Part shown: positions 1 to 64,000 of the stretch, in pieces
How the letters are laid out: each line of letters opens with the position of its first letter
How positions within the stretch are numbered: the stretch's first letter is position 1
Assembly (NCBI RefSeq): GCF_023015615.1
Contig: NZ_JALKAJ010000002.1
Span: 124,001 to 188,000, forward strand
Source of the DNA: Qipengyuania sp. S6317L1
GTDB lineage: Bacteria; Pseudomonadota; Alphaproteobacteria; Sphingomonadales; Sphingomonadaceae
Length of the DNA stretch: 64,000 bases
Direction: 5' to 3'
Notes under the pieces: generated by a model
The model's database searches: none
What the model saw: the letters and a program-made list of their open reading frames with translations, nothing else
What the model was told of the DNA's origin: nothing
Translations under genes and position numbers: made by a program

Positions 1-382
1 GGTGCGCCGCAATGAAATCGACGCAGCCATCGGCTCGCAGCGCAATTATGTCGAAATCGGCTATCTGAGGCTCAACCGGAACATTCAAACTGTCGAAGAC
101 TTGAGCGACCGCGAAGAAGTGCGCGCCGCAGCGCGTGTGACGATTGGCCGCAACTGGTCGGTGTTCGGCTCGGGCGTTTTCAACCTCACCGATGAGGATG
201 AAGATCCGGTCTTTGCGCCCGACGGTTTCGAGCCCATCCGCACAAGGTTAGGCATTGCTTACCGCGATGATTGCATCGAGTTTGGAGCAACCTGGCGGCG
301 CGACTTCATCACATTTGGCGATGCCGAACAGGGCAACTCCTTCCGCCTGTTCTTTGCCCTGCGCAATCTTGGCTTCAGATAA
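1..382 (+). CDS. lptD: LPS-assembly protein LptD, C-terminal fragment
   Basis: This is the last 126 or so residues of an outer-membrane beta-barrel protein whose start lies before the window. The frame is open from base 2 to the TAA at 380-382. Alternating hydrophobic and polar strands and the terminal aromatic-rich ...NLGFR match a barrel C-terminus. LptD inserts lipopolysaccharide into the outer leaflet of the outer membrane. The assignment rests partly on context: surA, pdxA and rsmA follow in the order usual in proteobacteria, and SurA is the chaperone for LptD. From the fragment alone only 'outer-membrane barrel' is certain. Confidence 0.8.
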   Translation, partial: VRRNEIDAAIGSQRNYVEIGYLRLNRNIQTVEDLSDREEVRAAARVTIGRNWSVFGSGVFNLTDEDEDPVFAPDGFEPIRTRLGIAYRDDCIEFGATWRRDFITFGDAEQGNSFRLFFALRNLGFR

Positions 383-597
383 AGAGCACGGGTCACGTTG
401 GCAGTTTACCAAAAAGGCGTTAAAGAGCCTGACAAACAACGTCAGGCAGCGTTAAGCTGGCGGTTTGTATCGGGGTTGGGACACGGCAAAGGAGCCACTG
501 GACAGGCGAGCCGAAAGGCGCCTCGGGCTTGGCGACAACACTGGCCCACTCTTTTGCGAACACACATTGAAATATGATGCGAGATACCGGGATCAAC

Positions 598-1992
598 ATG
601 GTGACCTTGAAGGCTTTTTCTTACATGCGTAGCTCTCTTCTGGCGCTTGGCGTCGCGGCGATGGCCGCCTCTTCCTTGCCGCTGGCAGCGCCTGCATCTG
701 CGCAATCGGGCGCCGCTGCGGCACCTGCGCCGCCTGCTGCTGCGCCTGCCAATCCCTTTGGCCTGCCAGACAGTGTCAATCTGCTGGGCAGCAGCCGCCC
801 GAACGAGCGCAGTGCGACTGCAATGGTCAATGGCTACGTCATTACCGGCACCGACATCGACCAGCGCGTGGCGCTCGTCACCAATGCCTCGGAAAACAAG
901 ATTGAGGGTGAAGAGCTTCAGCGTCTGCGTGCGCAGGTGCTGCGCAATCTGATTGACGAAACGATCAAGATCCAGGCCGCAGAGGCTCAGGAAATCGGAA
1001 TTCAGAAAGCGCAGGTTGAGCAAACCTTTGCCCAGCTTGCCGCGCAAAACTTCCCCGACAATCCGGCGGGAATGGACGCTTATCTCAAGTCCATCGGCTC
1101 CTCCTCGGACGCGCTCAAACGTCAGATCGAGGGCGAGCTTGCGTGGGACAATCTTATCCGCCGCAACATCAGCCCGTTCGTGAACGTCGCCGCTGAGGAA
1201 GTGACCGGCATTCTCGAAAGGCTCGAAGCCTCACGCGGCACCGAAGAATATCGCCTCGGCGAAATCTACATGAGCGCGACCGACGAAAACCGCGAGGCGG
1301 TGGTCCAGAACATGCAGCGCATCGTCGAGCAGCTTCAGGCAGGCGGCAGCTTTGTCGCTTATGCCCGCCAGTTTTCCGAAGCATCCACCGCGGTGACAGG
1401 CGGCGATACGGATTTCCTTCGCCTTGGCACATTGCCCGGCCCCATGGCCGAAGCCGTGCAAGGGATGCAGCCGGGCCAACTGGTCGGTCCCATCGCCATC
1501 CCGGGCGGCTACACCATCATTTACCTGATCGATAAACGTCAGGTTCTGATGGCCGACCCGCGCGATGCGGTGCTCAGCCTTAAACAAATCTCGATCGAGC
1601 TTGCCCCCGGCCTCAGTCAAGCCGAAGCAACCGCCCAGATCGAGCAATTCGGTGAGGCCGTTCAAACCATGCGCGGATGTTCGAACGCGGACGAAGTCGC
1701 CCGCGCCATCGGCGCCTCGGTCGTCTCCAATCCTGAGATCCAGGTGCGCCAGCTCCCCGACCAATTGCAGGGCATCCTCTTGGACCTTCAAGTGGGTCAG
1801 GCAACGCCCCCGTTCGGCACTGCCGACGAAGGTGTTCGGGTGCTGATGCTGTGCGGGCGCGATGATCCTCAGCAAGCCGGCACGCCCACCTTCCAATCGG
1901 TGATGAACTCGATCGAGGAAGAGCGCATCAACAAGCGCGCCCAGCGTTACTTGCGCGACCTGCGCAACGACGCATACGTTCAGTACAACTAA
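598..1992 (+). CDS. surA: Periplasmic chaperone / peptidyl-prolyl isomerase SurA
   Basis: SurA is a periplasmic chaperone for unfolded outer-membrane proteins. I start at ATG 598 (464 aa), which puts a signal peptide (hydrophobic LLALGVAAMAASSLPLA, cleavage near PASAQ) close to the N-terminus; ATG 574 and ATG 625 are alternatives. A proline/alanine linker is followed by the SurA N-domain, with AMVNGYVITGTDIDQRV and a helical LRAQVLRNLIDETIK stretch. A parvulin domain then covers roughly residues 215-320 (YRLGEIYMS, FSEASTAVTGGD, VGPIAIPGGYTIIYL). A second parvulin-like region before the C-terminus is degenerate. The gene lies between lptD and pdxA, and pdxA begins 15 bases after its stop. Confidence 0.9.
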   Translation: MVTLKAFSYMRSSLLALGVAAMAASSLPLAAPASAQSGAAAAPAPPAAAPANPFGLPDSVNLLGSSRPNERSATAMVNGYVITGTDIDQRVALVTNASENKIEGEELQRLRAQVLRNLIDETIKIQAAEAQEIGIQKAQVEQTFAQLAAQNFPDNPAGMDAYLKSIGSSSDALKRQIEGELAWDNLIRRNISPFVNVAAEEVTGILERLEASRGTEEYRLGEIYMSATDENREAVVQNMQRIVEQLQAGGSFVAYARQFSEASTAVTGGDTDFLRLGTLPGPMAEAVQGMQPGQLVGPIAIPGGYTIIYLIDKRQVLMADPRDAVLSLKQISIELAPGLSQAEATAQIEQFGEAVQTMRGCSNADEVARAIGASVVSNPEIQVRQLPDQLQGILLDLQVGQATPPFGTADEGVRVLMLCGRDDPQQAGTPTFQSVMNSIEEERINKRAQRYLRDLRNDAYVQYN

Positions 1993-2007
1993 GGGTAGCG
2001 CACGAGG

Positions 2008-3009
2008 GTGACAGCACTGCCGCTTGCCCTTTCGCTAGGCGATCCCGCCGGGATTGGACCCGAGATTATTCTGAACGCCTATGCGGCGCTTCAATCGGGC
2101 GAACGCGGGTTCTTTGTGGTCGGCGGGTTTGACGTGCTTCGAGCCTGCGCAAAGGCCCGCGGCCACACCTTCCCGATTGTCGCAATCGGTGATCCGGGTG
2201 AGGCGACCGAGGCCTTTCGCGAAGGTTTGCCGGTCTTGGCCGGGGCCGATGCCGCCTACACCCCTGGCACCCCCGATGACCAGGGCGCAGCACTTGCGAT
2301 GCAATCGCTGGCCGAAGCTGTGCGATGCGTGCTTCTGGGTCAGGCGAGCGGGGTCGTGACCGCACCCATCAGCAAAAGCCAGCTTGCCCGCGTGGGCTTC
2401 GATTTTCCGGGTCAGACCGAATTTCTCGCCAGCGTTTGCGGCCTCGCTCCTGAAGATGCGGTGATGATGCTTGCTGGCCCCACCCTGCGCACCGTGCCCC
2501 TTACCGTGCACGTCGCCTTGTCTCAGGTTCCACGGCTGATCTCGCGCGAGTTGATCGAGCACAAGGCGGGCATTGTGGATGCAGGACTGAGGCGCGATTT
2601 CGGTATTGCGGCCCCGCGCATCGCGATTTCCGGCCTTAATCCGCACAATGGCGAAGACGGCAAATTCGGCGATGAAGAGGCCCGCGTAATCGAACCCGCC
2701 ATCGAGGCCCTGCGCGAGCGCGGCGTGGGCGCATTCGGCCCTGTTCCAGCCGATGCCCTGTTCACAGCGCCCATCCGCCCCAGTTTCGACGCTGCGATCT
2801 GCATGTATCACGATCAGGCGCTTATCCCGATCAAGGCGCTGGAGTTTGACCAGGGTGTCAATGTGACGCTCGGCCTGCCCATCATCCGCACCTCCCCCGA
2901 TCACGGGACGGCGTTTGACATCGCAGGCACAGGCAAGGCCGACGCAGGCGCAATGCTCGCCGCAATCCGCATGGCGGTGCAGATGGCAGCGGCTCGGGCC
3001 AAGCTTTAA
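2008..3009 (+). CDS. pdxA: 4-hydroxythreonine-4-phosphate dehydrogenase PdxA
   Basis: PdxA oxidises 4-phosphohydroxy-L-threonine to the precursor that PdxJ condenses into pyridoxine 5'-phosphate. The 333-residue length is normal for the family. Diagnostic blocks are the N-terminal GDPAGIGPEII, the metal-binding HNGEDGKFGDEE region and the C-terminal MYHDQALIPIK followed by INRTSPDH-type sequence (here IIRTSPDHGTAFDIAG). It starts with GTG at 2008 behind a short GAGG-like ribosome site. rsmA begins at the next base after the stop, so the two are almost certainly co-translated. Confidence 0.95.
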   Translation: MTALPLALSLGDPAGIGPEIILNAYAALQSGERGFFVVGGFDVLRACAKARGHTFPIVAIGDPGEATEAFREGLPVLAGADAAYTPGTPDDQGAALAMQSLAEAVRCVLLGQASGVVTAPISKSQLARVGFDFPGQTEFLASVCGLAPEDAVMMLAGPTLRTVPLTVHVALSQVPRLISRELIEHKAGIVDAGLRRDFGIAAPRIAISGLNPHNGEDGKFGDEEARVIEPAIEALRERGVGAFGPVPADALFTAPIRPSFDAAICMYHDQALIPIKALEFDQGVNVTLGLPIIRTSPDHGTAFDIAGTGKADAGAMLAAIRMAVQMAAARAKL

Positions 3010-3834
3010 ATGACCACTCTTCCCCCCATCCGCGAAACCATCGCCAAACACGGCCTTTCGGCCAGCAAGGCTCTTGGGCAGAACTTTCTGCTGGATGAGC
3101 AATTGCTTGACCGCATCGCTGCGCTTCCCGGTGACCTCAACGGCGCAAACGTGCTCGAAGTGGGCCCCGGCCCCGGCGGGCTCACAAGGGCGCTTTTGAG
3201 AGCGGGCGCGAATGTCACCGCCATCGAAATGGACGCGCGCTGCTTGCCTGCACTGGAGGAATTGTCGGACGCCTTTCCCGGCCAGCTTACCGTCATTCAA
3301 GGCGATGCGATGAAGCTTGATCATGGAGAGATCATGCACGGCGAACCCTTCCACGTCCTCTCCAACCTTCCCTACAATGTCGGCACGGCTTTGTTCGTAA
3401 AATGGCTTTCGGGCGAAAACTGGCCGCCCCAATGGCTCTCGCTCACCCTCATGTTCCAACGCGAAGTGGCCGAACGGATTGTCGCGACATCCGGCGCGTC
3501 CGCCTATGGCCGCCTTGCGGTGCTGGCCCAGTGGCGTAGCGGAGCAAAACTAGCGATGAAGGTCCACCGCAGCGCCTTCACCCCGCCGCCCAAGGTCATG
3601 AGCGCGATAGTCCATTTGACACCGGGTGACGCTCCTGAAGGTGTATCCGCAAAGACCCTCGGACGCCTCACCGAAGCCGCCTTTGGTCAACGCCGCAAAA
3701 TGCTGCGCCAGAGTTTGAAAGGCGTGCCCGGCGCATTGGAAGCGCTGGAAGCTGTCGGCATCGAACCCACCCGCCGTGCCGAAACGGTGAGCGTGGAGGA
3801 GTTTGTTGCACTGGCGCGGGCTCTCAAGAACTAG
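3010..3834 (+). CDS. rsmA: 16S rRNA (adenine-1518/1519-N6)-dimethyltransferase RsmA
   Basis: RsmA (KsgA) dimethylates two adjacent adenines in the 3' terminal helix of 16S rRNA late in small-subunit assembly. The protein has 274 residues, a typical length. Visible motifs are LGQNFLLDEQ at the N-terminus, the SAM-binding VLEVGPGPGGLTRALL, and the catalytic NLPYN (N-L-P-Y) in VLSNLPYNVGTALFV. The ATG directly abuts the pdxA stop codon. The pdxA-rsmA pair is widespread in proteobacteria. Confidence 0.96.
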   Translation: MTTLPPIRETIAKHGLSASKALGQNFLLDEQLLDRIAALPGDLNGANVLEVGPGPGGLTRALLRAGANVTAIEMDARCLPALEELSDAFPGQLTVIQGDAMKLDHGEIMHGEPFHVLSNLPYNVGTALFVKWLSGENWPPQWLSLTLMFQREVAERIVATSGASAYGRLAVLAQWRSGAKLAMKVHRSAFTPPPKVMSAIVHLTPGDAPEGVSAKTLGRLTEAAFGQRRKMLRQSLKGVPGALEALEAVGIEPTRRAETVSVEEFVALARALKN

Positions 3835-3905
3835 GAAATCCGCCTTTCCTTAAGCCCTTCTCAATTCCCTCTGGCTAACTCGGGGTGAAGTGTAAGGAGG
3901 CACCA

Positions 3906-4484
3906 ATGCTTGAGTCCAACAAGAATTCACCCATGCTCAACGGCCCGATCGAGTTTGAATTCTCGGTCGAGATTGATCGCCCCGCCTCTGATGTCTTCGC
4001 CCTCGTCGACCTTTCTGACCCGCGCTTTTCTCAAATTGCGCTTGGCAATACGGTCAAAAAAGTGGGCGAGACGTCCTTCGAACTCAAGATTGAAGAGTTG
4101 GAAGGCCACGTTTTTCGCTTTCAAGTTGTTGAATACGTCCAAGACGAACGGCACGCGTCGAAAGTCGCTATCGAACCGTCTGTCGGCAATCTGGTCGAAT
4201 CGGTCGAGGATTATCAGCTCACCCCGCTTGGCGATGACCGCTGCACGCTAAAGCTCATTACCAAAGCGACCTTCTCCGACGATCTCAGCGTTGAAGAAAT
4301 CGCGCAGGAAGTGGCGATGATGAGCATGGCGGTCGAAGACGACCTGACCAAGCTGAAAATGCACGCAGAAGAAGGCGTCGATGCTGTCAAAGCCTATAAT
4401 GAAGAGCAGGCAGCTGCCTTTGGCCTCGAGCTTGATCTGGAGGGTTTCGAAATCGATTGGGACGACATCGAGCCGCAACAGTGA
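3906..4484 (+). CDS. SRPBCC / CoxG-like ligand-binding protein
   Basis: The 192-residue protein starts at ATG 3906, preceded by a near-perfect AAGGAGG at 3894-3900, so the longer reading from 3885 is unlikely. The pattern FEFSVEIDRPASDVFALVDLSD followed by alternating beta strands and a C-terminal helix resembles START/SRPBCC-fold proteins, including the CoxG subfamily. No signal peptide is visible, so it is probably cytoplasmic. The C-terminus is strongly acidic (LDLEGFEIDWDDIEPQ). Ligand and role are unknown. It stands alone after rsmA. Confidence 0.6.
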   Translation: MLESNKNSPMLNGPIEFEFSVEIDRPASDVFALVDLSDPRFSQIALGNTVKKVGETSFELKIEELEGHVFRFQVVEYVQDERHASKVAIEPSVGNLVESVEDYQLTPLGDDRCTLKLITKATFSDDLSVEEIAQEVAMMSMAVEDDLTKLKMHAEEGVDAVKAYNEEQAAAFGLELDLEGFEIDWDDIEPQQ

Positions 4485-4498
4485 AAGCGGTGTGACCT

Positions 4499-4864
4499 TT
4501 ATCCGATACCGAGCGAGCGGTAACACAGATACATCACCGCCGGCGCGGTAACGACACTGATCGCGAAGCTCACCATCATACGGGCGCTGTCGCGCTCCCC
4601 TTCTTCTGCAGCTGTTGCTGCGCGGTAGAGCAGGAATAGCGCGGTGAAGGCGCTCAAGGTACCAAGCGCCAGAAAACTTGCCGCCACGAATTGATCCGCG
4701 TCGTATCCGCCTGCAATTCCTCCCGCGAGTGCAAAGAGCGCCAGCACCGGAGCGACGAACACCAGCGCGACAATCAGTCCCAACAAAGGCGCGACGGGGC
4801 TGAGCGAAAGCAGGATAAGCGCGCCGTAAACCGCAACCGAAAACTTGAGTTTGCCCTTGGTCAA
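4499..4864 (-). CDS. Small multi-pass membrane protein
   Basis: This is an unrecognised protein of about 121 residues with three or four hydrophobic segments (FSVAVYGALILLSLSPVAPL, LLGLIVALVFVAPVLALFAL, FLALGTLSAFTALFLLY, and a C-terminal span). The frame is open further upstream to 4942, but that extension is arginine-rich and lies inside the preceding gene. A TTG at 4864 overlaps the upstream gene's TGA as TTGA, a coupling arrangement used repeatedly in this window, so I choose it. It is likely co-expressed with the upstream gene at 4861-5388. Confidence 0.55.
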   Translation of the reverse strand: MTKGKLKFSVAVYGALILLSLSPVAPLLGLIVALVFVAPVLALFALAGGIAGGYDADQFVAASFLALGTLSAFTALFLLYRAATAAEEGERDSARMMVSFAISVVTAPAVMYLCYRSLGIG

Positions 4865-5388
4865 GACGCGCGTTCCAGATCGCGGACCACTTCTGCGCGC
4901 TGAAGCATCAGGTCGAGGACTTCTGAATGCTCGGCTGCCCACTGCATAATGTTGGAGAACATGACGATTTCGATGCCTTCGACATCTTTCATCTGGATGC
5001 CATATTCGTTGCTCAGCATATCCCAGGCGGCAGGCTCCACCGTCATTTTGGAGAATGGCAGAAAAAGATCGCGATGGCCGAATTTGAAAGGCTGAACCAT
5101 GGACAGGCTCAGCCCGTCTTTGTGCACACGAACGTGCACAGGGGGGTGACGATAGGATTTAAGGTCGCCCGATAAATGCCCCCAGCGAGCGCCCGGCTGC
5201 GAAATCCTGACCGCCCCCGCCATCCGTTTTGCCAATGTCTTTGGCAATGTCGTCGTAGCGTAGTGACGCTCAAAATCTCGCCAGCGCGAATAGCTCGCGC
5301 TCATGATGTAGAGTGCAATCCCGCCAAATACGGTAAGGCTGAGCGCGCCGACAAGCGCCAGGTATATCTGCTCGATAATCTCGCCCAT
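4861..5388 (-). CDS. Hypothetical membrane-anchored protein
   Basis: The 175-residue protein starts at ATG 5388, behind GGAGG at 5396-5400. It has one N-terminal transmembrane helix (about residues 8-28, IYLALVGALSLTVFGGIALYIM) followed by a soluble domain of about 145 residues, probably cytoplasmic, rich in mixed beta strands (VHVRVHKDGLSLSMVQPF, DLFLPFSKMTVEP). I do not recognise the family. Its stop overlaps the TTG start of the next membrane protein, suggesting that the two act together. Confidence 0.65.
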   Translation of the reverse strand: MGEIIEQIYLALVGALSLTVFGGIALYIMSASYSRWRDFERHYATTTLPKTLAKRMAGAVRISQPGARWGHLSGDLKSYRHPPVHVRVHKDGLSLSMVQPFKFGHRDLFLPFSKMTVEPAAWDMLSNEYGIQMKDVEGIEIVMFSNIMQWAAEHSEVLDLMLQRAEVVRDLERAS

Positions 5389-5463
5389 TTGCACGCCTCC
5401 GGTGTCCAATGATCGCCCGCTGCAATCATCGAACACCGTAACCGCTTATGGTGGAGAAAGGGT

Positions 5464-7560
5464 TTACCCCGCCTTCTTGACCTGCCGCCACTCATGCAGC
5501 AGCGGCTCGGTATACCCGCTCGGCTGCTCCACGCCTTTGAAAATCAGGTCCTTGGCTGCCTGGAAAGCAGGCGCGTCCTCGTTGCCGATAAGCGGTTGGT
5601 AGGTCGGATCATTCGCGTTCTGCTCGTCCACCTTGGCTGCCATGCGGGTGAGGCTGTCCATGATCTGATCCCTGGTGACAACGCCGTGCAGCAGCCAGTT
5701 GGCGAGGTGCTGCGAGGAAATGCGAAGCGTCGCGCGGTCTTCCATCAGGCCCACGTCGTTGATGTCGGGGACCTTCGAACAGCCAACGCCTGCATCGATC
5801 CAGCGCACGACATAGCCAAGCAAACCCTGGCAATTGTTGTCGAGTTCCTCGCGAAGCTCTGCATCCGACCAGTTTGTGCCCTCTGCAAGCGGGATGGTGA
5901 GCAGAGCGTCGAGGCCTGCGGGTTCGGGCAGCTCTTTTTGAATATCGAATACGTTTTCGCGGTGATAGTGGATCGCGTGGAGCGTTGCGGCGGTGGGCGA
6001 TGGGACCCATGCGGTGTTGGCACCTGCGCGAAGGTGGCCGATTTTCTGCTCCATCATGTCGGCCATCATATCGGGCGCGGCCCACATGCCCTTGCCGATC
6101 TGCGCCCTGCCCGAAAGACCGTGCTTGAGGCCAATCGCGACATTGCGCGCTTCGTAAGCGCCGAGCCAATCCGAACCCTTCATCGCGCCTTTGCGCATCA
6201 TGGGCCCTGCACGCATCGAGGTGTGGATTTCATCGCCCGTGCGGTCGAGGAAGCCAGTGTTGATGAAGACGATCCGGTCCTTCACCGCCTCGATACAAGC
6301 GCCAAGGTTAGCAGAAGTGCGGCGCTCTTCGTCCATGACGCCGACCTTGATCGTGTGGCGTTTGAGGCCCAGCAAGTCTTCGACCGCGTTGAAGAGATCA
6401 TTGGTGAAGGCGCATTCTTCCGGCCCGTGCATCTTGGGCTTCACGATGTAGATCGAACCGTGTTTGGAATTGCCATATTTGGCGTGACCTTCCACGTCCA
6501 AGGTGCTGATTGCGCTGGTGAAAACAGCGTCCATAATGCCTTCGGGCACTTCGCTTCCATCGGGTAGCAGGATCGCCGGATTGGTCATCAGGTGCCCGAC
6601 ATTGCGCACGAACATGAGGCTACGGCCGGAGAGCGAGTGCTCATTGCCCGAGCCATCCTTGTAGGTCTTGTTGCCGTTGAGTTTGCGCGTGAGCGTTTTG
6701 CCGCCCTTGTTAAAGCTTTCCTCCAGATCACCCCGGATAATGCCAAGCCAATTGGTGTAGGCGAGATGCTTGTCCTCACCATCGACTGCGGCGACGGAAT
6801 CCTCGCAATCGGCAATCGTGGTGAGCGCGGCTTCGAGGTTGATGTCGGCAATGCCGGCCTTGTCGGTTTTGCCAATCGGACTTTCGCGATCGAACACCAC
6901 TTCGATGTGGAGGCCGTTGTTCTGGAACAAAAGGCCCTTTTCGGTGTGACCGACCCACTGGCTTTCGTCCCGAAGCTTGCCGTCGTTCTCGTCCTTCAGG
7001 TCCGCCCAGCTCTGGTCCACCAGCGGCAGCGTTTCATCGAGGAATTGGCGACCGCGCGCGATTACGGCTGCGCCGCGTTCCTCGTCATAGCCGCCCGGGC
7101 GCGCTGCTGGCGCATCCAATGCATCGGTGCCGTAGAACGCGTCGTAGAGCGAACCCCAGCGTGCATTGGCCGCGTTCAGGAGGAAGCGCGCGTTGAGGAT
7201 GGGCACCACCAGCTGCGGCCCCGCCATCGTCGCAATCTCTGCGTCCACATTCTGCGTGCCGATCTGGAAGTCTTGGGGCTCTGGCACGAGGTAGCCGATG
7301 TCACGCAGGAACGCCTGATATTCGGCTGCATCGTGCGGCTTGCCGGCGCGCTCCGTGTGATAGGCGTCAATCTTGGATTGCAGGTCTTCGCGCTTTTCCA
7401 GCAGCGCCTTGTTGCGCGGCGCATGGGCGGCAAGAAGATCGGCGAACCCTCGCCAAAAGGCGTCCACATCGCGGCCAAGGGGCGCGAGGACCTGAGTTTC
7501 GAGAAGCTCAGCAAGTGGAGCGTCCACAGAAAGACCAGCGCGGGTGGTGTAATTGTGCAT
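5464..7560 (-). CDS. glcB: Malate synthase G
   Basis: Malate synthase G condenses glyoxylate with acetyl-CoA to malate, the second step of the glyoxylate bypass and of glycolate use. The single-chain, 698-residue length is characteristic of isoform G; isoform A is about 530. Conserved blocks include RSLMFVRNVGHLM with the active-site arginine, FINTGFLDRTGDEIHTSM with the acidic metal ligands, and AQIGKGMWAAPDMMADMM. It starts at ATG 7560 after GAGGAC. Isocitrate lyase is not in the window. The gene is divergent from the arginine-succinyltransferase operon. Confidence 0.97.
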   Translation of the reverse strand: MHNYTTRAGLSVDAPLAELLETQVLAPLGRDVDAFWRGFADLLAAHAPRNKALLEKREDLQSKIDAYHTERAGKPHDAAEYQAFLRDIGYLVPEPQDFQIGTQNVDAEIATMAGPQLVVPILNARFLLNAANARWGSLYDAFYGTDALDAPAARPGGYDEERGAAVIARGRQFLDETLPLVDQSWADLKDENDGKLRDESQWVGHTEKGLLFQNNGLHIEVVFDRESPIGKTDKAGIADINLEAALTTIADCEDSVAAVDGEDKHLAYTNWLGIIRGDLEESFNKGGKTLTRKLNGNKTYKDGSGNEHSLSGRSLMFVRNVGHLMTNPAILLPDGSEVPEGIMDAVFTSAISTLDVEGHAKYGNSKHGSIYIVKPKMHGPEECAFTNDLFNAVEDLLGLKRHTIKVGVMDEERRTSANLGACIEAVKDRIVFINTGFLDRTGDEIHTSMRAGPMMRKGAMKGSDWLGAYEARNVAIGLKHGLSGRAQIGKGMWAAPDMMADMMEQKIGHLRAGANTAWVPSPTAATLHAIHYHRENVFDIQKELPEPAGLDALLTIPLAEGTNWSDAELREELDNNCQGLLGYVVRWIDAGVGCSKVPDINDVGLMEDRATLRISSQHLANWLLHGVVTRDQIMDSLTRMAAKVDEQNANDPTYQPLIGNEDAPAFQAAKDLIFKGVEQPSGYTEPLLHEWRQVKKAG

Positions 7561-7699
7561 AGAAGTCCTCAGATACCAAGTGGGTTGGATCCTGGGGAGG
7601 AGGACGTGAGCGCCCTATGGCGAAGCTTGCCGCATATTGCAATCCCGCCGTCGCCCGGTCCCCTTGATAGTTACAGGGGCGCGGCCTAGACGGTTTCTT

Positions 7700-8893
7700 A
7701 TGAAACCAACCAGCCTTTCCGATATCGATCAGGACACAATGCTAAGCCAGGTGATCGCCTGGTCCAGGATCAACACCGGAACCGCCAATCTCGATGGCCT
7801 CGCGCGCCAGATCGACGTTTTGGCTGAGGCCTTCTCCGCGCTTCCGGGCGAGATAGAGTATGTCGATCCCGCGCCCGTGACCGTGGTGAACGCAAGCGGC
7901 GAAGAGGTTGAAAAGCCCCACGGCAAGCACATGGTGTTGCGCGTTCGCCCCACGGCCAATCGCCGCATCCTGCTCACCGGACACATGGATACCGTCTTTC
8001 CCAAGGACTATTTCTTTCAGGATGTGACCTGGCTTGAGGACGGGGTGCTTGGCGGGCCGGGCGTTGCCGATATGAAGGGCGGGATTGCGGTCATGCTTCA
8101 TGCCCTGATGGCGTTTGAGCGCGGCGCTGGAGCGGGCTCGCTTGGCTATGACGTCTTGCTCAATTCCGATGAGGAAACGGGATCGCTTGCAAGCGCCGGC
8201 CTTATCGCAGAACTCGCGCGCGGGAAGCTGGCGGCGCTCACCTATGAGCCGGCTGCGCTTCCTGATGGGACACTCGCCCATGCGCGCGGCGGCAGCGGCA
8301 ATTATTCGGTGATCATCACCGGGCAATCGGCCCATGCGGGCCGCAATCCCGATGATGGACGCAACGCCATCGTGGCTGCCGCTGATCTGGCGGTAAGGCT
8401 CAAAGCTATGCATTGCCCCGATATCTCGGTGAACCCTGCCAAGATCGAAGGCGGGAGCGCCAATAATGTCGTGCCCGATCATGCCATCCTGCGCTTCAAC
8501 ATCCGCCCGCAGTCCATCGAGGCAGGCGAGAAATTCGAACGCGATCTCAAGCAGCTGCTTGTCAGCATTGAAACGGCCCACGAGGTGTCCACTCACACCC
8601 ACGGCGGGGTCAGCCGTCCGCCCAAGCCCGTTGATGAGAAGGCGCAAAAGCTGTTCGACCTCGTGCGCGAATGCGGTGCAGAACTTGGCCAGACAATCAA
8701 ATGGAAGTCGACAGGCGGCGTGTGCGATGGCAACAATATCGCCGCTTGCGGGGTTCCGGTCGTGGACACCATGGGCGTTCGCGGGGGTTCAATCCACTCC
8801 CCGCAGGAATTTATGATCACCGAAAGTCTGGCCGAACGCGCCGCACTCTCTGCACGCGTGATCCAACGTCTTGATGAAGGGGCCATCTCTTGA
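7700..8893 (+). CDS. M20 family metallohydrolase in the ast operon
   Basis: This zinc-dependent amidohydrolase of the M20/ArgE/DapE/carboxypeptidase-G2 type has 397 residues from ATG 7700. All metal ligands are visible: LTGHMDTVFP (His, Asp), PGVADMKGGIA (bridging Asp), SDEETGS (catalytic Glu and ligand Glu) and a C-terminal GGSIHSPQE His. The dimerisation domain begins near GGSGNYSVIITGQSAHAG. Its stop overlaps the TTG start of astA as TTGA, so it is coupled to arginine catabolism. Members of this family remove acyl groups from amino acids. A succinylglutamate or succinylornithine desuccinylase role is an inference from context, not from the sequence. Confidence 0.85.
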   Translation: MKPTSLSDIDQDTMLSQVIAWSRINTGTANLDGLARQIDVLAEAFSALPGEIEYVDPAPVTVVNASGEEVEKPHGKHMVLRVRPTANRRILLTGHMDTVFPKDYFFQDVTWLEDGVLGGPGVADMKGGIAVMLHALMAFERGAGAGSLGYDVLLNSDEETGSLASAGLIAELARGKLAALTYEPAALPDGTLAHARGGSGNYSVIITGQSAHAGRNPDDGRNAIVAAADLAVRLKAMHCPDISVNPAKIEGGSANNVVPDHAILRFNIRPQSIEAGEKFERDLKQLLVSIETAHEVSTHTHGGVSRPPKPVDEKAQKLFDLVRECGAELGQTIKWKSTGGVCDGNNIAACGVPVVDTMGVRGGSIHSPQEFMITESLAERAALSARVIQRLDEGAIS

Positions 8894-9906
8894 GTTTTCG
8901 CCTTCGGCCTGCGCGCCTTTCTGATCTTGAGCATCTTTATGAGATGGCAAAGCTGACCGGCGGCGGTTTCACCAACCTGCCTGCGGATCGCAACGCCTTG
9001 ACAGCAAAGCTCACCCGCGCGGTTGAAGCCTTTGATAACACCGAAGATGAACTGGTCGATGAGCAATTCGTTCTGGTCCTCGAAGATACGAAATCAGGCG
9101 CAGTGCGCGGCACGTGCCAGCTGATGACAATGGTGGGCCAGCAATGGCCGTTCTATTCCTACCGCCTCAACACTTTGACCCAATACAGTCAGGAACTCGA
9201 CCGCACGGTTCGCACCGAGATGCTCAATCTCGTCACCGACCTTGAAGCGTCGAGCGAGGTCGGCGGCCTCTTCCTTCACCCCAATGAACGCGCCGGTGGC
9301 CACGGGCTGCTTCTTGCGCGCAGCCGCTATCTCTTCATCGCCATGCATCGAAAGCGTTTTGCCGACCGCGTCATCGCAGAGCTTCGCGGTATTATCGACG
9401 AGCGCGGCGACAGCCCGTTCTGGGACAATGTTGCCGGACGCTTTTTCGGGATGAGTTTTAACGAGGCGGATTATTTCAACGCGATCAATGGCAACCAGTT
9501 CATCGCCGATCTGATGCCCAAGCACCCGGTGTATGTCGCCATGCTCGCCGAAGAAGCGCGCAAGGTCATCGGCGTGCCGCACCTTTCAGGCCGCGCGGCG
9601 ATGCGGATGCTCGAAAACGAAGGCTTCGCGTATGAAGGGTATGTCGACATCTTCGACGGCGGCCCGACCATGACCGCACGCACCGATCAGGTGACAAGCG
9701 TCAAGGACAGCGTTGCCGCCAAGGTGACAAAGATGGACGTTGGCGAAGGCGAACGCGCCATTCTGGCCACCGGCACGCTGTCCGATTTCCGCTCGTGCTA
9801 TGGCGCGCGCGTTCTGGATAAAGACGGCGGCATCGCGATTGATGCGGCCGCTGCGGACACTTTGGATGTTTCCGAAGGCGACACGGTATGGAGCGTTGCG
9901 CGTTGA
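8890..9906 (+). CDS. astA: Arginine N-succinyltransferase AstA
   Basis: AstA transfers succinyl from succinyl-CoA to the alpha-amino group of arginine, the first step of the AST pathway, which yields glutamate and ammonia. The 338 residues match the family length. Family hallmarks are the N-terminal LRPARLSDLEHLYEMA, TGGGFTNLPADR, and LFLHPNERAGGHGLLLARSRYLF. It starts with TTG at 8890, overlapping the M20 hydrolase stop as TTGA, with a GAAGGGG ribosome site upstream. The next gene, astB, overlaps its own stop in the same manner. Confidence 0.93.
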   Translation: MSFRLRPARLSDLEHLYEMAKLTGGGFTNLPADRNALTAKLTRAVEAFDNTEDELVDEQFVLVLEDTKSGAVRGTCQLMTMVGQQWPFYSYRLNTLTQYSQELDRTVRTEMLNLVTDLEASSEVGGLFLHPNERAGGHGLLLARSRYLFIAMHRKRFADRVIAELRGIIDERGDSPFWDNVAGRFFGMSFNEADYFNAINGNQFIADLMPKHPVYVAMLAEEARKVIGVPHLSGRAAMRMLENEGFAYEGYVDIFDGGPTMTARTDQVTSVKDSVAAKVTKMDVGEGERAILATGTLSDFRSCYGARVLDKDGGIAIDAAAADTLDVSEGDTVWSVAR

Positions 9907-11165
9907 GCCTTACAGAAATCAATTTCGACGGGCTCGTTGGGCCAAGTCACAATTACGCTGGCCTCAGCCTCGGCAATATCGCGAGCGCCAGCCACAAGGG
10001 CGATCCCTCCTACCCGCGCGCCGCCGCGCTTCAGGGGATGGCGAAGATGCGCCGCAACCTGTCGGCGCTGGGCGTGCAAGGGTTTCTCTTGCCCCTGCCC
10101 CGCCCCAATCGCGCATTGCAAAACGCACTCAGCTTCGACGGCACCGAGGCCGCACCATTGCGCGCAGCGCCCTGGTCAGCGTCTAGTATGTGGACCGCCA
10201 ATGCCGCGACGGTCTCACCCGCGCCGGACACAGCCGACGGCAAATGTCACCTGACGCCGGCCAACCTCATCACCATGCTCCACCGCGCGCAGGAATGGGA
10301 AGACACCAAGGCGCAGCTCGACATTGCGTTTGGCGATCGGGACCACTTTACCGTGCACGATGCAGTGCCCCCCACCTTCGGCGATGAGGGTGCGGCTAAC
10401 CACGGGCGCTTTTGCGACACGCACGGCGCAGCCGGCGTCGAGCTTTTTGTCTATGGCAGGCCGGGCGGCAAATTCCCCGCGCGCCAGCACGAACAGGCCA
10501 GCCGCCTCGTCGCGCGCCAGCACCGGCTTAGTCCCGACAAATGCGTCTTTATCGAGCAAAACCCCGAGGCAATCGAAGCGGGCGCGTTTCACAATGATGT
10601 GGTGAGCGTGGTAAACGAGCGGGTGCTATTCACCCACCAGGAAGCCTTCGCCGACCAAGAAGGCGCCTACGAGGCAATCCGCGCGAAATTCCCTGCATTG
10701 GAAGTGGTTGAGGTGCCGTCCGCCAAGGTCACAATGGCCGAAGCGATCCGCACCTATCTCTTCAACGCGCAGCTTATCACCCTGCCCGATGGCACGATGA
10801 ACCTTATCGTCCCCGAAGAATGCCGCGAAAGCCCGAGCGTGTGGGCCTATTGCGAAGAAATGATGGCCAGCGCGAAATCAGGGGGCGGCCCAATCCACAA
10901 AGTCGTGCCCGTCGATGTGCGCCAGTCGATGGCGAATGGCGGCGGTCCAGCCTGCCTGCGCCTGCGCGTGGTGTGCGATCCCGCCACGGTTGATCCGCGC
11001 TTCCAGCTCGATGAGGCCAAGGCCGACAGGATTGAAGCGGTCATCGCCGCTTGCTGGCCTGAACAGATCGACCCTGCCGATATCGGCAGCGAGGCGCTCG
11101 CCAAGAGCGTGATCGACGCGCGTGCGGCACTGCTCGACGCGCTCGACCTTGGGGTTCTTGCGTAG
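9903..11165 (+). CDS. astB: N-succinylarginine dihydrolase AstB
   Basis: AstB hydrolyses N2-succinylarginine to N2-succinylornithine, two ammonia and CO2. The protein opens with the family signature INFDGLVGPSHNYAGLS and continues with GNIASASHKG, NAATVSPAPDTADGKCHLTPANL and a C-terminal NGGGPACLRLRVV containing the catalytic Cys. I prefer TTG 9903, which overlaps the astA stop as TTGA and has GGAG about nine bases upstream; ATG 9888 would add five residues. astC, astD and astE are not present within the window, so later steps are encoded elsewhere or replaced. Confidence 0.93.
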   Translation: MSLTEINFDGLVGPSHNYAGLSLGNIASASHKGDPSYPRAAALQGMAKMRRNLSALGVQGFLLPLPRPNRALQNALSFDGTEAAPLRAAPWSASSMWTANAATVSPAPDTADGKCHLTPANLITMLHRAQEWEDTKAQLDIAFGDRDHFTVHDAVPPTFGDEGAANHGRFCDTHGAAGVELFVYGRPGGKFPARQHEQASRLVARQHRLSPDKCVFIEQNPEAIEAGAFHNDVVSVVNERVLFTHQEAFADQEGAYEAIRAKFPALEVVEVPSAKVTMAEAIRTYLFNAQLITLPDGTMNLIVPEECRESPSVWAYCEEMMASAKSGGGPIHKVVPVDVRQSMANGGGPACLRLRVVCDPATVDPRFQLDEAKADRIEAVIAACWPEQIDPADIGSEALAKSVIDARAALLDALDLGVLA

Positions 11166-11316
11166 TTTTCCCAAGTCTGACCACGCAAGACGGTTAACGC
11201 CATTGCGCCGCCTTGTCGGAGGTGTTTACACTCAGGTAACCATTAACCTTCGAGAGCCCCAGCTTTGCGTGCTTGGCATGGGGCTTGCTCTGTAAGATGG
11301 GCACCAAGGAGCAACT

Positions 11317-11583
11317 ATGCTAAACAAGATCGGGCGACTGTTTGTGATCAAGAACCGCTTTGAAGCGTTCGCGATTATTTATGCGCTTGCTCTTGGTGCG
11401 ACCAACCGCGGCTATGCCTATCTCGAAAGCTTCCCGCCCTATTGGGGTGAGGCGCTGTTCCTGGCGGCGTGCCTGGCGGTCCTGATGGGTGGCGCGGCTA
11501 TTCTGGATTCGCTCAAGACGAAAAACGAGCTTGAGGAATTGAAGGCAGAGCTGGCCGCCGATCGCGGCGAAAAGCGCGACTGA
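11317..11583 (+). CDS. Small membrane protein
   Basis: The 88-residue protein starts at ATG 11317 behind AAGGAG. Two hydrophobic stretches (AFAIIYALALGATN, ALFLAACLAVLMGGAAIL) suggest an inner-membrane hairpin, and the charged C-terminal helix (LKTKNELEELKAELAADRGEKRD) could form a short coiled coil. The family is not recognised. It is convergent with the following minus-strand gene, with only three bases between their stops. A possible leader hairpin, AGCCCCA...TGGGGCT, lies about 40-80 bases upstream. Confidence 0.6.
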   Translation: MLNKIGRLFVIKNRFEAFAIIYALALGATNRGYAYLESFPPYWGEALFLAACLAVLMGGAAILDSLKTKNELEELKAELAADRGEKRD

Positions 11584-11586
11584 CGC

Positions 11587-12324
11587 CTACTTGTTAAGCG
11601 GGTCCACGATGACCGCTTCGCCATTCTCGTCATACACCGGCAGTAGGGCGATATCTTCGGCATTGTCGACCATCAACGTCACCTGTTTGCGCCGGCGATC
11701 AAGGCGCGCCCCGACATATACCGGGGTGAGGCGCGGTTGGCCCCGCACGACCACGCGGCGATTGCGGAAATAGGAGCGCAGACGCGGCAGGCTTGCTTCG
11801 ACCATTTTGGTTTCGCCATCGCGTTCAACGACGATCCCCTTGCCTTCACTCTCACCGCTTTCTGACGCCGCACGCCCGGTCTGCGGCGCAAGCAGGTTTT
11901 TCGTGTTGAGAATGTCGGTGAATGTCGCCTTGTCCAGCTCGATCACCACAACTTCCGGACTGCGCCCGGCGACGCGGTTGCGGGTGCGCCCGCCCACGCC
12001 TGAACCAAAGCTCGTGTCGATCCCGGCAGAAGCGAGCAGGTCAAGCTCAACCAGAGCGGAAGAATCGGAGATGATATTGTGCAGCTCGAACTTGTCGCCC
12101 GATGCGCGCACTTCGACCACATCCATGACGAGCGCCATGTCGTCCACCGCCTCGCTCGAACGTTTGCGCGCAGCGATCTGGAAACGGCGCGGCTCAAGGC
12201 ATTCGACCGAGCAGATGTCGCGCAGGCGTTCAAGATATTGTTGATAGCTTTCCGCTTTGGAGGTGGAAGGAGTGAGAAGTGTGAGCGCCGATGCGGCGGC
12301 AACAAACAAGGCGGGTTTGATCAC
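11587..12324 (-). CDS. Secreted hypothetical protein
   Basis: The 245-residue protein starts with GTG at 12324 after GAGGG. It has a signal peptide (ALFVAAASALTLLTPSTSKA, cleavage near KAES), so it is probably periplasmic. Two cysteines in RDICSVECLEP close to the mature N-terminus could form a disulfide. The rest is predicted mixed alpha/beta with many charged residues and no catalytic motif I recognise. It lies directly downstream of, and on the same strand as, the tmRNA gene. Confidence 0.6.
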   Translation of the reverse strand: MIKPALFVAAASALTLLTPSTSKAESYQQYLERLRDICSVECLEPRRFQIAARKRSSEAVDDMALVMDVVEVRASGDKFELHNIISDSSALVELDLLASAGIDTSFGSGVGGRTRNRVAGRSPEVVVIELDKATFTDILNTKNLLAPQTGRAASESGESEGKGIVVERDGETKMVEASLPRLRSYFRNRRVVVRGQPRLTPVYVGARLDRRRKQVTLMVDNAEDIALLPVYDENGEAVIVDPLNK

Positions 12325-12364
12325 AGGTTTCCCTCGACAAAGGCAGGTGGGGGTTTCTGTTGCT

Positions 12365-12700
12365 AGCTACCCCCGGAGCCCCGGAATCCGCTTCTGTTGC
12401 CCGGTGGGTCCAACCGCGCATAGGCTTTGTAAATTCAGGCCGTTAGGCCGTCACATTACGCTGCGATTGCGAGTGCTTCGTTATCGTTTGCACTTATAAA
12501 GATGAACAGTTTTACGGGTTACTCAGCCCGGGCAAAAACTACGCTTTTCAGTCCACGTCGATCCTAGTTCGGCCCCGTCAAAACTCCCCGTTCACCAATT
12601 GGCTTTCGGGGCTTTATGGTGGAGCCGCCGGGTACTGCCCCCGGGTCCGTTGTACCTATTGCACACAGCAATTTATCGCCATAGTCCGCCGAAACGGACG
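12365..12700 (-). ncRNA. ssrA: Two-piece (permuted) tmRNA
   Basis: tmRNA rescues stalled ribosomes by tagging nascent chains. Reading the minus strand, an acceptor segment comes first and ends at 12617 with CGGCTCCACCA. About 40 bases of intervening sequence follow, then the coding segment from 12576 begins GGGGCCGAACTAGGATCGACG, the usual tmRNA 5' signature. GGGGCCG pairs with CGGCTCC, rebuilding the acceptor stem across the break. A resume frame at 12491-12456 encodes ANDNEALAIAA and a TAA stop. This circular permutation is known in alphaproteobacteria. The outer ends are approximate; the 5' end is set by the promoter at 12706-12734. Confidence 0.9.
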
Positions 12701-12705
12701 AGTGA

Positions 12706-12734
12706 TATATAGGGACGGCGAACCCAAATGAAAA
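12706..12734 (-). promoter_or_regulatory. Likely tmRNA promoter
   Basis: On the minus strand, TTTTCA (12734-12729) and TATATA (12711-12706) are separated by 17 bases, a sigma-70-like arrangement placing the start near 12699, just before the GTCCG...CGGAC hairpin that opens the acceptor segment of the tmRNA. The -35 partly overlaps the T-run of the terminator of the preceding gene. Confidence 0.55.
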
Positions 12735-12757
12735 GGGCGGACCATTACGGCCCGCCC
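12731..12757 (-). terminator. Intrinsic terminator of the acidic lipoprotein gene
   Basis: Minus-strand GGGCGG-G-CC / GG-T-CCGCCC forms a stem around a five-base loop (12757-12735), followed by TTTT. It sits about 40 bases after the stop of the lipoprotein gene at 12799 and separates it from the tmRNA promoter. Confidence 0.7.
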
Positions 12758-12798
12758 AAATCGTGTGCGATGAAACGCACTAAAGTATCGCGAAGCGA

Positions 12799-13020
12799 TT
12801 AGCCGACGGTGTCGACTTCATCAGCCATATCGTCAATGGCATCCGCTTCGTCTTCAATAGCGTCTTCCTGAGCTTCGGTCGGTGCTTCTTCAGCCATGTC
12901 GTCGACCGCATCGGCTTTGTCTTCAAGCATGTCCGATTGCTGCTCGTTAGCAGCTTCAGGACCACAAGCGACGAGTGAAAGCGACGCAGCAGCAGTGACG
13001 GCAACAAAAATCTTACGCAT
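12799..13020 (-). CDS. Small acidic lipoprotein with internal repeat
   Basis: The 73-residue protein starts at ATG 13020 behind GAGGGG. It has a lipoprotein signal peptide with lipobox LVAC, so it is probably membrane-anchored in the periplasm. The mature part is almost entirely acidic helix and contains two copies of a D-x-x-E-D-x-A-D-A-x-D-D-M-A-[ED]-E unit (DMLEDKADAVDDMAEE and DAIEDEADAIDDMADE). Many alphaproteobacteria carry similar short acidic lipoproteins of unknown function. It has its own terminator. Confidence 0.65.
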   Translation of the reverse strand: MRKIFVAVTAAASLSLVACGPEAANEQQSDMLEDKADAVDDMAEEAPTEAQEDAIEDEADAIDDMADEVDTVG

Positions 13021-13224
13021 AATAATACCCCTCAAATGGTTGATGGGGACCGGGAAATCGCGACCCCACGTTTGAAGAAAGAGCGCAATAGGCCAAAGGT
13101 TCCATCAAATCCAACATTATTGCCACGAAAACGCCTTATTTCTTCAAATCGCGCTCGTTATCCACGTAAAAACCGATTGCGGCACCGTTGGCGATCCACC
13201 CCGTTCCGGATGCGTGATCGCAGT

Positions 13225-13698
13225 TCACGCCGCTTGCTCCCCGCGCATTTCAGCAAGAATCTTCTTGAGCACATCAAGCTGCGGGTCGGTCGGGATGTTC
13301 TCTTGCTTGGCGCTGTCTTCGGCCTCGCCCTGAAGTTCCTGCATTTCGTCGATCACCCGGTTCACTGTCTTCAAAAGCAGGAACAGAGCAACGGCGATAA
13401 TCAGGAAATTGACAAGCTGTGTGAGGAAATCGCCATAGCCGAGCATGGCAACACCTGCCTCCTTGAGCTCGCCATAGTTGGTGAGGCTGCCCGAATACCC
13501 TTCGGGAACCGGGCCTAGCTGCAGGAAATAGTTTGAAAAATCGACATCACCGAACACCCACCCGATCAAGGGCATGATGATGCTTTCGGTAAGGGAGGTG
13601 ACGATTTTTCCGAAGGCTGCGCCGATCACGACACCGATGGCCAGATCGAGCACATTGCCGCGCGCAATGAATTTGCGAAATTCTGCGATAAAATTCAA
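13225..13698 (-). CDS. mscL: Large-conductance mechanosensitive channel MscL (copy 1)
   Basis: MscL opens under membrane tension to release solutes during hypo-osmotic shock. The 157 residues include the N-terminal amphipathic helix ([28 protein letters not shown]), which continues into TM1, a periplasmic loop, TM2 ([19 protein letters not shown]) and a cytoplasmic helix ending in [11 protein letters not shown]. The start is TTG at 13698 with AGGAG upstream. A second mscL lies just upstream on the same strand, with only about 40-50% similarity by eye, so this is an old duplication or two acquisitions. Confidence 0.92.
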
Positions 13699-13768
13699 AG
13701 GGGTTCTCCTGTTTCCGGTGACCGTTCATGAACGGATACCAGAAACAGGGAGTTCCCGTAATAATTGA

Positions 13769-13803
13769 CCCCGCCCCCAAGGATTGTCTTGGGCGACGGG
13801 GCC
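13769..13803 (-). terminator. Probable terminator between the mscL genes
   Basis: The minus strand reads CCCCG-T-CGCCCAAG, a six-base loop, then CTTGGG-G-GCGGGG, a long imperfect stem, followed by a T-rich but not continuous tract (TCAATTATT). It starts about nine bases beyond the stop of the upstream mscL copy, so the two channels may be transcribed separately. Confidence 0.5.
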
Positions 13804-13811
13804 GGTGTGAC

Positions 13812-14249
13812 TTACTTTTTCAAAGAGTCGCGGATTTCGATCAGCAGGTCGATCTCGCTTGGACCGGCCGGCGCTTCTTCTGCGGGCTCTTCGGGTTTCT
13901 CCATCGAGGCCTTCACCTTGTTGGCATAACGCACCAGCAGGAAGATGATGAACGCCAGGATGACGAAGTTGATGATCGTCGTGATAAGCGCACCGTAACC
14001 GATCATCGCCGCGCCCGCTTCTTTCAATGCCGCATAATCGGTCATCGAGCCTTCATAACCTTCGGGTGCGGAAAGCAGGATGAACTGCGAGGAGAAATCC
14101 GCGCCGCCAAAGATATAGCCGACAATCGGCATGATGACATCGCCCGTAAGCGAGGCAACGATAGTGCCAAAAGCGCCCGCGATAATAACCGCGACGGCAA
14201 GTTCCATGACATTGCCCTTGGCAATAAATTCCTTGAATTCGTTAAGCAT
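13812..14249 (-). CDS. mscL: Large-conductance mechanosensitive channel MscL (copy 2)
   Basis: This 145-residue MscL homologue has the same order of elements as its neighbour: N-terminal helix FKEFIAKGNVMELAVAVIIAGAFG, TM1, loop with FGGADFSSQFILL, TM2 (ITTIINFVILAFIIFLLV), a proline/glutamate-rich linker and a C-terminal IDLLIEIRDSL helix. The TM1 pore segment differs (AVAVIIAGAFGTIVASL versus [17 protein letters not shown] in copy 1), so gating tension could differ. It starts at ATG 14249. A probable terminator lies between it and copy 1. Confidence 0.92.
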   Translation of the reverse strand: MLNEFKEFIAKGNVMELAVAVIIAGAFGTIVASLTGDVIMPIVGYIFGGADFSSQFILLSAPEGYEGSMTDYAALKEAGAAMIGYGALITTIINFVILAFIIFLLVRYANKVKASMEKPEEPAEEAPAGPSEIDLLIEIRDSLKK

Positions 14250-14430
14250 TGTGATCCCCAGTTTTACGTTCGTTGGCGCCGCCTCCTAATGGCTCATCCG
14301 GTTTTGGAAAGGGCGCGTTACAAGTCTTTGCATAGCTTGAAACGGTTGCACAGGTGCCCTATGTCACCAATACACGTGATTTTCGCTGCCGAGGCGCGTG
14401 TGCCGACGCAGTTGTTTGGAAGGGAAACCC

Positions 14431-15033
14431 ATGAATTTTCGCATGATCGGGCGCGGCTTCGTCGTCGCAGCCATCTCGTTGACGCTGGCTGCCTGCGGTA
14501 TCAACTCGGTCCCCACTGCCGAGGAAGAAGCCAAGGCGAAATGGGCCGATGTCGAGGCACAGTTTCAACGCCGCGCCAATCTCATCCCCAACCTTGCCGA
14601 AATCGTTCAGGGTGCTGCTGAAAATGAGCGTGCAATCCTGACCGAAGTCACCGAAGCGCGCGCGCGTGCAACCAGCGTCAACATTTCCGCCGACAATCTT
14701 GGCGATGCAGACGCGATGCAGGAATATGCCGCCGCACAAGGGCAGATCAGCCAAGGCATCGGCCGCCTGCTGGCAAGTTTTGAAGCCTATCCGACAATTC
14801 AATCGAACCAGAACTATCTCGCGTTCCAGAGCCAGTTCGAAGGCACGGAAAACCGCATCGCGGTCGCCATTCGCGACTATAACGAGGCAGTGCGCAAATA
14901 TAACACCACGATCCGCACCTTCCCCGATACGATTGGCGCCAACATCATCCACGGCGCAGAGCCGCTTGAGCCCTACACCTCGGTCACCGAAGGTGCAGAA
15001 GTTGCCCCCACGCTCGACATGACGTCGGATTAA
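14431..15033 (+). CDS. LemA family lipoprotein
   Basis: The 200-residue LemA-domain protein starts at ATG 14431 after GGAAGGG. The N-terminus is a signal peptide with lipobox LAAC, so it is a lipoprotein. The LemA core follows: WADVEAQFQRRANLIPNLAEIVQG, coiled helices with EVTEARARAT, and NYLAFQSQFEGTENRIAVAIRDYNEAVRKYN. LemA proteins are helical envelope proteins of uncertain function. Two TPM-domain genes follow closely, the usual LemA-TPM association. Confidence 0.88.
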   Translation: MNFRMIGRGFVVAAISLTLAACGINSVPTAEEEAKAKWADVEAQFQRRANLIPNLAEIVQGAAENERAILTEVTEARARATSVNISADNLGDADAMQEYAAAQGQISQGIGRLLASFEAYPTIQSNQNYLAFQSQFEGTENRIAVAIRDYNEAVRKYNTTIRTFPDTIGANIIHGAEPLEPYTSVTEGAEVAPTLDMTSD

Positions 15034-15043
15034 GCAAGCGACC

Positions 15044-15919
15044 GTGCTCCGCCAATTTCTTCTCATCCTGGCGATGCTGGGGGCGCTGATCGCGTCTCCA
15101 GCCCTCGCCCAGCCGGAATTTCCCGCCCTTACCGGCCGCGTCGTCGATACAGCAGATATCATCCCTGCCGACGTTGAGGCGCAGCTGACCGCCAAGCTTG
15201 AGGCGCTCGAGACACAGTCCCAGCGCCAATTGGTCGTCGCAACCGTGCCGAGCCTTCAGGGCTATGATATCTCCGACTATGGCTATCAGCTGGGCCGCGA
15301 ATGGGGGCTTGGCGATGCGCAGAGGAATGACGGCGCGCTGCTGATCGTGGCACCCAACGAACGCAAGGTGCGCATTGAGGTGGGCTATGGCCTCGAAGGC
15401 TATCTCACCGATGCGCTGTCCGCGCTCATCATCCAGAACGAGATCCTCCCGGCGTTTCGCGATGGCGATATGCCGGGCGGGGTTGTTGCAGGGACCGACG
15501 CGATCATATCGCAATTGGTTCTCCCACCGGACGAGGCCGCGCGCGTTGCGCAAGAAGCGACCGAGACCCGCCAGAGCGACGGCGGCTTTCCCTTCGGCTT
15601 CCTCATCTGGATCGGCTTCATGTTCTTCTTCTTCGTGCTGCCCATCATGCGCGGCGCGGGGCGCAGACGGAAATATCGCTCCAAGGGGAAAGGCCCCTGG
15701 GGCAAGCGGCGCGATGATGATGACGACGATTACGGCGGCGGCATGAGGGGCGCGGTTGGCAATATCATCCTGTGGGAAATCGGCTCGGCCATTGCGCGCG
15801 GCGCCATGTCTGGCGGCGGTGGCGGAAGCTCAGGCTGGGGCGGCGGAGGCGGCTTTGGCGGCGGTTTCTCCGGCGGTGGCGGCTCGTTCGGAGGCGGCGG
15901 CGCCTCGGGAGGCTGGTAA
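15044..15919 (+). CDS. TPM-domain (YgcG-like) membrane protein
   Basis: The 291-residue protein starts with GTG at 15044. Order of elements: signal peptide (LILAMLGALIASPALAQ); TPM domain (about residues 28-170) with GRVVDTADIIPADVEAQL, RQLVVATVPSLQGYDISDYG and the hallmark NDGALLIVAPNERKVRIEVGYGLEGYLTD; a transmembrane helix (FLIWIGFMFFFFVLPIM); a basic patch and DDDDDD run; and a glycine-rich C-terminal tail with SGGGG/FGGG repeats. TPM proteins were named for a role in photosystem repair in plants; the bacterial function is unclear. It lies between lemA and a second TPM gene. Confidence 0.87.
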   Translation: MLRQFLLILAMLGALIASPALAQPEFPALTGRVVDTADIIPADVEAQLTAKLEALETQSQRQLVVATVPSLQGYDISDYGYQLGREWGLGDAQRNDGALLIVAPNERKVRIEVGYGLEGYLTDALSALIIQNEILPAFRDGDMPGGVVAGTDAIISQLVLPPDEAARVAQEATETRQSDGGFPFGFLIWIGFMFFFFVLPIMRGAGRRRKYRSKGKGPWGKRRDDDDDDYGGGMRGAVGNIILWEIGSAIARGAMSGGGGGSSGWGGGGGFGGGFSGGGGSFGGGGASGGW

Positions 15920-15937
15920 AATGCGGGGTGGTGACAC

Positions 15938-16612
15938 ATGGCTTATCTAAACGAAGACCAGCACAAAATTGTGTCGAGCGCCGTTAAAGAGGCGGAACTC
16001 ACCACCTCTGGCGAGATCGTGACGGTGCTTGCCGATCGCTCGGACGAATACACCGATGTCGCGCTGTGGTGGTCGCTTGGCCTCAGTTTCACCGTGATGA
16101 GCCTGTTCGCAGCCTTCCCGTCGCCATTTCTCAACCTGTGGGACGCGGCTATCGGCGGTTGGGGTCATGAATGGACCACGGGCGAACTGGTCAGCATGAC
16201 CATCGGCCTGGGTCTCCTCACCTTCCTGATCGCGCTCGGGCTCCAGCAATGGCAGCCCTTGAAGTTTTTCCTCATCCCCGCCCCGGTCAAGGCATCGCGT
16301 GCCCACGATCAGGCGATCAAACACTTCAAGGTCGGCGCAGAACGCCGCACAATCGGCGCAACGGGCGTGCTAATCTACCTTTCCATGCGCGAACACCGCG
16401 CGGAAATCGTCGCCGACGACAGCATTGCTGAAAAGGTCAATGCGGAAGTCTGGGGCGAGGCGATGGGCGATATGATCGTGCGCATCCGCAAGGGCCAGGT
16501 GGCCCAAGGCATGGCCGCAGGGGTGCGCGATGTGGGTTTTGTCCTGTCAGAGCACTTTCCACGCGGCGAGGACGACGAAAACGAGTTGCCCGACCGGCTG
16601 ATTGAGGTCTAA
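15938..16612 (+). CDS. Second TPM-domain membrane protein
   Basis: The 224-residue protein has a split TPM arrangement: an N-terminal half (EDQHKIVSSAVKEAELTTSGEIVTVLADRSDEY), two transmembrane helices (ALWWSLGLSFTVMSLFAAF and MTIGLGLLTFLIALGL), then the second half (GATGVLIYLSMREHRAEIVADDSIAEKV). It lacks a signal peptide. Pairs of TPM proteins, one secreted and one membrane-inserted, commonly follow lemA. It starts 18 bases after the previous stop, so the three genes form an operon. Confidence 0.85.
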   Translation: MAYLNEDQHKIVSSAVKEAELTTSGEIVTVLADRSDEYTDVALWWSLGLSFTVMSLFAAFPSPFLNLWDAAIGGWGHEWTTGELVSMTIGLGLLTFLIALGLQQWQPLKFFLIPAPVKASRAHDQAIKHFKVGAERRTIGATGVLIYLSMREHRAEIVADDSIAEKVNAEVWGEAMGDMIVRIRKGQVAQGMAAGVRDVGFVLSEHFPRGEDDENELPDRLIEV

Positions 16613-16625
16613 GCCCGCCGCTCAT

Positions 16626-17201
16626 ATGAGCCATGCAAACTATACCAAAGACGCCGATGCCGACCAGCCGGAGGAAATCCGCTGGGAAGGCAAATTCATC
16701 GCCGCCAAAACGCGCGGGCGATGGGAATATGTCGGGCGCACACGCGGGATCAAAGCCGCCGCCATCATCGCGATTGATGAGGATGCGGATGGCACGCGCC
16801 ATGTAATTCTCGTCAGCCAATACCGCGTTCCGCTGGGCCGTTTCTGCCTCGAAATCCCCGCGGGGCTGGTCGGCGATGACGATGGTGCAGAAGACGAGGC
16901 CGCCTATGATGCCGCGGCGCGCGAGCTTGAGGAAGAAACCGGCTACAAAGCGGGCAAGTTGAAAGTGTTGGGCGAATTTTATTCCTCGCCCGGCATGGTG
17001 TCCGAATGCTTCACCCTGCTGCGCGCCAGCGACCTTGAAAAGGTCAGCGAAGGCGGAGGCCTTGAGGGCGAAAACATTACCGTACACCGCGTGGCATTAG
17101 ACAAGCTGTCCGATTTCGTTGCCGAATGGCGCGAGGCCGGCCACGGCGTCGATGTGCGCATCGCGATGCTGCTTACGCCGGAATATCTGGCACCGGAATA
17201 A
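16626..17201 (+). CDS. NUDIX hydrolase, ADP-ribose pyrophosphatase type
   Basis: The 191-residue NUDIX protein starts at ATG 16626, 13 bases after the previous stop. The Nudix helix is seen in EAAYDAAARELEEETGY, preceded by the strand LEIPAGLVGDD, as in ADP-ribose pyrophosphatases. These enzymes hydrolyse nucleoside diphosphate-linked substrates using Mg bound by the REL-EEETG glutamates. An acidic insert (DDDGAEDE) precedes the helix, and the glycine usually found at the start of the box is not obvious at its exact spacing. The exact substrate cannot be read from sequence. Confidence 0.87.
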   Translation: MSHANYTKDADADQPEEIRWEGKFIAAKTRGRWEYVGRTRGIKAAAIIAIDEDADGTRHVILVSQYRVPLGRFCLEIPAGLVGDDDGAEDEAAYDAAARELEEETGYKAGKLKVLGEFYSSPGMVSECFTLLRASDLEKVSEGGGLEGENITVHRVALDKLSDFVAEWREAGHGVDVRIAMLLTPEYLAPE

Positions 17202-17218
17202 TTGGGAGAGAACACGAA

Positions 17219-18001
17219 ATGACTAAACGCTGCGAAGGCAAACTCGCACTCGTTACCGGCGGCGCTCAAGGGTTGGGCCGCGCGCATTGCATCCGTCTGG
17301 CGCAGGAAGGCGCGCGCGTTCTTGCCACCGATATCAACGGCGAAGGGGCTGCGGAAACCGCGAAAATCGTCAACGCCGAAATGGGCGCTGGCACCGCTTT
17401 TTCGATCAGCCACGATGTCACCGACCCCGCCGCATGGGAAGCCGCCGTGGACGCGGCGCGCGAGCAGATGGGCGGACTTAATGTGCTGGTCAACAACGCT
17501 GGCATCGGCGTTCCGGGCAATATCGAGGATTGCGACTTTGCCGATTGGCAGCGGTGCTTTTCAATCAATGTCGACAGCATTTTTCACGGCTGCCAGAAGG
17601 CGCTGCCCCTGATGCGCGAGCACGCGCCGGGTTCGATCATCAACATCAGCTCGATCGCCGGCCTTATCGCAAGCGACACCATGCCCGCCTACAACGCCTC
17701 CAAGGCGAGCGTGTGGATGCTGTCCAAATCCATCGCCCTGCACTGCGCGAAGAAGAATATGCAGATCCGCTGCAATTCGGTGCACCCGACCTTTGTCGAT
17801 ACCCCGATCCTTGATGGAACGGCCAAGTCCGCGCAGCTTGACAAGGACGTTCTGCTGGAAAAACTCGCGCGGCAAATCCCGCTGAAATTTGTGGGCGAAC
17901 CCAACGATATCGCCAATGCGGTGGTCTATCTCGCGAGCGATGAAAGCCGCTTTATGACCGGCGCAGAGATCAAGCTGGATGGCGGTATCTCGGCGATGTA
18001 G
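17219..18001 (+). CDS. SDR family oxidoreductase
   Basis: The 260-residue classical short-chain dehydrogenase starts at ATG 17219 after GGGAGAG; the reading from 17126 overlaps the NUDIX gene and is unlikely. Motifs are TGGAQGLG (cofactor binding), the acidic D in LATDINGEG favouring NAD, NNAG, catalytic Ser in NISSIAG and YNASK. A C-terminal DGGISAM is typical. It resembles hydroxysteroid or cyclic alcohol dehydrogenases, but the substrate is not determinable. A bidirectional terminator follows the stop. Confidence 0.85.
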   Translation: MTKRCEGKLALVTGGAQGLGRAHCIRLAQEGARVLATDINGEGAAETAKIVNAEMGAGTAFSISHDVTDPAAWEAAVDAAREQMGGLNVLVNNAGIGVPGNIEDCDFADWQRCFSINVDSIFHGCQKALPLMREHAPGSIINISSIAGLIASDTMPAYNASKASVWMLSKSIALHCAKKNMQIRCNSVHPTFVDTPILDGTAKSAQLDKDVLLEKLARQIPLKFVGEPNDIANAVVYLASDESRFMTGAEIKLDGGISAM

Positions 18002-18009
18002 GCAAAACA

Positions 18010-18036
18010 AAAGGGGCCTTGCAGAAGGGCCCCTTT
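18010..18036. terminator. Bidirectional intrinsic terminator
   Basis: AAAGGGGCC and GGCCCCTTT pair perfectly around a nine-base loop. The A and T tracts at the two ends serve both strands, ending the plus-strand SDR gene and the minus-strand PspC cluster. Confidence 0.8.
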
Positions 18037-18072
18037 ACGCTTGCGGTTCAGCGGTTCGCTTTTGAGCGATAC

Positions 18073-18288
18073 CTATTCGGCGATCAACGCAATTGCGAGG
18101 TAGATCAGGATCGGGAAACCCATCCCCAGAAGAACCGCGCCGACAAATCCGATGCGCCAGATCAGCGCGTCGACGCCCGACCAGTTGGCTAGCCCTGCGC
18201 AAACACCGAACAGCTTGCCGTTGGCTTTGTCCAGGCGAAAGCCGCCGCCTGCGGGTGGTTGGCTGTTGTTGCGGGTCAGATTGCTCAT
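18073..18288 (-). CDS. PspC-domain protein
   Basis: The 71-residue protein has a PspC domain: FRLDKANGKLFGVCAGLANWSGVDALIWRIGFV followed by a transmembrane helix (AVLLGMGFPILIYLAIALI). In phage-shock-protein systems PspC is an inner-membrane sensor that, with PspB, recruits PspA away from the sigma-54 activator PspF. The gene's ATG overlaps the stop of an upstream 53-codon ORF as ATGA. pspA, pspB and pspF are not in the window. It is the last gene of a minus-strand cluster that begins with a sigma-54-like promoter at 18852-18868. Confidence 0.88.
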   Translation of the reverse strand: MSNLTRNNSQPPAGGGFRLDKANGKLFGVCAGLANWSGVDALIWRIGFVGAVLLGMGFPILIYLAIALIAE

Positions 18289-18446
18289 GCAAGGGCTCCT
18301 ATGGTCGAAAGTGCGGCGTCGGGTGAAACGATGGATTGATTGGCAGCGTAGGTTCCTGCGACCAATATTACGGTGATCAAAAGGGCTCCGGCACCGGCCA
18401 TCACCCTGGCCGCTTTCGTGCTGGAAAGATCAAAAAACGAGTACAT
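18285..18446 (-). CDS. Small single-span membrane protein (53 aa)
   Basis: This short frame starts at ATG 18446 and ends with a TGA that overlaps the pspC ATG as ATGA, strong evidence of translation coupling. It encodes a 53-residue protein with a polar N-terminus (MYSFFDLSSTKAARV), a hydrophobic helix (MAGAGALLITVILVAGTYAA) and a tail containing SIVSPDAALS. The layout echoes the two smaller ORFs upstream. No family is recognised. An RBS is not clear (GGATAGGATA upstream). Confidence 0.6.
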   Translation of the reverse strand: MYSFFDLSSTKAARVMAGAGALLITVILVAGTYAANQSIVSPDAALSTIGALA

Positions 18447-18508
18447 TATCCTATCCTGTCAGTGGAATTTGCGGACAGCTTTTGAAGCGCTGTTCTCGTG
18501 CCCGCGCT

Positions 18509-18622
18509 TTATGCGATGGGGCTTGCGGGGATCATCGCATAAGCGGTGGCAACAACACCGGTGGTCACCATCAGGCTGAAGGCGGCGGCGAAGAAGCGGG
18601 TTGTGGTTTCGTTGGAAAACAT
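18509..18622 (-). CDS. Tiny membrane peptide (37 aa), paralogue of the 18678 ORF
   Basis: From ATG 18622, with AAAGG about ten bases upstream, this frame encodes 37 residues. The sequence has the same plan as the ORF at 18678-18788: a short N- and T-rich start, RF-x-AAAFSL, a hydrophobic span, then AYA-x-x-P-x-SP and an alanine end. Such paired conservation argues that both are real. It is probably a one-helix inner-membrane peptide of unknown function, expressed with PspC. Confidence 0.6.
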   Translation of the reverse strand: MFSNETTTRFFAAAFSLMVTTGVVATAYAMIPASPIA

Positions 18623-18677
18623 GGGTGGGGCCTTTCGTGAGTAGGGTGAGAGCTTTCGGGAGGAAAGCGTGTGGTCG

Positions 18678-18788
18678 TTATGCGATCGCTGGCGATCCAG
18701 GCACGATGGCGTAAGCGAACAGGGTTGCTGATACGACGAGTGAGAAAGCAGCAGCGACGAAGCGGTTTGCGGTGTTGTTGGCAGTCAT
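18678..18788 (-). CDS. Tiny membrane peptide (36 aa)
   Basis: The ATG at 18788 follows AGGAGA with good spacing; the longer frame back to 18869 would run across the promoter. The 36-residue product begins MTANNTANRF, has a hydrophobic helix (VAAAFSLVVSATLFAYAIV) and ends PGSPAIA. It shares RF-x-AAAFSL and the AYA...P-x-SP pattern with the next ORF downstream. It is the first gene after the sigma-54-like promoter. Confidence 0.62.
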   Translation of the reverse strand: MTANNTANRFVAAAFSLVVSATLFAYAIVPGSPAIA

Positions 18789-18851
18789 GATTGGTCTCCT
18801 AAGTTCAAGTTTTGGTTCGTTTTCCCGGCTAATCCGGGGACACCAAAGACA

Positions 18852-18868
18852 TTGCAGGAGGTGTGCCA
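18852..18868 (-). promoter_or_regulatory. Sigma-54-like (-24/-12) promoter of the PspC cluster
   Basis: The minus strand reads TGGCAC-ACCTCC-TGCAA. It has the invariant GG and GC of the -24/-12 elements at the right spacing, and differs from TGGCACG-N4-TTGCA at two positions. A start about 12 bases beyond the GC would give a leader of roughly 50 bases before ATG 18788. Sigma-54 control is known for psp operons in other proteobacteria, which supports the reading. Confidence 0.6.
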
Positions 18869-18952
18869 AACTTGAAAAATGGCGGAACTCTGCGGTTTAC
18901 GCGAAGTTACAATCCTTGCGCGCCGTTCATCATTCCGAAAGGTTGGGATTTT

Positions 18953-18991
18953 TCACCAAGAGTTAGTATCGGTGATTTTACGCTCACCAAG
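18953..18991. promoter_or_regulatory. Possible upstream activator sites
   Basis: TCACCAAG occurs at 18953-18960 and again at 18984-18991, 31 bases (about three helical turns) apart, and a GGTGA-N8-TCACC inverted repeat covers 18971-18988. They lie about 90-125 bases upstream of the sigma-54-like promoter, the usual place for enhancer-binding activators. This is inferred from position and repetition only. Confidence 0.3.
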
Positions 18992-19032
18992 GCTGTGCTT
19001 TCGTCCCGCCCCTGCTAGGCAATTTTGCAGCT

Positions 19033-20133
19033 ATGGCGCTTTCGAAAATCACCTTGCAGAATTTCCGCAACCATGCCGCAAGCGAGCTGGGGGACACGGC
19101 GCATTTCAACCTGCTTGTGGGCGAGAATGGCGCTGGCAAGACCAATGTCCTGGAGGCGATCTCGCTGCTTGCGCCGGGTCGCGGGCTAAGGCGCGCGCAT
19201 TTGGCGGATTTGGCACGCAAGACGTCCCCTGATGCAGCACCCGGAGCATTCGCCATCGGTGCGACCCTGATCGAGCAGGGCCAGACGTCGGCGCGCATCG
19301 GCACCTACACCGAAAGCCAGCGACCCACCCGCCGGCTTGTGCGGATCAACGGGGCGGAAGCAAAATCCTCTGCGCTCAGCGAATGGCACGCCGTGGCCTG
19401 GCTGACCCCTTCAATGGACGGCCTTTTCACTGATAGCGCGGGCGCAAGGCGCCGCTATATCGACCGTATGGCGCTGGCGATTGAGCCCACTCATGCGCGC
19501 CACGTCAACCAGTTGGAAACGGCTCTTCGCGAACGCAATCGCCTGCTCGAAGAACGCAGCGATGCCCGCTGGCTCGACGCGATAGAGGCGCAGGCCGCGC
19601 AGCACGGCAGCATGGTGGCCGAGACGCGAGCCTCGCTTGTTGCGCGCCTTTCGGATGAGCTTTCCGCCCTCCCCGCAGAACCGTTTGCGCGCCCTATCCT
19701 CACCTATCGCCCCGGCGGCCCGACGGGTCCGGAGGAATTGCTCGCTCAATTTGCGCGCAGCCGTCCACGCGACCGAGCCGCTGGCAGAGCCCTCACCGGC
19801 CCGCACCGCGATGAACTGGAAGTGGTGATGGCCACCAAGGACCGTTCCCCCGGCCCGCCTGCCGCCAGCTGTTCGACCGGCGAACAAAAGGCGATGCTGA
19901 TCGCGATCACGCTGGCGCACGGCGTTCTGGCATCGTCTGGCCGCCCCAGCGTGCTGTTACTCGATGAAGTCGCCGCCCACCTCGATCCGGTGCGGCGCAA
20001 AGCGTTGTTTGACCGCTTGCGCGCGGGCAAGGCACAGGTGTGGATGACCGGAACAGAGCTTGCGCCTTTTGCCGACATTCAGGAAGAAGCCGCCATCTGG
20101 CGGGTCAGCGGCGGGACGTTGGAGAGGCTCTGA
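19033..20133 (+). CDS. recF: DNA replication/repair protein RecF
   Basis: RecF binds single/double-strand DNA junctions and, with RecO and RecR, loads RecA at gaps. The 366 residues open with ITLQNFRNHAASEL and the Walker A GENGAGKTN, then DGLFTDSAGARRRYIDRMAL and GPHRDELEVV. The C-terminal ABC-type signature is STGEQKAML and the Walker B region VLLLDEVAAHLD. It is not next to dnaA-dnaN-gyrB here. It is divergent from the PspC cluster and convergent with the esterase gene, with two bases between stops. Confidence 0.95.
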   Translation: MALSKITLQNFRNHAASELGDTAHFNLLVGENGAGKTNVLEAISLLAPGRGLRRAHLADLARKTSPDAAPGAFAIGATLIEQGQTSARIGTYTESQRPTRRLVRINGAEAKSSALSEWHAVAWLTPSMDGLFTDSAGARRRYIDRMALAIEPTHARHVNQLETALRERNRLLEERSDARWLDAIEAQAAQHGSMVAETRASLVARLSDELSALPAEPFARPILTYRPGGPTGPEELLAQFARSRPRDRAAGRALTGPHRDELEVVMATKDRSPGPPAASCSTGEQKAMLIAITLAHGVLASSGRPSVLLLDEVAAHLDPVRRKALFDRLRAGKAQVWMTGTELAPFADIQEEAAIWRVSGGTLERL

Positions 20134-20135
20134 CG

Positions 20136-20882
20136 CTATTGTTCGGCCTCGTCCTCTGGCAGGGCCGCCGCCACCTCATCGACAGTCGAAGCGACCAGCG
20201 CCTCTATCCCTTCGGCGGTGGGATGGATGCGGTCATCCTGGAACAATTCTGGCCGCGTGTAGATGTCTTCGAGCCAGAAATCGATCAGCGCGGTATCATA
20301 CTGCTCGGCCAAATCGGCATAGATCGCATCGAAAGCTTCCTGATACTCAGCGCCATAATTGGGCGGAGAGCGCATCCCCATAATGAGCACCGGCACATCG
20401 GCCCCGCGCAAGGTGGTCAGCATCGCTTCGAAATTGGCGCGCGTTTCCTCTGGCGAGATACCGCGCAGCAGGTCATTGCCGCCCAGTTCAAGGATGAACA
20501 GGTCCGGCGTCGCCTCCTGCCCTTCCAGCGTAAAGGCCAACCGGTCGCGGCCCGCACGGCTCGTATCGCCCGAAACGCCTGCGTCAATCACCCGCGCATT
20601 GATCCCGCGCGCTCTCAACGCGCCTTCGAGTTTTTCCGGATACCCTTCCGGCTCTGCAAGATTGTAGCCTGCAAAAAGGCTGTCCCCGAAGGCGACGATC
20701 CGCACCTCTTCGCCCATTACGGGAACGGGCATGGCGCCCTCTTCAAAAGCTGCATCGCCGCTCGCCTCTGGTGCGTCTTCGACGGGCACTTCTGCCCCGC
20801 AAGCAACCAGTGCCAGCGCAGCGACGGGACCCAGTATGGTTTTCACACGTAGTGTATTACTCTGCCAGAAGCGCATGAGCAT
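20136..20882 (-). CDS. tesA: GDSL/SGNH lipoprotein esterase, TesA-like
   Basis: The 248-residue esterase starts at ATG 20882 with AGAGG seven bases upstream. It has a lipoprotein signal (LGPVAALALVAC) and an acidic linker before the SGNH domain. The catalytic blocks are AFGDSLFAGY (Ser), the oxyanion GVSGDTSRAGRDRL and LELGGNDLLRG (Asn), and DRIHPTAEG (Asp and His). The family includes lysophospholipase L1/thioesterase TesA and arylesterases. It is divergent from an ABC exporter resembling YbbA-YbbP, the arrangement known for tesA in E. coli. The lipid anchor is a difference from the soluble enzyme. Confidence 0.85.
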   Translation of the reverse strand: MLMRFWQSNTLRVKTILGPVAALALVACGAEVPVEDAPEASGDAAFEEGAMPVPVMGEEVRIVAFGDSLFAGYNLAEPEGYPEKLEGALRARGINARVIDAGVSGDTSRAGRDRLAFTLEGQEATPDLFILELGGNDLLRGISPEETRANFEAMLTTLRGADVPVLIMGMRSPPNYGAEYQEAFDAIYADLAEQYDTALIDFWLEDIYTRPELFQDDRIHPTAEGIEALVASTVDEVAAALPEDEAEQ

Positions 20883-20941
20883 CTGCGAACCTCTTGAATT
20901 GCTACTTGTTTGAAAATTGCCTCTATCCCATCTGGAACCCA

Positions 20942-21727
20942 ATGACAAAAGCCGCAACACAGCCAGCCCCCGCGCCCACCCCTGCCCCCGCTCACGATGC
21001 CCCCGCGCACAATGCCCCGCTCGCAATCAGCGCGCGTGGATTGGCCCTCACGCTCGGTTCGTCCAGCGCCCCGGTCGAGATCCTCAAGGGCATCGACCTC
21101 GATATCGAAGTGGGCGAAGTGGTGGCCCTGCTCGGCCCGTCGGGATCGGGCAAAAGCTCGCTCATGGCAGTGCTTTCAGGGTTGGAGCGCGCAAGCGGCG
21201 GGTCGCTGACCGTTGCAGGACAGGATTTTGCCTCGCTCGATGAAGATGGGTTGGCCGCCGCGCGCCGGGGGCGGATCGGCATTGTGCTGCAAGCCTTCCA
21301 CCTTTTGCCCACCATGACCGCAACAGAAAACGTGGCGACCCCGATGGAGCTTGCGGGAAGCAAGGATGCAAGCCCCCGCGCCCGAGAGGAATTGACCGCC
21401 GTTGGCCTTGCCCACCGCACCGACCATTACCCCACACAGCTTTCCGGCGGCGAGCAGCAACGCGTCGCCATTGCCAGAGCCACCGCGCCTCGCCCCACGC
21501 TGATCTTCGCCGATGAGCCCACCGGCAATTTAGACGCATCGACGGGAGAGGAGATCGTCGAACTTCTCTTTACCCGCCGCGCGGAAACTGGTGCGACCTT
21601 GCTGATTATCACCCACGATGCGAGCCTTGCCGAAAGATGCGAGCGCGTCCTCACCATGGCGGACGGCGTAATCGTATCGGACCGCCGCACCACCAACGCA
21701 GCGCCAGCGGTTGAGGCCGCGGAATGA
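20942..21727 (+). CDS. ybbA: ABC transporter ATP-binding protein, YbbA-like
   Basis: The 261-residue ATPase of the LolD/MacB type starts at ATG 20942. An unusual alanine/proline-rich N-terminus precedes the domain. Motifs are Walker A GPSGSGKSS, Q-loop IVLQAFHLLP, signature LSGGEQQRV, Walker B LIFADEPTGNLD and the H-loop IITHD. Its stop overlaps the start of the permease as ATGA, and the two form one exporter. The divergent tesA suggests lipid- or envelope-related export; the substrate is unknown. Confidence 0.88.
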   Translation: MTKAATQPAPAPTPAPAHDAPAHNAPLAISARGLALTLGSSSAPVEILKGIDLDIEVGEVVALLGPSGSGKSSLMAVLSGLERASGGSLTVAGQDFASLDEDGLAAARRGRIGIVLQAFHLLPTMTATENVATPMELAGSKDASPRAREELTAVGLAHRTDHYPTQLSGGEQQRVAIARATAPRPTLIFADEPTGNLDASTGEEIVELLFTRRAETGATLLIITHDASLAERCERVLTMADGVIVSDRRTTNAAPAVEAAE

Positions 21728-24273
21728 GCGCGGATAGCGCGGCCACGCACGGTCTTGGCTGGGCCGATGCGTGGAACATCGCCCGGCGCGATCTGAATGC
21801 GCGGTTCAAGGGATTGCGGCTCCTGCTGGTGTGCATATTCCTTGGCACGGCGGCGCTCGCCGCGATCGGCACGCTCACCGCCTCGATCGAGCGCGAGCTT
21901 GAAAGCTCGGGGCGCGAACTTCTCGGCGGCGATCTTGAGGTTGAAGTCTGGCAGCGTGACCTGTCATCCGACGAACTGGCCACTTTAAGCGAATATGGCG
22001 AAGTGTCCGGCGGTTACCGCCTGCAAGCCATGGCCAGCACCGATGACGCCGCCGCGCCGGTTGAACTTAAATCGGTTGAAGACAATTATCCGCTGTTCGG
22101 GACACTCACCCTGACCGATGGCACCAAGGCCACGGCGCCCAGCGGCAACAACGCCTATCTCGCACAAGGGGCATTGGATCGCCTCGGCATCGAAGTGGGC
22201 GACAGTTTTCGCGTAGGCACGATGAGCATGGTGGCCGCTGGTGTGATCGCGAACGAGCCTGATCGTCTGTCGGAAGGGTTCCAGCTTGGGCCGACGGTGA
22301 TCGTTGACAAAAACGTGCCGATTGATGCTGGCCTCCTACAGCCCGGATCGCTCTATCAGAGCAAATACCGCATCGCTTTTGACGATGCCGGGGTCGATCC
22401 CGAAGGGGTCGAGGAAGCCCTCACCGAGGCGTTTCCCAATGCCGGATTTGATTTCCGCAACCGCGACCGCGCCTCGCCCGGCGCTGACCGGTTCGTGACG
22501 CGCATGAGCGACTTTTTGACGCTTGTCGGGCTTGCCGCTCTGGTGATCGCAGGGATCGGGATTGCAGGAGGCGTCTCCTCCTATCTCGACCAGCGCCGCG
22601 CGAGCATTGCGACATTGAAAGTGCTCGGCGCATCAAGCCGCGACATTGTGCGCATTTACGCGCTTCAGATTGCCGTTGCCGCAGTCGTGGGCAGCGCGCT
22701 TGGCCTTGCCACCGGCGTTCTGGTCACACCGTTTCTCGGTATGGCCTTGGAAGGGCTTTTGCCTGTCGAGGGCGGCTTTGTGATCGAGCCTGCGCCGCTG
22801 CTGCTTGCGGGTGGTTATGGCATTCTCGTCGCCTTTGCCTTTGCCTCCGCGCCGCTGCTACGTGCGCGTTCTTTCCCGGCAATGGCCCTGATGCGCAGCC
22901 GCATCGTGCCGCTGTCGCGTGACAAGCGCGCGCTCTTCGCCACTGCCGCCGGGCTTGTCGCAATCTGTGTGTTGGCGCTTGTCACATCGAGCCAGGTTCT
23001 TCTGACCGCAGGGTTCCTTGTGGGCGCCGGGCTCGCTCTTCTGGCGCTCGCGGCGCTTGGCCTCGGGTTGCAATATGCGGCGCGCAAACTGCCACGCCCG
23101 TCCAACCCGCTCCTGCGATCTGCGCTTGCGAACATTCACCGCCCCGGCGCACCGACCAGCGCGCTTGTAACAGCGCTCGGCTTCGGGCTTGCCGCCTTTG
23201 TGCTGCTTGCCGCGATCCAAAGCGCGATTGACGGCAATATCCAATCCCGCGTCCCCAAAGAGGCGCCGGATTATGTCGTAATTGACCTGGCGCCCGAAAA
23301 CGAGGCGCAGTTTACCGAGCTCGTAACCTCACCTTTCCCCGATGCCGTCGTTCGCACGGTCCCCACGATGCGCGGCGCGGTTCTCGCCTTTGGTCCTGAA
23401 GGGGACATGCAACGCACCGCCGATCTTGAGGAGATCCCCGATGGCGCATGGGCGCTTCGCGGGGAGCGCGGCATCACCTATTCCGACACCGCCCCCGATG
23501 GCAGCCGCGTGGTCGAAGGATCGTGGTGGAGCCCGTTCCATACCGGTGAGCCGCTCGTCTCCATCGACAAGGAATTTGCCGACGCCGCAGGGCTTGAGGT
23601 GGGCGATATGCTGACCATGGGTATCCTTGGCCAAACCCGCGATGTGCGCATTGCAAACTTACGCGAAATCGACTGGGAAACCATGGGGTTCAATTTCACC
23701 ATGGTCTTTTCCCGCAACGCCATTTCCGATGTCCCGCACAAGCTTTCTGCGACCATCGACCTGCCTGATGGCGCCAGCACGCAGGAGCGGGCCGAACTGC
23801 TGCGCGCGATGGTGCGCGAATATCCGTCAAGCTCTGTCGTCGAAGTCGGCGATGTGCTGGTCCAGGCGGCGACATTGCTTGAACAGGTGGGTCTTGCGAC
23901 CCTTGCCGCTGCTGCGGTCGCAGTGCTCGCTGGTCTTGCTGTTCTGATGGGAGCCATCGCGGCTGCGCGTGCGGCGCGGACGTATGACACGGTGGTTTTG
24001 AGGGTGATGGGCGCAAGCCGCCGTCAGATCCTTGGCCTGCAATTGGCCGAATACGGGCTTATCGCGGGCGCTCTGGCGCTTGTGGCGCTGGCGCTCGGCT
24101 CCGGCCTTGCGTGGGTAATTATCACCCAGCTGTTCGAATTTGACTGGTTGCCCGATTGGGGCGTGGTGCTCGCCGTGCTTGGCATGGGGCTGGCGATGGT
24201 GCTCGCCTTTGCGCTTGGCGGATCGCTCCCGCTGCTGCGCGCAAAACCGGCACAGGCGCTAAGGGAGCTTTGA
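21724..24273 (+). CDS. ybbP: ABC transporter permease, FtsX-like (YbbP)
   Basis: The 849-residue permease has an N-terminal transmembrane helix (LLLVCIFLGTAALAAIGTL), a large periplasmic domain, and FtsX modules. The first module is near residues 260-400 (FLTLVGLAALVIAGIGIAGG...) and a second lies at the C-terminus (TLAAAAVAVLAGLAVLMGAI...VLRVMGASRRQILGLQ). A further hydrophobic block lies between them. Duplicated FtsX domains and this size match YbbP/DUF214 proteins. It overlaps the ATPase gene by ATGA. Confidence 0.88.
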   Translation: MSADSAATHGLGWADAWNIARRDLNARFKGLRLLLVCIFLGTAALAAIGTLTASIERELESSGRELLGGDLEVEVWQRDLSSDELATLSEYGEVSGGYRLQAMASTDDAAAPVELKSVEDNYPLFGTLTLTDGTKATAPSGNNAYLAQGALDRLGIEVGDSFRVGTMSMVAAGVIANEPDRLSEGFQLGPTVIVDKNVPIDAGLLQPGSLYQSKYRIAFDDAGVDPEGVEEALTEAFPNAGFDFRNRDRASPGADRFVTRMSDFLTLVGLAALVIAGIGIAGGVSSYLDQRRASIATLKVLGASSRDIVRIYALQIAVAAVVGSALGLATGVLVTPFLGMALEGLLPVEGGFVIEPAPLLLAGGYGILVAFAFASAPLLRARSFPAMALMRSRIVPLSRDKRALFATAAGLVAICVLALVTSSQVLLTAGFLVGAGLALLALAALGLGLQYAARKLPRPSNPLLRSALANIHRPGAPTSALVTALGFGLAAFVLLAAIQSAIDGNIQSRVPKEAPDYVVIDLAPENEAQFTELVTSPFPDAVVRTVPTMRGAVLAFGPEGDMQRTADLEEIPDGAWALRGERGITYSDTAPDGSRVVEGSWWSPFHTGEPLVSIDKEFADAAGLEVGDMLTMGILGQTRDVRIANLREIDWETMGFNFTMVFSRNAISDVPHKLSATIDLPDGASTQERAELLRAMVREYPSSSVVEVGDVLVQAATLLEQVGLATLAAAAVAVLAGLAVLMGAIAAARAARTYDTVVLRVMGASRRQILGLQLAEYGLIAGALALVALALGSGLAWVIITQLFEFDWLPDWGVVLAVLGMGLAMVLAFALGGSLPLLRAKPAQALREL

Positions 24274-24304
24274 GACCCCGCTTAGCGCCTGCCGATTGGC
24301 CGGG

Positions 24305-24766
24305 TTACTCGAAAACTTGCGCGTTATGCGGGTCCTTGGGATCCGGGCCAAAGCGGTTCGGCCCGTCGGTTCCCGGCAATGCCATAATCACGATAAAAGC
24401 GATCGAGATGATGAAGCCGATGAGCGGGATCATGCCGCCCAAGATAAAGCCAAGATACCACCAGCCCGACATATCGCGGTCGTGGAGGCGCCGCACGGTC
24501 ACGGCAATGCTCGGGATGACAATGGCAAGGGCAAACAGGCCATAAAGGCCAAGCCCTGCCATACCCAGAGTGCCGACGCCGGCAAACGGATCAGCGTCCA
24601 CCGCATAGGGATCGGTGACCGATGTGCTCATGATCGAGAAGAAGGTCGGACCTGCAAGAACCACCGCCACGAGGGTGGTGAACAGCATGAACATCCAGAA
24701 CTCTTTGCGGCGCGAGCGGCCTGAAAACTGCGCATAGCGCTTAAGCGGTAAAATCATCCATTCCAT
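24305..24766 (-). CDS. DUF805 membrane protein
   Basis: The 153-residue protein has the DUF805 hallmarks: YAQFSGRSRRKEFWMFMLF at the N-terminus, RRLHDRDMSGWW in the middle, and LPGTDGPNRFGPDP at the C-terminus. It has about four transmembrane helices. The function of the family is unknown, although some members are linked to envelope stress. It is followed, after a short gap, by the upstream RDD gene on the same strand. Confidence 0.88.
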   Translation of the reverse strand: MEWMILPLKRYAQFSGRSRRKEFWMFMLFTTLVAVVLAGPTFFSIMSTSVTDPYAVDADPFAGVGTLGMAGLGLYGLFALAIVIPSIAVTVRRLHDRDMSGWWYLGFILGGMIPLIGFIISIAFIVIMALPGTDGPNRFGPDPKDPHNAQVFE

Positions 24767-24856
24767 TACGTGATCCCCTTTCGTGTGGTCGCTCCAATTC
24801 GACCCTTCAACTTAACCCTCAATGCGGCAAGCAGCGCCCCTCAGCGCCGCCGCCCC

Positions 24857-25324
24857 TTACTCAAAAACGTCGGTGTCGATGTGGCTTTCACCCGGTTTCG
24901 CCTGCAGGACCAGAGTGCTGCAGATGATGTCGTGCAGGCCCTGCTTGCGACCGGTGAACGCGACCATGATGTATCCGATCAACAGCAGTAGCCCTGACAG
25001 GATTTTCGCAAAATAGCGGCCAATTGCGCGCAAGGGCGAAATCCGGCGGCCATCAAGGTCGGTCACAACCAGTCCCAATGCAGCTTTGCCCGGTGTCGCT
25101 TGGCGCGCAGACGATTCAAAGCCCGCAAAATAAGCAATGCCGATTATGAAAAGCACGAGGTTGAGAAGCGGCGAATCCGATTGTGTGTTGGCGGAAAATC
25201 CGCCCGCAGTGGTGTCCGTGACCGTCTCACCAAAAGCAAACAGCAGCGCGAATTGCACGACCATCAAAATGACGAAGTCGATCAGATAGGCAACGACGCG
25301 AAGCCAAAAACCACCATAATTCAT
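24857..25324 (-). CDS. RDD family membrane protein
   Basis: The 155-residue protein starts at ATG 25324; the extension to 25456 crosses a terminator and is rejected. RDD features are FWLRVVAYLIDFVIL (Arg and Asp in TM1), ATPGKAALGLVVTDLDGRRISPLRAIGRYF, and a last segment GRKQGLHDIICSTLVL with a conserved HD. Three transmembrane helices are likely. The family is small and some members act in transport. Located just downstream of the TonB receptor terminator, it may form a unit with the DUF805 gene. Confidence 0.87.
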   Translation of the reverse strand: MNYGGFWLRVVAYLIDFVILMVVQFALLFAFGETVTDTTAGGFSANTQSDSPLLNLVLFIIGIAYFAGFESSARQATPGKAALGLVVTDLDGRRISPLRAIGRYFAKILSGLLLLIGYIMVAFTGRKQGLHDIICSTLVLQAKPGESHIDTDVFE

Positions 25325-25417
25325 TATATTGCCCCTAACCCCTTGTAGGGATGCAAAACTACACGAGCGCAGGCGCAACACAAGACCAAGAAGGGCGCGC
25401 CTTTGCGTTGCTCCACG

Positions 25418-25453
25418 AAAAAGCCCCGCCGCAAGTTTCCTTGCGAGCGGGGC
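25418..25453 (-). terminator. Terminator of the TonB receptor gene
   Basis: The minus strand has GCCCCGC-T-CGCAAG, loop GAAA, CTTGCG-G-CGGGGC and TTTTT. This strong stem with one mismatch and a T-run lies 26 bases after the receptor's stop. Confidence 0.85.
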
Positions 25454-25478
25454 CAATTCTTTCAGCTAATCGCGATGA

Positions 25479-28094
25479 TTAGAACTTGAAGCGAACCACG
25501 CCGCCATAGGTGCGCGGCTGGCTTGGGTAACCAGACACCGAACCCGCCTGCGCAACAGCGTCAAACACGGTCAGGATGTACTGGTCATCGAACAGGTTAC
25601 GGGCAAAGGCGCCCACTTCCAGACCATTGTTCAAAGCCAGCGTCATCGAGGTGTTCACCAGGTTCACTTCGCGACGGAAGATGCGGGTGTTACCCAGCGC
25701 CGTGTTGAAGGTTGGCAGACCGTTGTTGATGTCGGTGTTGCTTTCGTGGTTGTAGTCGATGCGCGTAATCAGACGCGTACCGCTGTCCCACTCGTGGGTG
25801 TAGGTCGCGCTTGTTGCAATCGACCATGCAGGAATACCTGCCGGACGCTGCCCCGAAAGATCGCCGTTCACGCTTCCGGGGAAGCTGTCGAAAAGCGGAT
25901 CGAGATGGGTCATCGCGAAGGTCAGGACCAGGCCATCGGTAGGCTGGACCGTTGCATCGAATTCGAAACCCTTGACCGATTGGCGGCCTGCATTGCGCAG
26001 CGCAAAGCCGGTGCCGGTGAATGCAAGGCTTTGGAAACCGTCGATGGTTTGGTCAAACAGCGCAAGGTTGAAGCCGAAGCCGTCCCACTGACCCTTGATG
26101 CCGATTTCATAAACCTCGGCTTCCTCTGGACCGGCAAAACGCGAACCCGACACAAGGTTTGGCACAGCCAGCCCTGCGTTGATGATCGGCGAATCCGGCG
26201 CAGCGAAAGTCGAACCGCCCGGCCCTGCGACAAAGTCGGTAGCCAGCGGACGGCTGTCACGCGAAAGGTTCACCGAGCTCGCCTTGAAGCCGGTTGCATA
26301 GCTTGCATACACGTTGACTTCCGGTGACACTTCGTAGGCGATACGACCGAGATAGGTCAGTTTATCGTCGCGTGTCCGGCCGTCTTCAACTGCGTTCGGG
26401 ATTGCAAGGAACGGTGGTTGGAACTGGAACGCAGCCAGACCCAGCAGCGGGTTAATCGAAGGATCGGTTGCCGCCGCGAGCAGAGCCGCTTGGTTTGCAG
26501 CCGGGAGCGCCTGGAACTGGTCACGGGTAGTGACCCCGCCCATCGTCGCACCGGTAATGAAGGCATCGACAAAGTTGACTTGCGCCAGCGGGTCAAACGA
26601 CGTCTGGCTCAGCGCGAAGTCTTTCTTGTCATCGGTGTAGTTGAAACCACCGGTGAGAACGAGGCCATCAACCGGCTCAAAATCAACCGTGCCGAAGATC
26701 GACCAGCTGGTGTTGTCCATGGCGAAAGTTTCTGAGGTCAGAAGCGGCGTGTTGAAGATCGTTTCCTGACCAAAACCGAAACCGCCCGCTGCAACAGGTG
26801 CTTCGAGCTGGTTGAACAGGGTTGGTTGCCCGGTCAGAACCGCGACGGGATCCTGGCCAGCAAGAATTTCGAAGAAGTTGCGGATGTCCGCGCCGTTCTC
26901 GATCGAGCTGTCCTGCGAGATTTTCTCGTCGAAGTAGTAACCGCCAAGCAGGAAGTTGATGGGGCCATCAAAATCCGACGTGATACGGACTTCCTGCGTG
27001 AAGGTGTCAACCTCCTGAGCGCGCCGTTCATTGGCGATATCGGCACTGCTGTAATCGATGTCCGACAGGAACGAGTTGCGCAGTTCGCGATAGGCGGTGA
27101 TCGACGTGAAGGCGATCGGACCAGCGTTGTAGTCCATCTGGAGCGAAGCGCCGTAGTTTTCGACTTCGTTCGTTGGAACAACGTTCAGGAAAGCGTTGTA
27201 TTCGTAAAAGTCAGCCGGATCAGCGATCTGACCGCCGACTGCTGCGATGCCGGCAGCGGTTGGGCCATTGACCAGTGCGCCGACCTGACAGCAGATTTCA
27301 TCAATTTTCGAATAATCGACAATCGCGCGGGCGCGGAAATCGGACGTTGGTTCGAACAAAAGCTGACCACGAACCGAGTAACGGTCACGATCGTTCTGTT
27401 CTTCATCAAGGTTGACGATATCGGCATAACCGTCGCGGCGTTGGTAGTTACCATCGACCGACCATGCGACCGTGTCGCTCAGCGGACCGGTGAGGTCGCC
27501 TTTAAGCACCATGGTATTGAAGTTGCCGTAAACTGCCTCGACGCTGCCGCCGAACTCGAATTGTGGTTCGCGGGTGACAACCGAGATCACACCGGCTGAT
27601 GCGTTCTTACCGAACAGGGTCGATTGCGGGCCGTTCAGAACCTCGATGCGTTGCACATTGGGAAGATCGCCCAGAGCCGCCGCAGAACGCGAACGGAACA
27701 CGCCGTCGATGAACACGCCGACCGATGGCTCGATACCGAAGTTGTTGTCGCCGTTACCAAAGCCGCGAATAATAAACGTCGATGCCGACGATGTTTGCAG
27801 CTGGCTGACGCGCAGCGACGGGGTCACGGTTTGCAGGTCGAGAACGTCGCGGATTTGCGCATTCTCAAGTGTTTCGCCGGTGGTAACGCTAACCGAGATT
27901 GGCGTCTCCTGAAGCGTTTGCTCACGCTTGGAAGCGGTCACGATAATGACGCTGCTGTCATTTTCGTCTGCAAGCTCTGGCAAATCGCTGTCTTGAGCGA
28001 AAGCGGTGGTTGGTGCGGTGATGGCAAAGCCGGCAGCGCCTGCCAAAAGTGCAGTGCGCAGGGGACCGGCTACGCCGGAAGCATATGAACGCAT
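25479..28094 (-). CDS. TonB-dependent outer-membrane receptor
   Basis: The 871-residue receptor starts at ATG 28094 behind AGGAGAAGGA. The signal peptide ends near TTAFA. A TonB-box-like DSSVIIVTASKREQTLQETPISVSV leads into the plug (TPSLRVSQLQTSSASTFIIRGFGN, VGVFIDGVFRSR, LNGPQSTLFGKNASAGVISVVTREP), and a 22-strand barrel ends in VVRFKF, the usual terminal aromatic. Such receptors in sphingomonads import siderophores, sugars or other large nutrients using proton motive force relayed by TonB. The substrate is unknown. Two inverted repeats lie about 50-125 bases upstream. It is divergent from typA. Confidence 0.93.
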   Translation of the reverse strand: MRSYASGVAGPLRTALLAGAAGFAITAPTTAFAQDSDLPELADENDSSVIIVTASKREQTLQETPISVSVTTGETLENAQIRDVLDLQTVTPSLRVSQLQTSSASTFIIRGFGNGDNNFGIEPSVGVFIDGVFRSRSAAALGDLPNVQRIEVLNGPQSTLFGKNASAGVISVVTREPQFEFGGSVEAVYGNFNTMVLKGDLTGPLSDTVAWSVDGNYQRRDGYADIVNLDEEQNDRDRYSVRGQLLFEPTSDFRARAIVDYSKIDEICCQVGALVNGPTAAGIAAVGGQIADPADFYEYNAFLNVVPTNEVENYGASLQMDYNAGPIAFTSITAYRELRNSFLSDIDYSSADIANERRAQEVDTFTQEVRITSDFDGPINFLLGGYYFDEKISQDSSIENGADIRNFFEILAGQDPVAVLTGQPTLFNQLEAPVAAGGFGFGQETIFNTPLLTSETFAMDNTSWSIFGTVDFEPVDGLVLTGGFNYTDDKKDFALSQTSFDPLAQVNFVDAFITGATMGGVTTRDQFQALPAANQAALLAAATDPSINPLLGLAAFQFQPPFLAIPNAVEDGRTRDDKLTYLGRIAYEVSPEVNVYASYATGFKASSVNLSRDSRPLATDFVAGPGGSTFAAPDSPIINAGLAVPNLVSGSRFAGPEEAEVYEIGIKGQWDGFGFNLALFDQTIDGFQSLAFTGTGFALRNAGRQSVKGFEFDATVQPTDGLVLTFAMTHLDPLFDSFPGSVNGDLSGQRPAGIPAWSIATSATYTHEWDSGTRLITRIDYNHESNTDINNGLPTFNTALGNTRIFRREVNLVNTSMTLALNNGLEVGAFARNLFDDQYILTVFDAVAQAGSVSGYPSQPRTYGGVVRFKF

Positions 28095-28480
28095 GGGAAT
28101 CCTTCTCCTCGTCTCTCTCGTCAAAGCGTCGGCCAATTTTGTTGCATCCCCAGATGCATTTGGCCTGTTCGCTTGTGATCGCCCGCGTGATCTACTCGCT
28201 TGTTTGCAAGCTAACAAGCGCAGAAACGCAAGGATTCAGCGCAGATATGCAGCTCTGTTGCCAAGGAGTCACACTTGCATTGCATGCAGCAGTGTCAAAG
28301 ATTTTGCACAGCAAAAAAACGCATGAAAACGGCTGACGTTGCGTCAAGCTGCGTTTGTGCGGGCATCCGATCTCTTGCCCCTTCCCCCACAGCTGCGAAA
28401 TATACGCTCTTGTTGCATCGCACCACAGCGTCTAAGGACGCGCAAAATTTCCCCACGCTTTATAAAGATTGAGCCCACTT
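28095..28480. other. Divergent intergenic region with inverted repeats
   Basis: This 386-base gap separates the TonB receptor from typA. It holds two perfect inverted repeats: TGCATC-CCCA-GATGCA (28143-28158) and CGCTTGTT-N8-AACAAGCG (28197-28220). It also has several TGCA-rich words around 28260-28290. These lie on the receptor side and could be operators. I see no gene in the region and no clear promoter for typA. Confidence 0.45.
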
Positions 28481-30313
28481 ATGTCTCGCGACCTCAGAAA
28501 CATCGCGATTATCGCGCACGTTGACCATGGTAAAACCACTCTGGTTGACCAGCTTTTCCGCCAATCCGGCACTTTCCGCGATAACCAGCGCGTTGAAGAA
28601 CGGGCCATGGATTCCGGCGATCTGGAAAAAGAGCGCGGGATCACCATCCTTGCCAAATGCACCAGCGTTGAATGGGAGCATGAAGGCACCACGACACGCA
28701 TCAACATCGTCGATACCCCCGGCCACGCCGACTTTGGCGCCGAGGTTGAGCGCATTTTGTCGATGGTCGACGGCGTCATCCTTCTGGTGGACAGCGCCGA
28801 AGGGGCGATGCCACAAACCAAATTCGTGACCGGCAAGGCGCTTGCCCTTGGCCTGAAGCCCATCGTGGTCGTCAACAAGATCGACCGTCCCGATGGCCGC
28901 CCTCAAGAAGTGCTGGACGAGGTGTTCGACCTTTTCGCATCGCTTGATGCAAGCGACGAACAACTGGATTTCCCTTCCCTCTTCGCAAGCGGCCGCGATG
29001 GTTACGCCAGCGAAGACGAGAGCGCACGCGAAGGCGACCTCAACCCGCTGTTCAAACTCATCACCGAGCACGTGCCAGCGCCGGGCCTCGACACCTCGGG
29101 CAAGTTCAGCTTTCTTGCGACACTGCTTGACCGCGACAACTTCATGGGCCGCGTTCTGACGGGCCGGGTCCAGTCGGGCACGCTCAAGGTGAACGATCCG
29201 ATCCACGCAATCGACATGGACGGCAACGTCGTCGAAGTCGGACGCGCTACCAAGCTCATGAGCTTTGACGGGCTTGAGCGCGTGCCGGTTGATAGCGCGC
29301 AGGCAGGCGACATCATCGCGCTCGCCGGCCTTGAGAAAGCAACCGTTGCCAACACCATTTGCGACCCATCGGTCAAAGAGCCCATCGAAGCACAGCCGAT
29401 CGACCCGCCGACGCTCGCCATGCGCTTTGCCGTCAATGACAGCCCGCTTGCAGGGCGCGAAGGCGACAAGGTAACGAGCCGCATGATCCGCGACCGTCTC
29501 TTCCGCGAGGCCGAAACCAACGTCGCCATTCGCATTACGGAAAGCGCCGACAAGGACAGCTTCGAAGTCGCGGGCCGCGGCGAATTGCAACTGGGCGTTC
29601 TGATCGAAACCATGCGCCGCGAAGGCTTCGAGCTTGGCATCAGCCGTCCCAAAGTGCTTCTTCGCGAAGAAGACGGACAGAAGATGGAGCCATACGAAAC
29701 CGTCGTGATCGACGTGGACGACGAACACTCGGGCACCGTCGTTGAGAAGATGCAGCGCCGCAAGGCCGACCTTACCGAGATGAAGCCGTCGGGCCAGGGC
29801 AAGACCCGCATCACCTTCTCGGCTCCATCGCGCGGCCTTATCGGCTATCACGGTGAATTCCTGTCCGACACGCGCGGCACCGGGATCATGAACCGCCTGT
29901 TCGAGAAATACGGCCCCTACAAAGGCCCCATCGAAGGCCGCAACAATGGCGTCCTCATCTCCAACGGCGACGGCGAATCCAACGCCTACGCGCTCAACAT
30001 GCTCGAAGAACGCGGCGAATTGTTCGTAGGCCCGTCGATGAAGCTGTATGAGGGCATGATCATCGGCGAGAATGCCAAGCCAGACGACCTTGAAGTCAAC
30101 CCGATGAAGGCGAAACAGCTCACCAACATCCGTTCAAGCGGCAAGGACGATAGCATCCGCCTCACCCCGCCGCGCCGGATGACGCTGGAACAATCGATTG
30201 CCTATATCGACGATGATGAAATGGTCGAAGTGACGCCGCAATCGATCCGCCTGCGCAAAACCGCTCTCGACCCGCATGAGCGCAAGCGGTTGAAACGCGC
30301 GAAGGCGAGCTAA
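28481..30313 (+). CDS. typA: Ribosome-associated GTPase TypA/BipA
   Basis: TypA (BipA) is a translational GTPase that supports ribosome assembly and stress adaptation. Its 610 residues start at ATG 28481; the TTG at 28469 is less likely. G-motifs are [10 protein letters not shown] (P-loop), ERGITI (switch I), DTPGHADFG (switch II) and NKIDRPD. The C-terminus has the BipA-specific region with [25 protein letters not shown] and YGPYKG. It is convergent with the lysin gene downstream. Confidence 0.96.
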
Positions 30314-30322
30314 TCCGCTCGC

Positions 30323-31021
30323 CTACGCCTCATTTCGCGACAATGCGTGAGAATTTCGCGCAACCCTGAATACATCAGGCTTGATCGGCGGCGGCACGGT
30401 TGAGGGCCAACGCGCACCAATCAGGCGATCCTTTGCGATCCATGCGAAATTGACCATGTCCGACTGGTTGCCGCCAAGCACCCGGTAGGCGCCATCGTCC
30501 TCGCCTGAATAAAAGCCGACGTGCCCTTTCCAGCCGCTGCGCGACCCTCGCCAGAAGACCAGAACCGCGCCCATCGTCGGCTCGATGGGGATGCCAAAGC
30601 TGCTCCACCGCCGCGCGGTCAGCGGGCTTGATGGCAGCGGCTCCAGATCGAGCGTCGAGCCGATGCAATGCGCCACGAACAGGCCGCACCACGGGATATC
30701 GTCGCTGCGATAGGCAATGCCGCGATCGTCGGCCCAGTCGATGATGGTGCGATTGCTCGCAGGGCCGGGCACCTCTTTCGTGCCATATTGCCGCGCGGCC
30801 TCTTCATACCAGACCGTCATTGGCTCATCCGACACATCAAGGTCGGTAGCAGCGACCAGAGCAGCGGTGGTAAGCGGCCCCACCACTCCATCGGGATCGA
30901 GCCCGCTGGCAATCTGAAAACTTCTGACGGCTGCTGCGGTTCTGCGCCCCCAGATCCCGTCAATCGGCCCCGGCTTGTAGCCAAGGCGCGCCAAGATTTT
31001 CTGCACTTCGAGTGTCGTCAT
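30323..31021 (-). CDS. Peptidoglycan-binding amidase/endopeptidase (TIGR02594-type)
   Basis: The 232-residue protein has an N-terminal peptidoglycan-binding domain (VQKILARLGYKPGPIDGIWGRRTAAAVRSFQ). It is followed by a C40/CHAP-like hydrolase of the TIGR02594 type: IPWCGLFVAHCIG with the catalytic Cys, GAVLVFWRGSRSGWKGHVGFY with the His, and GGNQSDMVN. No signal peptide is visible, as in phage endolysins. It is divergent from a GH19 lysin 240 bases away. Probably a prophage or gene-transfer-agent remnant, or a domesticated cell-wall enzyme. Confidence 0.82.
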   Translation of the reverse strand: MTTLEVQKILARLGYKPGPIDGIWGRRTAAAVRSFQIASGLDPDGVVGPLTTAALVAATDLDVSDEPMTVWYEEAARQYGTKEVPGPASNRTIIDWADDRGIAYRSDDIPWCGLFVAHCIGSTLDLEPLPSSPLTARRWSSFGIPIEPTMGAVLVFWRGSRSGWKGHVGFYSGEDDGAYRVLGGNQSDMVNFAWIAKDRLIGARWPSTVPPPIKPDVFRVARNSHALSRNEA

Positions 31022-31261
31022 AATTCCCCCCGCAATTCAACACTATGCGCTGCACCCGGCCAAAGGACAAAGGGCCCCTAACCCCGAACAGTCTTTGCAC
31101 AACACCCTTCATAAAGGAGCAAAGCCGCGTCACACGTGCAAAAAGCCACACCTCAACTTCGCCGGGCCAAGTAATGGTATCATGCGAGCCGCAAGACGAC
31201 ACAACCCAGTGCCCATGGGGTGGCTTCTGCTCGCGCTGTGAAAGAATGGGGGGGACGTCAC

Positions 31262-32062
31262 ATGCCGATGGACAGAGCGCCAATATTTGCCAGCCTTGCA
31301 ACCCAATTGCCCGGTGTCTGGAATGTGGAGGGCAATATCGCGGCATTTGATCGCATCATCGACAGCTGGGAGGCGGCACAAGCCCCCGCCGAAACGCAAT
31401 ACGCCTTTCCGGTGGCAGCGATTGACGCTGATCTGTTGGCGCTGGTGTCATCAAAGTCCGCCGCCGAGCTAGAACAATGGGTCGCCCCGATCCAGGCGGC
31501 CTGTGCAAATTACGAAATCACGACGATCCGCCGTGTGGCTGCGTTTATCACAACGCTCGCGCATGAGGCCGGTTTCAAAGTCGGCGCGCGCGAGAATATG
31601 AATTATTCCGCCAAGCGCCTGAGCCAAGTGTGGCCCCACCGATACGGGCGGCGTGGCCCCAACCAGAAAGCAAAGTCCCTTGACCGCAATCCCGAAGCCA
31701 TCGCCAATGACGTCTATGCCAATCGCATGGGCAATGGCCCTGCGTCGTCAGGTGATGGCTGGCGTTTTCGTGGAACTGGCCCGATCCAGCTGACGGGTCG
31801 CGACAATTTCACCGCGTTTGCCGATCATCTGGGTATCGCGCTTGAGGAAGCCGAGGCGCTCATCCTTACGGTTGAAGGCGGCATTCAATCGGCCGCATGG
31901 TTCTGGGATGAAAACGACATCAACCGCCTGGCCGACACGCCCGGCATCGCCGACGAAACCCGCCGCATCAACGGAGGCACCAACGGCATCGCTGATCGCA
32001 AGAAGAAGTTCGACGGACTGGTCGATGAATTGCTGGAGCGGGAGAGGGCTGTTGGGGGTTAG
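31262..32062 (+). CDS. Glycoside hydrolase family 19 endolysin-like protein
   Basis: The 266-residue protein starts at ATG 31262 behind a GGGGGG tract. It has the GH19 chitinase/endolysin fold: AAFITTLAHEAGFKVGARENMNYSA with the catalytic Glu, YANRMGNGPASSGDGWRFRGTGPIQLTGRDNF, and a final RINGGTNGIADR. There is no signal peptide, which again favours a phage-type lysin. It begins with DRAPIFASLATQLPGVW, which may be a recognition segment. The stretch after it is less GC-rich. Confidence 0.82.
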   Translation: MPMDRAPIFASLATQLPGVWNVEGNIAAFDRIIDSWEAAQAPAETQYAFPVAAIDADLLALVSSKSAAELEQWVAPIQAACANYEITTIRRVAAFITTLAHEAGFKVGARENMNYSAKRLSQVWPHRYGRRGPNQKAKSLDRNPEAIANDVYANRMGNGPASSGDGWRFRGTGPIQLTGRDNFTAFADHLGIALEEAEALILTVEGGIQSAAWFWDENDINRLADTPGIADETRRINGGTNGIADRKKKFDGLVDELLERERAVGG

Positions 32063-32209
32063 GCCATGCATCATGACCGAGCACTAGACTTAGATGCAAA
32101 AAAGGTGCTTGGATGGCTTAGGGTTTCAAGTTGATCGAGGGGGCGATCTATTCGAAAAATTGCGACAAAATGGATTGTAAAAACACTGAGCTTCGTAGGC
32201 GTAGCCAGC

Positions 32210-33814
32210 GTGGGTGGCATAACAAGTTATCAAACGGCCCGCTCATCCATTGAGCAACCACGAAACCCAGATTTCCTGGATGTTATCACATGGGTATTGA
32301 GCGGCAGTGATATTAGCGCTTTGATGGCAGCGGTCGTAGCCGGCGCCGGGACCCTTGCAACCTTCTACCAGCTAGCCTTCGATGATCCTTACACTGCCAA
32401 GCAGGGTAGAGGCGATCGAAAACACCAGAACGCGTCATTTAAGGTTCTCGACAAACGAAACGACGCGCGCAGCGGACAGATTATCGAAGTTGTCAGACGA
32501 GACAAACACGAGCAAGCTCTTGCCGATTTGATCGCTGGACGCGCCGAAGAAAAATTGCGCAGGAGGTATGAACGGGCCTTGGGACTTAAACGGTTTGACG
32601 GCTCAGAGCTTTCAAACCGACAAGCTGGTGAGATTGCCATTGCTGCACAGGAGGCGGAAAATTCTTCAGATCCGGCATCGCGTCAAATTGCAAGGCTCTT
32701 CGATGAGGGAAAGATCGTCGAAGCCGCAAGCCTCAAAGCCGAACTCGCCCAGAAGATCCTACAACAGCAAAAAGAAAGCGCAGCTGCCGCATTTGAATCG
32801 GCCGGTTATCTTGCATTGCCCTTCGATCCGAACAAAGCTGCAGAACACTTCGCTGAAGCGATTCGCCAAAGCGATCACATGGTTTGGTCGCGGATACAGC
32901 TTAGCCGAATTCTCTATTCCAAAGGCAGGCTTTCCGTGGCAAAAAAGCTGTTGGTCGAAGCGGTCCCATCAGCGACGGACCCTTTCGAAAAGACGGCTCT
33001 CTATAACGGCCTTGGCACACTCGCATTGGAGAGCCAAAACTTTGACGAAGCCGAGCGGCTCTACACCAAAGGGCTGGATTTCGTTGAAAAGCAAATCGAA
33101 GCCAATCCCGACGACCCCGATCTGAAATTTGAATTGGCGATCAGCGATAGCAAGCTAGGAGAGTTGTCCTCTCTGCGCGGTGATTTCGATAAGGCGGAGT
33201 TGCACCACCGCAGAAGCGCAGAAACAAGCCGGTTGCTTCTTTCCGAGCATGGCGAAAATCCCGTCATCGCGCGTGGATATTCCATCGATCTGATGAGACT
33301 TGGTCAAGTTCACTTGACGCGTGCGGGTGTTCATTTTCAGAATGAAGATGATGATGCTGGACGAAAGGAAATCTTCAGAGCCAGGGAACCTTTGGAAAAA
33401 GCCCTTGAACTGCGACGAGATTTGGTTCGGTCTTACCCGGATGAATGGCGATATAAACGCGATCTATCTGTGGTACTTCTATCGCTGGGCGCCTTGGACC
33501 ATACTATTGGAGAGCTAGATGCGGCCAAAGAGAAAATCACCGAAGCGAGCGAGCTAGATGAGCAACTCTTGGACGCAGACCCAGATAACGCGGTCTGGCA
33601 TATCGCGGCAATTCGCTCGAGGGCTTTGCTGGCGGGAGTGGCCATTGACCCAACTGATTATGCAAACGCGCTTCCAATCGTTCAGGGTCTTCAGGATGAA
33701 CTGAAAGAATTCAACGTTAGTCATCCTGAGTTTGCCCTTATTGAAAAGGATATCCGTGACATCCAGACATCGATTGATCTCCTGAGGAAGAAAATTGCAT
33801 CGGCGAAGTCTTGA
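32210..33814 (+). CDS. Membrane-anchored TPR protein
   Basis: The frame gives a 534-residue protein from GTG 32210. Residues about 35-55 form a transmembrane helix (ISALMAAVVAGAGTLATFYQL). A charged linker follows, with a coiled helix and then several tetratricopeptide-like repeats (AAHFAEAIRQSD-type, ALYNGLGTLALESQNFDEAERLYTKGLDF, SKLGELSSLRGDFDKAELHHRRS, VLLSLGALDHTIGELDAAKEKI). Codons and base composition are more AT-rich than its neighbours. The same frame upstream encodes a hydrophobic segment (WIVKTLSFVGVASVGGI) that GTG would cut, so the true start may be ATT 32150. No enzyme domain is seen. Confidence 0.7.
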   Translation: MGGITSYQTARSSIEQPRNPDFLDVITWVLSGSDISALMAAVVAGAGTLATFYQLAFDDPYTAKQGRGDRKHQNASFKVLDKRNDARSGQIIEVVRRDKHEQALADLIAGRAEEKLRRRYERALGLKRFDGSELSNRQAGEIAIAAQEAENSSDPASRQIARLFDEGKIVEAASLKAELAQKILQQQKESAAAAFESAGYLALPFDPNKAAEHFAEAIRQSDHMVWSRIQLSRILYSKGRLSVAKKLLVEAVPSATDPFEKTALYNGLGTLALESQNFDEAERLYTKGLDFVEKQIEANPDDPDLKFELAISDSKLGELSSLRGDFDKAELHHRRSAETSRLLLSEHGENPVIARGYSIDLMRLGQVHLTRAGVHFQNEDDDAGRKEIFRAREPLEKALELRRDLVRSYPDEWRYKRDLSVVLLSLGALDHTIGELDAAKEKITEASELDEQLLDADPDNAVWHIAAIRSRALLAGVAIDPTDYANALPIVQGLQDELKEFNVSHPEFALIEKDIRDIQTSIDLLRKKIASAKS

Positions 33815-33925
33815 TTTGAGACGAAAGCAAGAGCGCCTTGTGTTTTCTTTATCAGGGCCAGACGATACCGAAGAGGGCCGCAGGCCCTTCTCCCGACACA
33901 ACTACACCCCCTGCAATGCGCTCGC

Positions 33926-34702
33926 TCAGCCCGCCAGATTGGGCTGGCCATTGCTCGCGCTGACCCCGCCATCGACCGGCAGGTTGACGCCGGTGATGAA
34001 CGCTGCATCCTCGCTTGCAAGGAAGGCGGCGGCAGCGGCGATATCCTCAGGCTCGCCAATGCGGCCAAGCGCGACGCGGTTCATGAATGCCTTCATCGTG
34101 TCGTCATTCGACAATACGCCATCCACCATGTCAGAGCGCGTGATCGAAGGGTTGATCGCATTGACCCGTACGCCCTTCGCACCGATCTGTAAGGCGAGCC
34201 CGCGAGTAAGGTTCGTCACCGCCCCTTTCGACGCGTTATAGATCGGCAGCATGGAATCTCCGCCAATGCCTGACACGCTGGAAATGTTGACGATTGAACC
34301 CTTGCTTTTGATCAGATGCGGTATGCTTGCGCGGCTAAGATAGATGACGCCTTTCACATTGATGTCGATGATGCGGTCAATCTCTGCATCGTCGGTCTTG
34401 TGAAGGATGCCCCCGCCGCCGACGCCGGCATTGTTGACCAGGCAATCGAGGCCGCCAAAGCGCTCCACCGTCTTGGAAACGATCTCATCCGCGAAATCCG
34501 GTTTCGACACATCGCCTGCGACCACAAGAGTGCGGTCTGCATCAAGGCTCGCGGCGGTCTCGGCGCATTTGTCGGCGTTGCGGGCGTTGATGACGACATT
34601 GGCGCCTTCGGCGTGAAAGCGCCGCGCGATCCCCTCGCCGATGCCGGTCGAGGACCCCGTCACGATTACCGTCTTGCCTGCGAAGCGCTGAGTATTTGTC
34701 AT
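33926..34702 (-). CDS. SDR family oxidoreductase
   Basis: The 258-residue classical short-chain dehydrogenase has VTGSSTGIGEGIA (cofactor loop), an N-ARN sequence after beta-2 suggesting NADP rather than NAD, NNAG, catalytic Ser in NISSVSG, YNASKGAV, and terminal PVDGG. Substrate unknown. The intergenic space to the VOC gene is divergent, so they may share regulation. Confidence 0.88.
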   Translation of the reverse strand: MTNTQRFAGKTVIVTGSSTGIGEGIARRFHAEGANVVINARNADKCAETAASLDADRTLVVAGDVSKPDFADEIVSKTVERFGGLDCLVNNAGVGGGGILHKTDDAEIDRIIDINVKGVIYLSRASIPHLIKSKGSIVNISSVSGIGGDSMLPIYNASKGAVTNLTRGLALQIGAKGVRVNAINPSITRSDMVDGVLSNDDTMKAFMNRVALGRIGEPEDIAAAAAFLASEDAAFITGVNLPVDGGVSASNGQPNLAG

Positions 34703-34837
34703 GGGGGTCTGTTCCTTTGAGTATCGTCAATTTGAATGCGCGGCTTATTGCATGGCTCTGGCCTCCTCGCAAAGGATCAGTTTTGCATGGGGGACGGGTC
34801 CAAGGTACATCGGAAAGCGATGAGGAGGACGGGGACG

Positions 34838-35242
34838 ATGAGTGACACGAACAAAGCGGCGGCCAGTGGTCCGCGGGTGACCGGATTGGGCGGGATTTTC
34901 TATGTGGCGAGCGACCCGGAAGCGACACGCGCATGGTACCGCGACAAGCTGGGTGTGGATGGCGAATATGGGCCGCAGTTTGCCTGGTCAGACGAGCCCA
35001 AGGCGAACCCCTATTCGCTGATCAGTCATTTCAAGGATGATGAGTACATCAAGCCTGGCAAAGGCGGCTTTATGATCAATCTGCGCGTTGCCGATCTCGA
35101 TGGCTTTGTCGAGCAGTTGAAGTCGCGCGATGTGGAAGTGCTCGATACAGCGGACGAAGGTTACGGCAAGTTTGCATGGATCCTTGACCCCAACGGGGTG
35201 AAGATTGAACTTTGGGAACAAGTGGCAGAGGAACTGCCCTGA
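34838..35242 (+). CDS. VOC family (glyoxalase-like) protein
   Basis: The 134-residue protein starts at ATG 34838 behind GAGGAGG; the longer reading from 34736 is unlikely. It has two VOC beta-alpha-beta-beta-beta units: TGLGGIFYVASDPEATRAWYRDKLG and INLRVADLDGFVEQLKSR...FAWILDPNGVKIELWE. The terminal Glu of KIELWE is a usual metal ligand. VOC members include glyoxalase I, dioxygenases and resistance proteins, so no reaction can be assigned. Confidence 0.83.
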   Translation: MSDTNKAAASGPRVTGLGGIFYVASDPEATRAWYRDKLGVDGEYGPQFAWSDEPKANPYSLISHFKDDEYIKPGKGGFMINLRVADLDGFVEQLKSRDVEVLDTADEGYGKFAWILDPNGVKIELWEQVAEELP

Positions 35243-35417
35243 CGCAGAGCGCGGCGCGATAGCGGCTGTGCAATGGCGGCGAATTGCTCGCCAATGGGTG
35301 GCGCGGCCCCTGCAACTGGAATGTTGCCGAGGCCGCGCGGGTACCAAGGGCGGGATGGCATCGCCCTTCGAAGGGTCAGTAAGGGTTGAGAGCCTTAGCT
35401 CTCAAACCGTGCCGCCA

Positions 35418-36050
35418 TCAGGCACTCATCTGCGGTTCAATCTGTGGCTCCAGTTTGGCTTCGAGCTTGAGACGCACCGCTTCGGCTGCGTGGCGCGCGC
35501 CAAGCTTGTGCATCATATTGGCGCGGTGGATTTCAACCGTGCGAGGGGATATCTCAAGCTCGCGGGCGATCACCTTGTTCGAACTGCCCTCGGCGAGCCA
35601 TTCGAGCACTTCGCGTTCGCGCACCGACAGGCTGGCGATACGGTCGCGCGCTTCGATCATGCGACGGCGGGCTGCGCCGAACACTTCGGCTTCTTTTTCG
35701 ATCCGTGAAAGGCACCTTTCAAACCGATCTGGATCGAGTGGGAGGGAGAGATAATCCAATGCGCCGGCCTTGATAGCCTCGACAATTCGGCCCGGTCGCG
35801 GGTCCGTTTCGACCGCGATCAAGGGCAACCAGATGCCCAATCGGCCGAGCCGGTCGAGGATCATCGACACTCCGCCCTGATCGGGCAGATCGCGCGCGAT
35901 AATGATCCCTTCGCGTGGGGGGTGAATGGATAATTCCGAAATGTCGCCATACACTTCCGAATGGTGGCCCAGGGAAAACCCTATGCGTGCCAATTCAGCG
36001 CGATGACGGCTATTGGAATCGATGAAATGGAGGGTGGCTTTGCGTGACAT
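35418..36050 (-). CDS. FixJ/LuxR-type response regulator with degenerate receiver
   Basis: The 210-residue protein starts at ATG 36050. It has an N-terminal receiver-like fold and a C-terminal LuxR HTH (ASLSVREREVLEWLAEGSSNKVIARELEISPRTVEIHRANMMHKL). The receiver is atypical: the acidic pocket reads FIDSN, the phospho-acceptor position falls on Ala or Arg in IIIARDLP, and the conserved Lys is replaced by Leu in YLSLPLD. It may act without phosphorylation. No sensor kinase is adjacent. Likely a transcriptional regulator with unknown targets. Confidence 0.8.
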   Translation of the reverse strand: MSRKATLHFIDSNSRHRAELARIGFSLGHHSEVYGDISELSIHPPREGIIIARDLPDQGGVSMILDRLGRLGIWLPLIAVETDPRPGRIVEAIKAGALDYLSLPLDPDRFERCLSRIEKEAEVFGAARRRMIEARDRIASLSVREREVLEWLAEGSSNKVIARELEISPRTVEIHRANMMHKLGARHAAEAVRLKLEAKLEPQIEPQMSA

Positions 36051-36279
36051 GCGTATCTTGGTGCAGCCACCACGGTTTGAATTCACGCACCTCTAACGCC
36101 GATATGGAGTCATACTGTCCGTGAAATCCCCAAAACGCTGATTACCCCTATGTATTTTGGTCCAATATCGAGCATTTCATTCCGGAGAAATCCGTGTTCT
36201 GCGAGAAGGACGCCTTGTGATTTACCGGAGTTTGCGAAACGCGTTAACGACGAATCGCAAGAGAAACCGGCGCGATCCG

Positions 36280-37062
36280 CTAAACCGGTTGCCGATCGAG
36301 TTCACCGATCACCGCACTGATTGATTGCGGATCGTAGGTAAAACCGGAATGGGTGCAACGCAGCGGTATGGCGCGATCGCGCTCACCCGGCTTGCCCGCA
36401 GCGCAGCGCGGACCGATTGCGCCATCATTGGCGCTCCAGAAGGCGATTGTCTCTACCGGCGGCTTTTCCGAGGCGTCCGTATCGATGCCCGGCTCATCCA
36501 CGCTTTCGCCCGTGATCACCGAATACAACCGCCAGATATTATTGCTGCGCCGCGAGCCGGAAAAAGGCGAACCCATGGTGATAACCTTGGTAATGCAATC
36601 AGGGTGCAGTTTGGCCAGTTCGCGCGCATAGAGCCCGCCAAGGCTCCAGCCGACAAGGGCCACCTGCCCGCCGCTTTGCTCGCAAACCTGAAGCAACCTG
36701 TCCTCAAGCCCTTGCAACGTTTCCTCGGCGACGCCCCAATTGCGGCCCTGCCCCCAATCCTTGACCGTGTGCCCCGCCTCTTCGAGCAGCTGCGCCATAT
36801 AGCGCATGCGCGAGGGGCCGTGGCCAAAGCCGGGGAACAGGATCACGGTTTGCGGGCGCTCAGCCTTGGGAACCTCGAATCTGCGAACCAGGCGACGGGC
36901 AGGCTCGATCAACAGATCGGCCTCGCCCATGAATTTCAGAAGGCTGGGCTTGCCCATCTCTTCTTCAGCGTAATTACCCGAGGCAAGCTGGATGCGGCGC
37001 GCAAGCTCCGTTTGAGTGAGAGCTGCCCTTGATGAAGCCAGGAAATGTTCGATCTTCGACAT
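36280..37062 (-). CDS. Alpha/beta hydrolase
   Basis: The 260-residue protein from ATG 37062 has an N-terminal helical region and an alpha/beta-hydrolase core: LFPGFGHGPSRMRYMAQLL, the nucleophile elbow VGWSLGGLYAREL (G-W-S-L-G), and a C-terminal TH-SG (RCTHSGFTYDP) with a candidate His. The sequence resembles PGAP1/lipase-like esterases. There is no signal peptide. The substrate is unknown. A TTG nine bases upstream is also possible. Confidence 0.8.
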   Translation of the reverse strand: MSKIEHFLASSRAALTQTELARRIQLASGNYAEEEMGKPSLLKFMGEADLLIEPARRLVRRFEVPKAERPQTVILFPGFGHGPSRMRYMAQLLEEAGHTVKDWGQGRNWGVAEETLQGLEDRLLQVCEQSGGQVALVGWSLGGLYARELAKLHPDCITKVITMGSPFSGSRRSNNIWRLYSVITGESVDEPGIDTDASEKPPVETIAFWSANDGAIGPRCAAGKPGERDRAIPLRCTHSGFTYDPQSISAVIGELDRQPV

Positions 37063-37105
37063 GGCCACCAAAGGCTATAGAGTACGGTTGAACACAGGGT
37101 GAAGT

Positions 37106-37678
37106 TTATTCGGCGCAATCACCCACGCGTTTACCGCCCGCTTTTGCGTTGATCTGCATCGGCCCCATTTCTGATGCGTCCATGGAAATCTTCATCTCCA
37201 TCGAATAGCTTGTCTCGTCATAAGATCCGGTGTTGGTGATCGTCGCCGAGCCCGATTGGGGGTCCTTGCACGTCATCGCCATATCAATCGAGCCGCCGCC
37301 AAATTCGAACTTGGAATATTCGCAATCGGCGGCATCGCTGCCCGAAAACATTTCTGCCGCAGGCTCTTTGGCCTCTTCCTCGGTGATACAGGTGTTGGTC
37401 GTGTTCTTTTGCCCGCGCATCGCGTCCAGCATCGGTCCGATCATACCGCGCGCCTCTGGCGGCAATTGGCTATCATCAAATTCGATATCGACAAACTCGA
37501 CCGTGTTTTCCCACTGACCCGGCGAAAGCGTGAGGTCCGAATTGGCGAGCACGGTTTCAACCTCGTCCTGGGTGATGGTGCCATCACCGTCGGCATCCGC
37601 GGCGGGCTCGCTGCTGCACGCTGCAAGCGCGATTGCTGATGCCAGAGTGGCTGCGCCAGTGAATTTAACGATCGACAT
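37106..37678 (-). CDS. DUF3617 lipoprotein with an EF-hand-like N-terminus
   Basis: The 190-residue protein has a lipoprotein signal (LASAIALAAC) and then DADGDGTITQDEVE, which fits an EF-hand calcium loop (D-x-D-x-D-G-x-I-x-x-x-E). The DUF3617 part follows: LSPGQWENTVEFVDIEF, TNTCITEEEAKEP, YSKFEFGGGSIDMAMTC, TNTGSYDETSYSMEMKI. Four cysteines outside the lipobox may form disulfides. Proteins of this family are periplasmic and of unknown function. Confidence 0.78.
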   Translation of the reverse strand: MSIVKFTGAATLASAIALAACSSEPAADADGDGTITQDEVETVLANSDLTLSPGQWENTVEFVDIEFDDSQLPPEARGMIGPMLDAMRGQKNTTNTCITEEEAKEPAAEMFSGSDAADCEYSKFEFGGGSIDMAMTCKDPQSGSATITNTGSYDETSYSMEMKISMDASEMGPMQINAKAGGKRVGDCAE

Positions 37679-37771
37679 TTCGGATAATTCCTTCCCTCAT
37701 TGCATGTCCGGCAGGGATAGTGCCCTCATCAACGCTTCACAAGCGGCATGTCGCGTCCCATATCTGTGCTC

Positions 37772-39967
37772 ATGAGCGAGCTAGTCATAAGACGCGGGCT
37801 GGAAGAGCCTGAAACCGGCGAAGATTTCACCCCGCACCGCCCGGCCCGACCTGAAAAGTCGATGCCGGGCAAGCCCTTCAAGCTTGTCTCCGATTACAAG
37901 CCCGCAGGCGACCAGCCCACCGCGATTGCGGAACTTGTCGCGGGCACGAAAGAGGGCGAGCAGACGCAAACGCTTCTGGGTGTCACAGGGTCAGGCAAGA
38001 CCTTCACCATGGCGAGCGTCATTCAGGAGTTACAGCGCCCTGCCCTGATCCTTGCGCCCAACAAGATTCTCGCAGCTCAACTCTACGGCGAGATGAAGAG
38101 CTTCTTCCCGGAGAACGCGGTCGAGTATTTCGTCAGCTATTACGACTATTACCAGCCCGAAGCCTATGTCCCGCGCTCCGACACCTACATCGAGAAGGAG
38201 TCGAGCGTTAACGAGGCCATCGACCGCATGCGCCACTCGGCAACCCGCGCACTTCTGGAACGCGACGACGTGATCATAGTCGCGTCGGTTTCATGCCTTT
38301 ACGGTATCGGCTCGGTCGAAACCTATTCGGCGATGATTTTCGATATCAAGAAGGATGAGAGCGTCGATCAGCGCGAGCTTATCCGCAAGCTCGTTGCGCT
38401 TCAGTACAAGCGCAATGATGCCGCCTTCACGCGCGGGTGCTTCCGCGTTCGCGGAGACAATCTGGAGCTTTTCCCGAGCCACTATGAAGACATGGCATGG
38501 CGTATCAGCTTTTTCGGTGATGAGATTGAAGAGATAGCGGAATTTGACCCGTTGACGGGAAAGACCGGCGCGAAACTCGACAAGGTGCGGGTCTATGCAA
38601 ACTCGCACTATGTGACGCCGGGCCCGACGATGAAACAGGCGAGCGAGGCGATCAAATTCGAACTGGCCGAGCGTTTGAAAGAGCTTGAGGCAGAGGGCAA
38701 ACTCCTTGAGCACCAACGCCTCGAACAGCGCACCCATTTCGATCTTGAGATGATTGCGGCAACGGGTTCGTGCAACGGGATCGAGAATTATTCGAGGTTC
38801 CTCACCGGACGCCTTCCGGGTGAGCCACCCCCCACCCTGTTTGAATACCTGCCCGAAAACGCATTGCTTTTCGTCGATGAAAGCCACCAGACCGTGCCAC
38901 AAATCGGCGCGATGGCAAGAGGCGACCACCGCCGCAAGATCACGCTGGCCGAATACGGTTTCCGCCTGCCAAGCTGCATCGACAACCGCCCTTTGCGCTT
39001 CAACGAATGGGACGCGATGCGCCCGCAGACATTTTGCGTCTCGGCCACTCCGGGTCCGTGGGAGATGGAGCAGACCGGCGGCGTGTTTGCAGAACAGGTC
39101 ATCCGTCCCACCGGCCTTATCGACCCACCTGTCGAAATCCGCCCGGTCGAAGATCAGGTGCAGGACTGCATCCAGGAATGCCTTGCAACGGCCAAAAAGG
39201 GCTATCGCACGCTCGTCACCACCTTGACCAAGCGCATGGCAGAAGACCTCACCGAGTTCATGCACGAGGCAGGTGTAAAGGTGCGCTACATGCACTCCGA
39301 CGTCGAGACGCTAGAGCGCATCGAGCTTATCCGTGACCTTCGCATGGGGGTCTATGACGTGCTGATCGGCATCAACCTGCTTCGCGAGGGGCTCGATATC
39401 CCTGAATGTGGCCTCGTGTGCATACTCGACGCTGACAAGGAGGGCTTCCTTCGCTCAGAGACGAGCCTTGTCCAGACTATCGGCCGCGCGGCACGTAACG
39501 TTGATGGCCGCGTGATCCTCTATGCCGACCGCATCACCGGCAGCATGGAGCGCGCGATGGCCGAAACCGACCGCCGCCGCGAAAGGCAGAAGGCCTTTAA
39601 CGAAGAGCACGGCATCACCCCGCAAACGATCAAGCGCGACATTGCCGACATCGTTGCGCACACCGCATCGCAGGACGGCGTCACGGTCGATACGGGCGAT
39701 GACGAGGTCAACAACCTCGTCGGCCACAACCTTCGCAGCTATATCGAAGACCTCGAAAAACGGATGCGCAACGCCGCGGCGAACCTTGAGTTTGAGGAAG
39801 CGGGCCGATTGCGCGATGAAATCCGTCGGCTTGAGAATGACGAGCTGGGCCTTCCTGACGAGCAGAAGAAAGCGCCGCGCGTTGGCCGTTCGAACGAGGG
39901 CAAGCCGGGCACGCGCAAGACCCGTTACGGCAAGACACGCTACAAGAAGATGGGCGGGAAACCTTGA
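37772..39967 (+). CDS. uvrB: Excinuclease ABC subunit B
   Basis: UvrB verifies DNA damage delivered by UvrA and positions UvrC for incision. I take ATG 37772 (731 aa); ATG 37748 would add eight residues. The N-terminus is 30-40 residues longer than E. coli UvrB. Motifs are Walker A GVTGSGKT, the beta-hairpin [23 protein letters not shown] region, DESH in [45 protein letters not shown] and a C-terminal UVR/UvrC-binding helix ([18 protein letters not shown]). It overlaps the next gene by TTGA. Confidence 0.96.
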
Positions 39968-40539
39968 GGACAATCGCCCTTCTCCCGCTCCTGGCCCTGG
40001 CCGCGTGCAAGCCACCTCCGACCGATGCGGATATGGTGCGCGAGGTGGAATTGGAAAACTTCGCCTCTGCCCCTCTGCCCTCGCCCGATGCCACAGGCGC
40101 GCTATGGGCGGTGAGCCAGCGGTCGGAGAGCCGTCTTATCTACGGCGTGCCGAGCGAACCTGCGCTCTTGGCGCTGGAATGTCTGGGGTCATCCATTCAG
40201 ATCATCCGCCATTCGCCCGCTGACGAGGGTGCAGGAGCGATGCTGGCGATGGTTGGCAATGGCCATATCGGGCGGCTTCCCGTTGATGCGACCAGAGTGA
40301 CTGGGCGCTACTTCTGGGTCGGTGAAGAACCTGCATCAAGCGATGTGTGGGAGCCTCTCGCCGGTTCGCGCGAATTGATCGCGACGGTTCCGGGTGCTGG
40401 CACGGTGGAGCTTCACGCAAGCCCTCTTCCCGGCGCGCTTATCAGGGCCTGTCGCAGCGGCGAAGCGTTTGATCCTGCATCGCCCGACAAGCCCGAACAA
40501 CCAGAAGAAGAACCCGCACCGCTACCGCTCGCGGGCTAA
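39964..40539 (+). CDS. Hypothetical lipoprotein
   Basis: The 191-residue protein starts with TTG 39964, overlapping the uvrB stop as TTGA. The signal peptide ends in lipobox LAAC ([13 protein letters not shown]). The mature part is beta-rich, with a proline- and glutamate-rich C-terminus ([18 protein letters not shown]). I do not recognise the family. Its stop codon overlaps the convergent dsbD-like stop by four bases. Confidence 0.65.
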
Positions 40540-42692
40540 CGATTTCTTCGGGCACGTTCGGTCAGCATGTCGGGGGTCAGAACCTGCGGCAATTGCTCCG
40601 CCTCTTCTCCGGGTTCATACCACAGATAAAGCGGCACGCCTGCTGCGCCCTGCTCGGTCAGGAACTGAGTGATCTCTTCATCGCGCACGGTCCAGTCGCC
40701 GACAATGGCCACCACGCCCGCGTTTTGGAAAGCCTCGGCGGTCGCCTCGCGCTCGATAGCGACGCTTTCGTTGACCTTGCAGGTCACGCACCAATCGGCG
40801 GTAAACCACACGAAGACCGGCTGTCCGCTGGCGCGCGCCTCGGCGAGTGTCTCACGACTGAAGGCTTTGGGTTCGAGCAGGGATGCGGAAAGGTCGCGGG
40901 CCTCCGGCGCGTAGGAGCTTGGCAGCGCGAACGCACCGAAAATGAGGAACGGTGCGGCAATAAGGCCAAAGGCCGGCCATGCCATCTTGCCTGCCTGTTG
41001 CAGCCGTCCGACCACGAACAGCGCGAGCACGATGCCGAACAGCATCACCAGTGCAAACAGGCCAAACCCGCGCCCGCCAAGCTGCACCGTCAGCCAAATG
41101 AGAGCCATTGCGGTCAGCCCCATCGGGATCGCCATCGCGCGGCGGAAGGTGTTCATCCACGGCCCCGGCTTTGGCAGTCGCTTTCGAAGCGCCGGGCTAA
41201 ATCCGATTACAAGAAACGGCAGCGCAAGACCCAGCCCCAGCGTCGCAAATAGCATCAATGCAAGCGGCGTCGGCAAAAGAAGCGCGGCTCCCAAGGCAGC
41301 GGCCATGAACGGGCCGGTGCACGGCGTTGCAGCGACAGCGGCGAGCAGGCCGGTGGCAAAGGCGCCCCGAACACCCGAGCGCCCTTGCCCACTGCCGGTG
41401 TCGACGCTGGGCAGCTCGAATATGCCTGCAAAGTTCATCGTGATGACGGTCGCCAGCACCAGGAGCAGCACGACCACAGTGGGGCTTTGCAACTGGAACG
41501 CCCAGCCCACCTGCTCGCCCGCAGCCCGAAGCGCGAGCATCACACCGCCCAGCGCCACACAGGCAAGCACCACGCCAGCGGTGTAGGCCAATCCTTCTGC
41601 CTTGGCTTTTTGCTCGCTCCCGCCAGCGCGGGCCAGCGATAGCGCCTTGAGGCTGAGGATCGGGAAAACACACGGCATGACATTGAGAATGAGCCCGCCA
41701 AGGAGCGCGCCCAAAATCAAAGTCCAAAGCGGGGGCGTGACACCATCGGCGCTGTTCATGGTGACGATGCGCTCACCACCGATGGCAACCTCTCCTGCCT
41801 GTGCCACGAAACGCACGCCTGTCTCACTGCCGAAGGACAAGATACCCTCGACCCTGTCAGCTTCACCTGTGCCAAATTCGCTCAGGGGGATTTCGACCAC
41901 CAATCGGTCGCCATCGCGCCAAAAGTATTGGAACGGGGCATAATCGACCAGCTGCGTGTTCGCGATGAAGACGTAAGGGTCGGAAAGCCTGACGCTTTGA
42001 GGAAGCGGGATACCAAGGCGCACAACCTCGCCATCGGTTGCAAAACGTGCCGCTGCATCCAGCATGGGCGCCACCTGCGCACGCCATTTGGCAAAGTCAC
42101 CGCCCGATGTGCCGATCTGGCCCGCGTTCAAGACCGCACCTTGCGGCACGCAGATCTCATCGGTGCAGGCAAGATATTCGACCACTCCGGTCACTTGCGG
42201 CACGCCCTCGATCACTGCACCCGCTGGCACTTCGACAGGCACGAGAACCGCATATTCGCCCTCGTAAATGTGGTTCATCAGATCGGCGATGAGCAGCCGT
42301 TTGGGCACCGGATACAGCGGGTCGCCCGCCTCCCAACCTTGCGGCAGATCAAGCGTAAGTTGCATCCCCAGCCCGGCATCGCCCGGATTTTCCCAATAGC
42401 CATGCCATTCGGGCGCGCTTGGCGTGAAGCGCAGGGCCAGCATCCATGTCCCGCCAGCCTGCGGAGCCCCGTCGGCAAACAAATCGACCGAAATGCGTTC
42501 ATCGCCGGCCCGCTCAATCCGCGTGAGCGCGCGCTCCCGCTCTGCGTCCGTATCTTGCGCAAACGCCGCAACGGGAAGCAGGAACAACGCCGCAAGCGCG
42601 AGCAGAAACGCATTTACCCATGCGCCCCGCACAAGATAGGATGCAGCGAATGTCACGGAGTTTGGCTTGCCTCTCAAAAGGTGGTCGACCAT
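40536..42692 (-). CDS. dsbD: Thiol:disulfide interchange protein, DsbD type
   Basis: DsbD moves electrons from cytoplasmic thioredoxin to the periplasm. The 718-residue protein from ATG 42692 has a signal peptide, an N-terminal immunoglobulin-like domain (with EYLACTDEICVPQG, a Cys pair), an eight-helix core with the redox cysteines MPCVFPILSLKAL and TPCTGPFM, and a C-terminal thioredoxin domain with FTADWCVTCKVNE. It is larger than E. coli DsbD and may serve cytochrome c or copper-stress pathways. Its stop overlaps that of the lipoprotein gene. Confidence 0.9.
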   Translation of the reverse strand: MVDHLLRGKPNSVTFAASYLVRGAWVNAFLLALAALFLLPVAAFAQDTDAERERALTRIERAGDERISVDLFADGAPQAGGTWMLALRFTPSAPEWHGYWENPGDAGLGMQLTLDLPQGWEAGDPLYPVPKRLLIADLMNHIYEGEYAVLVPVEVPAGAVIEGVPQVTGVVEYLACTDEICVPQGAVLNAGQIGTSGGDFAKWRAQVAPMLDAAARFATDGEVVRLGIPLPQSVRLSDPYVFIANTQLVDYAPFQYFWRDGDRLVVEIPLSEFGTGEADRVEGILSFGSETGVRFVAQAGEVAIGGERIVTMNSADGVTPPLWTLILGALLGGLILNVMPCVFPILSLKALSLARAGGSEQKAKAEGLAYTAGVVLACVALGGVMLALRAAGEQVGWAFQLQSPTVVVLLLVLATVITMNFAGIFELPSVDTGSGQGRSGVRGAFATGLLAAVAATPCTGPFMAAALGAALLLPTPLALMLFATLGLGLALPFLVIGFSPALRKRLPKPGPWMNTFRRAMAIPMGLTAMALIWLTVQLGGRGFGLFALVMLFGIVLALFVVGRLQQAGKMAWPAFGLIAAPFLIFGAFALPSSYAPEARDLSASLLEPKAFSRETLAEARASGQPVFVWFTADWCVTCKVNESVAIEREATAEAFQNAGVVAIVGDWTVRDEEITQFLTEQGAAGVPLYLWYEPGEEAEQLPQVLTPDMLTERARRNR

Positions 42693-42755
42693 GGTAGTCC
42701 CTAGCGAGGTAAATAGTCTTCGCAAGAGCCACTTGAAGAGTTACACGAAGGCGCA

Positions 42756-43985
42756 ATGAGCACATCAGCAGAAAACGAAACCCGCGATCTCCTCATTCTG
42801 GGAGGCGGCCTTGTCGGCATGGCGCTCGCGCTTGCAGCCGCGAAACAAGGCATTTCGAGCCATGTGATCGACCGCGCGGACCCGGCTGAACTCACCAAGG
42901 AAGGGTTCGATGATCGCGCAACGGCGATCTCGACCGCGAGTTGGCACCTGTTCGAAAACATCGGGATTGCCGAATATCTTGAACCCTTCGCCTGTGACAT
43001 CGCGAGCATTGCGGTGACCGACCAGAACAAGCCGGGGCGTCTCGATTTCACGCCTGAACCGCACGAAGGCACATTGGGGCGGATGTTCCCGAACCGGCGC
43101 TTGCGCCTGGCGCTTTTTGAAGCGGCGGCAGAGGAGCCGTTGATCCATTGGGTGTCCAGGGCCGAAATCGCAGAGCGTCAGCGCAGCGAATTTGGCGTTG
43201 CCGCCGTTCTTGAGGATGGTCGCAAATTGAAAGGCCGCCTGATGATTGCAGCCGAAGGGCGGCAATCGCCCACACGCGACGGCGCAGGCATTACGATTGC
43301 CAAATGGGATTACAAACACCGCGCGATCATCGCCGGCCTCACCCATTCCAAACCGCATGGCAATGTCGCATGGGAAATCTTCTATCCCGCAGGGCCATTC
43401 GCGCTGCTGCCGATGAACGACGATGCCGACGGCACCCACCGCTCCAGCCTTGTCTGGACGGTGTCGGAGCAAGACGGCCGGGGCGTCACCAAGCTTGGCG
43501 AGCGCGCCTTCATCGCCGAGGTGCAAAAGCGCATGGGCGATATTCTGGGCGAAGTGACCAGCGTGGGCGCGCGCTCAAGCTGGCCTTTGGGCTTTCACCA
43601 CACCGCGAAAATCACCGGCGAGCGTTTGGCTCTGATCGGCGATGCGGCGCACGGTATTCACCCGATCGCAGGCCAGGGGCTCAACCTGGGCCTGCGCGAT
43701 GTGGGCGCGCTTGTGCAAGTGCTTGTCGAAGGGGCGCGGATCGGGCTTGATCCGGGCGATCCGGAGCTGCTCAAGCGGTATGAGACATGGCGCGGGCTCG
43801 ACAGTTTCATGGTCGCATTGGCCACCGATGGCCTTACACGGCTTTTCGGCGTGCCCACTGGTGCGGCGAGCGCGGTGCGGCGCCTTGGCATGGCGGCAGT
43901 ACAGCGCACGCCGCTTCTCAAGACCTTCTTCATGGATGAAGCGCGCGGCGTTTCTGGCGATTTGCCGGAACTGCTGAAGGCGTAA
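42756..43985 (+). CDS. UbiH/Coq6-family FAD monooxygenase
   Basis: The 409-residue flavin monooxygenase has the family marks: ILGGGLVGMALALAAAKQG (ADP-binding), DDRATAIS (UbiH/UbiF/Coq6 signature), a DG-type motif, and ALIGDAAHGIHPIAGQGLNLGLRD (FAD-binding). Family members hydroxylate the aromatic ring of ubiquinone intermediates. Which position it hydroxylates cannot be told from sequence; alphaproteobacteria often use UbiL or UbiM paralogues. Confidence 0.87.
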   Translation: MSTSAENETRDLLILGGGLVGMALALAAAKQGISSHVIDRADPAELTKEGFDDRATAISTASWHLFENIGIAEYLEPFACDIASIAVTDQNKPGRLDFTPEPHEGTLGRMFPNRRLRLALFEAAAEEPLIHWVSRAEIAERQRSEFGVAAVLEDGRKLKGRLMIAAEGRQSPTRDGAGITIAKWDYKHRAIIAGLTHSKPHGNVAWEIFYPAGPFALLPMNDDADGTHRSSLVWTVSEQDGRGVTKLGERAFIAEVQKRMGDILGEVTSVGARSSWPLGFHHTAKITGERLALIGDAAHGIHPIAGQGLNLGLRDVGALVQVLVEGARIGLDPGDPELLKRYETWRGLDSFMVALATDGLTRLFGVPTGAASAVRRLGMAAVQRTPLLKTFFMDEARGVSGDLPELLKA

Positions 43986-43988
43986 AGC

Positions 43989-44933
43989 CTATTGCTCGCG
44001 GTCAATCGGGCTTGGCTGACCCACCACATTGCCAGCGCCATCGCGAAGCCCGCTCTGGTCCAGCACGGCGGCGGTTTCGATCACCTCAAGCGCTTCCATC
44101 GCGGATTTGTAACGCTCGGCATCGGCAATCCACGCCTGCGCTTGCGCTGCGCCCGGCATACCCTTGATCTCGTCAATCGCGTTTTGATAGCGCCCCTGTT
44201 CCAAGGCGATGCGCGCCCTTTCCAGCCGCAATTCGGGCTGAGGCGAAGGGGTGCTTTCGCGCCGTACGACGAATAATTCGCTGAACTCGCGCTGGATCCG
44301 GTCCCAGCTGACGCCTTCTTCCTGCTTCACCAATTGCGGTCCCAATCCGTCGAGCCGCGCCGTAAGGTTGTCGATGCGCAAGGGATCGCGGCTGAAGCTG
44401 ATGATTGTGCTCACCGCATTGGGCCATTGGTCGGCAAATCGCAGGCGCAATTGATCGGCGAGATAGCCAAGCTCCGCGCCGCGTTCGACCGCGCGCCGTG
44501 TGGCGAAAGCGATCAGCAAACCTTCCGCGCGCGCCGCGTTACCGGCGGCCGCCTGCGCTTGAAGGTCGAGACGCGCGAGGCGCTGTTCGGCCGCAGCGAG
44601 GCGCTGGTCTATGCCGCCTTGTTGATCGACAACGCCGCGCACAACTTCGGCTGCGCCCTCGGTGTCGCCGTCTTCGAGAGCAGCGACCGCTTCGGCCAAC
44701 GGCGTAGGTGATGCCGACGCGGCAGGGGTTGCGGGCGGCTCTCCGTCAACCTGCTGTGCAGCGGGCAGTTCGGGCACGGCGGGCGCAGCGACAGCCGCAG
44801 GCTCGTCCGACTGGTAGTTGTACCAAACAACATAGCCGACAAGCGCGCCGCCAAATCCGAAAGAGGCCATTGCAGCGAACAAAAACCGCCCCGTCGAGGC
44901 TGGTTTTCTGCGGCTGCCAAATTTTGAGTCCAT
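43989..44933 (-). CDS. Membrane-anchored coiled-coil protein downstream of hemD
   Basis: The 314-residue protein starts at ATG 44933. It has one transmembrane helix (FLFAAMASFGFGGALVGYVVWY), an alanine/proline-rich linker, a helical coiled segment (GGIDQRLAAAEQRLARLDLQAQAAAGNAARAEGLL) and a C-terminal helical region (LRLERARIALEQGRYQNAIDEIKGMPGAAQAQAWIADAERY). Such mitofilin/HemX-like proteins often follow hemD in alphaproteobacteria. The function is uncertain. It starts 72 bases after hemD's stop. Confidence 0.72.
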   Translation of the reverse strand: MDSKFGSRRKPASTGRFLFAAMASFGFGGALVGYVVWYNYQSDEPAAVAAPAVPELPAAQQVDGEPPATPAASASPTPLAEAVAALEDGDTEGAAEVVRGVVDQQGGIDQRLAAAEQRLARLDLQAQAAAGNAARAEGLLIAFATRRAVERGAELGYLADQLRLRFADQWPNAVSTIISFSRDPLRIDNLTARLDGLGPQLVKQEEGVSWDRIQREFSELFVVRRESTPSPQPELRLERARIALEQGRYQNAIDEIKGMPGAAQAQAWIADAERYKSAMEALEVIETAAVLDQSGLRDGAGNVVGQPSPIDREQ

Positions 44934-45005
44934 ACCAAGATTACCTTGCGTGCCCGTTCTTACGATTTCTCCTACCCTCACGGAGAACATGCGGGTTTGT
45001 TACAT

Positions 45006-45683
45006 CTATATGCACATGGCTTGCGCCAATTCCAACATTGCACGGTCATTTGGGGCAGGAGAAACGTGGATATTCGCCCACCCTGTACCCGCAGCATCGG
45101 CCACACGTGGGCCAATCACGACGAGGTCGATGCGCGCACGGTGGAGCGCGAGGCGCCTCGCTTCGGCATCAAACTGGCGCGCTGCGGCGGCCGAATGGAG
45201 GAGCACGGTAAGCCCCAGATCCTGAAGCGCGCGCATGGGTTCGGGAAGTTCGAGAGGGACCGCTTCATAGGTGACGGCGGTCAGGACGGTGACGCCTTCG
45301 GGAGCGTGAAGCGGCACGTGTTCCGCGCCCGCCAGCCGCAGGAGCCGCGTTCCGGAAGGCACGTCGCCCAGCACATTTTGCAATCCGCCCGTGCCAACAT
45401 CGGCGACTGCAAACCCCGCCGCGCGCGCTGCGTCTGCTGTGGTGGCGCCAACGGCATAGACGGGTTTGCCGGTGAGCTTAGAAAGAGCCTCGCCCGCATG
45501 GCGAAAGACATTGGCGCTACCGATGAGAAGCGCGTCGACCTGGGCCGGGTCGGGACATTCCCAGCGAACCGCGCGGATTTCGAACAAAGGATAGCCAACC
45601 GCGTTGAGCCCCATCTCCTCAGCTGCACGAAGCGTTGCGCCAAGACCGGGCTCAGGGCGAACCACAAGGATCATGCCGCCCAT
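45006..45683 (-). CDS. hemD: Uroporphyrinogen-III synthase
   Basis: HemD cyclises hydroxymethylbilane with inversion of ring D to uroporphyrinogen III. The sequence is divergent as is usual for the family: ILVVRPEPGLGATLRAAEEMGLNAVGYPLFEI at the start, LIGSANVFRHAG, KPVYAVGATTADAARAAGF, LLRLAGAEHV and TVLLHSAAAARQF. I start at ATG 45683; ATG 45674 or an upstream start overlapping hemC is possible. Position directly after hemC supports the call. Confidence 0.85.
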   Translation of the reverse strand: MGGMILVVRPEPGLGATLRAAEEMGLNAVGYPLFEIRAVRWECPDPAQVDALLIGSANVFRHAGEALSKLTGKPVYAVGATTADAARAAGFAVADVGTGGLQNVLGDVPSGTRLLRLAGAEHVPLHAPEGVTVLTAVTYEAVPLELPEPMRALQDLGLTVLLHSAAAARQFDAEARRLALHRARIDLVVIGPRVADAAGTGWANIHVSPAPNDRAMLELAQAMCI

Positions 45684-45693
45684 CAACGCAGCC

Positions 45694-46635
45694 CTAATCC
45701 GCGCCGCTAAAATGGGGCCGGATACCGGGAGTGGCACGGGCGAGAAGGTCCTTTGCCAGAGCCCTCACCGGAGCCAGATCCAGCGCGTCGAACATCGCCT
45801 CGCCCTCGATCCGCTCGGTGCCATCGGGGCTGAACAGAGCGGCGCGCATGGTCAGCCCCTCACCACCGGGCTGGCACAAAACAGCCACCGGTGAATGACA
45901 CGTGCCGCCCAGCTCAGCCAAAAGCGCGCGTTCGGCCTCAAGCTCTGCCCGCGTGCCGTGGTCGTCGATTGCCGCCAGCGCCGCCTTGGTCGATGCGTCA
46001 TCCGCGCGGCATTCGAGGGTGATCGCCCCTTGCGCTGCGGCGGGGATCCATTCGTCGGCTTCCAGAGGCGCGCCCACTTCGCTTTGCCCCAGACGCTCAA
46101 GCCCGGCCGCCGCAAGGAACGTCACATCCGCCTCGCCCGCCTCAAGCCTGCCAAGCCTTGTCGCTACATTCCCGCGAAAGGTGACGACCGTGCAATCAGG
46201 GCGCAGGTTGAGCAGTTGCGATGCGCGGCGCGGAGCCGATGTGCCCACAACCGCGCCTTCAGGGATTGCGGCAATGCTGGATGCGCCGACAAGGCAATCG
46301 CGTCGGTCCGCGCGCGGCAGAACGGCGCCGAATTCAAACACATCGGGCCGGATCGTCTCGACATCCTTGGCCGAGTGGACCGAGACATCGATCCGCCCTT
46401 CGGCAAGCCACACGTCAAGTTCCTTGGTCCACAGCGCCTTGCCACCGATTTCGGCCAGAGGGCGGTCGAGGACCTTGTCACCGCTTGCCAGAACAGGGAC
46501 CAGTTCGACCTCGTCCTCGGTCCATCCATGCGCCGCGCACAATCTCGCCCGCGTCTCGTAGGCCTGCGCCATTGCAAGCGGCGAATTGCGTGTGCCGAGG
46601 CGCAGTTTTACCGCGCCTTCCTGCCTATTACTCAC
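45694..46635 (-). CDS. hemC: Porphobilinogen deaminase (hydroxymethylbilane synthase)
   Basis: HemC polymerises four porphobilinogens. The 313 residues start with GTG 46635. Hallmarks are LRLGTRNSPLAMAQA, the catalytic Asp in RIDVSVHSAKDVET, GTSAPRRASQL, VVTFRGNVATRLGRLEAGEAD and the cofactor-binding Cys in LGGTCHSPVA. It is divergent from tsaD and translationally close to hemD, which begins 10 bases downstream. Confidence 0.95.
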   Translation of the reverse strand: MSNRQEGAVKLRLGTRNSPLAMAQAYETRARLCAAHGWTEDEVELVPVLASGDKVLDRPLAEIGGKALWTKELDVWLAEGRIDVSVHSAKDVETIRPDVFEFGAVLPRADRRDCLVGASSIAAIPEGAVVGTSAPRRASQLLNLRPDCTVVTFRGNVATRLGRLEAGEADVTFLAAAGLERLGQSEVGAPLEADEWIPAAAQGAITLECRADDASTKAALAAIDDHGTRAELEAERALLAELGGTCHSPVAVLCQPGGEGLTMRAALFSPDGTERIEGEAMFDALDLAPVRALAKDLLARATPGIRPHFSGAD

Positions 46636-46692
46636 CAGTCCAGTCTCCCGTCACGCTTGCTCTAGCGCGCGCACACACTAGATGGAAGCGCC

Positions 46693-47748
46693 ATGAGCTC
46701 TCGCCCACACATAGTATTGGGGATCGAATCCTCCTGCGATGAAACTGCGGTTGCGCTGGTCACGTCGGACCGGCGTATTCTGGCGGAACGGATTGCGAGC
46801 CAGGAAGAAGAGCACGCGCCCTATGGCGGCGTGGTGCCCGAAATTGCCGCCAGAGCCCACGCAGAACGGCTTGCCCCGATGATTGAGGCGGTGCTGGGCG
46901 ATGCCGGAATGAAACTTGACCAAGTGGATGCCATTGCCGCGACCGCCGGCCCGGGCCTCATCGGCGGGGTGATGGTCGGGCTTGTAAGCGGCAAGGCGCT
47001 CGCAATGGCATCTGGCAAGCCGCTGGTCGCGGTGAACCACCTTGAGGGCCACGCCCTTTCACCGCGTCTGGCGGAGGAGCGCCTCGGGTTTCCCTATCTC
47101 CTGCTGCTTGTTTCGGGCGGGCATTGTCAGATTTTGAGCGTTGAAGGCGTTGGCAAATACCGCCGCCTGGCGACGACGATTGATGATGCGCTGGGCGAGG
47201 CGTTTGACAAGACCGCCAAGATTTTGGGGCTGGGCTATCCCGGTGGGCCGCAGGTCGAGAAACTGGCCTTGGAAGGGGATGCGAAGGCCGTGCCCCTGCC
47301 CCGCCCGCTTAAAGGTTCAAAGGAACCGCATTTCTCGTTTGCCGGCCTCAAAAGCGCAGTGCTGCGCGCCTATGACAGCGGCGATCACGCATCTGCCGAT
47401 ATCGCCGCCAGTTTCCAGCAGGCGGCGATTGATTGCCTTATCGACCGGCTCGAAAAGGCGCTCTCGATCGCAGGCGCGCATCCGGCTCTCGTCGTTGCAG
47501 GGGGCGTTGCTGCAAACAAGGCCGTGCGCGGCGCGCTGGAGGAACTTGCGAGCTGGCACGAGATGCAATTTGTCGCCCCGCCCTTGAAACTATGCACCGA
47601 TAATGCGGCGATGATCGCATGGGCGGGTTGCGAGCGCCTCACCGCAGAGCCTAGTTTTGAAGGCGATCCGCTGGACCTCAAGGCAAGGCCGCGCTGGCCG
47701 CTTGACCCCGAGGCAGAGGCGGTGCGCGGGGCAGGAGTGAAGGCATGA
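46693..47748 (+). CDS. tsaD: tRNA N6-adenosine threonylcarbamoyltransferase TsaD
   Basis: TsaD, with TsaB and TsaE, attaches threonylcarbamoyl to A37 of ANN-decoding tRNAs. The 351 residues show [13 protein letters not shown], the metal-binding His in [14 protein letters not shown], the [12 protein letters not shown] block, and [15 protein letters not shown] and [10 protein letters not shown] near the C-terminus. It overlaps gpsA as ATGA. Confidence 0.96.
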
Positions 47749-48758
47749 GCGCAAAATCAATGATCGGCGTGATCGGCGCTGGCGCCTGGGGAACGGCGCT
47801 TGCCCAGATGTTAAGCAGCGACGGGCGCGATGTGCTTTTGTGGGCTTATGAGAGCGATGTGGTCGATGCGGTCAACACTTCGCACCGCAACCCGCGCTAT
47901 CTGCCCGGTGCCGAACTGTCCCCCACCATTCGCGCAACAGGCGACCTCGCCGAATTTGCCGAGATCGATATCGTTCTTGCGGTGACACCTGCACAGGTTC
48001 TTGGCCGCGTCCTCGAAGGACTGTCCAAGGCTCCGCAAGACCTCGTGCTGTGCTCCAAAGGGATCGAGGCAGGCACGCAGCGATTGATGAACGATGTCGC
48101 GCGCGCAGCTTCTCCCGGAAGCCAGATTGCGGTTCTGTCCGGTCCGACTTTCGCGCATGAAGTGGCAGACGGCCTTCCCACCGCAGTCACGCTTGCCTGC
48201 GAAGGTGGCCGCGCGCAGTGGGAGCGGCTGTCCCCCGCTATCGCGAGGGCCACTTTCCGCCCCTATTATTCCGACGATGTGACCGGCGCAGAAATCGGCG
48301 GTTCGATCAAGAACGTGCTCGCTATTGCCTGCGGCGTGGTCGACGGGCTTGGCCTTGGCCAGAACGCGCGCGCCTCCCTGATTGCGCGCGGCTATGCCGA
48401 GATGCTGCGCTTTGGCGAGGCGCTTGGCGCGCAGGCCGAAACGCTTGCGGGGCTTTGCGGCCTCGGCGATCTGGTGCTGACCTGCTCCTCAACCTCAAGC
48501 CGCAATTTCTCGCTCGGCAAGGCGTTGGGCGAAGGTGGCTCGGCCAAAGAGCTCATGGCTGACCGCACCACTGTCGCAGAAGGCGCGCACACCGCGCCGG
48601 TGCTCGCCGGGCTTGCGAGCGAGCGCCAGATTGCCATGCCGATCACCGCCGCGGTGAATGCCATCCTCGAAGGCGAAGCGCCTCGCGACGTCGTGGCGCG
48701 GCTCCTTGCCCGTCCCCTCACCGCCGAAATGACCGGCGATCAGACGCACCTGGGCTAG
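47745..48758 (+). CDS. gpsA: Glycerol-3-phosphate dehydrogenase [NAD(P)+]
   Basis: GpsA reduces dihydroxyacetone phosphate to sn-glycerol 3-phosphate for phospholipid synthesis. The 337 residues show the Rossmann [28 protein letters not shown], and the catalytic Lys in [23 protein letters not shown], plus [20 protein letters not shown]. It is preceded by tsaD (ATGA overlap). The next gene starts 11 bases after its stop. Confidence 0.96.
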
Positions 48759-48769
48759 GCAGACCGGGA

Positions 48770-50341
48770 TTGAGCACCCTTCCGCCTTCCAGCGTCGAGC
48801 CTCCTGCTCTCCCCCCTGAAAAGGGCGGCGACGATATGGCAACGCTTGCCAAGGGCGGGCGAACAAACACGCTCGGCTTCGTGCTGCGGCTTCTCGGGGG
48901 GCTTCCGTTTCTTTTCGTCGGCTTTCGCCTTTACGGCGTTGAGGAGATGGGAAAATTCGCCGCTGCTTTTGTGGTGGTGGAAATTTTCGCACTCGTCTGC
49001 GCGCTGGGGGAAAAACGCGGCCTTGCACAGCGGCTGACCGAAGGCATTCAGGATCACGAGGAAACGCCGACCAATCTGGTGTTCGATGCGATGCTGGTCT
49101 CGCTGGTATTCTCCGCCATTGCCTGCCTCCTCCTGATCGCCTTTCCGGTGATAATCTTCCCCAGCGGGGTCAGCAGCGCGTTCGACATGTGGATGATTGC
49201 GGCAATCCCGGCCTTTGCGCTCACTGAAATCCTGCTGGCAGCGCAAGCATTCAAATACGACATCGCAACCACGGTCAGAGCGCGCGCACTGGTTGAACCA
49301 TGGGTCAAATCGATCCTCGTCGCCGCGCTTTTCTTTATCCCCGCGCTTTCGAGTGGCGGAATTGCGCTTGCCTTTATCGGCGCGATTTACGCCGCGTTTT
49401 TCACCGCGCTCTGGTCGTTTCTAAAAACCTATGGCCTTCCCAAGGGGTGGCGACCGCGCCCGCGTTATCTGGGCAGGATGACATCGCGCGCCATGCCTCT
49501 CATCGGGGCCGATGTGATCGAGCGCGGCACGCGGCTGCTCGACGTATTCCTGCTGGGCCAGGCCACATCCTCCGGGACGGTCGGCATCTACTGGTTTGCA
49601 AAGGAAGTTGTCAGCCTGCCGCAAAAGCTCAAAACCAGTTTCGAGCCCATCCTTGCCCCGGTCATCACAAAGAACCTCAAGACCGGACACATGGAAGCCA
49701 TCGCCTCGCAGGTGCGCCAGGTCGGTTTCTGGATCATCGCCTTGCAGTTCGGCATCGCGCTCACTCTGGCAATTCCGGGCGAAGGCGTGATGGGTCTTGG
49801 CGGGCCAGCGATTGTCGGGGGAACGGGCGCGCTTGCGATCCTGCTCGCAGCGGAAGTTATCGCCTCGATGGCGGTCGTCTCGGAAAGCGTGCTCGTCTAT
49901 ATCGCGCGCAAGCGAAACCTCGCGATCTCGGTTGGCGTTATTACCCTGCAAGGCGCGCTGACGGTGGGGTTCATCCTTCTGGCACAGCGCATGGGCTATC
50001 CCGAAGGCTTTCAGGCAGCGGGCGCGGCGGCGGCTCTGTTCATATCACTGGGCGCGGCCAGTTTTATCAAGGCAGCGGTGCTCAAATCACTCTTGAAAGC
50101 GCCGGTGTCGAACCTTCGCTGGGCGCTTGTCTGGGCGGCGGCACCGGCGGTCATCGTGGGCTTCCTCTTCACCCGCTACACCCCTGAATGGGTGGAACTG
50201 GCCATTGGCGGTCCGGCGATCATGGCGACCTATATGTGGGTCATCTGGAAAAGGGGCTTTGACGAATCGGACAAGGTGCTTTTCCGCAAGAAGGTCGTTC
50301 CAGACATCGACGAAGACCCGCCTTCACCACAGCCCAAATAG
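48770..50341 (+). CDS. Polysaccharide/lipid flippase (MurJ/Wzx-like superfamily)
   Basis: The 523-residue multi-pass membrane protein starts with TTG 48770 and lies close behind gpsA. About 12 or more hydrophobic helices are visible, with RRTN-type N-terminal sequence (GRTNTLGFVLRLLGGLPFLF), LLGQATSSGTVGIYWFAKEVVSLPQKLKTSFEPILAPVI typical of Wzx/lipopolysaccharide exporters, and a charged C-terminal tail. It probably flips a lipid-linked saccharide across the inner membrane. No glycosyltransferase neighbours are in the window. Confidence 0.8.
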   Translation: MSTLPPSSVEPPALPPEKGGDDMATLAKGGRTNTLGFVLRLLGGLPFLFVGFRLYGVEEMGKFAAAFVVVEIFALVCALGEKRGLAQRLTEGIQDHEETPTNLVFDAMLVSLVFSAIACLLLIAFPVIIFPSGVSSAFDMWMIAAIPAFALTEILLAAQAFKYDIATTVRARALVEPWVKSILVAALFFIPALSSGGIALAFIGAIYAAFFTALWSFLKTYGLPKGWRPRPRYLGRMTSRAMPLIGADVIERGTRLLDVFLLGQATSSGTVGIYWFAKEVVSLPQKLKTSFEPILAPVITKNLKTGHMEAIASQVRQVGFWIIALQFGIALTLAIPGEGVMGLGGPAIVGGTGALAILLAAEVIASMAVVSESVLVYIARKRNLAISVGVITLQGALTVGFILLAQRMGYPEGFQAAGAAAALFISLGAASFIKAAVLKSLLKAPVSNLRWALVWAAAPAVIVGFLFTRYTPEWVELAIGGPAIMATYMWVIWKRGFDESDKVLFRKKVVPDIDEDPPSPQPK

Positions 50342-50503
50342 CGCACATTTCTGCGGCTTGACGAGCCTTCCTGTTCCCCTTTCACGGTCGTTGTCCATCG
50401 CAACTCATGCACCGTTCATCTAACGAATGTGACCTTGCAAAGCGGGGCAAGCAGGGTTTTGGCCCGAGATGGAGGGTGGTCCGATGCCGGGGAAAATCAG
50501 CAA

Positions 50504-50527
50504 GTTGCAAGGCACAGCGTTTGCAAC
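50504..50527. promoter_or_regulatory. Inverted repeat upstream of the VWA gene
   Basis: GTTGCAA-N10-TTGCAAC is a perfect seven-base inverted repeat 47 bases before the VWA protein start. It could be an operator or an mRNA leader hairpin; the sequence does not distinguish them. Confidence 0.4.
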
Positions 50528-50573
50528 AGGCATCAGGCGCCACACCTTTCGGGTGGGAATGGAGGACTGAAAG

Positions 50574-52250
50574 ATGCCAACGAATAACCGAGACGGATTT
50601 GGGCAAGAAACGCGGCGTGGGCGTAAGGTAGTAATATTGGGCAGCGTCGTATTTGCCCATGTCGGGCTGCTCGCCGCTTGCAGCGATGGATCGGACGATG
50701 TTGCCATAGCTCCTCCACCGCCGCCCCCTCCGCCAGCGATGGCTTCGCCGCAAAAGGTCGTGGTGACCGGGTCTCGTGCCATGATGGAAAGCGCCGACGC
50801 CTATTACGCACCGCCTGTGATGGTCCCGCAGGACCCGGGCCGCGAACGCTATGACGGTGAAGAAGTATCGCCCGTCAAACTCACCAACGCAGAGCCCGTG
50901 AGCACTTTCAGCGTCGATGTCGATACAGGCGCCTATGCCAATACGCGGCGCTTTTTGCGGCAAGGCAACCTGCCCCCGCGCGATGCGGTGCGGACCGAGG
51001 AATTGGTCAATTATTTCCGCTATGATTACGACCGGCCGTCGGACAAATCGACGCCCTTCACCACCAATATCGATGTCGCCCGAACGCCGTGGAATGACGA
51101 CACCTATCTCATGCGCGTCGGGCTTCGCGGTTATGACATTGCGCGAGAAGAACGCCCGGCGGCCAACCTTGTATTCCTGATGGATGTGTCGGGCTCGATG
51201 GGCCAGGCTGACAAGTTGCCCCTCGTCAAAACTGCGCTGTCGGGGCTTGCCGGCGAGCTTGGCGAGAACGACAGGGTCTCCATCGTGGTTTATGCAGGAG
51301 CCGCTGGCCTCGTGCTTGAACCCACCAATTCAACCGCGAAAATCCGCCGCGCGCTCGACAGCCTGAACGCTGGTGGTTCAACCGCTGGCGGCGCCGGGAT
51401 CCAGCTTGCCTACAACATTGCCGAAGACAATTTCATCGAAGGCGGCGTCAACCGCGTGATCCTTGCAACCGATGGTGATTTCAATGTCGGCCTGTCGGAC
51501 CGGGACGCTTTGGTCGAGATGGTCGAGAAAAACCGCGACCGCGGCATCACGCTTACAACGCTTGGCTTTGGCACGGGCAATTACAACGAAGCGCTGATGG
51601 AGCAGATCGCCAATCACGGGAACGGCAATTACGCCTATATCGACAGCGCGCTGGAGGCGAAAAAGGTGCTGGGCGATGAAATGAGTTCAACGCTTTTCAC
51701 CATCGCCAAGGACGTCAAAATACAGGTCGAGTTCAATCCCGCTGTCATCAGCCAGTATCGCCTAGTCGGATACGAGAACCGCGCGCTGCGCGAAGAGGAT
51801 TTCGACAATGACAAGGTCGATGCAGGCGACATTGGCGCAGGGCATCAGGTGACCGCCATTTACGAAGTCGTGCCCACAGGCACAAAGGGTTGGATCGCCC
51901 CGCGCCGCTATGAAGACCAACCCGCACGCGCTGCGACAGACCGGATTGTTGAGGCGGCCAACGTGAAGCTGCGGTATAAACTGCCCACAGGCTCGCGCTC
52001 GCGCCTGATTGAAAAACAGGTGATGGCCGACGCTTTCACCTCCGCGCGGGCCCCGCGCGGTGACTTTGCCTTTGCCGCTGCGGTTGCCGCTTATGGTCAA
52101 CTTTTGCGCGGGGATGAGCTTATGATGGACTTTAGCCACGATGATGTCGGCACGCTCGCCGGGCGTCAGGCGAACTTCTGGCGGCAGGAGTTCCTTGAAC
52201 TCAACGCGCTCGCAGGTGCTGCCAGCTCGAGCGCACGCGGCGGGGGGTAA
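50574..52250 (+). CDS. VWA-domain lipoprotein (YfbK-like)
   Basis: The 558-residue protein starts at ATG 50574 after GGAGGACTGAAAG. A membrane-anchoring signal ends in lipobox LLAAC, followed by a run of prolines and a VVVTGSR segment. An N-terminal von Willebrand-associated domain (FSVDVDTGAYANTRRFL, TEELVNYFRYDY) precedes the VWA domain with the MIDAS DVSGSMG, T in GGSTAGG and ATDGDFNVG, and then a DUF3520-type C-terminal region (TIAKDVKIQVEFNPAVISQYRLVGYENR). Such proteins are thought to bind partners through the metal site; a chaperone-like role is unproven. Confidence 0.85.
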   Translation: MPTNNRDGFGQETRRGRKVVILGSVVFAHVGLLAACSDGSDDVAIAPPPPPPPPAMASPQKVVVTGSRAMMESADAYYAPPVMVPQDPGRERYDGEEVSPVKLTNAEPVSTFSVDVDTGAYANTRRFLRQGNLPPRDAVRTEELVNYFRYDYDRPSDKSTPFTTNIDVARTPWNDDTYLMRVGLRGYDIAREERPAANLVFLMDVSGSMGQADKLPLVKTALSGLAGELGENDRVSIVVYAGAAGLVLEPTNSTAKIRRALDSLNAGGSTAGGAGIQLAYNIAEDNFIEGGVNRVILATDGDFNVGLSDRDALVEMVEKNRDRGITLTTLGFGTGNYNEALMEQIANHGNGNYAYIDSALEAKKVLGDEMSSTLFTIAKDVKIQVEFNPAVISQYRLVGYENRALREEDFDNDKVDAGDIGAGHQVTAIYEVVPTGTKGWIAPRRYEDQPARAATDRIVEAANVKLRYKLPTGSRSRLIEKQVMADAFTSARAPRGDFAFAAAVAAYGQLLRGDELMMDFSHDDVGTLAGRQANFWRQEFLELNALAGAASSSARGGG

Positions 52251-52357
52251 ACCGGTCACAAACCGGGCTCGTCACCTTGGGGACTACCCCTTGCATGGTT
52301 CATCCTGCTAAGGCGCCGGAAATCAATTTTTTTCTAGCCTTACAGGAATGAACATCC

Positions 52358-52942
52358 ATGACCATGCCTGCGACTTTCCAAGAAGCCCTTCCCCTTATCC
52401 TGCTCGCGATCGCGTTCCTGATCGTAGTCTGGGGCCTGATCAGAGCGTCGCGCAAGACCAGAATCGTCGATAAGACCGAAGGCGATGTGCTCGACGAGGG
52501 GTCGAGTCCGGCGGCACGCAACCAGGCGCTGATCGATGCGCCGCGCTCGGTTGAGATTACGACCGGCGAAACGTCAGCCGTTGCCAATTCGGATACAATC
52601 GCCGCAGCGCCAGCATCAGCCGACGCAGAGGCAGGACCGGCAATCGCTCCGACGAAAGAGGCCCCCGAAGAGGTCAAGCCTGCTCCTGCGCCCTCGACTG
52701 AGGGAGATGACCTGAAGCGCATCAAAGGCGTTGGTCCGAAGCTTGTGACGATGCTCAATGAGCAAGGCATCACCACCTTTGCCCAGATCGCGGCGTGGAC
52801 CGATGCCGATGTCCAGCGCGTCGATGCGACTCTGGGACGGTTCAGCGGGCGGATCGTGCGCGATCAATGGGTCGAGCAAGCAAAACTGCTTAGCGCCGGG
52901 GACGAAAGCGGGTTCAGTAAAACGTTTGGAAACAATGGGTAA
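52358..52942 (+). CDS. Membrane-anchored helix-hairpin-helix protein
   Basis: The 194-residue protein has an N-terminal transmembrane helix (ALPLILLAIAFLIVVWGLI), a long alanine/glutamate/proline-rich linker and a C-terminal helix-hairpin-helix domain (LKRIKGVGPKLVTMLNEQGITTFAQIAAWTDADV, then RDQWVEQAKLL). The HhH part resembles the non-catalytic domain often labelled flap-endonuclease or ribosomal L21-like. DNA binding at the inner membrane is possible but untested. It is not clearly in an operon. Confidence 0.75.
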   Translation: MTMPATFQEALPLILLAIAFLIVVWGLIRASRKTRIVDKTEGDVLDEGSSPAARNQALIDAPRSVEITTGETSAVANSDTIAAAPASADAEAGPAIAPTKEAPEEVKPAPAPSTEGDDLKRIKGVGPKLVTMLNEQGITTFAQIAAWTDADVQRVDATLGRFSGRIVRDQWVEQAKLLSAGDESGFSKTFGNNG

Positions 52943-53032
52943 GGTGCCCTTCTTGATTTTGATTTAGGTCAAGCGTCAATTTTCTGTTACGCTTCACATG
53001 TCAGGGGTCAGAATCGGAAAGGAAGGCGCACA

Positions 53033-53389
53033 ATGGGCCAAAGGATTTTGATTGCCGAAGACGAAGCCATTCTGGCTTATGATCTTGCTGAAACCTTTGA
53101 GGCAGCGGGCTTCCGTGTCGAGGGGCCGCATCCGGGCGTTTCGGATGCGATGCTGGCGTTTCAGAAAGAGAAGCCTGACCTTGCAATCCTTGATGTGGAG
53201 CTGAGCGATGGAAACGTGTTTTCCTTTGCCCGCAAGCTGAAAGACGAAGATGTGCCTGTGGTCTTTCACACTGGCAGTCTTTCCCAGAAAGAGATCGCGG
53301 CCCGCTTTCCCGAGGCGGTCGTCCGCATCAAGCCGTGTCCTCCCACGAGCATGCTCAATGCGGTGGAAGAGGCGCTAGACCCGCAGTGA
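53033..53389 (+). CDS. Single-domain response regulator
   Basis: The 118-residue receiver has a complete phosphorylation set: IAEDEAI (acidic pair), LAILDVELSDG (phospho-Asp), HTGS (Thr/Ser) and RIKPCPP (Lys). There is no output domain. Such proteins shuttle phosphate or act by direct interaction. No kinase is adjacent. It lies 118 bases upstream of maiA and is probably separately expressed. Confidence 0.87.
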   Translation: MGQRILIAEDEAILAYDLAETFEAAGFRVEGPHPGVSDAMLAFQKEKPDLAILDVELSDGNVFSFARKLKDEDVPVVFHTGSLSQKEIAARFPEAVVRIKPCPPTSMLNAVEEALDPQ

Positions 53390-53406
53390 TCGCGGGCGAT
53401 CGACGC

Positions 53407-53443
53407 GGTTTCAATTGAAACCAACCTGTCGCTATCCTACATA
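53407..53443 (+). promoter_or_regulatory. maiA-fahA promoter with overlapping palindromic operator
   Basis: TTGAAA (53415-53420) and TACATA (53438-53443) are separated by exactly 17 bases, a near-consensus sigma-70 promoter. The -35 lies inside the perfect 16-base palindrome GGTTTCAATTGAAACC (53407-53422), where a bound repressor would block RNA polymerase. The start would be about 55-60 bases before the maiA codon at 53508. Confidence 0.6.
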
Positions 53444-53507
53444 CCCGCTGAGTTTCATGGACGGTATCTCAACTGTCCGAAACGCGCCGCAAAGGGGAGC
53501 GAGACGG

Positions 53508-54155
53508 TTGAAAGTTCACGGCTATTTCCGCAGTTCGACAAGTTACCGCTTGCGCATCGCTCTGGAGCTCAAGGGCCTCGAATATGAGAATGTGCCGGTA
53601 AACCTGCTCAAATCCGAGCAGAAGGATGCAAGCTACACATCGCACAACCCGTTTGGCAGCGTTCCCCTGCTGCAAGCCGATGGCCGCGACCGCGCGCAGA
53701 GCATGGCGCAGATCGAGTGGCTCGATGAAGCCTATCCCGATCGCCCGCTCCTGCCTGCCAATATCGAAGATCGCTTCACCGCGCGCGAGCTTACCTACGC
53801 CATCGCGACCGAGCTTCACGCGCCCCTGAACCTGCCCGTTCTGAAATATCTCAGGAACGAATACGGCAAATCGCAGGACGAGATCGACATCTGGTATCGC
53901 CACTGGCTCGCCCGCACGCTTGCGCCGGTTGAACAGCGCCTGTCGCAACTTGGCACGGGCGATTTCCTGTTCGATGCGCCCGGCCTTTTCGAGGTCGTGC
54001 TGCTCCCCCAACTCTATAACGCGCGGCGTTTCGCTTTTGACCTTGGCGACAGCCCGCATATCACCCGTATCGAGGCGGCGTGCCTTGCTCTTCCAGAGTT
54101 CCAGCGCGCCCATCCTGACAATCAAATCGACAATCCTGAGAGGACCGCTCAATGA
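53508..54155 (+). CDS. maiA: Maleylacetoacetate isomerase (zeta-class GST)
   Basis: MaiA isomerises maleylacetoacetate to fumarylacetoacetate in tyrosine/homogentisate breakdown, using glutathione. I start at TTG 53508 (215 aa), with GGGGAG about eight bases upstream; the frame is open to 53415, but that extension covers the promoter. The zeta-GST signature GYFRSSTSYRLRIALELKGL carries the catalytic Ser-Ser/Cys-type motif (here SSTSYR), followed by NPFGSVPLLQADG and AQIEWLDEAYPD. It overlaps the next gene as ATGA. Confidence 0.92.
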   Translation: MKVHGYFRSSTSYRLRIALELKGLEYENVPVNLLKSEQKDASYTSHNPFGSVPLLQADGRDRAQSMAQIEWLDEAYPDRPLLPANIEDRFTARELTYAIATELHAPLNLPVLKYLRNEYGKSQDEIDIWYRHWLARTLAPVEQRLSQLGTGDFLFDAPGLFEVVLLPQLYNARRFAFDLGDSPHITRIEAACLALPEFQRAHPDNQIDNPERTAQ

Positions 54156-55162
54156 AGCTTGCAACCCTGAATGATGGCACACGCGACGGCAAACTGGTGG
54201 TGGTTTCCAAAGACCTCACCCGCTGCTGTGCGGCGGGCTATATCGCGCCCACCATGCAGGCGGCGCTCGACAATTGGGCGCGGGTTGCGCCTGAACTTGA
54301 ATTGCTCGCCACCGATGTCGAACACGAAGCGGTGCCGTGTGAGCGTTTCCACGAACGCCAGGCGCACTCGCCTTTGCCCCGCGCTTATCAATGGGCCGAT
54401 GGCAGCGCCTATATCAACCACGTCGAACTGGTACGCAAAGCTCGCAATGCCGAGGTGCCCGAAAGCTTTTACCACGATCCGCTGATGTATCAGGGCGGCT
54501 CGGACAGCTTCCTGCCCCCGCGTGCCGATATCCCCTTGGGCGACACCAAGTGGGGCTGCGATATGGAAGGCGAAGTGGCCGTGATCGTCGATGACGTGCC
54601 GATGGGCGTCTCGGTCGAAGATGCAGCGAGCCACATCAAGCTTATCATGCTGGTGAACGATGTGTCCTTGCGCGGCCTTATCCCGGGCGAGCTTGCCAAG
54701 GGCTTCGGCTTTTTCCAGTCGAAGCCGTCAAGCGCCTTTAGCCCCGTCGCTGTCACTCCCGACGAGCTGGGCGATGCGTGGAAAGACAATCTCATCCACC
54801 TGCCACTGATGGTGGACTATCGCGGCGAACCTTTCGGGCGCGCCGAGGCGGGCGTCGATGCGACGTTCAACATGGCGCAGCTTGTGGCGCACGCCGCCAA
54901 GACGCGGCCTTTGTGTGCAGGTTCAATCATCGGCTCTGGCACGATTTCGAACAAGGGCAGCGATGGCGGCCCGGGCAAGCCTGTCTCCGAAGGCGGCCTT
55001 GGCTATTCCTGCATCGCCGAAATCCGCATGATCGAGACGATTGCCAATGGAGAACCCACCACGCCCTTCATGTCGCCGGGCGATACGGTGAAGGTCGAGA
55101 TGCGCGATAAAGACAACCACTCGATCTTCGGCGCGATCGAGCAGACGGTGGTTGAAGCCTAA
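54152..55162 (+). CDS. fahA: Fumarylacetoacetate hydrolase family protein
   Basis: This 336-residue enzyme hydrolyses fumarylacetoacetate to fumarate and acetoacetate, or a related beta-diketone. It has the FAH fold: DMEGEVAVIVDDVPMG (metal-binding Glu), LIMLVNDVSLRGL (Asp), KGFGFFQSKPSSAFSPVAVTPDELG, and GTISNKGSDGG at the C-terminus. The start overlaps maiA as ATGA, so both are made together. The pairing with maiA makes the tyrosine-pathway assignment likely. homogentisate dioxygenase is not in the window. Confidence 0.92.
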   Translation: MKLATLNDGTRDGKLVVVSKDLTRCCAAGYIAPTMQAALDNWARVAPELELLATDVEHEAVPCERFHERQAHSPLPRAYQWADGSAYINHVELVRKARNAEVPESFYHDPLMYQGGSDSFLPPRADIPLGDTKWGCDMEGEVAVIVDDVPMGVSVEDAASHIKLIMLVNDVSLRGLIPGELAKGFGFFQSKPSSAFSPVAVTPDELGDAWKDNLIHLPLMVDYRGEPFGRAEAGVDATFNMAQLVAHAAKTRPLCAGSIIGSGTISNKGSDGGPGKPVSEGGLGYSCIAEIRMIETIANGEPTTPFMSPGDTVKVEMRDKDNHSIFGAIEQTVVEA

Positions 55163-55659
55163 AGCTTCGGCAGATCAGCGATCTGAGGCTCGTGTCCCCA
55201 GTGGCGCGCGAGCCTCAGAATATCGGTGCCGTTGAGCGTCACCGTCGCCGTGTTGCGCAAGGGGTGAACGCCGACCGGCTCATCACCCGCGAGGCTTTGG
55301 TCAAGCACAAGTGTAATCGCGCCGGGTTCGGCGTTAATCATGGCCAGCGGTGTGACAGAGCCGGGCGTGACCCCGATAAGCTCCTCCATCGCCTCTGCCT
55401 TGCCAAAGCTCAGGCGGCGGCAATGAAGGATCGGGTGCACGCGCTTTAGATCAATGCGCGCCTCAGCCGGAACAGTCAGAAGAAAGAACGCCCCGCCTGC
55501 ATCCTTCAGAAACAGGTTCTTCGTATGCAGGCACGCAATATCGGTCTTGATCGCGCGGCTTTCCTCGACCGTGAAAACGACCTCGTGTTCAAAAACCTCG
55601 TAAGCAATGCCTAACGTGCGGCAGTCGGCGTAAAGCTTTTCTTCCGGGTCCGCCGCCAT
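55159..55659 (-). CDS. YbaK/ProX-type aminoacyl-tRNA deacylase
   Basis: The 166-residue protein starts at ATG 55659, fused to the stop of fghA as TGATG. The YbaK fold is seen in YEVFEHEVVFTVEESRAIKTDIACLHTKNLFLKDAGGAFFLLTVPAEARIDLK, containing the conserved Lys, and GVTPGSVTPLAMIN. Members deacylate mis-charged tRNA(Pro) or tRNA(Cys). Its place in a formaldehyde detoxification operon is unusual. It is convergent with fahA by a four-base stop overlap. Confidence 0.83.
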   Translation of the reverse strand: MAADPEEKLYADCRTLGIAYEVFEHEVVFTVEESRAIKTDIACLHTKNLFLKDAGGAFFLLTVPAEARIDLKRVHPILHCRRLSFGKAEAMEELIGVTPGSVTPLAMINAEPGAITLVLDQSLAGDEPVGVHPLRNTATVTLNGTDILRLARHWGHEPQIADLPKL

Positions 55660-56495
55660 CAGCCTTTTAGCCGCGCCGCGTGCCATGCGATGTGATCGGC
55701 CAGGAAGCTGGAGATGAAGAAATAGGAGTGGTCATACCCCTCCTGCATCCGGATCTCGGTATTGATGCCAGCCGAAGCGCAAGCCTGTTCAAGCCGGTGG
55801 GTTTGAAGCTGTTCCTCGAGGAAATTGTCCGCCGTCCCCTGATCCACCAAGAGTTCGGGCACGCGTGCGCCATCCTCGATCAGGGCGACCGCATCATACT
55901 CGCGCCATGCGCCCTCATCATCGCCCAGATAACGACCCAGCGCCTTCTTGCCCCACGGAACCTCAATCGGCGCAACAATCGGCGCAAACGCACTGACTGA
56001 TCGGAAGCGGTCTGGATTGCGAAGCGCAATCGTAAGCGCGCCGTGTCCGCCCATGGAATGGCCCGTTATGCTCTGGCGCGCAGTGTCGACCGGGAAATTC
56101 GCAGCGATGAGCGCAGGAAGCTCATTCTCGATATAGCTGCGCATCCGGTAATGTTGCGCCCACGGCTCCTGCGTCGCATCGACGTAGAAGCCGGCGCCCT
56201 TGCCAAAGTCATACTCATCCTCGGCATCGGGCACGTCGTCGCCGCGCGGGCTTGTATCAGGGGCGACAAGGATGATCCCGTGCTTGGCGCAAGCGGCGCG
56301 GTATTCGCCCTTTTCCATGACATTGGCATGGGTGCAGGTAAGACCCGACAGATAGGTAAGCACAGGCAGCCGCTCGTCCGGCTTATGGTCGGGCACGAAC
56401 ACCGCAAAGGTCATGTCCGTGCCCGTCGCCTCGGACGCGTGCGAACAGACCCACTGGGTGCCGCCATGCGAGCGCGTTTTTGAAATCGTCTCCAT
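55659..56495 (-). CDS. fghA: S-formylglutathione hydrolase
   Basis: FghA hydrolyses S-formylglutathione to formate and glutathione. The 278 residues from ATG 56495 have the esterase-D signature: FAVFVPDHKPDERLPVLTYLSGLTCTHANVMEK, nucleophile GHSMGGHGALTIAL, Asp in VDQGTADNFL and His in EGYDHSYFFISSF. It begins inside the adhC stop as TGATG and ends inside the YbaK-like start in the same way. The three genes therefore form a coupled operon. Confidence 0.95.
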   Translation of the reverse strand: METISKTRSHGGTQWVCSHASEATGTDMTFAVFVPDHKPDERLPVLTYLSGLTCTHANVMEKGEYRAACAKHGIILVAPDTSPRGDDVPDAEDEYDFGKGAGFYVDATQEPWAQHYRMRSYIENELPALIAANFPVDTARQSITGHSMGGHGALTIALRNPDRFRSVSAFAPIVAPIEVPWGKKALGRYLGDDEGAWREYDAVALIEDGARVPELLVDQGTADNFLEEQLQTHRLEQACASAGINTEIRMQEGYDHSYFFISSFLADHIAWHAARLKG

Positions 56496-57601
56496 CAAAA
56501 AACAACGACGCTGCGGATACTCTCGCCTGCGTGCATCAGGTCAAAACCCTTGTTGATCTCTTCAAGGCTCAGGCGGTGGGTAATCATCGGGTCGATCTCG
56601 ATCTTGCCGTTCATGTACCAGTCGACGATCTTTGGCACGTCGGTGCGTCCCTTTGCCCCGCCAAACGCGGTCCCGCGCCAATTGCGGCCCGTCACCAGTT
56701 GGAAGGGCCGGGTCGAGATTTCCTTGCCCGCCTCGGCAACGCCGATGATGATGCTGGTGCCCCACCCCTTGTGACAACACTCCAGCGCATCGCGCATGAC
56801 ATCGGTATTGCCCGTGCAATCGAAGGAATAATCCGCACCGCCATCGAGCATCTCGACCAGATGCGCGACCACATCGGAGGTTTCCTTGGGGTTGACGAAA
56901 TCGGTCATGCCGAATTTCTCGCCCCATTCGCGTTTCGAATTGTTGATATCGACGCCGACAATACGGTTCGCGCCCGCCATCTTCGCGCCCTGGATGACGT
57001 TAAGGCCAATCCCGCCAAGGCCGAACACCACCACATTGTCGCCGGGCTGAACCTTCGCGGTGTTGGTCACCGCGCCAACGCCGGTCGTAACACCGCACCC
57101 GACATAGCATGTCGTATCAAAAGGCGCGTCCTCACGGATTTTCGCAACGGCAATCTCGGGCAGAACGATAAAGTTCGAGAAGGTCGAACACCCCATGTAG
57201 TGGTAGATCGTCTCCCCCTTGTAGCTCATGCGCGAGGTACCATCGGGCATCAGGCCCTGGCCTTGCGTCACGCGGATCGCCTGGCACAGATTGGTCTTGC
57301 CCGAGAGGCAGAACTTACACTTGCCGCATTCCGGCGTGTAAAGCGGGATGACGTGATCATCGGGCGCAACCGAGGTAACGCCCGGGCCCACTTCGCGCAC
57401 CACGCCGCACCCTTCATGGCCAAGAACGCTCGGGAAAATGCCTTCGCTATCGAGGCCGTCCAGAGTGTAGGCGTCGGTGTGGCAAATGCCGGTTGCCATC
57501 AATTCAACCAGAACCTCGCCAGCCTTTGGCCCTTCAAGATCAAGTTCAACGATCTCAAGCGGTTTCTTGGCTTCAAAGGCGACGGCGGCTCTGGTCTTCA
57601 T
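56495..57601 (-). CDS. adhC: S-(hydroxymethyl)glutathione dehydrogenase (class III ADH)
   Basis: This zinc enzyme oxidises S-hydroxymethylglutathione to S-formylglutathione, the entry step of formaldehyde detoxification. The 368 residues start at ATG 57601 behind GAGGAG. Features are [27 protein letters not shown] with catalytic zinc ligands, the structural zinc site [46 protein letters not shown] (NAD-binding) and [11 protein letters not shown]. Formate dehydrogenase is not in the window. Confidence 0.96.
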
Positions 57602-57673
57602 TGATGTTCTCCTCGTTTGTCCCTGCATTGGACAAAGCAAGAGACAGGGTCAAGGAGGCGTGCGCCCATTGGT

Positions 57674-58759
57674 TCAGAAGCCGAGGCTTTGCGAGACCAC
57701 TTCGTTTGCAATCTTGCCCTTGTGCACATTCAGGCCAAGCGCAAGGTGCGGGTCGTCGGCGCAGGCCTTTTCCACGCCCTTGTTTGCAAGCTCCAATCCG
57801 AAGGGAAGCGTCGCATTATTGAGCGCATAGCTCGAGGTAAGCGGCACCGCGCCGGGCATATTGGCAACGCAGTAATGGATGATCCCGTCGACCTCATAGG
57901 TCGGCTCTTCATGCGTTGTGGGCTTTGATGTCTCGAAGCATCCGCCCTGGTCGATCGCCACGTCGACGAGCACGGCGCGCGGCTTCATGATCTTCAGGTC
58001 TTCGCGCGGGACAAGGCTTGGCGCGCTTGCTCCGGGGATCAGCACCGCGCCGATCACGACATCGGCATCGGTCAGCGCCTGTTCGATCGTGCCCGCAGTC
58101 GAATACCGCGTGCTGACGCGGCCCTGGAACATCTCGTCCAGTTCACGCAGCCGGGGCAGGGAACGGTCGAATATCTCGACATTCGCGCCCAATCCCACGG
58201 CCATGCGGGCCGCTTGTGTCCCGACGACACCGCCGCCGAGGATGACGACCTTTGCAGGCAGAACTCCGGGAACTCCGCCCATCAGGGTCCCGCGTCCGCC
58301 GTTGTGCGCACGCAAGGCATGAGCGCCCGCTTCGATCGACAGCCTGCCCGCGACCTCGCTCATCGGAGCAAGCAAAGGAAGGCCGCCACGCGGACCGGTG
58401 ACAGTCTCGTAGGCAACAGCCGATACGCCGCTTTCCATAAGGCCGCGCGCCTGATCGGGATCGGGCGCGAGGTGGAGATAGGTGAAGAGGATCTGGTCTT
58501 CGCGAAGCTGCACCCATTCGGATGGCTGCGGCTCTTTCACCTTTACGATCATCTGGGCGCTGGCGAACACTTCTTCGGCGGTGTCGACGATTTGAGCGCC
58601 AATTGCGCGGTAGTCATCGTCGGTCTTGCTGATGCCGAGGCCAGCGCCGGTTTGCACCATCACCTGATGGCCGGCCGCGATATATTCGCGTGCAGATTCT
58701 GGCGTCAGGCCGACGCGGTATTCGTGGTTCTTGATTTCCTTGGGGACACCGACAAGCAT
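57674..58759 (-). CDS. ald: Alanine dehydrogenase
   Basis: Ald reversibly converts L-alanine and NAD to pyruvate, ammonia and NADH. The 361 residues from ATG 58759 show [28 protein letters not shown], the Lys in [12 protein letters not shown], the His in [32 protein letters not shown] and the NAD-binding [16 protein letters not shown]. It is divergent from an Lrp/AsnC regulator, the usual arrangement for alanine-responsive control. Confidence 0.95.
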
Positions 58760-58893
58760 TGTTCTCTCCATTCGCAAACGGTGCCACGCATAATATAAGC
58801 AGCTGCACGGAAAATCCCGGCGAAGTTTGAATTGAAAATGCCACTTCTTGCAGCTATCGAGCGCCGTATTCATACCAAACAATGGAATCCTGC

Positions 58894-59361
58894 ATGGAAT
58901 TTGACACAGTCGACCGCAAGCTGCTTCAGGCGCTCGCCAACGAAGGGCGCGCCAGCCATCAGCAATTGAGCGAAGAAATTGGCCGCTCGCCCACTTCGAT
59001 TGCGCGGCGACAACGCCAGCTTGAAGAGACGGGCGTTATTCGCGGATATGGCGCTGATATCAATATGGGCTCGCTCGGCTTTGGCGTGACGGTTCATCTC
59101 AAGATCACGCTCGCCTCGCAAAGCAATGAGGTCTTGAGTGCTTTTGAAGACGCCATCCGCAAAAGCCCCTCTGTCATACAATGCGAGCTTATGTCGGGGG
59201 CGGACGATTACTACGTCACCGTGCTCGTCAGTTCGCTCGAACACTTTGAGGAAATCCACCGCGAGGAATTGTCCAAGCTGCCTGGCGTCTCGCGGATGGA
59301 GACCGGATTTGTCCTTCGCAAAGTGGTCGAAAGACGCCTCCCGCCCGGATGGCAGGATTGA
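58894..59361 (+). CDS. Lrp/AsnC family transcriptional regulator
   Basis: The 155-residue regulator starts at ATG 58894 or, adding four residues, at 58882. It has an N-terminal winged HTH (DTVDRKLLQALANEGRASHQQLSEEIGRSPTSIARRQRQLEETGVIRGY) and a C-terminal RAM domain (VTVHLKITL..., GADDYYVTVLVSSLEHFEEIHREELSKLPGV). Because it is divergent from ald, it most likely controls alanine dehydrogenase in response to alanine or leucine, as AldR-type regulators do. Confidence 0.92.
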   Translation: MEFDTVDRKLLQALANEGRASHQQLSEEIGRSPTSIARRQRQLEETGVIRGYGADINMGSLGFGVTVHLKITLASQSNEVLSAFEDAIRKSPSVIQCELMSGADDYYVTVLVSSLEHFEEIHREELSKLPGVSRMETGFVLRKVVERRLPPGWQD

Positions 59362-59422
59362 AACGAGCGAGCGCAATGCTAACTTGGTTACGACTGCAAC
59401 CAAACCCTTCGAAGGAAATCCT

Positions 59423-60874
59423 ATGACCGCCTATCCCACAATCAAGATGCTTATCGGTTCTGACTGGGTTGCGGATGGCGGCGAAGGGTCGATGCCGATC
59501 ATCAACCCTGCCGACGAGCAAAAGGTCGGGAGCGCGCCAAAGGCATCGAAAGAGCAACTGGATGCAGCGCTCGCCGCGGCGGGAGAAGCTTTCCCGGTCT
59601 GGTCGAACACTCCTGCGATTGAACGCTATCGCATCATTCGCCGCGCCGCCGATCTGCTGCGCGAGCGCGCGGAGGTGATTGCGCGGGTCATGACGCTCGA
59701 AATGGGCAAACCGCACGCGCAAGCTCTGGGCGAGACGAAGGGCGCGGCTGATCTCATCGACTTCCTTGCAGAAGAAGCAAAGCGTCAGGGCGGGCGGCTT
59801 GTGCCGGTGCGCAGCAACAACCTGCTTGAACAACGCGTGACGCAGGAACCCGTGGGTCCGGCGATCCTGCTGACGCCGTGGAACTTCCCGATCAATCTGC
59901 CTGCCAAGAAAATCGCGGGCGCGCTTTCCGCCGGGTGCAGCGCGATCCTGAAACCTGCCGAGACAACACCTGCCTGTGCGCAAATGCTCGCCGAGTGCTT
60001 TGTCGATGCGGGTCTTCCATCAGGCGTCCTCAACGTTGTTTACGGCGATCCTGCGATGATTTCAGAGCATCTCATTGCCTCGCCCATCCCGCGTAAAGTG
60101 AGCTTCACCGGCTCCACCGCGGTGGGCCGCCATTTGGGCGCGCTCGCCGCGCAAGGGCTCAAGCGTTACACGCCCGAGCTTGGCGGCCATGCGCCTGTTG
60201 TGATTGGCGAAAGCGCAGATTTCGAGCGCACTGTCGCGGCCTGTGCTGCGACCAAGTTCCGCAATGCCGGGCAAGTGTGCGTCAGCCCCACCCGCTTCCT
60301 CGTGGCGCGCGGCATTTACGACAAATTCGTCGCCGAATTTTCCGCAAGATCACAAAAACTCAAGGTCGGCGATGCGAGCAAGGATGACAGCGTCGACATG
60401 GGCCCGCTCGCCCACGCTGGCCGGGTTGCCGCGATGGAGGATCTCATGTCGTCCATGGGCGGCGCGCAAGGTGAGATTGTCTCGGGCGGCTCAGCGATTG
60501 AAGGGCCGGGCCATTTCTTTGCGCCGACCATCATTGCCGCGCCATCGCCCGACAGCCGGATGATGACCGAGGAACCCTTTGGCCCGGTTGCAGGGATCGT
60601 GCCCTATGACAGCATCGAAGAGGCCGTAGGGATCGCCAATTCCCTGCGCTACGGGCTCGCTGCTTACGCTTTCACCAGCTCGCTCGATGAAAGCCACTAC
60701 CTCGGCAATTCGCTGCGGGCAGGTATGGTTGCGATCAACCACTTTGCGGTGGGCTCGCCCGAAACCCCGTTTGGCGGGACCGGCGACAGCGGGTTTGGTT
60801 CCGAAAGCGGGGTCGAGGGATATCTCGGCTATACCGAGACGAAATTGGTCACGGTCGCCAAATCGGCGCCGTGA
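59423..60874 (+). CDS. gabD: NAD(P)-dependent succinate-semialdehyde dehydrogenase
   Basis: This aldehyde dehydrogenase oxidises succinate semialdehyde to succinate, and perhaps glutarate semialdehyde. The 483 residues from ATG 59423, with GAAGGA upstream, show LTPWNFPINLPAKKIAGALSAGCSAILKPAE, FTGSTAVGRHLG, the catalytic Glu in ELGGHAPVV, the catalytic Cys in NAGQVCVSPTR and EEPFGPVAGI. The frame is open further upstream (59138), but this overlaps the Lrp gene and is rejected. The GabD assignment is from overall resemblance. Confidence 0.88.
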   Translation: MTAYPTIKMLIGSDWVADGGEGSMPIINPADEQKVGSAPKASKEQLDAALAAAGEAFPVWSNTPAIERYRIIRRAADLLRERAEVIARVMTLEMGKPHAQALGETKGAADLIDFLAEEAKRQGGRLVPVRSNNLLEQRVTQEPVGPAILLTPWNFPINLPAKKIAGALSAGCSAILKPAETTPACAQMLAECFVDAGLPSGVLNVVYGDPAMISEHLIASPIPRKVSFTGSTAVGRHLGALAAQGLKRYTPELGGHAPVVIGESADFERTVAACAATKFRNAGQVCVSPTRFLVARGIYDKFVAEFSARSQKLKVGDASKDDSVDMGPLAHAGRVAAMEDLMSSMGGAQGEIVSGGSAIEGPGHFFAPTIIAAPSPDSRMMTEEPFGPVAGIVPYDSIEEAVGIANSLRYGLAAYAFTSSLDESHYLGNSLRAGMVAINHFAVGSPETPFGGTGDSGFGSESGVEGYLGYTETKLVTVAKSAP

Positions 60875-61224
60875 GCCATTCAAAGCCAACGGATATTTGA
60901 TGCAGAGCGTTCGACCCTCGTTGGGTCAGCGTGTGCCCAGAACGCTGGAGTTAAAGCGTGCGAGCGCACTCTTGGGCGTCATTGGACGAATGCGTCCGTA
61001 ACGCGCACGGCGTGAGCTTTCATTACCGAAACACACCGTGCGGCCCATGGCGTCCGGGCCAGACGAGATAATCGTTGGTCGTTCCATTTGTTTCGCGTCC
61101 CCGAGTCGCGTTGTTGATTTCGGGGTAAGTCAACACCTGTCCTGCGCAAAACTGAGTCGGAAATTGACGCCCGCGCAAAATTTTTACAACGTTTGTCAAG
61201 TCAGCACGTCATAGGTACGAACAC
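60875..61224. other. Intergenic region with hairpins and a 33-codon frame
   Basis: This 350-base gap holds a perfect GGACG-AATG-CGTCC hairpin at 60984-60997 and an imperfect 11-base inverted repeat at 61004-61042 (CGCACGGCGTG...CACACCGTGCG, one mismatch). A short frame at 60900-61001 encodes 33 basic residues (MQSVRPSLGQRVPRTLELKR...), without a convincing RBS. An AT-rich patch near 61175-61205 may hold a promoter. No certain gene is seen. Confidence 0.35.
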
Positions 61225-62394
61225 TTATGCACCGTCGGTGCGCTGTGCCCCCGCTTCGCGAACAGCCGCCAGGTCGGGATAACCGTTGACCGCCATCATC
61301 AAATCGGCCTCGGCCAGAATACAGCGAAGCACCCATGCCGCGCCCTCGGCTCCGCCAATCGCGAGCCCGTAGGTGTAAGGCCGCCCTACCCCCACTGCTG
61401 TCGCGCCGAGGGCCAATGCCTTTACCGCATCAGAACCGGAACGGATGCCGCTGTCGAAGAGGACCGGCGTGTCGCCCGATGCGGCCACCACATCGGCGAG
61501 CAGGTCGATCGTCGCGATCCCGCCGTTGGCCTGCCGCCCGCCGTGGTTCGAGCAATAAATTGCATCCGCGCCGTGATCGATGGCTTTGCGCGCATCATCG
61601 GGATGGCAAATTCCTTTAAGCACAATCGGCAGGTCCGTGACCAATTTGAACCATTCCATATCTTCCCACGTAAGGACCTGCCCGAAGATCGCTGCAAACA
61701 TCATGATCGCGGCCTTGGGGTCTTCCTCGGGCGGTTTTTCCAGAAGGCTGCGAAAGACCGGATCGGTGAAGTAGTTCTGCATCACCTTGCCGCGCAATTG
61801 TGGAAAGTTGGATGCGTTGAGATCGCGCGGTCGCCAACCGGTGAGCCAGGTGTCGAGCGTCACCACAATCGCTTTAGCGCCCGAGGCCTCCGCCCGTTTG
61901 ATGAGGCTTTGCGCCAGTTCGCGATTGCGCGGGGTGTAAAGCTGGAAGAAGGCGGGCGTATCGCCGCATTGCTCGAACACGTCCTCCATCGGATCGTTGC
62001 CAAGGGTCGAGACGCAGAACGGAACCCCCGATTGGGCAGACGCGCGCGCGGCGGCCATATCGCCGTGGCGATCCTGTGTCGCCTCTCCGTTAAGGCCGAT
62101 GGGGGCCATGAACAGCGGGCTTTTAAGCTTCATCCCGAACAGGTCGATCGACAGATCGCGCTCGGTGCAATCGACCATCATGCGCGGCACCATGCCCCAG
62201 TGATGGAATGCGCCCGAATTGCTGTCCTGCGTATGCTCATCCCCGCAACCGCCCGCGACATAATTGGTGAGCATTTCACCCAGCGCCTGTTGGCCGCGCT
62301 TTTCAAGCGTTGCGAAATCCACCGGATAATCGGGCAAAATTCCCTGCAAGCCAGCGTTGTAGATCTCGTTTTGCATCCCGCCAAAATTGTGCAT
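61225..62394 (-). CDS. FMN-dependent alpha-hydroxy-acid oxidase, lactate 2-monooxygenase-like
   Basis: The 389-residue flavoenzyme shows the L-lactate/glycolate oxidase pattern: PLFMAPIGLNG, STLGNDPMEDV, FFQLYTPRNRELAQ, VVTLDTWLTGWRPRDLN, catalytic His/Arg in YCSNHGGRQANGG, and FDSGIRSGSDAVKALALGATAVGVGRPY. An insertion with NYFTDPVFRSLLEKPPEEDPKA resembles mycobacterial lactate 2-monooxygenase. It may oxidise L-lactate or another 2-hydroxy acid; oxidase, dehydrogenase and monooxygenase activities cannot be separated by sequence. Confidence 0.85.
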   Translation of the reverse strand: MHNFGGMQNEIYNAGLQGILPDYPVDFATLEKRGQQALGEMLTNYVAGGCGDEHTQDSNSGAFHHWGMVPRMMVDCTERDLSIDLFGMKLKSPLFMAPIGLNGEATQDRHGDMAAARASAQSGVPFCVSTLGNDPMEDVFEQCGDTPAFFQLYTPRNRELAQSLIKRAEASGAKAIVVTLDTWLTGWRPRDLNASNFPQLRGKVMQNYFTDPVFRSLLEKPPEEDPKAAIMMFAAIFGQVLTWEDMEWFKLVTDLPIVLKGICHPDDARKAIDHGADAIYCSNHGGRQANGGIATIDLLADVVAASGDTPVLFDSGIRSGSDAVKALALGATAVGVGRPYTYGLAIGGAEGAAWVLRCILAEADLMMAVNGYPDLAAVREAGAQRTDGA

Positions 62395-62475
62395 CGGGCC
62401 TCTCTCTCCCTTGTCCGTGTTGTTCGGGAAAAGACCTTATGTGCCGCGCGGGGGCAAGTCTTTTGTGACTGCGCT

Positions 62476-62856
62476 TCAGCTCAATAGCTTCTGGAGGCGC
62501 GGACGCACGCGCAAAAACAGGATGTAGAGCCGCTCAAGCACCACCAGCACAAAGCGATTTTTTGCAAGAGCCCCGAGCGGTCGCAGAGCCGGGATTGCGC
62601 GCCACATCGCCGCAAAAGCCGCCGCGCCGCTCAGCACCTTGCCATTTTCCTCAGCGTGAAAACGGGCGAGCAATTCTTCCTGATTGATCGGGCACGAGGG
62701 ATCGGCATTGTCCGACACATCGACAAAGTCGATTGCACCGTTTGTATCGAGCCGCCGCATCAGCGATATTTCGCGAATGCACAGCGGGCAGGCGCCATCG
62801 AACCACACTTTTACGCGGGACGTTTCGGGGGAGCGGGGAGACGGTGCCTGGTCCAT
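62476..62856 (-). CDS. DCC/DUF393 family protein
   Basis: The 126-residue protein carries the DxxCxxC motif in VWFDGACPLCIREISL that names the DCC family, with a C-terminal hydrophobic helix (FVLVVLERLYILFLRVRPRLQ). It resembles thioredoxin-fold thiol-disulfide proteins. A proline-rich lead (MDQAPSPRSPETSR) precedes the domain. It is minus-strand, upstream of the hydroxy-acid oxidase gene. The function is unproven. Confidence 0.85.
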   Translation of the reverse strand: MDQAPSPRSPETSRVKVWFDGACPLCIREISLMRRLDTNGAIDFVDVSDNADPSCPINQEELLARFHAEENGKVLSGAAAFAAMWRAIPALRPLGALAKNRFVLVVLERLYILFLRVRPRLQKLLS

Positions 62857-62910
62857 GCTGGATCAATGCGCGCATTGGCCGCAAGTTCCTCGAAGGGCCT
62901 GTGCAAAGCA

Positions 62911-62946
62911 AAACGCGCCCGCACCGTGAGAGGCGCGGACGCGTTT
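62911..62946 (-). terminator. Terminator of the secreted-protein gene
   Basis: The minus strand pairs AAACGCG-T-CCGC with GCGG-G-CGCGTTT around a twelve-base loop, followed by TTTGC. It lies 40 bases beyond the stop of the gene at 62986. The T-run is short, so strength is moderate. Confidence 0.6.
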
Positions 62947-62985
62947 CTAAAGTTCGTTTTAAGTGTTCGGCTAACGAACCGCTCT

Positions 62986-63732
62986 TCAGGATGCTTCGGC
63001 CTCAGCAATATCACCAAGAACCGTCAACTGGCCCGTACATCCGTTTTCGGCAAGCGCCCCCGCCAGCGCGTCAGGCTGGCGATAGGTTTCGGTGAGCGCG
63101 ACGATTTTCACATCGACCGATGCGGCGCTGTCGCCTTCACCAGCAGGTCCGGTGATCGTATATGTCGCACCGTCAGCAAGCTTCAGCCCTTCGGGGTCGA
63201 GTGCACGCATGCTCTCTGTCTCGACAAAGGTCACATCAAGCGCGCCGTCACCGTCTTGCTGGGCGATTGAATAGGTTTGGCCCTCGCTCGGCTCTGGACG
63301 CCACAAGCGCACATTTTCGAGGTCGTAAAGACACGTCGTGCCGGCGGCTGCGACATTGACCATCCACAGGTTCGGCATGGTGACAGAAGCGCCACCACCG
63401 CCGCGCACTGCCCCGGTGCGTGCCCGGTTGGATGCACCCTGGCGGGTAAGCCGTGCAAAGCGTGCACGGGTGCGGGTCGCGCCCTCGCCCACACGGAACG
63501 TGCCGGGCCCTTGCATCACCTTGGTGCCGCCATTGACGAGCACGGTGATCTTGTCGCCTGCGCGAAGAGTGATCGTAGAACTGTCAGCGACCTTTTTGCC
63601 AACCGGATAGGTTGCGGCAGAAGGCCCTGCGGATTTCACGACCACGCCCGCGGCCGCTGCACCTGGAATTGAAACAGCAGCCATGGCGGCTGCGAGGCCC
63701 GCGATGCGAGCCTTGGATTTAACCGAGAACAT
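62986..63732 (-). CDS. Secreted protein downstream of a nucleotide cyclase
   Basis: The 248-residue protein starts at ATG 63732 or 63747, both inside the end of the upstream gene, with GGGGGAG between them. It has a signal peptide (AAMAAVSIPGAAAAG). The mature part is beta-rich: TITLRAGDKITVLVNGGTKVMQGPGTFRVGEG recalls FecR-like domains. It also has an RTRARFARLTRQGASNRART basic patch, TTCLYDLENVRLWRPEPSEG with one Cys, and a C-terminal region with another Cys. The role is unknown. Confidence 0.68.
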   Translation of the reverse strand: MFSVKSKARIAGLAAAMAAVSIPGAAAAGVVVKSAGPSAATYPVGKKVADSSTITLRAGDKITVLVNGGTKVMQGPGTFRVGEGATRTRARFARLTRQGASNRARTGAVRGGGGASVTMPNLWMVNVAAAGTTCLYDLENVRLWRPEPSEGQTYSIAQQDGDGALDVTFVETESMRALDPEGLKLADGATYTITGPAGEGDSAASVDVKIVALTETYRQPDALAGALAENGCTGQLTVLGDIAEAEAS

Positions 63733-64000
63733 ATGCTCCCCCATCATTCAAATTGCGAATTCGGTATGCGTAGTTTTCTAGCGCCGAATCCTCGGGATGA
63801 CCAGCGACCACTTGATCTATCAGCTGCACCGCTAGTTCATAGTTGCTATCTGTAAGCTGAACGACCTCTTCAAGTTTCCTGCGGTCTTCGGCTGGAAGGT
63901 CGGGCATTGGCTGATAGATGTTCACCGGCTGCGCACGGCCGCGCAGCACGATGCGCCCCATCGGGGCCCACCAGTCGGGATCGGCTTGCTCGATGATCTC
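63719..64000 (-). CDS. C-terminal end of a probable adenylate/guanylate cyclase
   Basis: The frame is open through the window end (13 codons before the first ATG at 63961), so this is a partial gene. The visible C-terminal 94 residues include WWAPMGRIVLRGRAQPVNIYQPM, the end of a class III nucleotide cyclase domain where MGRIVLRGR-x-x-P-V-x-x-Y is common, then a helical tail (EDRRKLEEVVQLTDSNYELAVQLIDQVV). The CHASE2-cyclase family with a secreted neighbour is a likely match, but the catalytic residues lie outside the window. Confidence 0.65.
   Translation of the reverse strand, partial: EIIEQADPDWWAPMGRIVLRGRAQPVNIYQPMPDLPAEDRRKLEEVVQLTDSNYELAVQLIDQVVAGHPEDSALENYAYRIRNLNDGGAYVLG

Follow-up and report, generated by a model that had tools for sequence, protein, structure and literature searches.

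In E. coli, damage to the membrane leads to the release of PspF from PspA. The Psp response has been studied widely, yet to our knowledge the role of its small membrane components is still unclear. According to the available text of two papers, PspF binding is established in E. coli at two promoters, those of pspA and pspG, and pspG, whose PspF/sigma-54 promoter is separate from the pspA operon, encodes a Psp effector (PMC2763126, PMC3709507). In the accessible part of a survey, LiaI of B. subtilis (liaIH operon) is a membrane anchor encoded together with a PspA-family protein (PMC9239133). For Zymomonas mobilis, a hypothetical protein, ZMO1062, is named beside the psp genes ZMO1061 and ZMO1063-1065, and the available text proposes no function for it (PMC3495753).

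The window (the whole stretch of 64,000 nucleotides analysed, from Qipengyuania sp. S6317L1, a marine bacterium of the Erythrobacter kind) contained an operon (op2) encoding three paralogous proteins of 36–53 aa and PspC. Its promoter, like that of pspG, lay away from the pspA operon, but pspG is a single gene, and in profile scans no micro-ORF convincingly matched a PspG model or any Pfam family. By analogy, pspG may be considered the closest working analogue of op2. The position of LiaI beside LiaH resembles that of a ~50-aa ORF ahead of pspA described below; LiaI belongs to the Lia system and not to a PspF regulon, and it may serve as the closest positional analogue (PMC9239133). ZMO1062 is numbered between ZMO1061 and pspA (ZMO1063) and is perhaps a counterpart of this pspA-leader micro-ORF. 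Canonical pspABC shares with op2 the type of -24/-12 element, the kind of upstream site and the PspC domain. In contrast, op2 lacked pspA and pspB, its PspC was a short single-domain protein below the TIGR02978 cut-off, and it had a 5′ hairpin and an extra palindrome which were absent or weak at pspABC promoters.

As listed in Table 1, the four minus-strand genes from 18788 to 18073 that had been proposed from the letters of the window alone (the sequence-only reading) were present; the genome records analysed came without annotation. The motifs RFxAAAFSL and AYAxxPxSP were common to the first two ORFs, as claimed for paralogues, and the third ORF did overlap pspC.

Table 1. Features of op2 and its surroundings (positions in the window)
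Feature	Position	Strand	Remarks
Outer half-site CYAA, conserved	18963..18966	(-)	common to pspA promoters; columns conserved in op2 and psp sets alike
PspF-type upstream activating site TGGTGAAAAATCCCAA	18943..18958	(-)	74 nt before -24 box; sequence match
Near-palindrome, consensus GGCnGAATTCnGCC, then T tract	18881..18894	(-)	columns -26 to -6 of 46 op2 upstream regions
Sigma-54 -24/-12 element TGGCACACCTCCTGCA	18853..18868	(-)	GG/GC 12 nt apart; 10/12 consensus positions
Leader hairpin CCCGG-ATTAG-CCGGG	18824..18838	(-)	starts ~5 nt after predicted mRNA 5′ end; z -1.97
Micro-ORF 1	18678..18788	(-)	36 aa, predicted single-span protein
Micro-ORF 2	18509..18622	(-)	37 aa, paralogue of micro-ORF 1
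Micro-ORF 3	18285..18446	(-)	53 aa, diverged paralogue; its stop and the pspC start overlap (ATGA)
pspC, minimal PspC-domain protein	18073..18288	(-)	71 aa, PF04024 E=1.1e-12
Terminator-like hairpin 3′ of pspC	18011..18035	(-)	8-bp stem, 9-nt loop, then TTGTTTT; fold z -2.85

The PF04024 match of the window PspC scored 48 bits, above the Pfam gathering cut-off of 25, and its match to TIGR02978 (the PspC equivalog) scored 46.2 bits, below the curated full-length cut-off of 104. The terminator-like hairpin was read from the sequence and was missed by a consensus scan with a loop limit of 8. The operon was flanked on the opposite strand by a recF-like ORF (start 19033) and a short-chain-dehydrogenase-like ORF (end 18001), both named by eye.

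pspA and pspB were not adjacent to the window pspC; both were found at C3:513-516 kb, within a canonical locus (C3:512.8-516.0 kb) comprising pspF and then microORF-pspA-pspB-pspC. This pspF encoded a sigma-54 activation domain and a Fis-type DNA-binding domain. The genome contained one match to rpoN and seven strong sigma-54 activator domains, PspF included. A sigma-54 promoter with PspF as its likely activator, as the sequence-only reading had it, was thus supported, and what had been named as grounds against it was not encountered: rpoN and pspF were both present, and the promoter element and the short ORFs were conserved. The idea of a “streamlined” Psp module without PspA and PspB had to be given up, as a full pspF-pspA-pspB-pspC locus was present in the same genome, indicating that op2 is a satellite added to a complete system.

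At the pspA loci (L077-L106 and L004:3791-4819), the pspA frame was mostly open 5′ of the usual MGIFSRTRDII start, and in most of them the extended N-terminus carried a motif like SRLDxEVERLRxSPTPTQ. Several small PspB-like ORFs were seen 3′ of the canonical pspC (L004:5529-7462), with an N-terminal hydrophobic stretch and a C-terminal LExIVTD...EIexLR-like repeat; a scan of five of them gave no Pfam match.

The TGGCAC/TGCA element of the earlier reading, with correct -24/-12 spacing, was confirmed (Table 1), and placed the predicted transcript start near 18842, 54 nt 5′ of the first ATG. PspC matches were found at 57 loci, which were oriented by the match, and 53 of these were scanned for sigma-54 sites (one locus, L002, was the window again; L066 and L067 were omitted, and the matches did not include L001). 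A site with at least 10 of the 12 consensus positions was found upstream of pspC at 47 of the 53, and a strong site was absent at six. Two copies of TCACCAAG further upstream were present as reported (18953-18960 and 18984-18991, 31 nt apart), but not as a regulatory element: the far copy was at the aligned place in one of 46 upstream regions, that of the window itself, and the pair was rejected as a conserved enhancer. Only the near copy matters, since it overlaps half of the conserved upstream site (18943-18958).

The pspF-pspA gap of the same genome had a promoter of the same type (TGGCACACCCCCTGCA), and the upstream sites of the two promoters were alike both in sequence type and in their distance of 74-75 nt from the -24 box. 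A dyad close to TRGNGAAAAWTNCCAA was seen at the same place in 46 op2 and 29 pspA-operon upstream regions. All upstream-site patterns for the genome, distance and composite scans were drafted after the two promoter sets had been compared. One of them, TRGKRAWWWWTNCCMA, was written to fit both sites of the genome after both promoter sets had been viewed, and its two exact matches, at the op2 and pspA sites with no third in the genome, are therefore by construction; allowing at most one mismatch gave 15 matches (13 beyond the two exact) versus 6 in the reversed control. A weight matrix was built from 27 psp sites. Its best match lay 73-76 nt out in 42 of the 46 op2 promoters (in 34 of them at 74 nt precisely and on the same strand), and scored above the 99th percentile of shuffles (10.6) in 37 and at or below it in nine. 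Applied to the pspF-pspA gap of E. coli, this matrix picked TAGTGTAATTCGCTAA, a known PspF site. Best pattern matches were off-distance in three psp regions (53-54 nt) and two op2 regions (85 nt), and some relatives had weak sites, with four mismatches in L021, three in L035, L036 and L037, and three to four in the stand-alone loci L150, L151 and L152.

The best interpretation of op2 is that of a second arm of the PspF/sigma-54 regulon, making three microproteins and a minimal PspC, and we put its probability at about two in three. The regulation of op2 is well supported by sequence, from which we infer binding and activation by PspF. With seven strong activator domains in the genome, PspF being one of them, a different sigma-54 activator (NtrC-, FlbD- or PrsR-like) could drive op2 instead. 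This is very improbable, given that the upstream site matches that of pspA in kind and distance and resembles a site beside pspA in E. coli, and that the composite promoter was at background level where pspF was missing (below). The near-palindrome GGCnGAATTCnGCC and its T tract separate the -24 box from the PspF-type site; weak in 29 psp upstream regions, this element may be the site of a second regulator.

Co-occurrence was scored in 149 genomes of the family, with per-genome rows complete for PspC, pspF and the composite pattern, and with a threshold of E < 1e-100 for a “clear pspF” that was our own choice. A clear pspF was absent in ten genomes and a PspC match in ten, nine of them shared; the two exceptions (G022 and G082) were both assemblies 66-67% complete. 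rpoN was found in 148 of the 149. The composite pattern CCAA-N73-76-TGGCAC-N6-TGCW had 165 matches in the 149 genomes versus 33 for the reversed control, and in the ten genomes without a clear pspF it had 2 versus 2, which is background. Genomes without pspF were also without a psp operon. The composite and co-occurrence counts include the canonical psp locus and therefore support the whole system, not op2 alone. In other genera, composite PspF-type promoter matches preceded other small secreted-looking proteins (L169, L170 and L171), which are possibly further members of the regulon, or chance.

The ORF search covered 46 of the 53 loci, leaving out L014 (a near copy of L048) and the six without a strong site. 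One to three micro-ORFs were found between promoter and pspC at each of the 46. Short ORFs often arise by chance in DNA of this kind, and it is the conservation of the micro-ORF sequences that carries the weight. Among Erythrobacter-type sequences (12, 13, 10 and 13 for ORF1, ORF2, ORF3 and pspC), dN/dS was 0.22, 0.28 and 0.27 for micro-ORFs 1, 2 and 3 and 0.18 for pspC, while pN/pS in shifted frames of the micro-ORFs was 0.97-2.01; only pairs with pS < 0.65 were used (52, 50, 26 and 64), with sequences shared between pairs. The sigma-54 site at 47 of 53 loci, together with a dN/dS far below the shifted-frame pN/pS, indicated that the operon was beyond chance. Conservation of the short ORFs in relatives, as the sequence-only reading had expected, was thus supported by the 46 loci, an aligned family and dN/dS.

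A profile of the family gave five matches in the genome of the window with E < 0.001, plus ORF3 (0.017), and nothing else below 0.8; these were the three ORFs of the window and three at another locus. ORF3 was a diverged paralogue, and the third ORFs of relatives aligned with the family. Matches were found in 40 of the 149 family genomes and in 3 of 289 genomes class-wide (two from the own genus, and one weak match inside a 553-aa frame), suggesting that the family is narrow and fast-evolving as far as the profile sees. The window micro-ORFs had no Pfam match up to E=1, and profile searches of NCBIfam, Pfam and PDB gave weak, scattered matches only. Members of the family alignment (A1) matched four Pfam families, with PspG not among them at profile level; two rows matched cytochrome b559 beta (best 0.00083), which was taken as a chance likeness of short helices. 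The AlphaFold model of a micro-ORF product was a helix (residues 2-28) with a loose tail (mean pLDDT 80.3), and might be unspecific, as any single-span protein could show such a model.

The A1 alignment contained 50 of 65 ORFs, which had been chosen beforehand for their length and a pattern around AIxP, so that conservation of the motif is partly by construction; micro-ORFs lacking it (e.g. L017, L019, L021, L028, L035-L037, L042 and L062) were not included. A27 and P30 were invariant and Arg9 nearly so. A hydrophobic stretch (17-residue mean > 1.6) and, partly through the preselection, small-x-small-phi-x-P were present in all 50 rows. K/R did not occur after position 14, and D/E occurred in two rows. 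The net charge of the N-flank was 0 in 38 of the 50 rows, lending weak support to an N-in orientation.

These features would also suit exported peptides, in which signal peptidase I cuts at small-x-small (AYA|IVPASP...) and frees stress-signal peptides of ~9-13 residues into the periplasm or medium. Six of the 50 A1 members matched the Phr pre-peptides (PF11131) weakly (best E 0.0054), but this may reflect signal-peptide likeness alone, and diverged micro-ORFs (e.g. L035, L036 and L042) had only a loose version of the motif. A ~50-61-aa ORF also preceded pspA in 28 of 30 loci, most of them of the MYDRRFFQTKLGQAA...VELA type, and AxA occurred after residue 30 in 18 of the 28 and was absent from the other 10. 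We consider export with cleavage unlikely, and kept it in view because small-x-small-phi-x-P follows the hydrophobic stretch and AxA is found in those 18 pspA-leader ORFs. Slightly less likely again is its extension to sphingomonad-type bacteria at large, in which PspF-switched arrays of 27-55-aa proteins, beside pspC or alone and ahead of pspA, would be cleaved to ~10-residue peptides; if true, a peptide signal would report membrane stress outside the cytoplasm.

A third PspF-type promoter in the same genome (C1:141.5 kb, TGGCACGGGAGGTGCA, with a dyad at 74 nt having two mismatches) preceded three micro-ORFs of the window's family, without pspC, and then a terminator-like hairpin. A genome scan with TGGCACRNNNNNTGCA gave 9 matches versus 3 in the reversed control; six were outside the three loci discussed, three of them inside long open frames. 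A caspase-like gene (L107:4139-5917, Peptidase_C14 2e-23) was rejected as part of this third operon because of an intervening strong hairpin with a T tract (z -4.18), which the consensus terminator scan had missed. The caspase-domain protein, directly 3′ of the array, began like a signal peptide and matched Sel1 weakly.

Stand-alone micro-ORFs with site and promoter were also found in G121 and G120. Those in G019 and G105 had the same kinds of neighbour as op2 in the window, recF-like and dehydrogenase-like ORFs, and a weak upstream site, and G080 had stand-alone copies without a convincing promoter. In another genus (G001 and G095; L158-L161), arrays of three to four 27-35-aa ORFs were duplicated and had a good site, and their PspF-type promoters were near-identical to one another. 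The stand-alone stretches (L107, L145, L146, L148, L150-L153 and L158-L161) contained no PspC match better than E=0.4, which speaks for the microproteins as independent products.

These arrays bear on whether the micro-ORFs are regulatory leaders, whose translation or membrane insertion controls translation of the downstream pspC (or pspA), SecM and VemP being examples of secretion-sensing leaders. The likely ribosome-binding site of pspC lies within the last micro-ORF, which overlaps pspC by ATGA; this may explain the GVLA-type ending of that micro-ORF. Micro-ORFs precede pspA too. The window showed the arrangement of a SecM-like leader, with the regulated gene directly downstream; the stand-alone arrays did not. 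There, members of this family or a similar one followed a promoter of the same kind, and the fetched stretches (L107, L145, L146, L148, L150, L151 and L158-L161) contained no PspC match; the array in the same genome ended at a terminator-like hairpin. Up to four ORFs in a row are also beyond the need of a leader. Regulatory leaders are hence an improbable explanation.

Hydrophobic peptides of 27-37 aa in tandem arrays behind stress-type promoters also recall small toxins such as TisB, Ibs and Ldr, and might depolarise the membrane under stress. However, their hydrophobic stretch was nearly uncharged, unlike an amphipathic pore former, an Rfam scan of 17900-19100 gave no family match on either strand, and their linkage to pspC points to repair more than to damage. 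A toxin-like role seems most unlikely.

Leaders were taken from 45 of the 46 loci, no leader start being found in L016. Most relatives had a hairpin where the mRNA is predicted to start. The mean fold z was -2.21 for these 45 op2 leaders (40 below -1 and 25 below -2) and 0.09 for 29 psp leaders. RNAalifold on a MAFFT alignment of the leaders gave no consensus structure and no pairs, probably because the stems shift between leaders, and folding per sequence with a half-swap control was used in its place. The best 6-bp stem had on average 5.38 of 6 pairs, versus 4.36 in shuffled leaders and 4.72 when 3′ halves were swapped between genomes (maximum 4.91 in 300). Pairing above the half-swap control indicated that complementarity is kept while the sequence changes. 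On the simplest reading, the hairpin is probably a stabiliser of the 5′ end.

Taking op2 as this second arm of the PspF regulon, the following course may be proposed. Damage to the inner membrane would cause PspA to let go of PspF, and the freed PspF would bind at the dyad, ~74 nt 5′ of the -24 box, so that both the op2 and pspA promoters fire. The 5′ end of the op2 transcript would form the hairpin, probably stabilising it, and the transcript would yield three paralogous single-span microproteins and the minimal PspC, coupled via the ATGA overlap. These would enter the inner membrane, the microproteins N-in and C-out, and the microproteins would act as Psp effectors, alone or with PspC.

Among the matches listed in a search of the open-licence literature, no description of such micro-ORFs was found, and the available portions of two Psp surveys (PMC9239133 and PMC11237479) neither contain the word “sphingomonad” nor mention such ORFs. 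op2 is a conserved second operon of what is probably the PspF regulon, and the micro-membrane proteins that it encodes form a lineage-specific set. Similar arrays in relatives, some of them stand-alone, suggest that the Psp response includes very small proteins which have been overlooked. Predicted PspF targets can be listed concretely from the composite pattern, at up to four matches per genome, chance matches included. In many members of one bacterial family, PspF-type promoters seem to be devoted to proteins of 27-55 residues, and some of these transcripts seem to hold microproteins alone, offering a clean, testable case of microproteins as the main product of an envelope-stress promoter.
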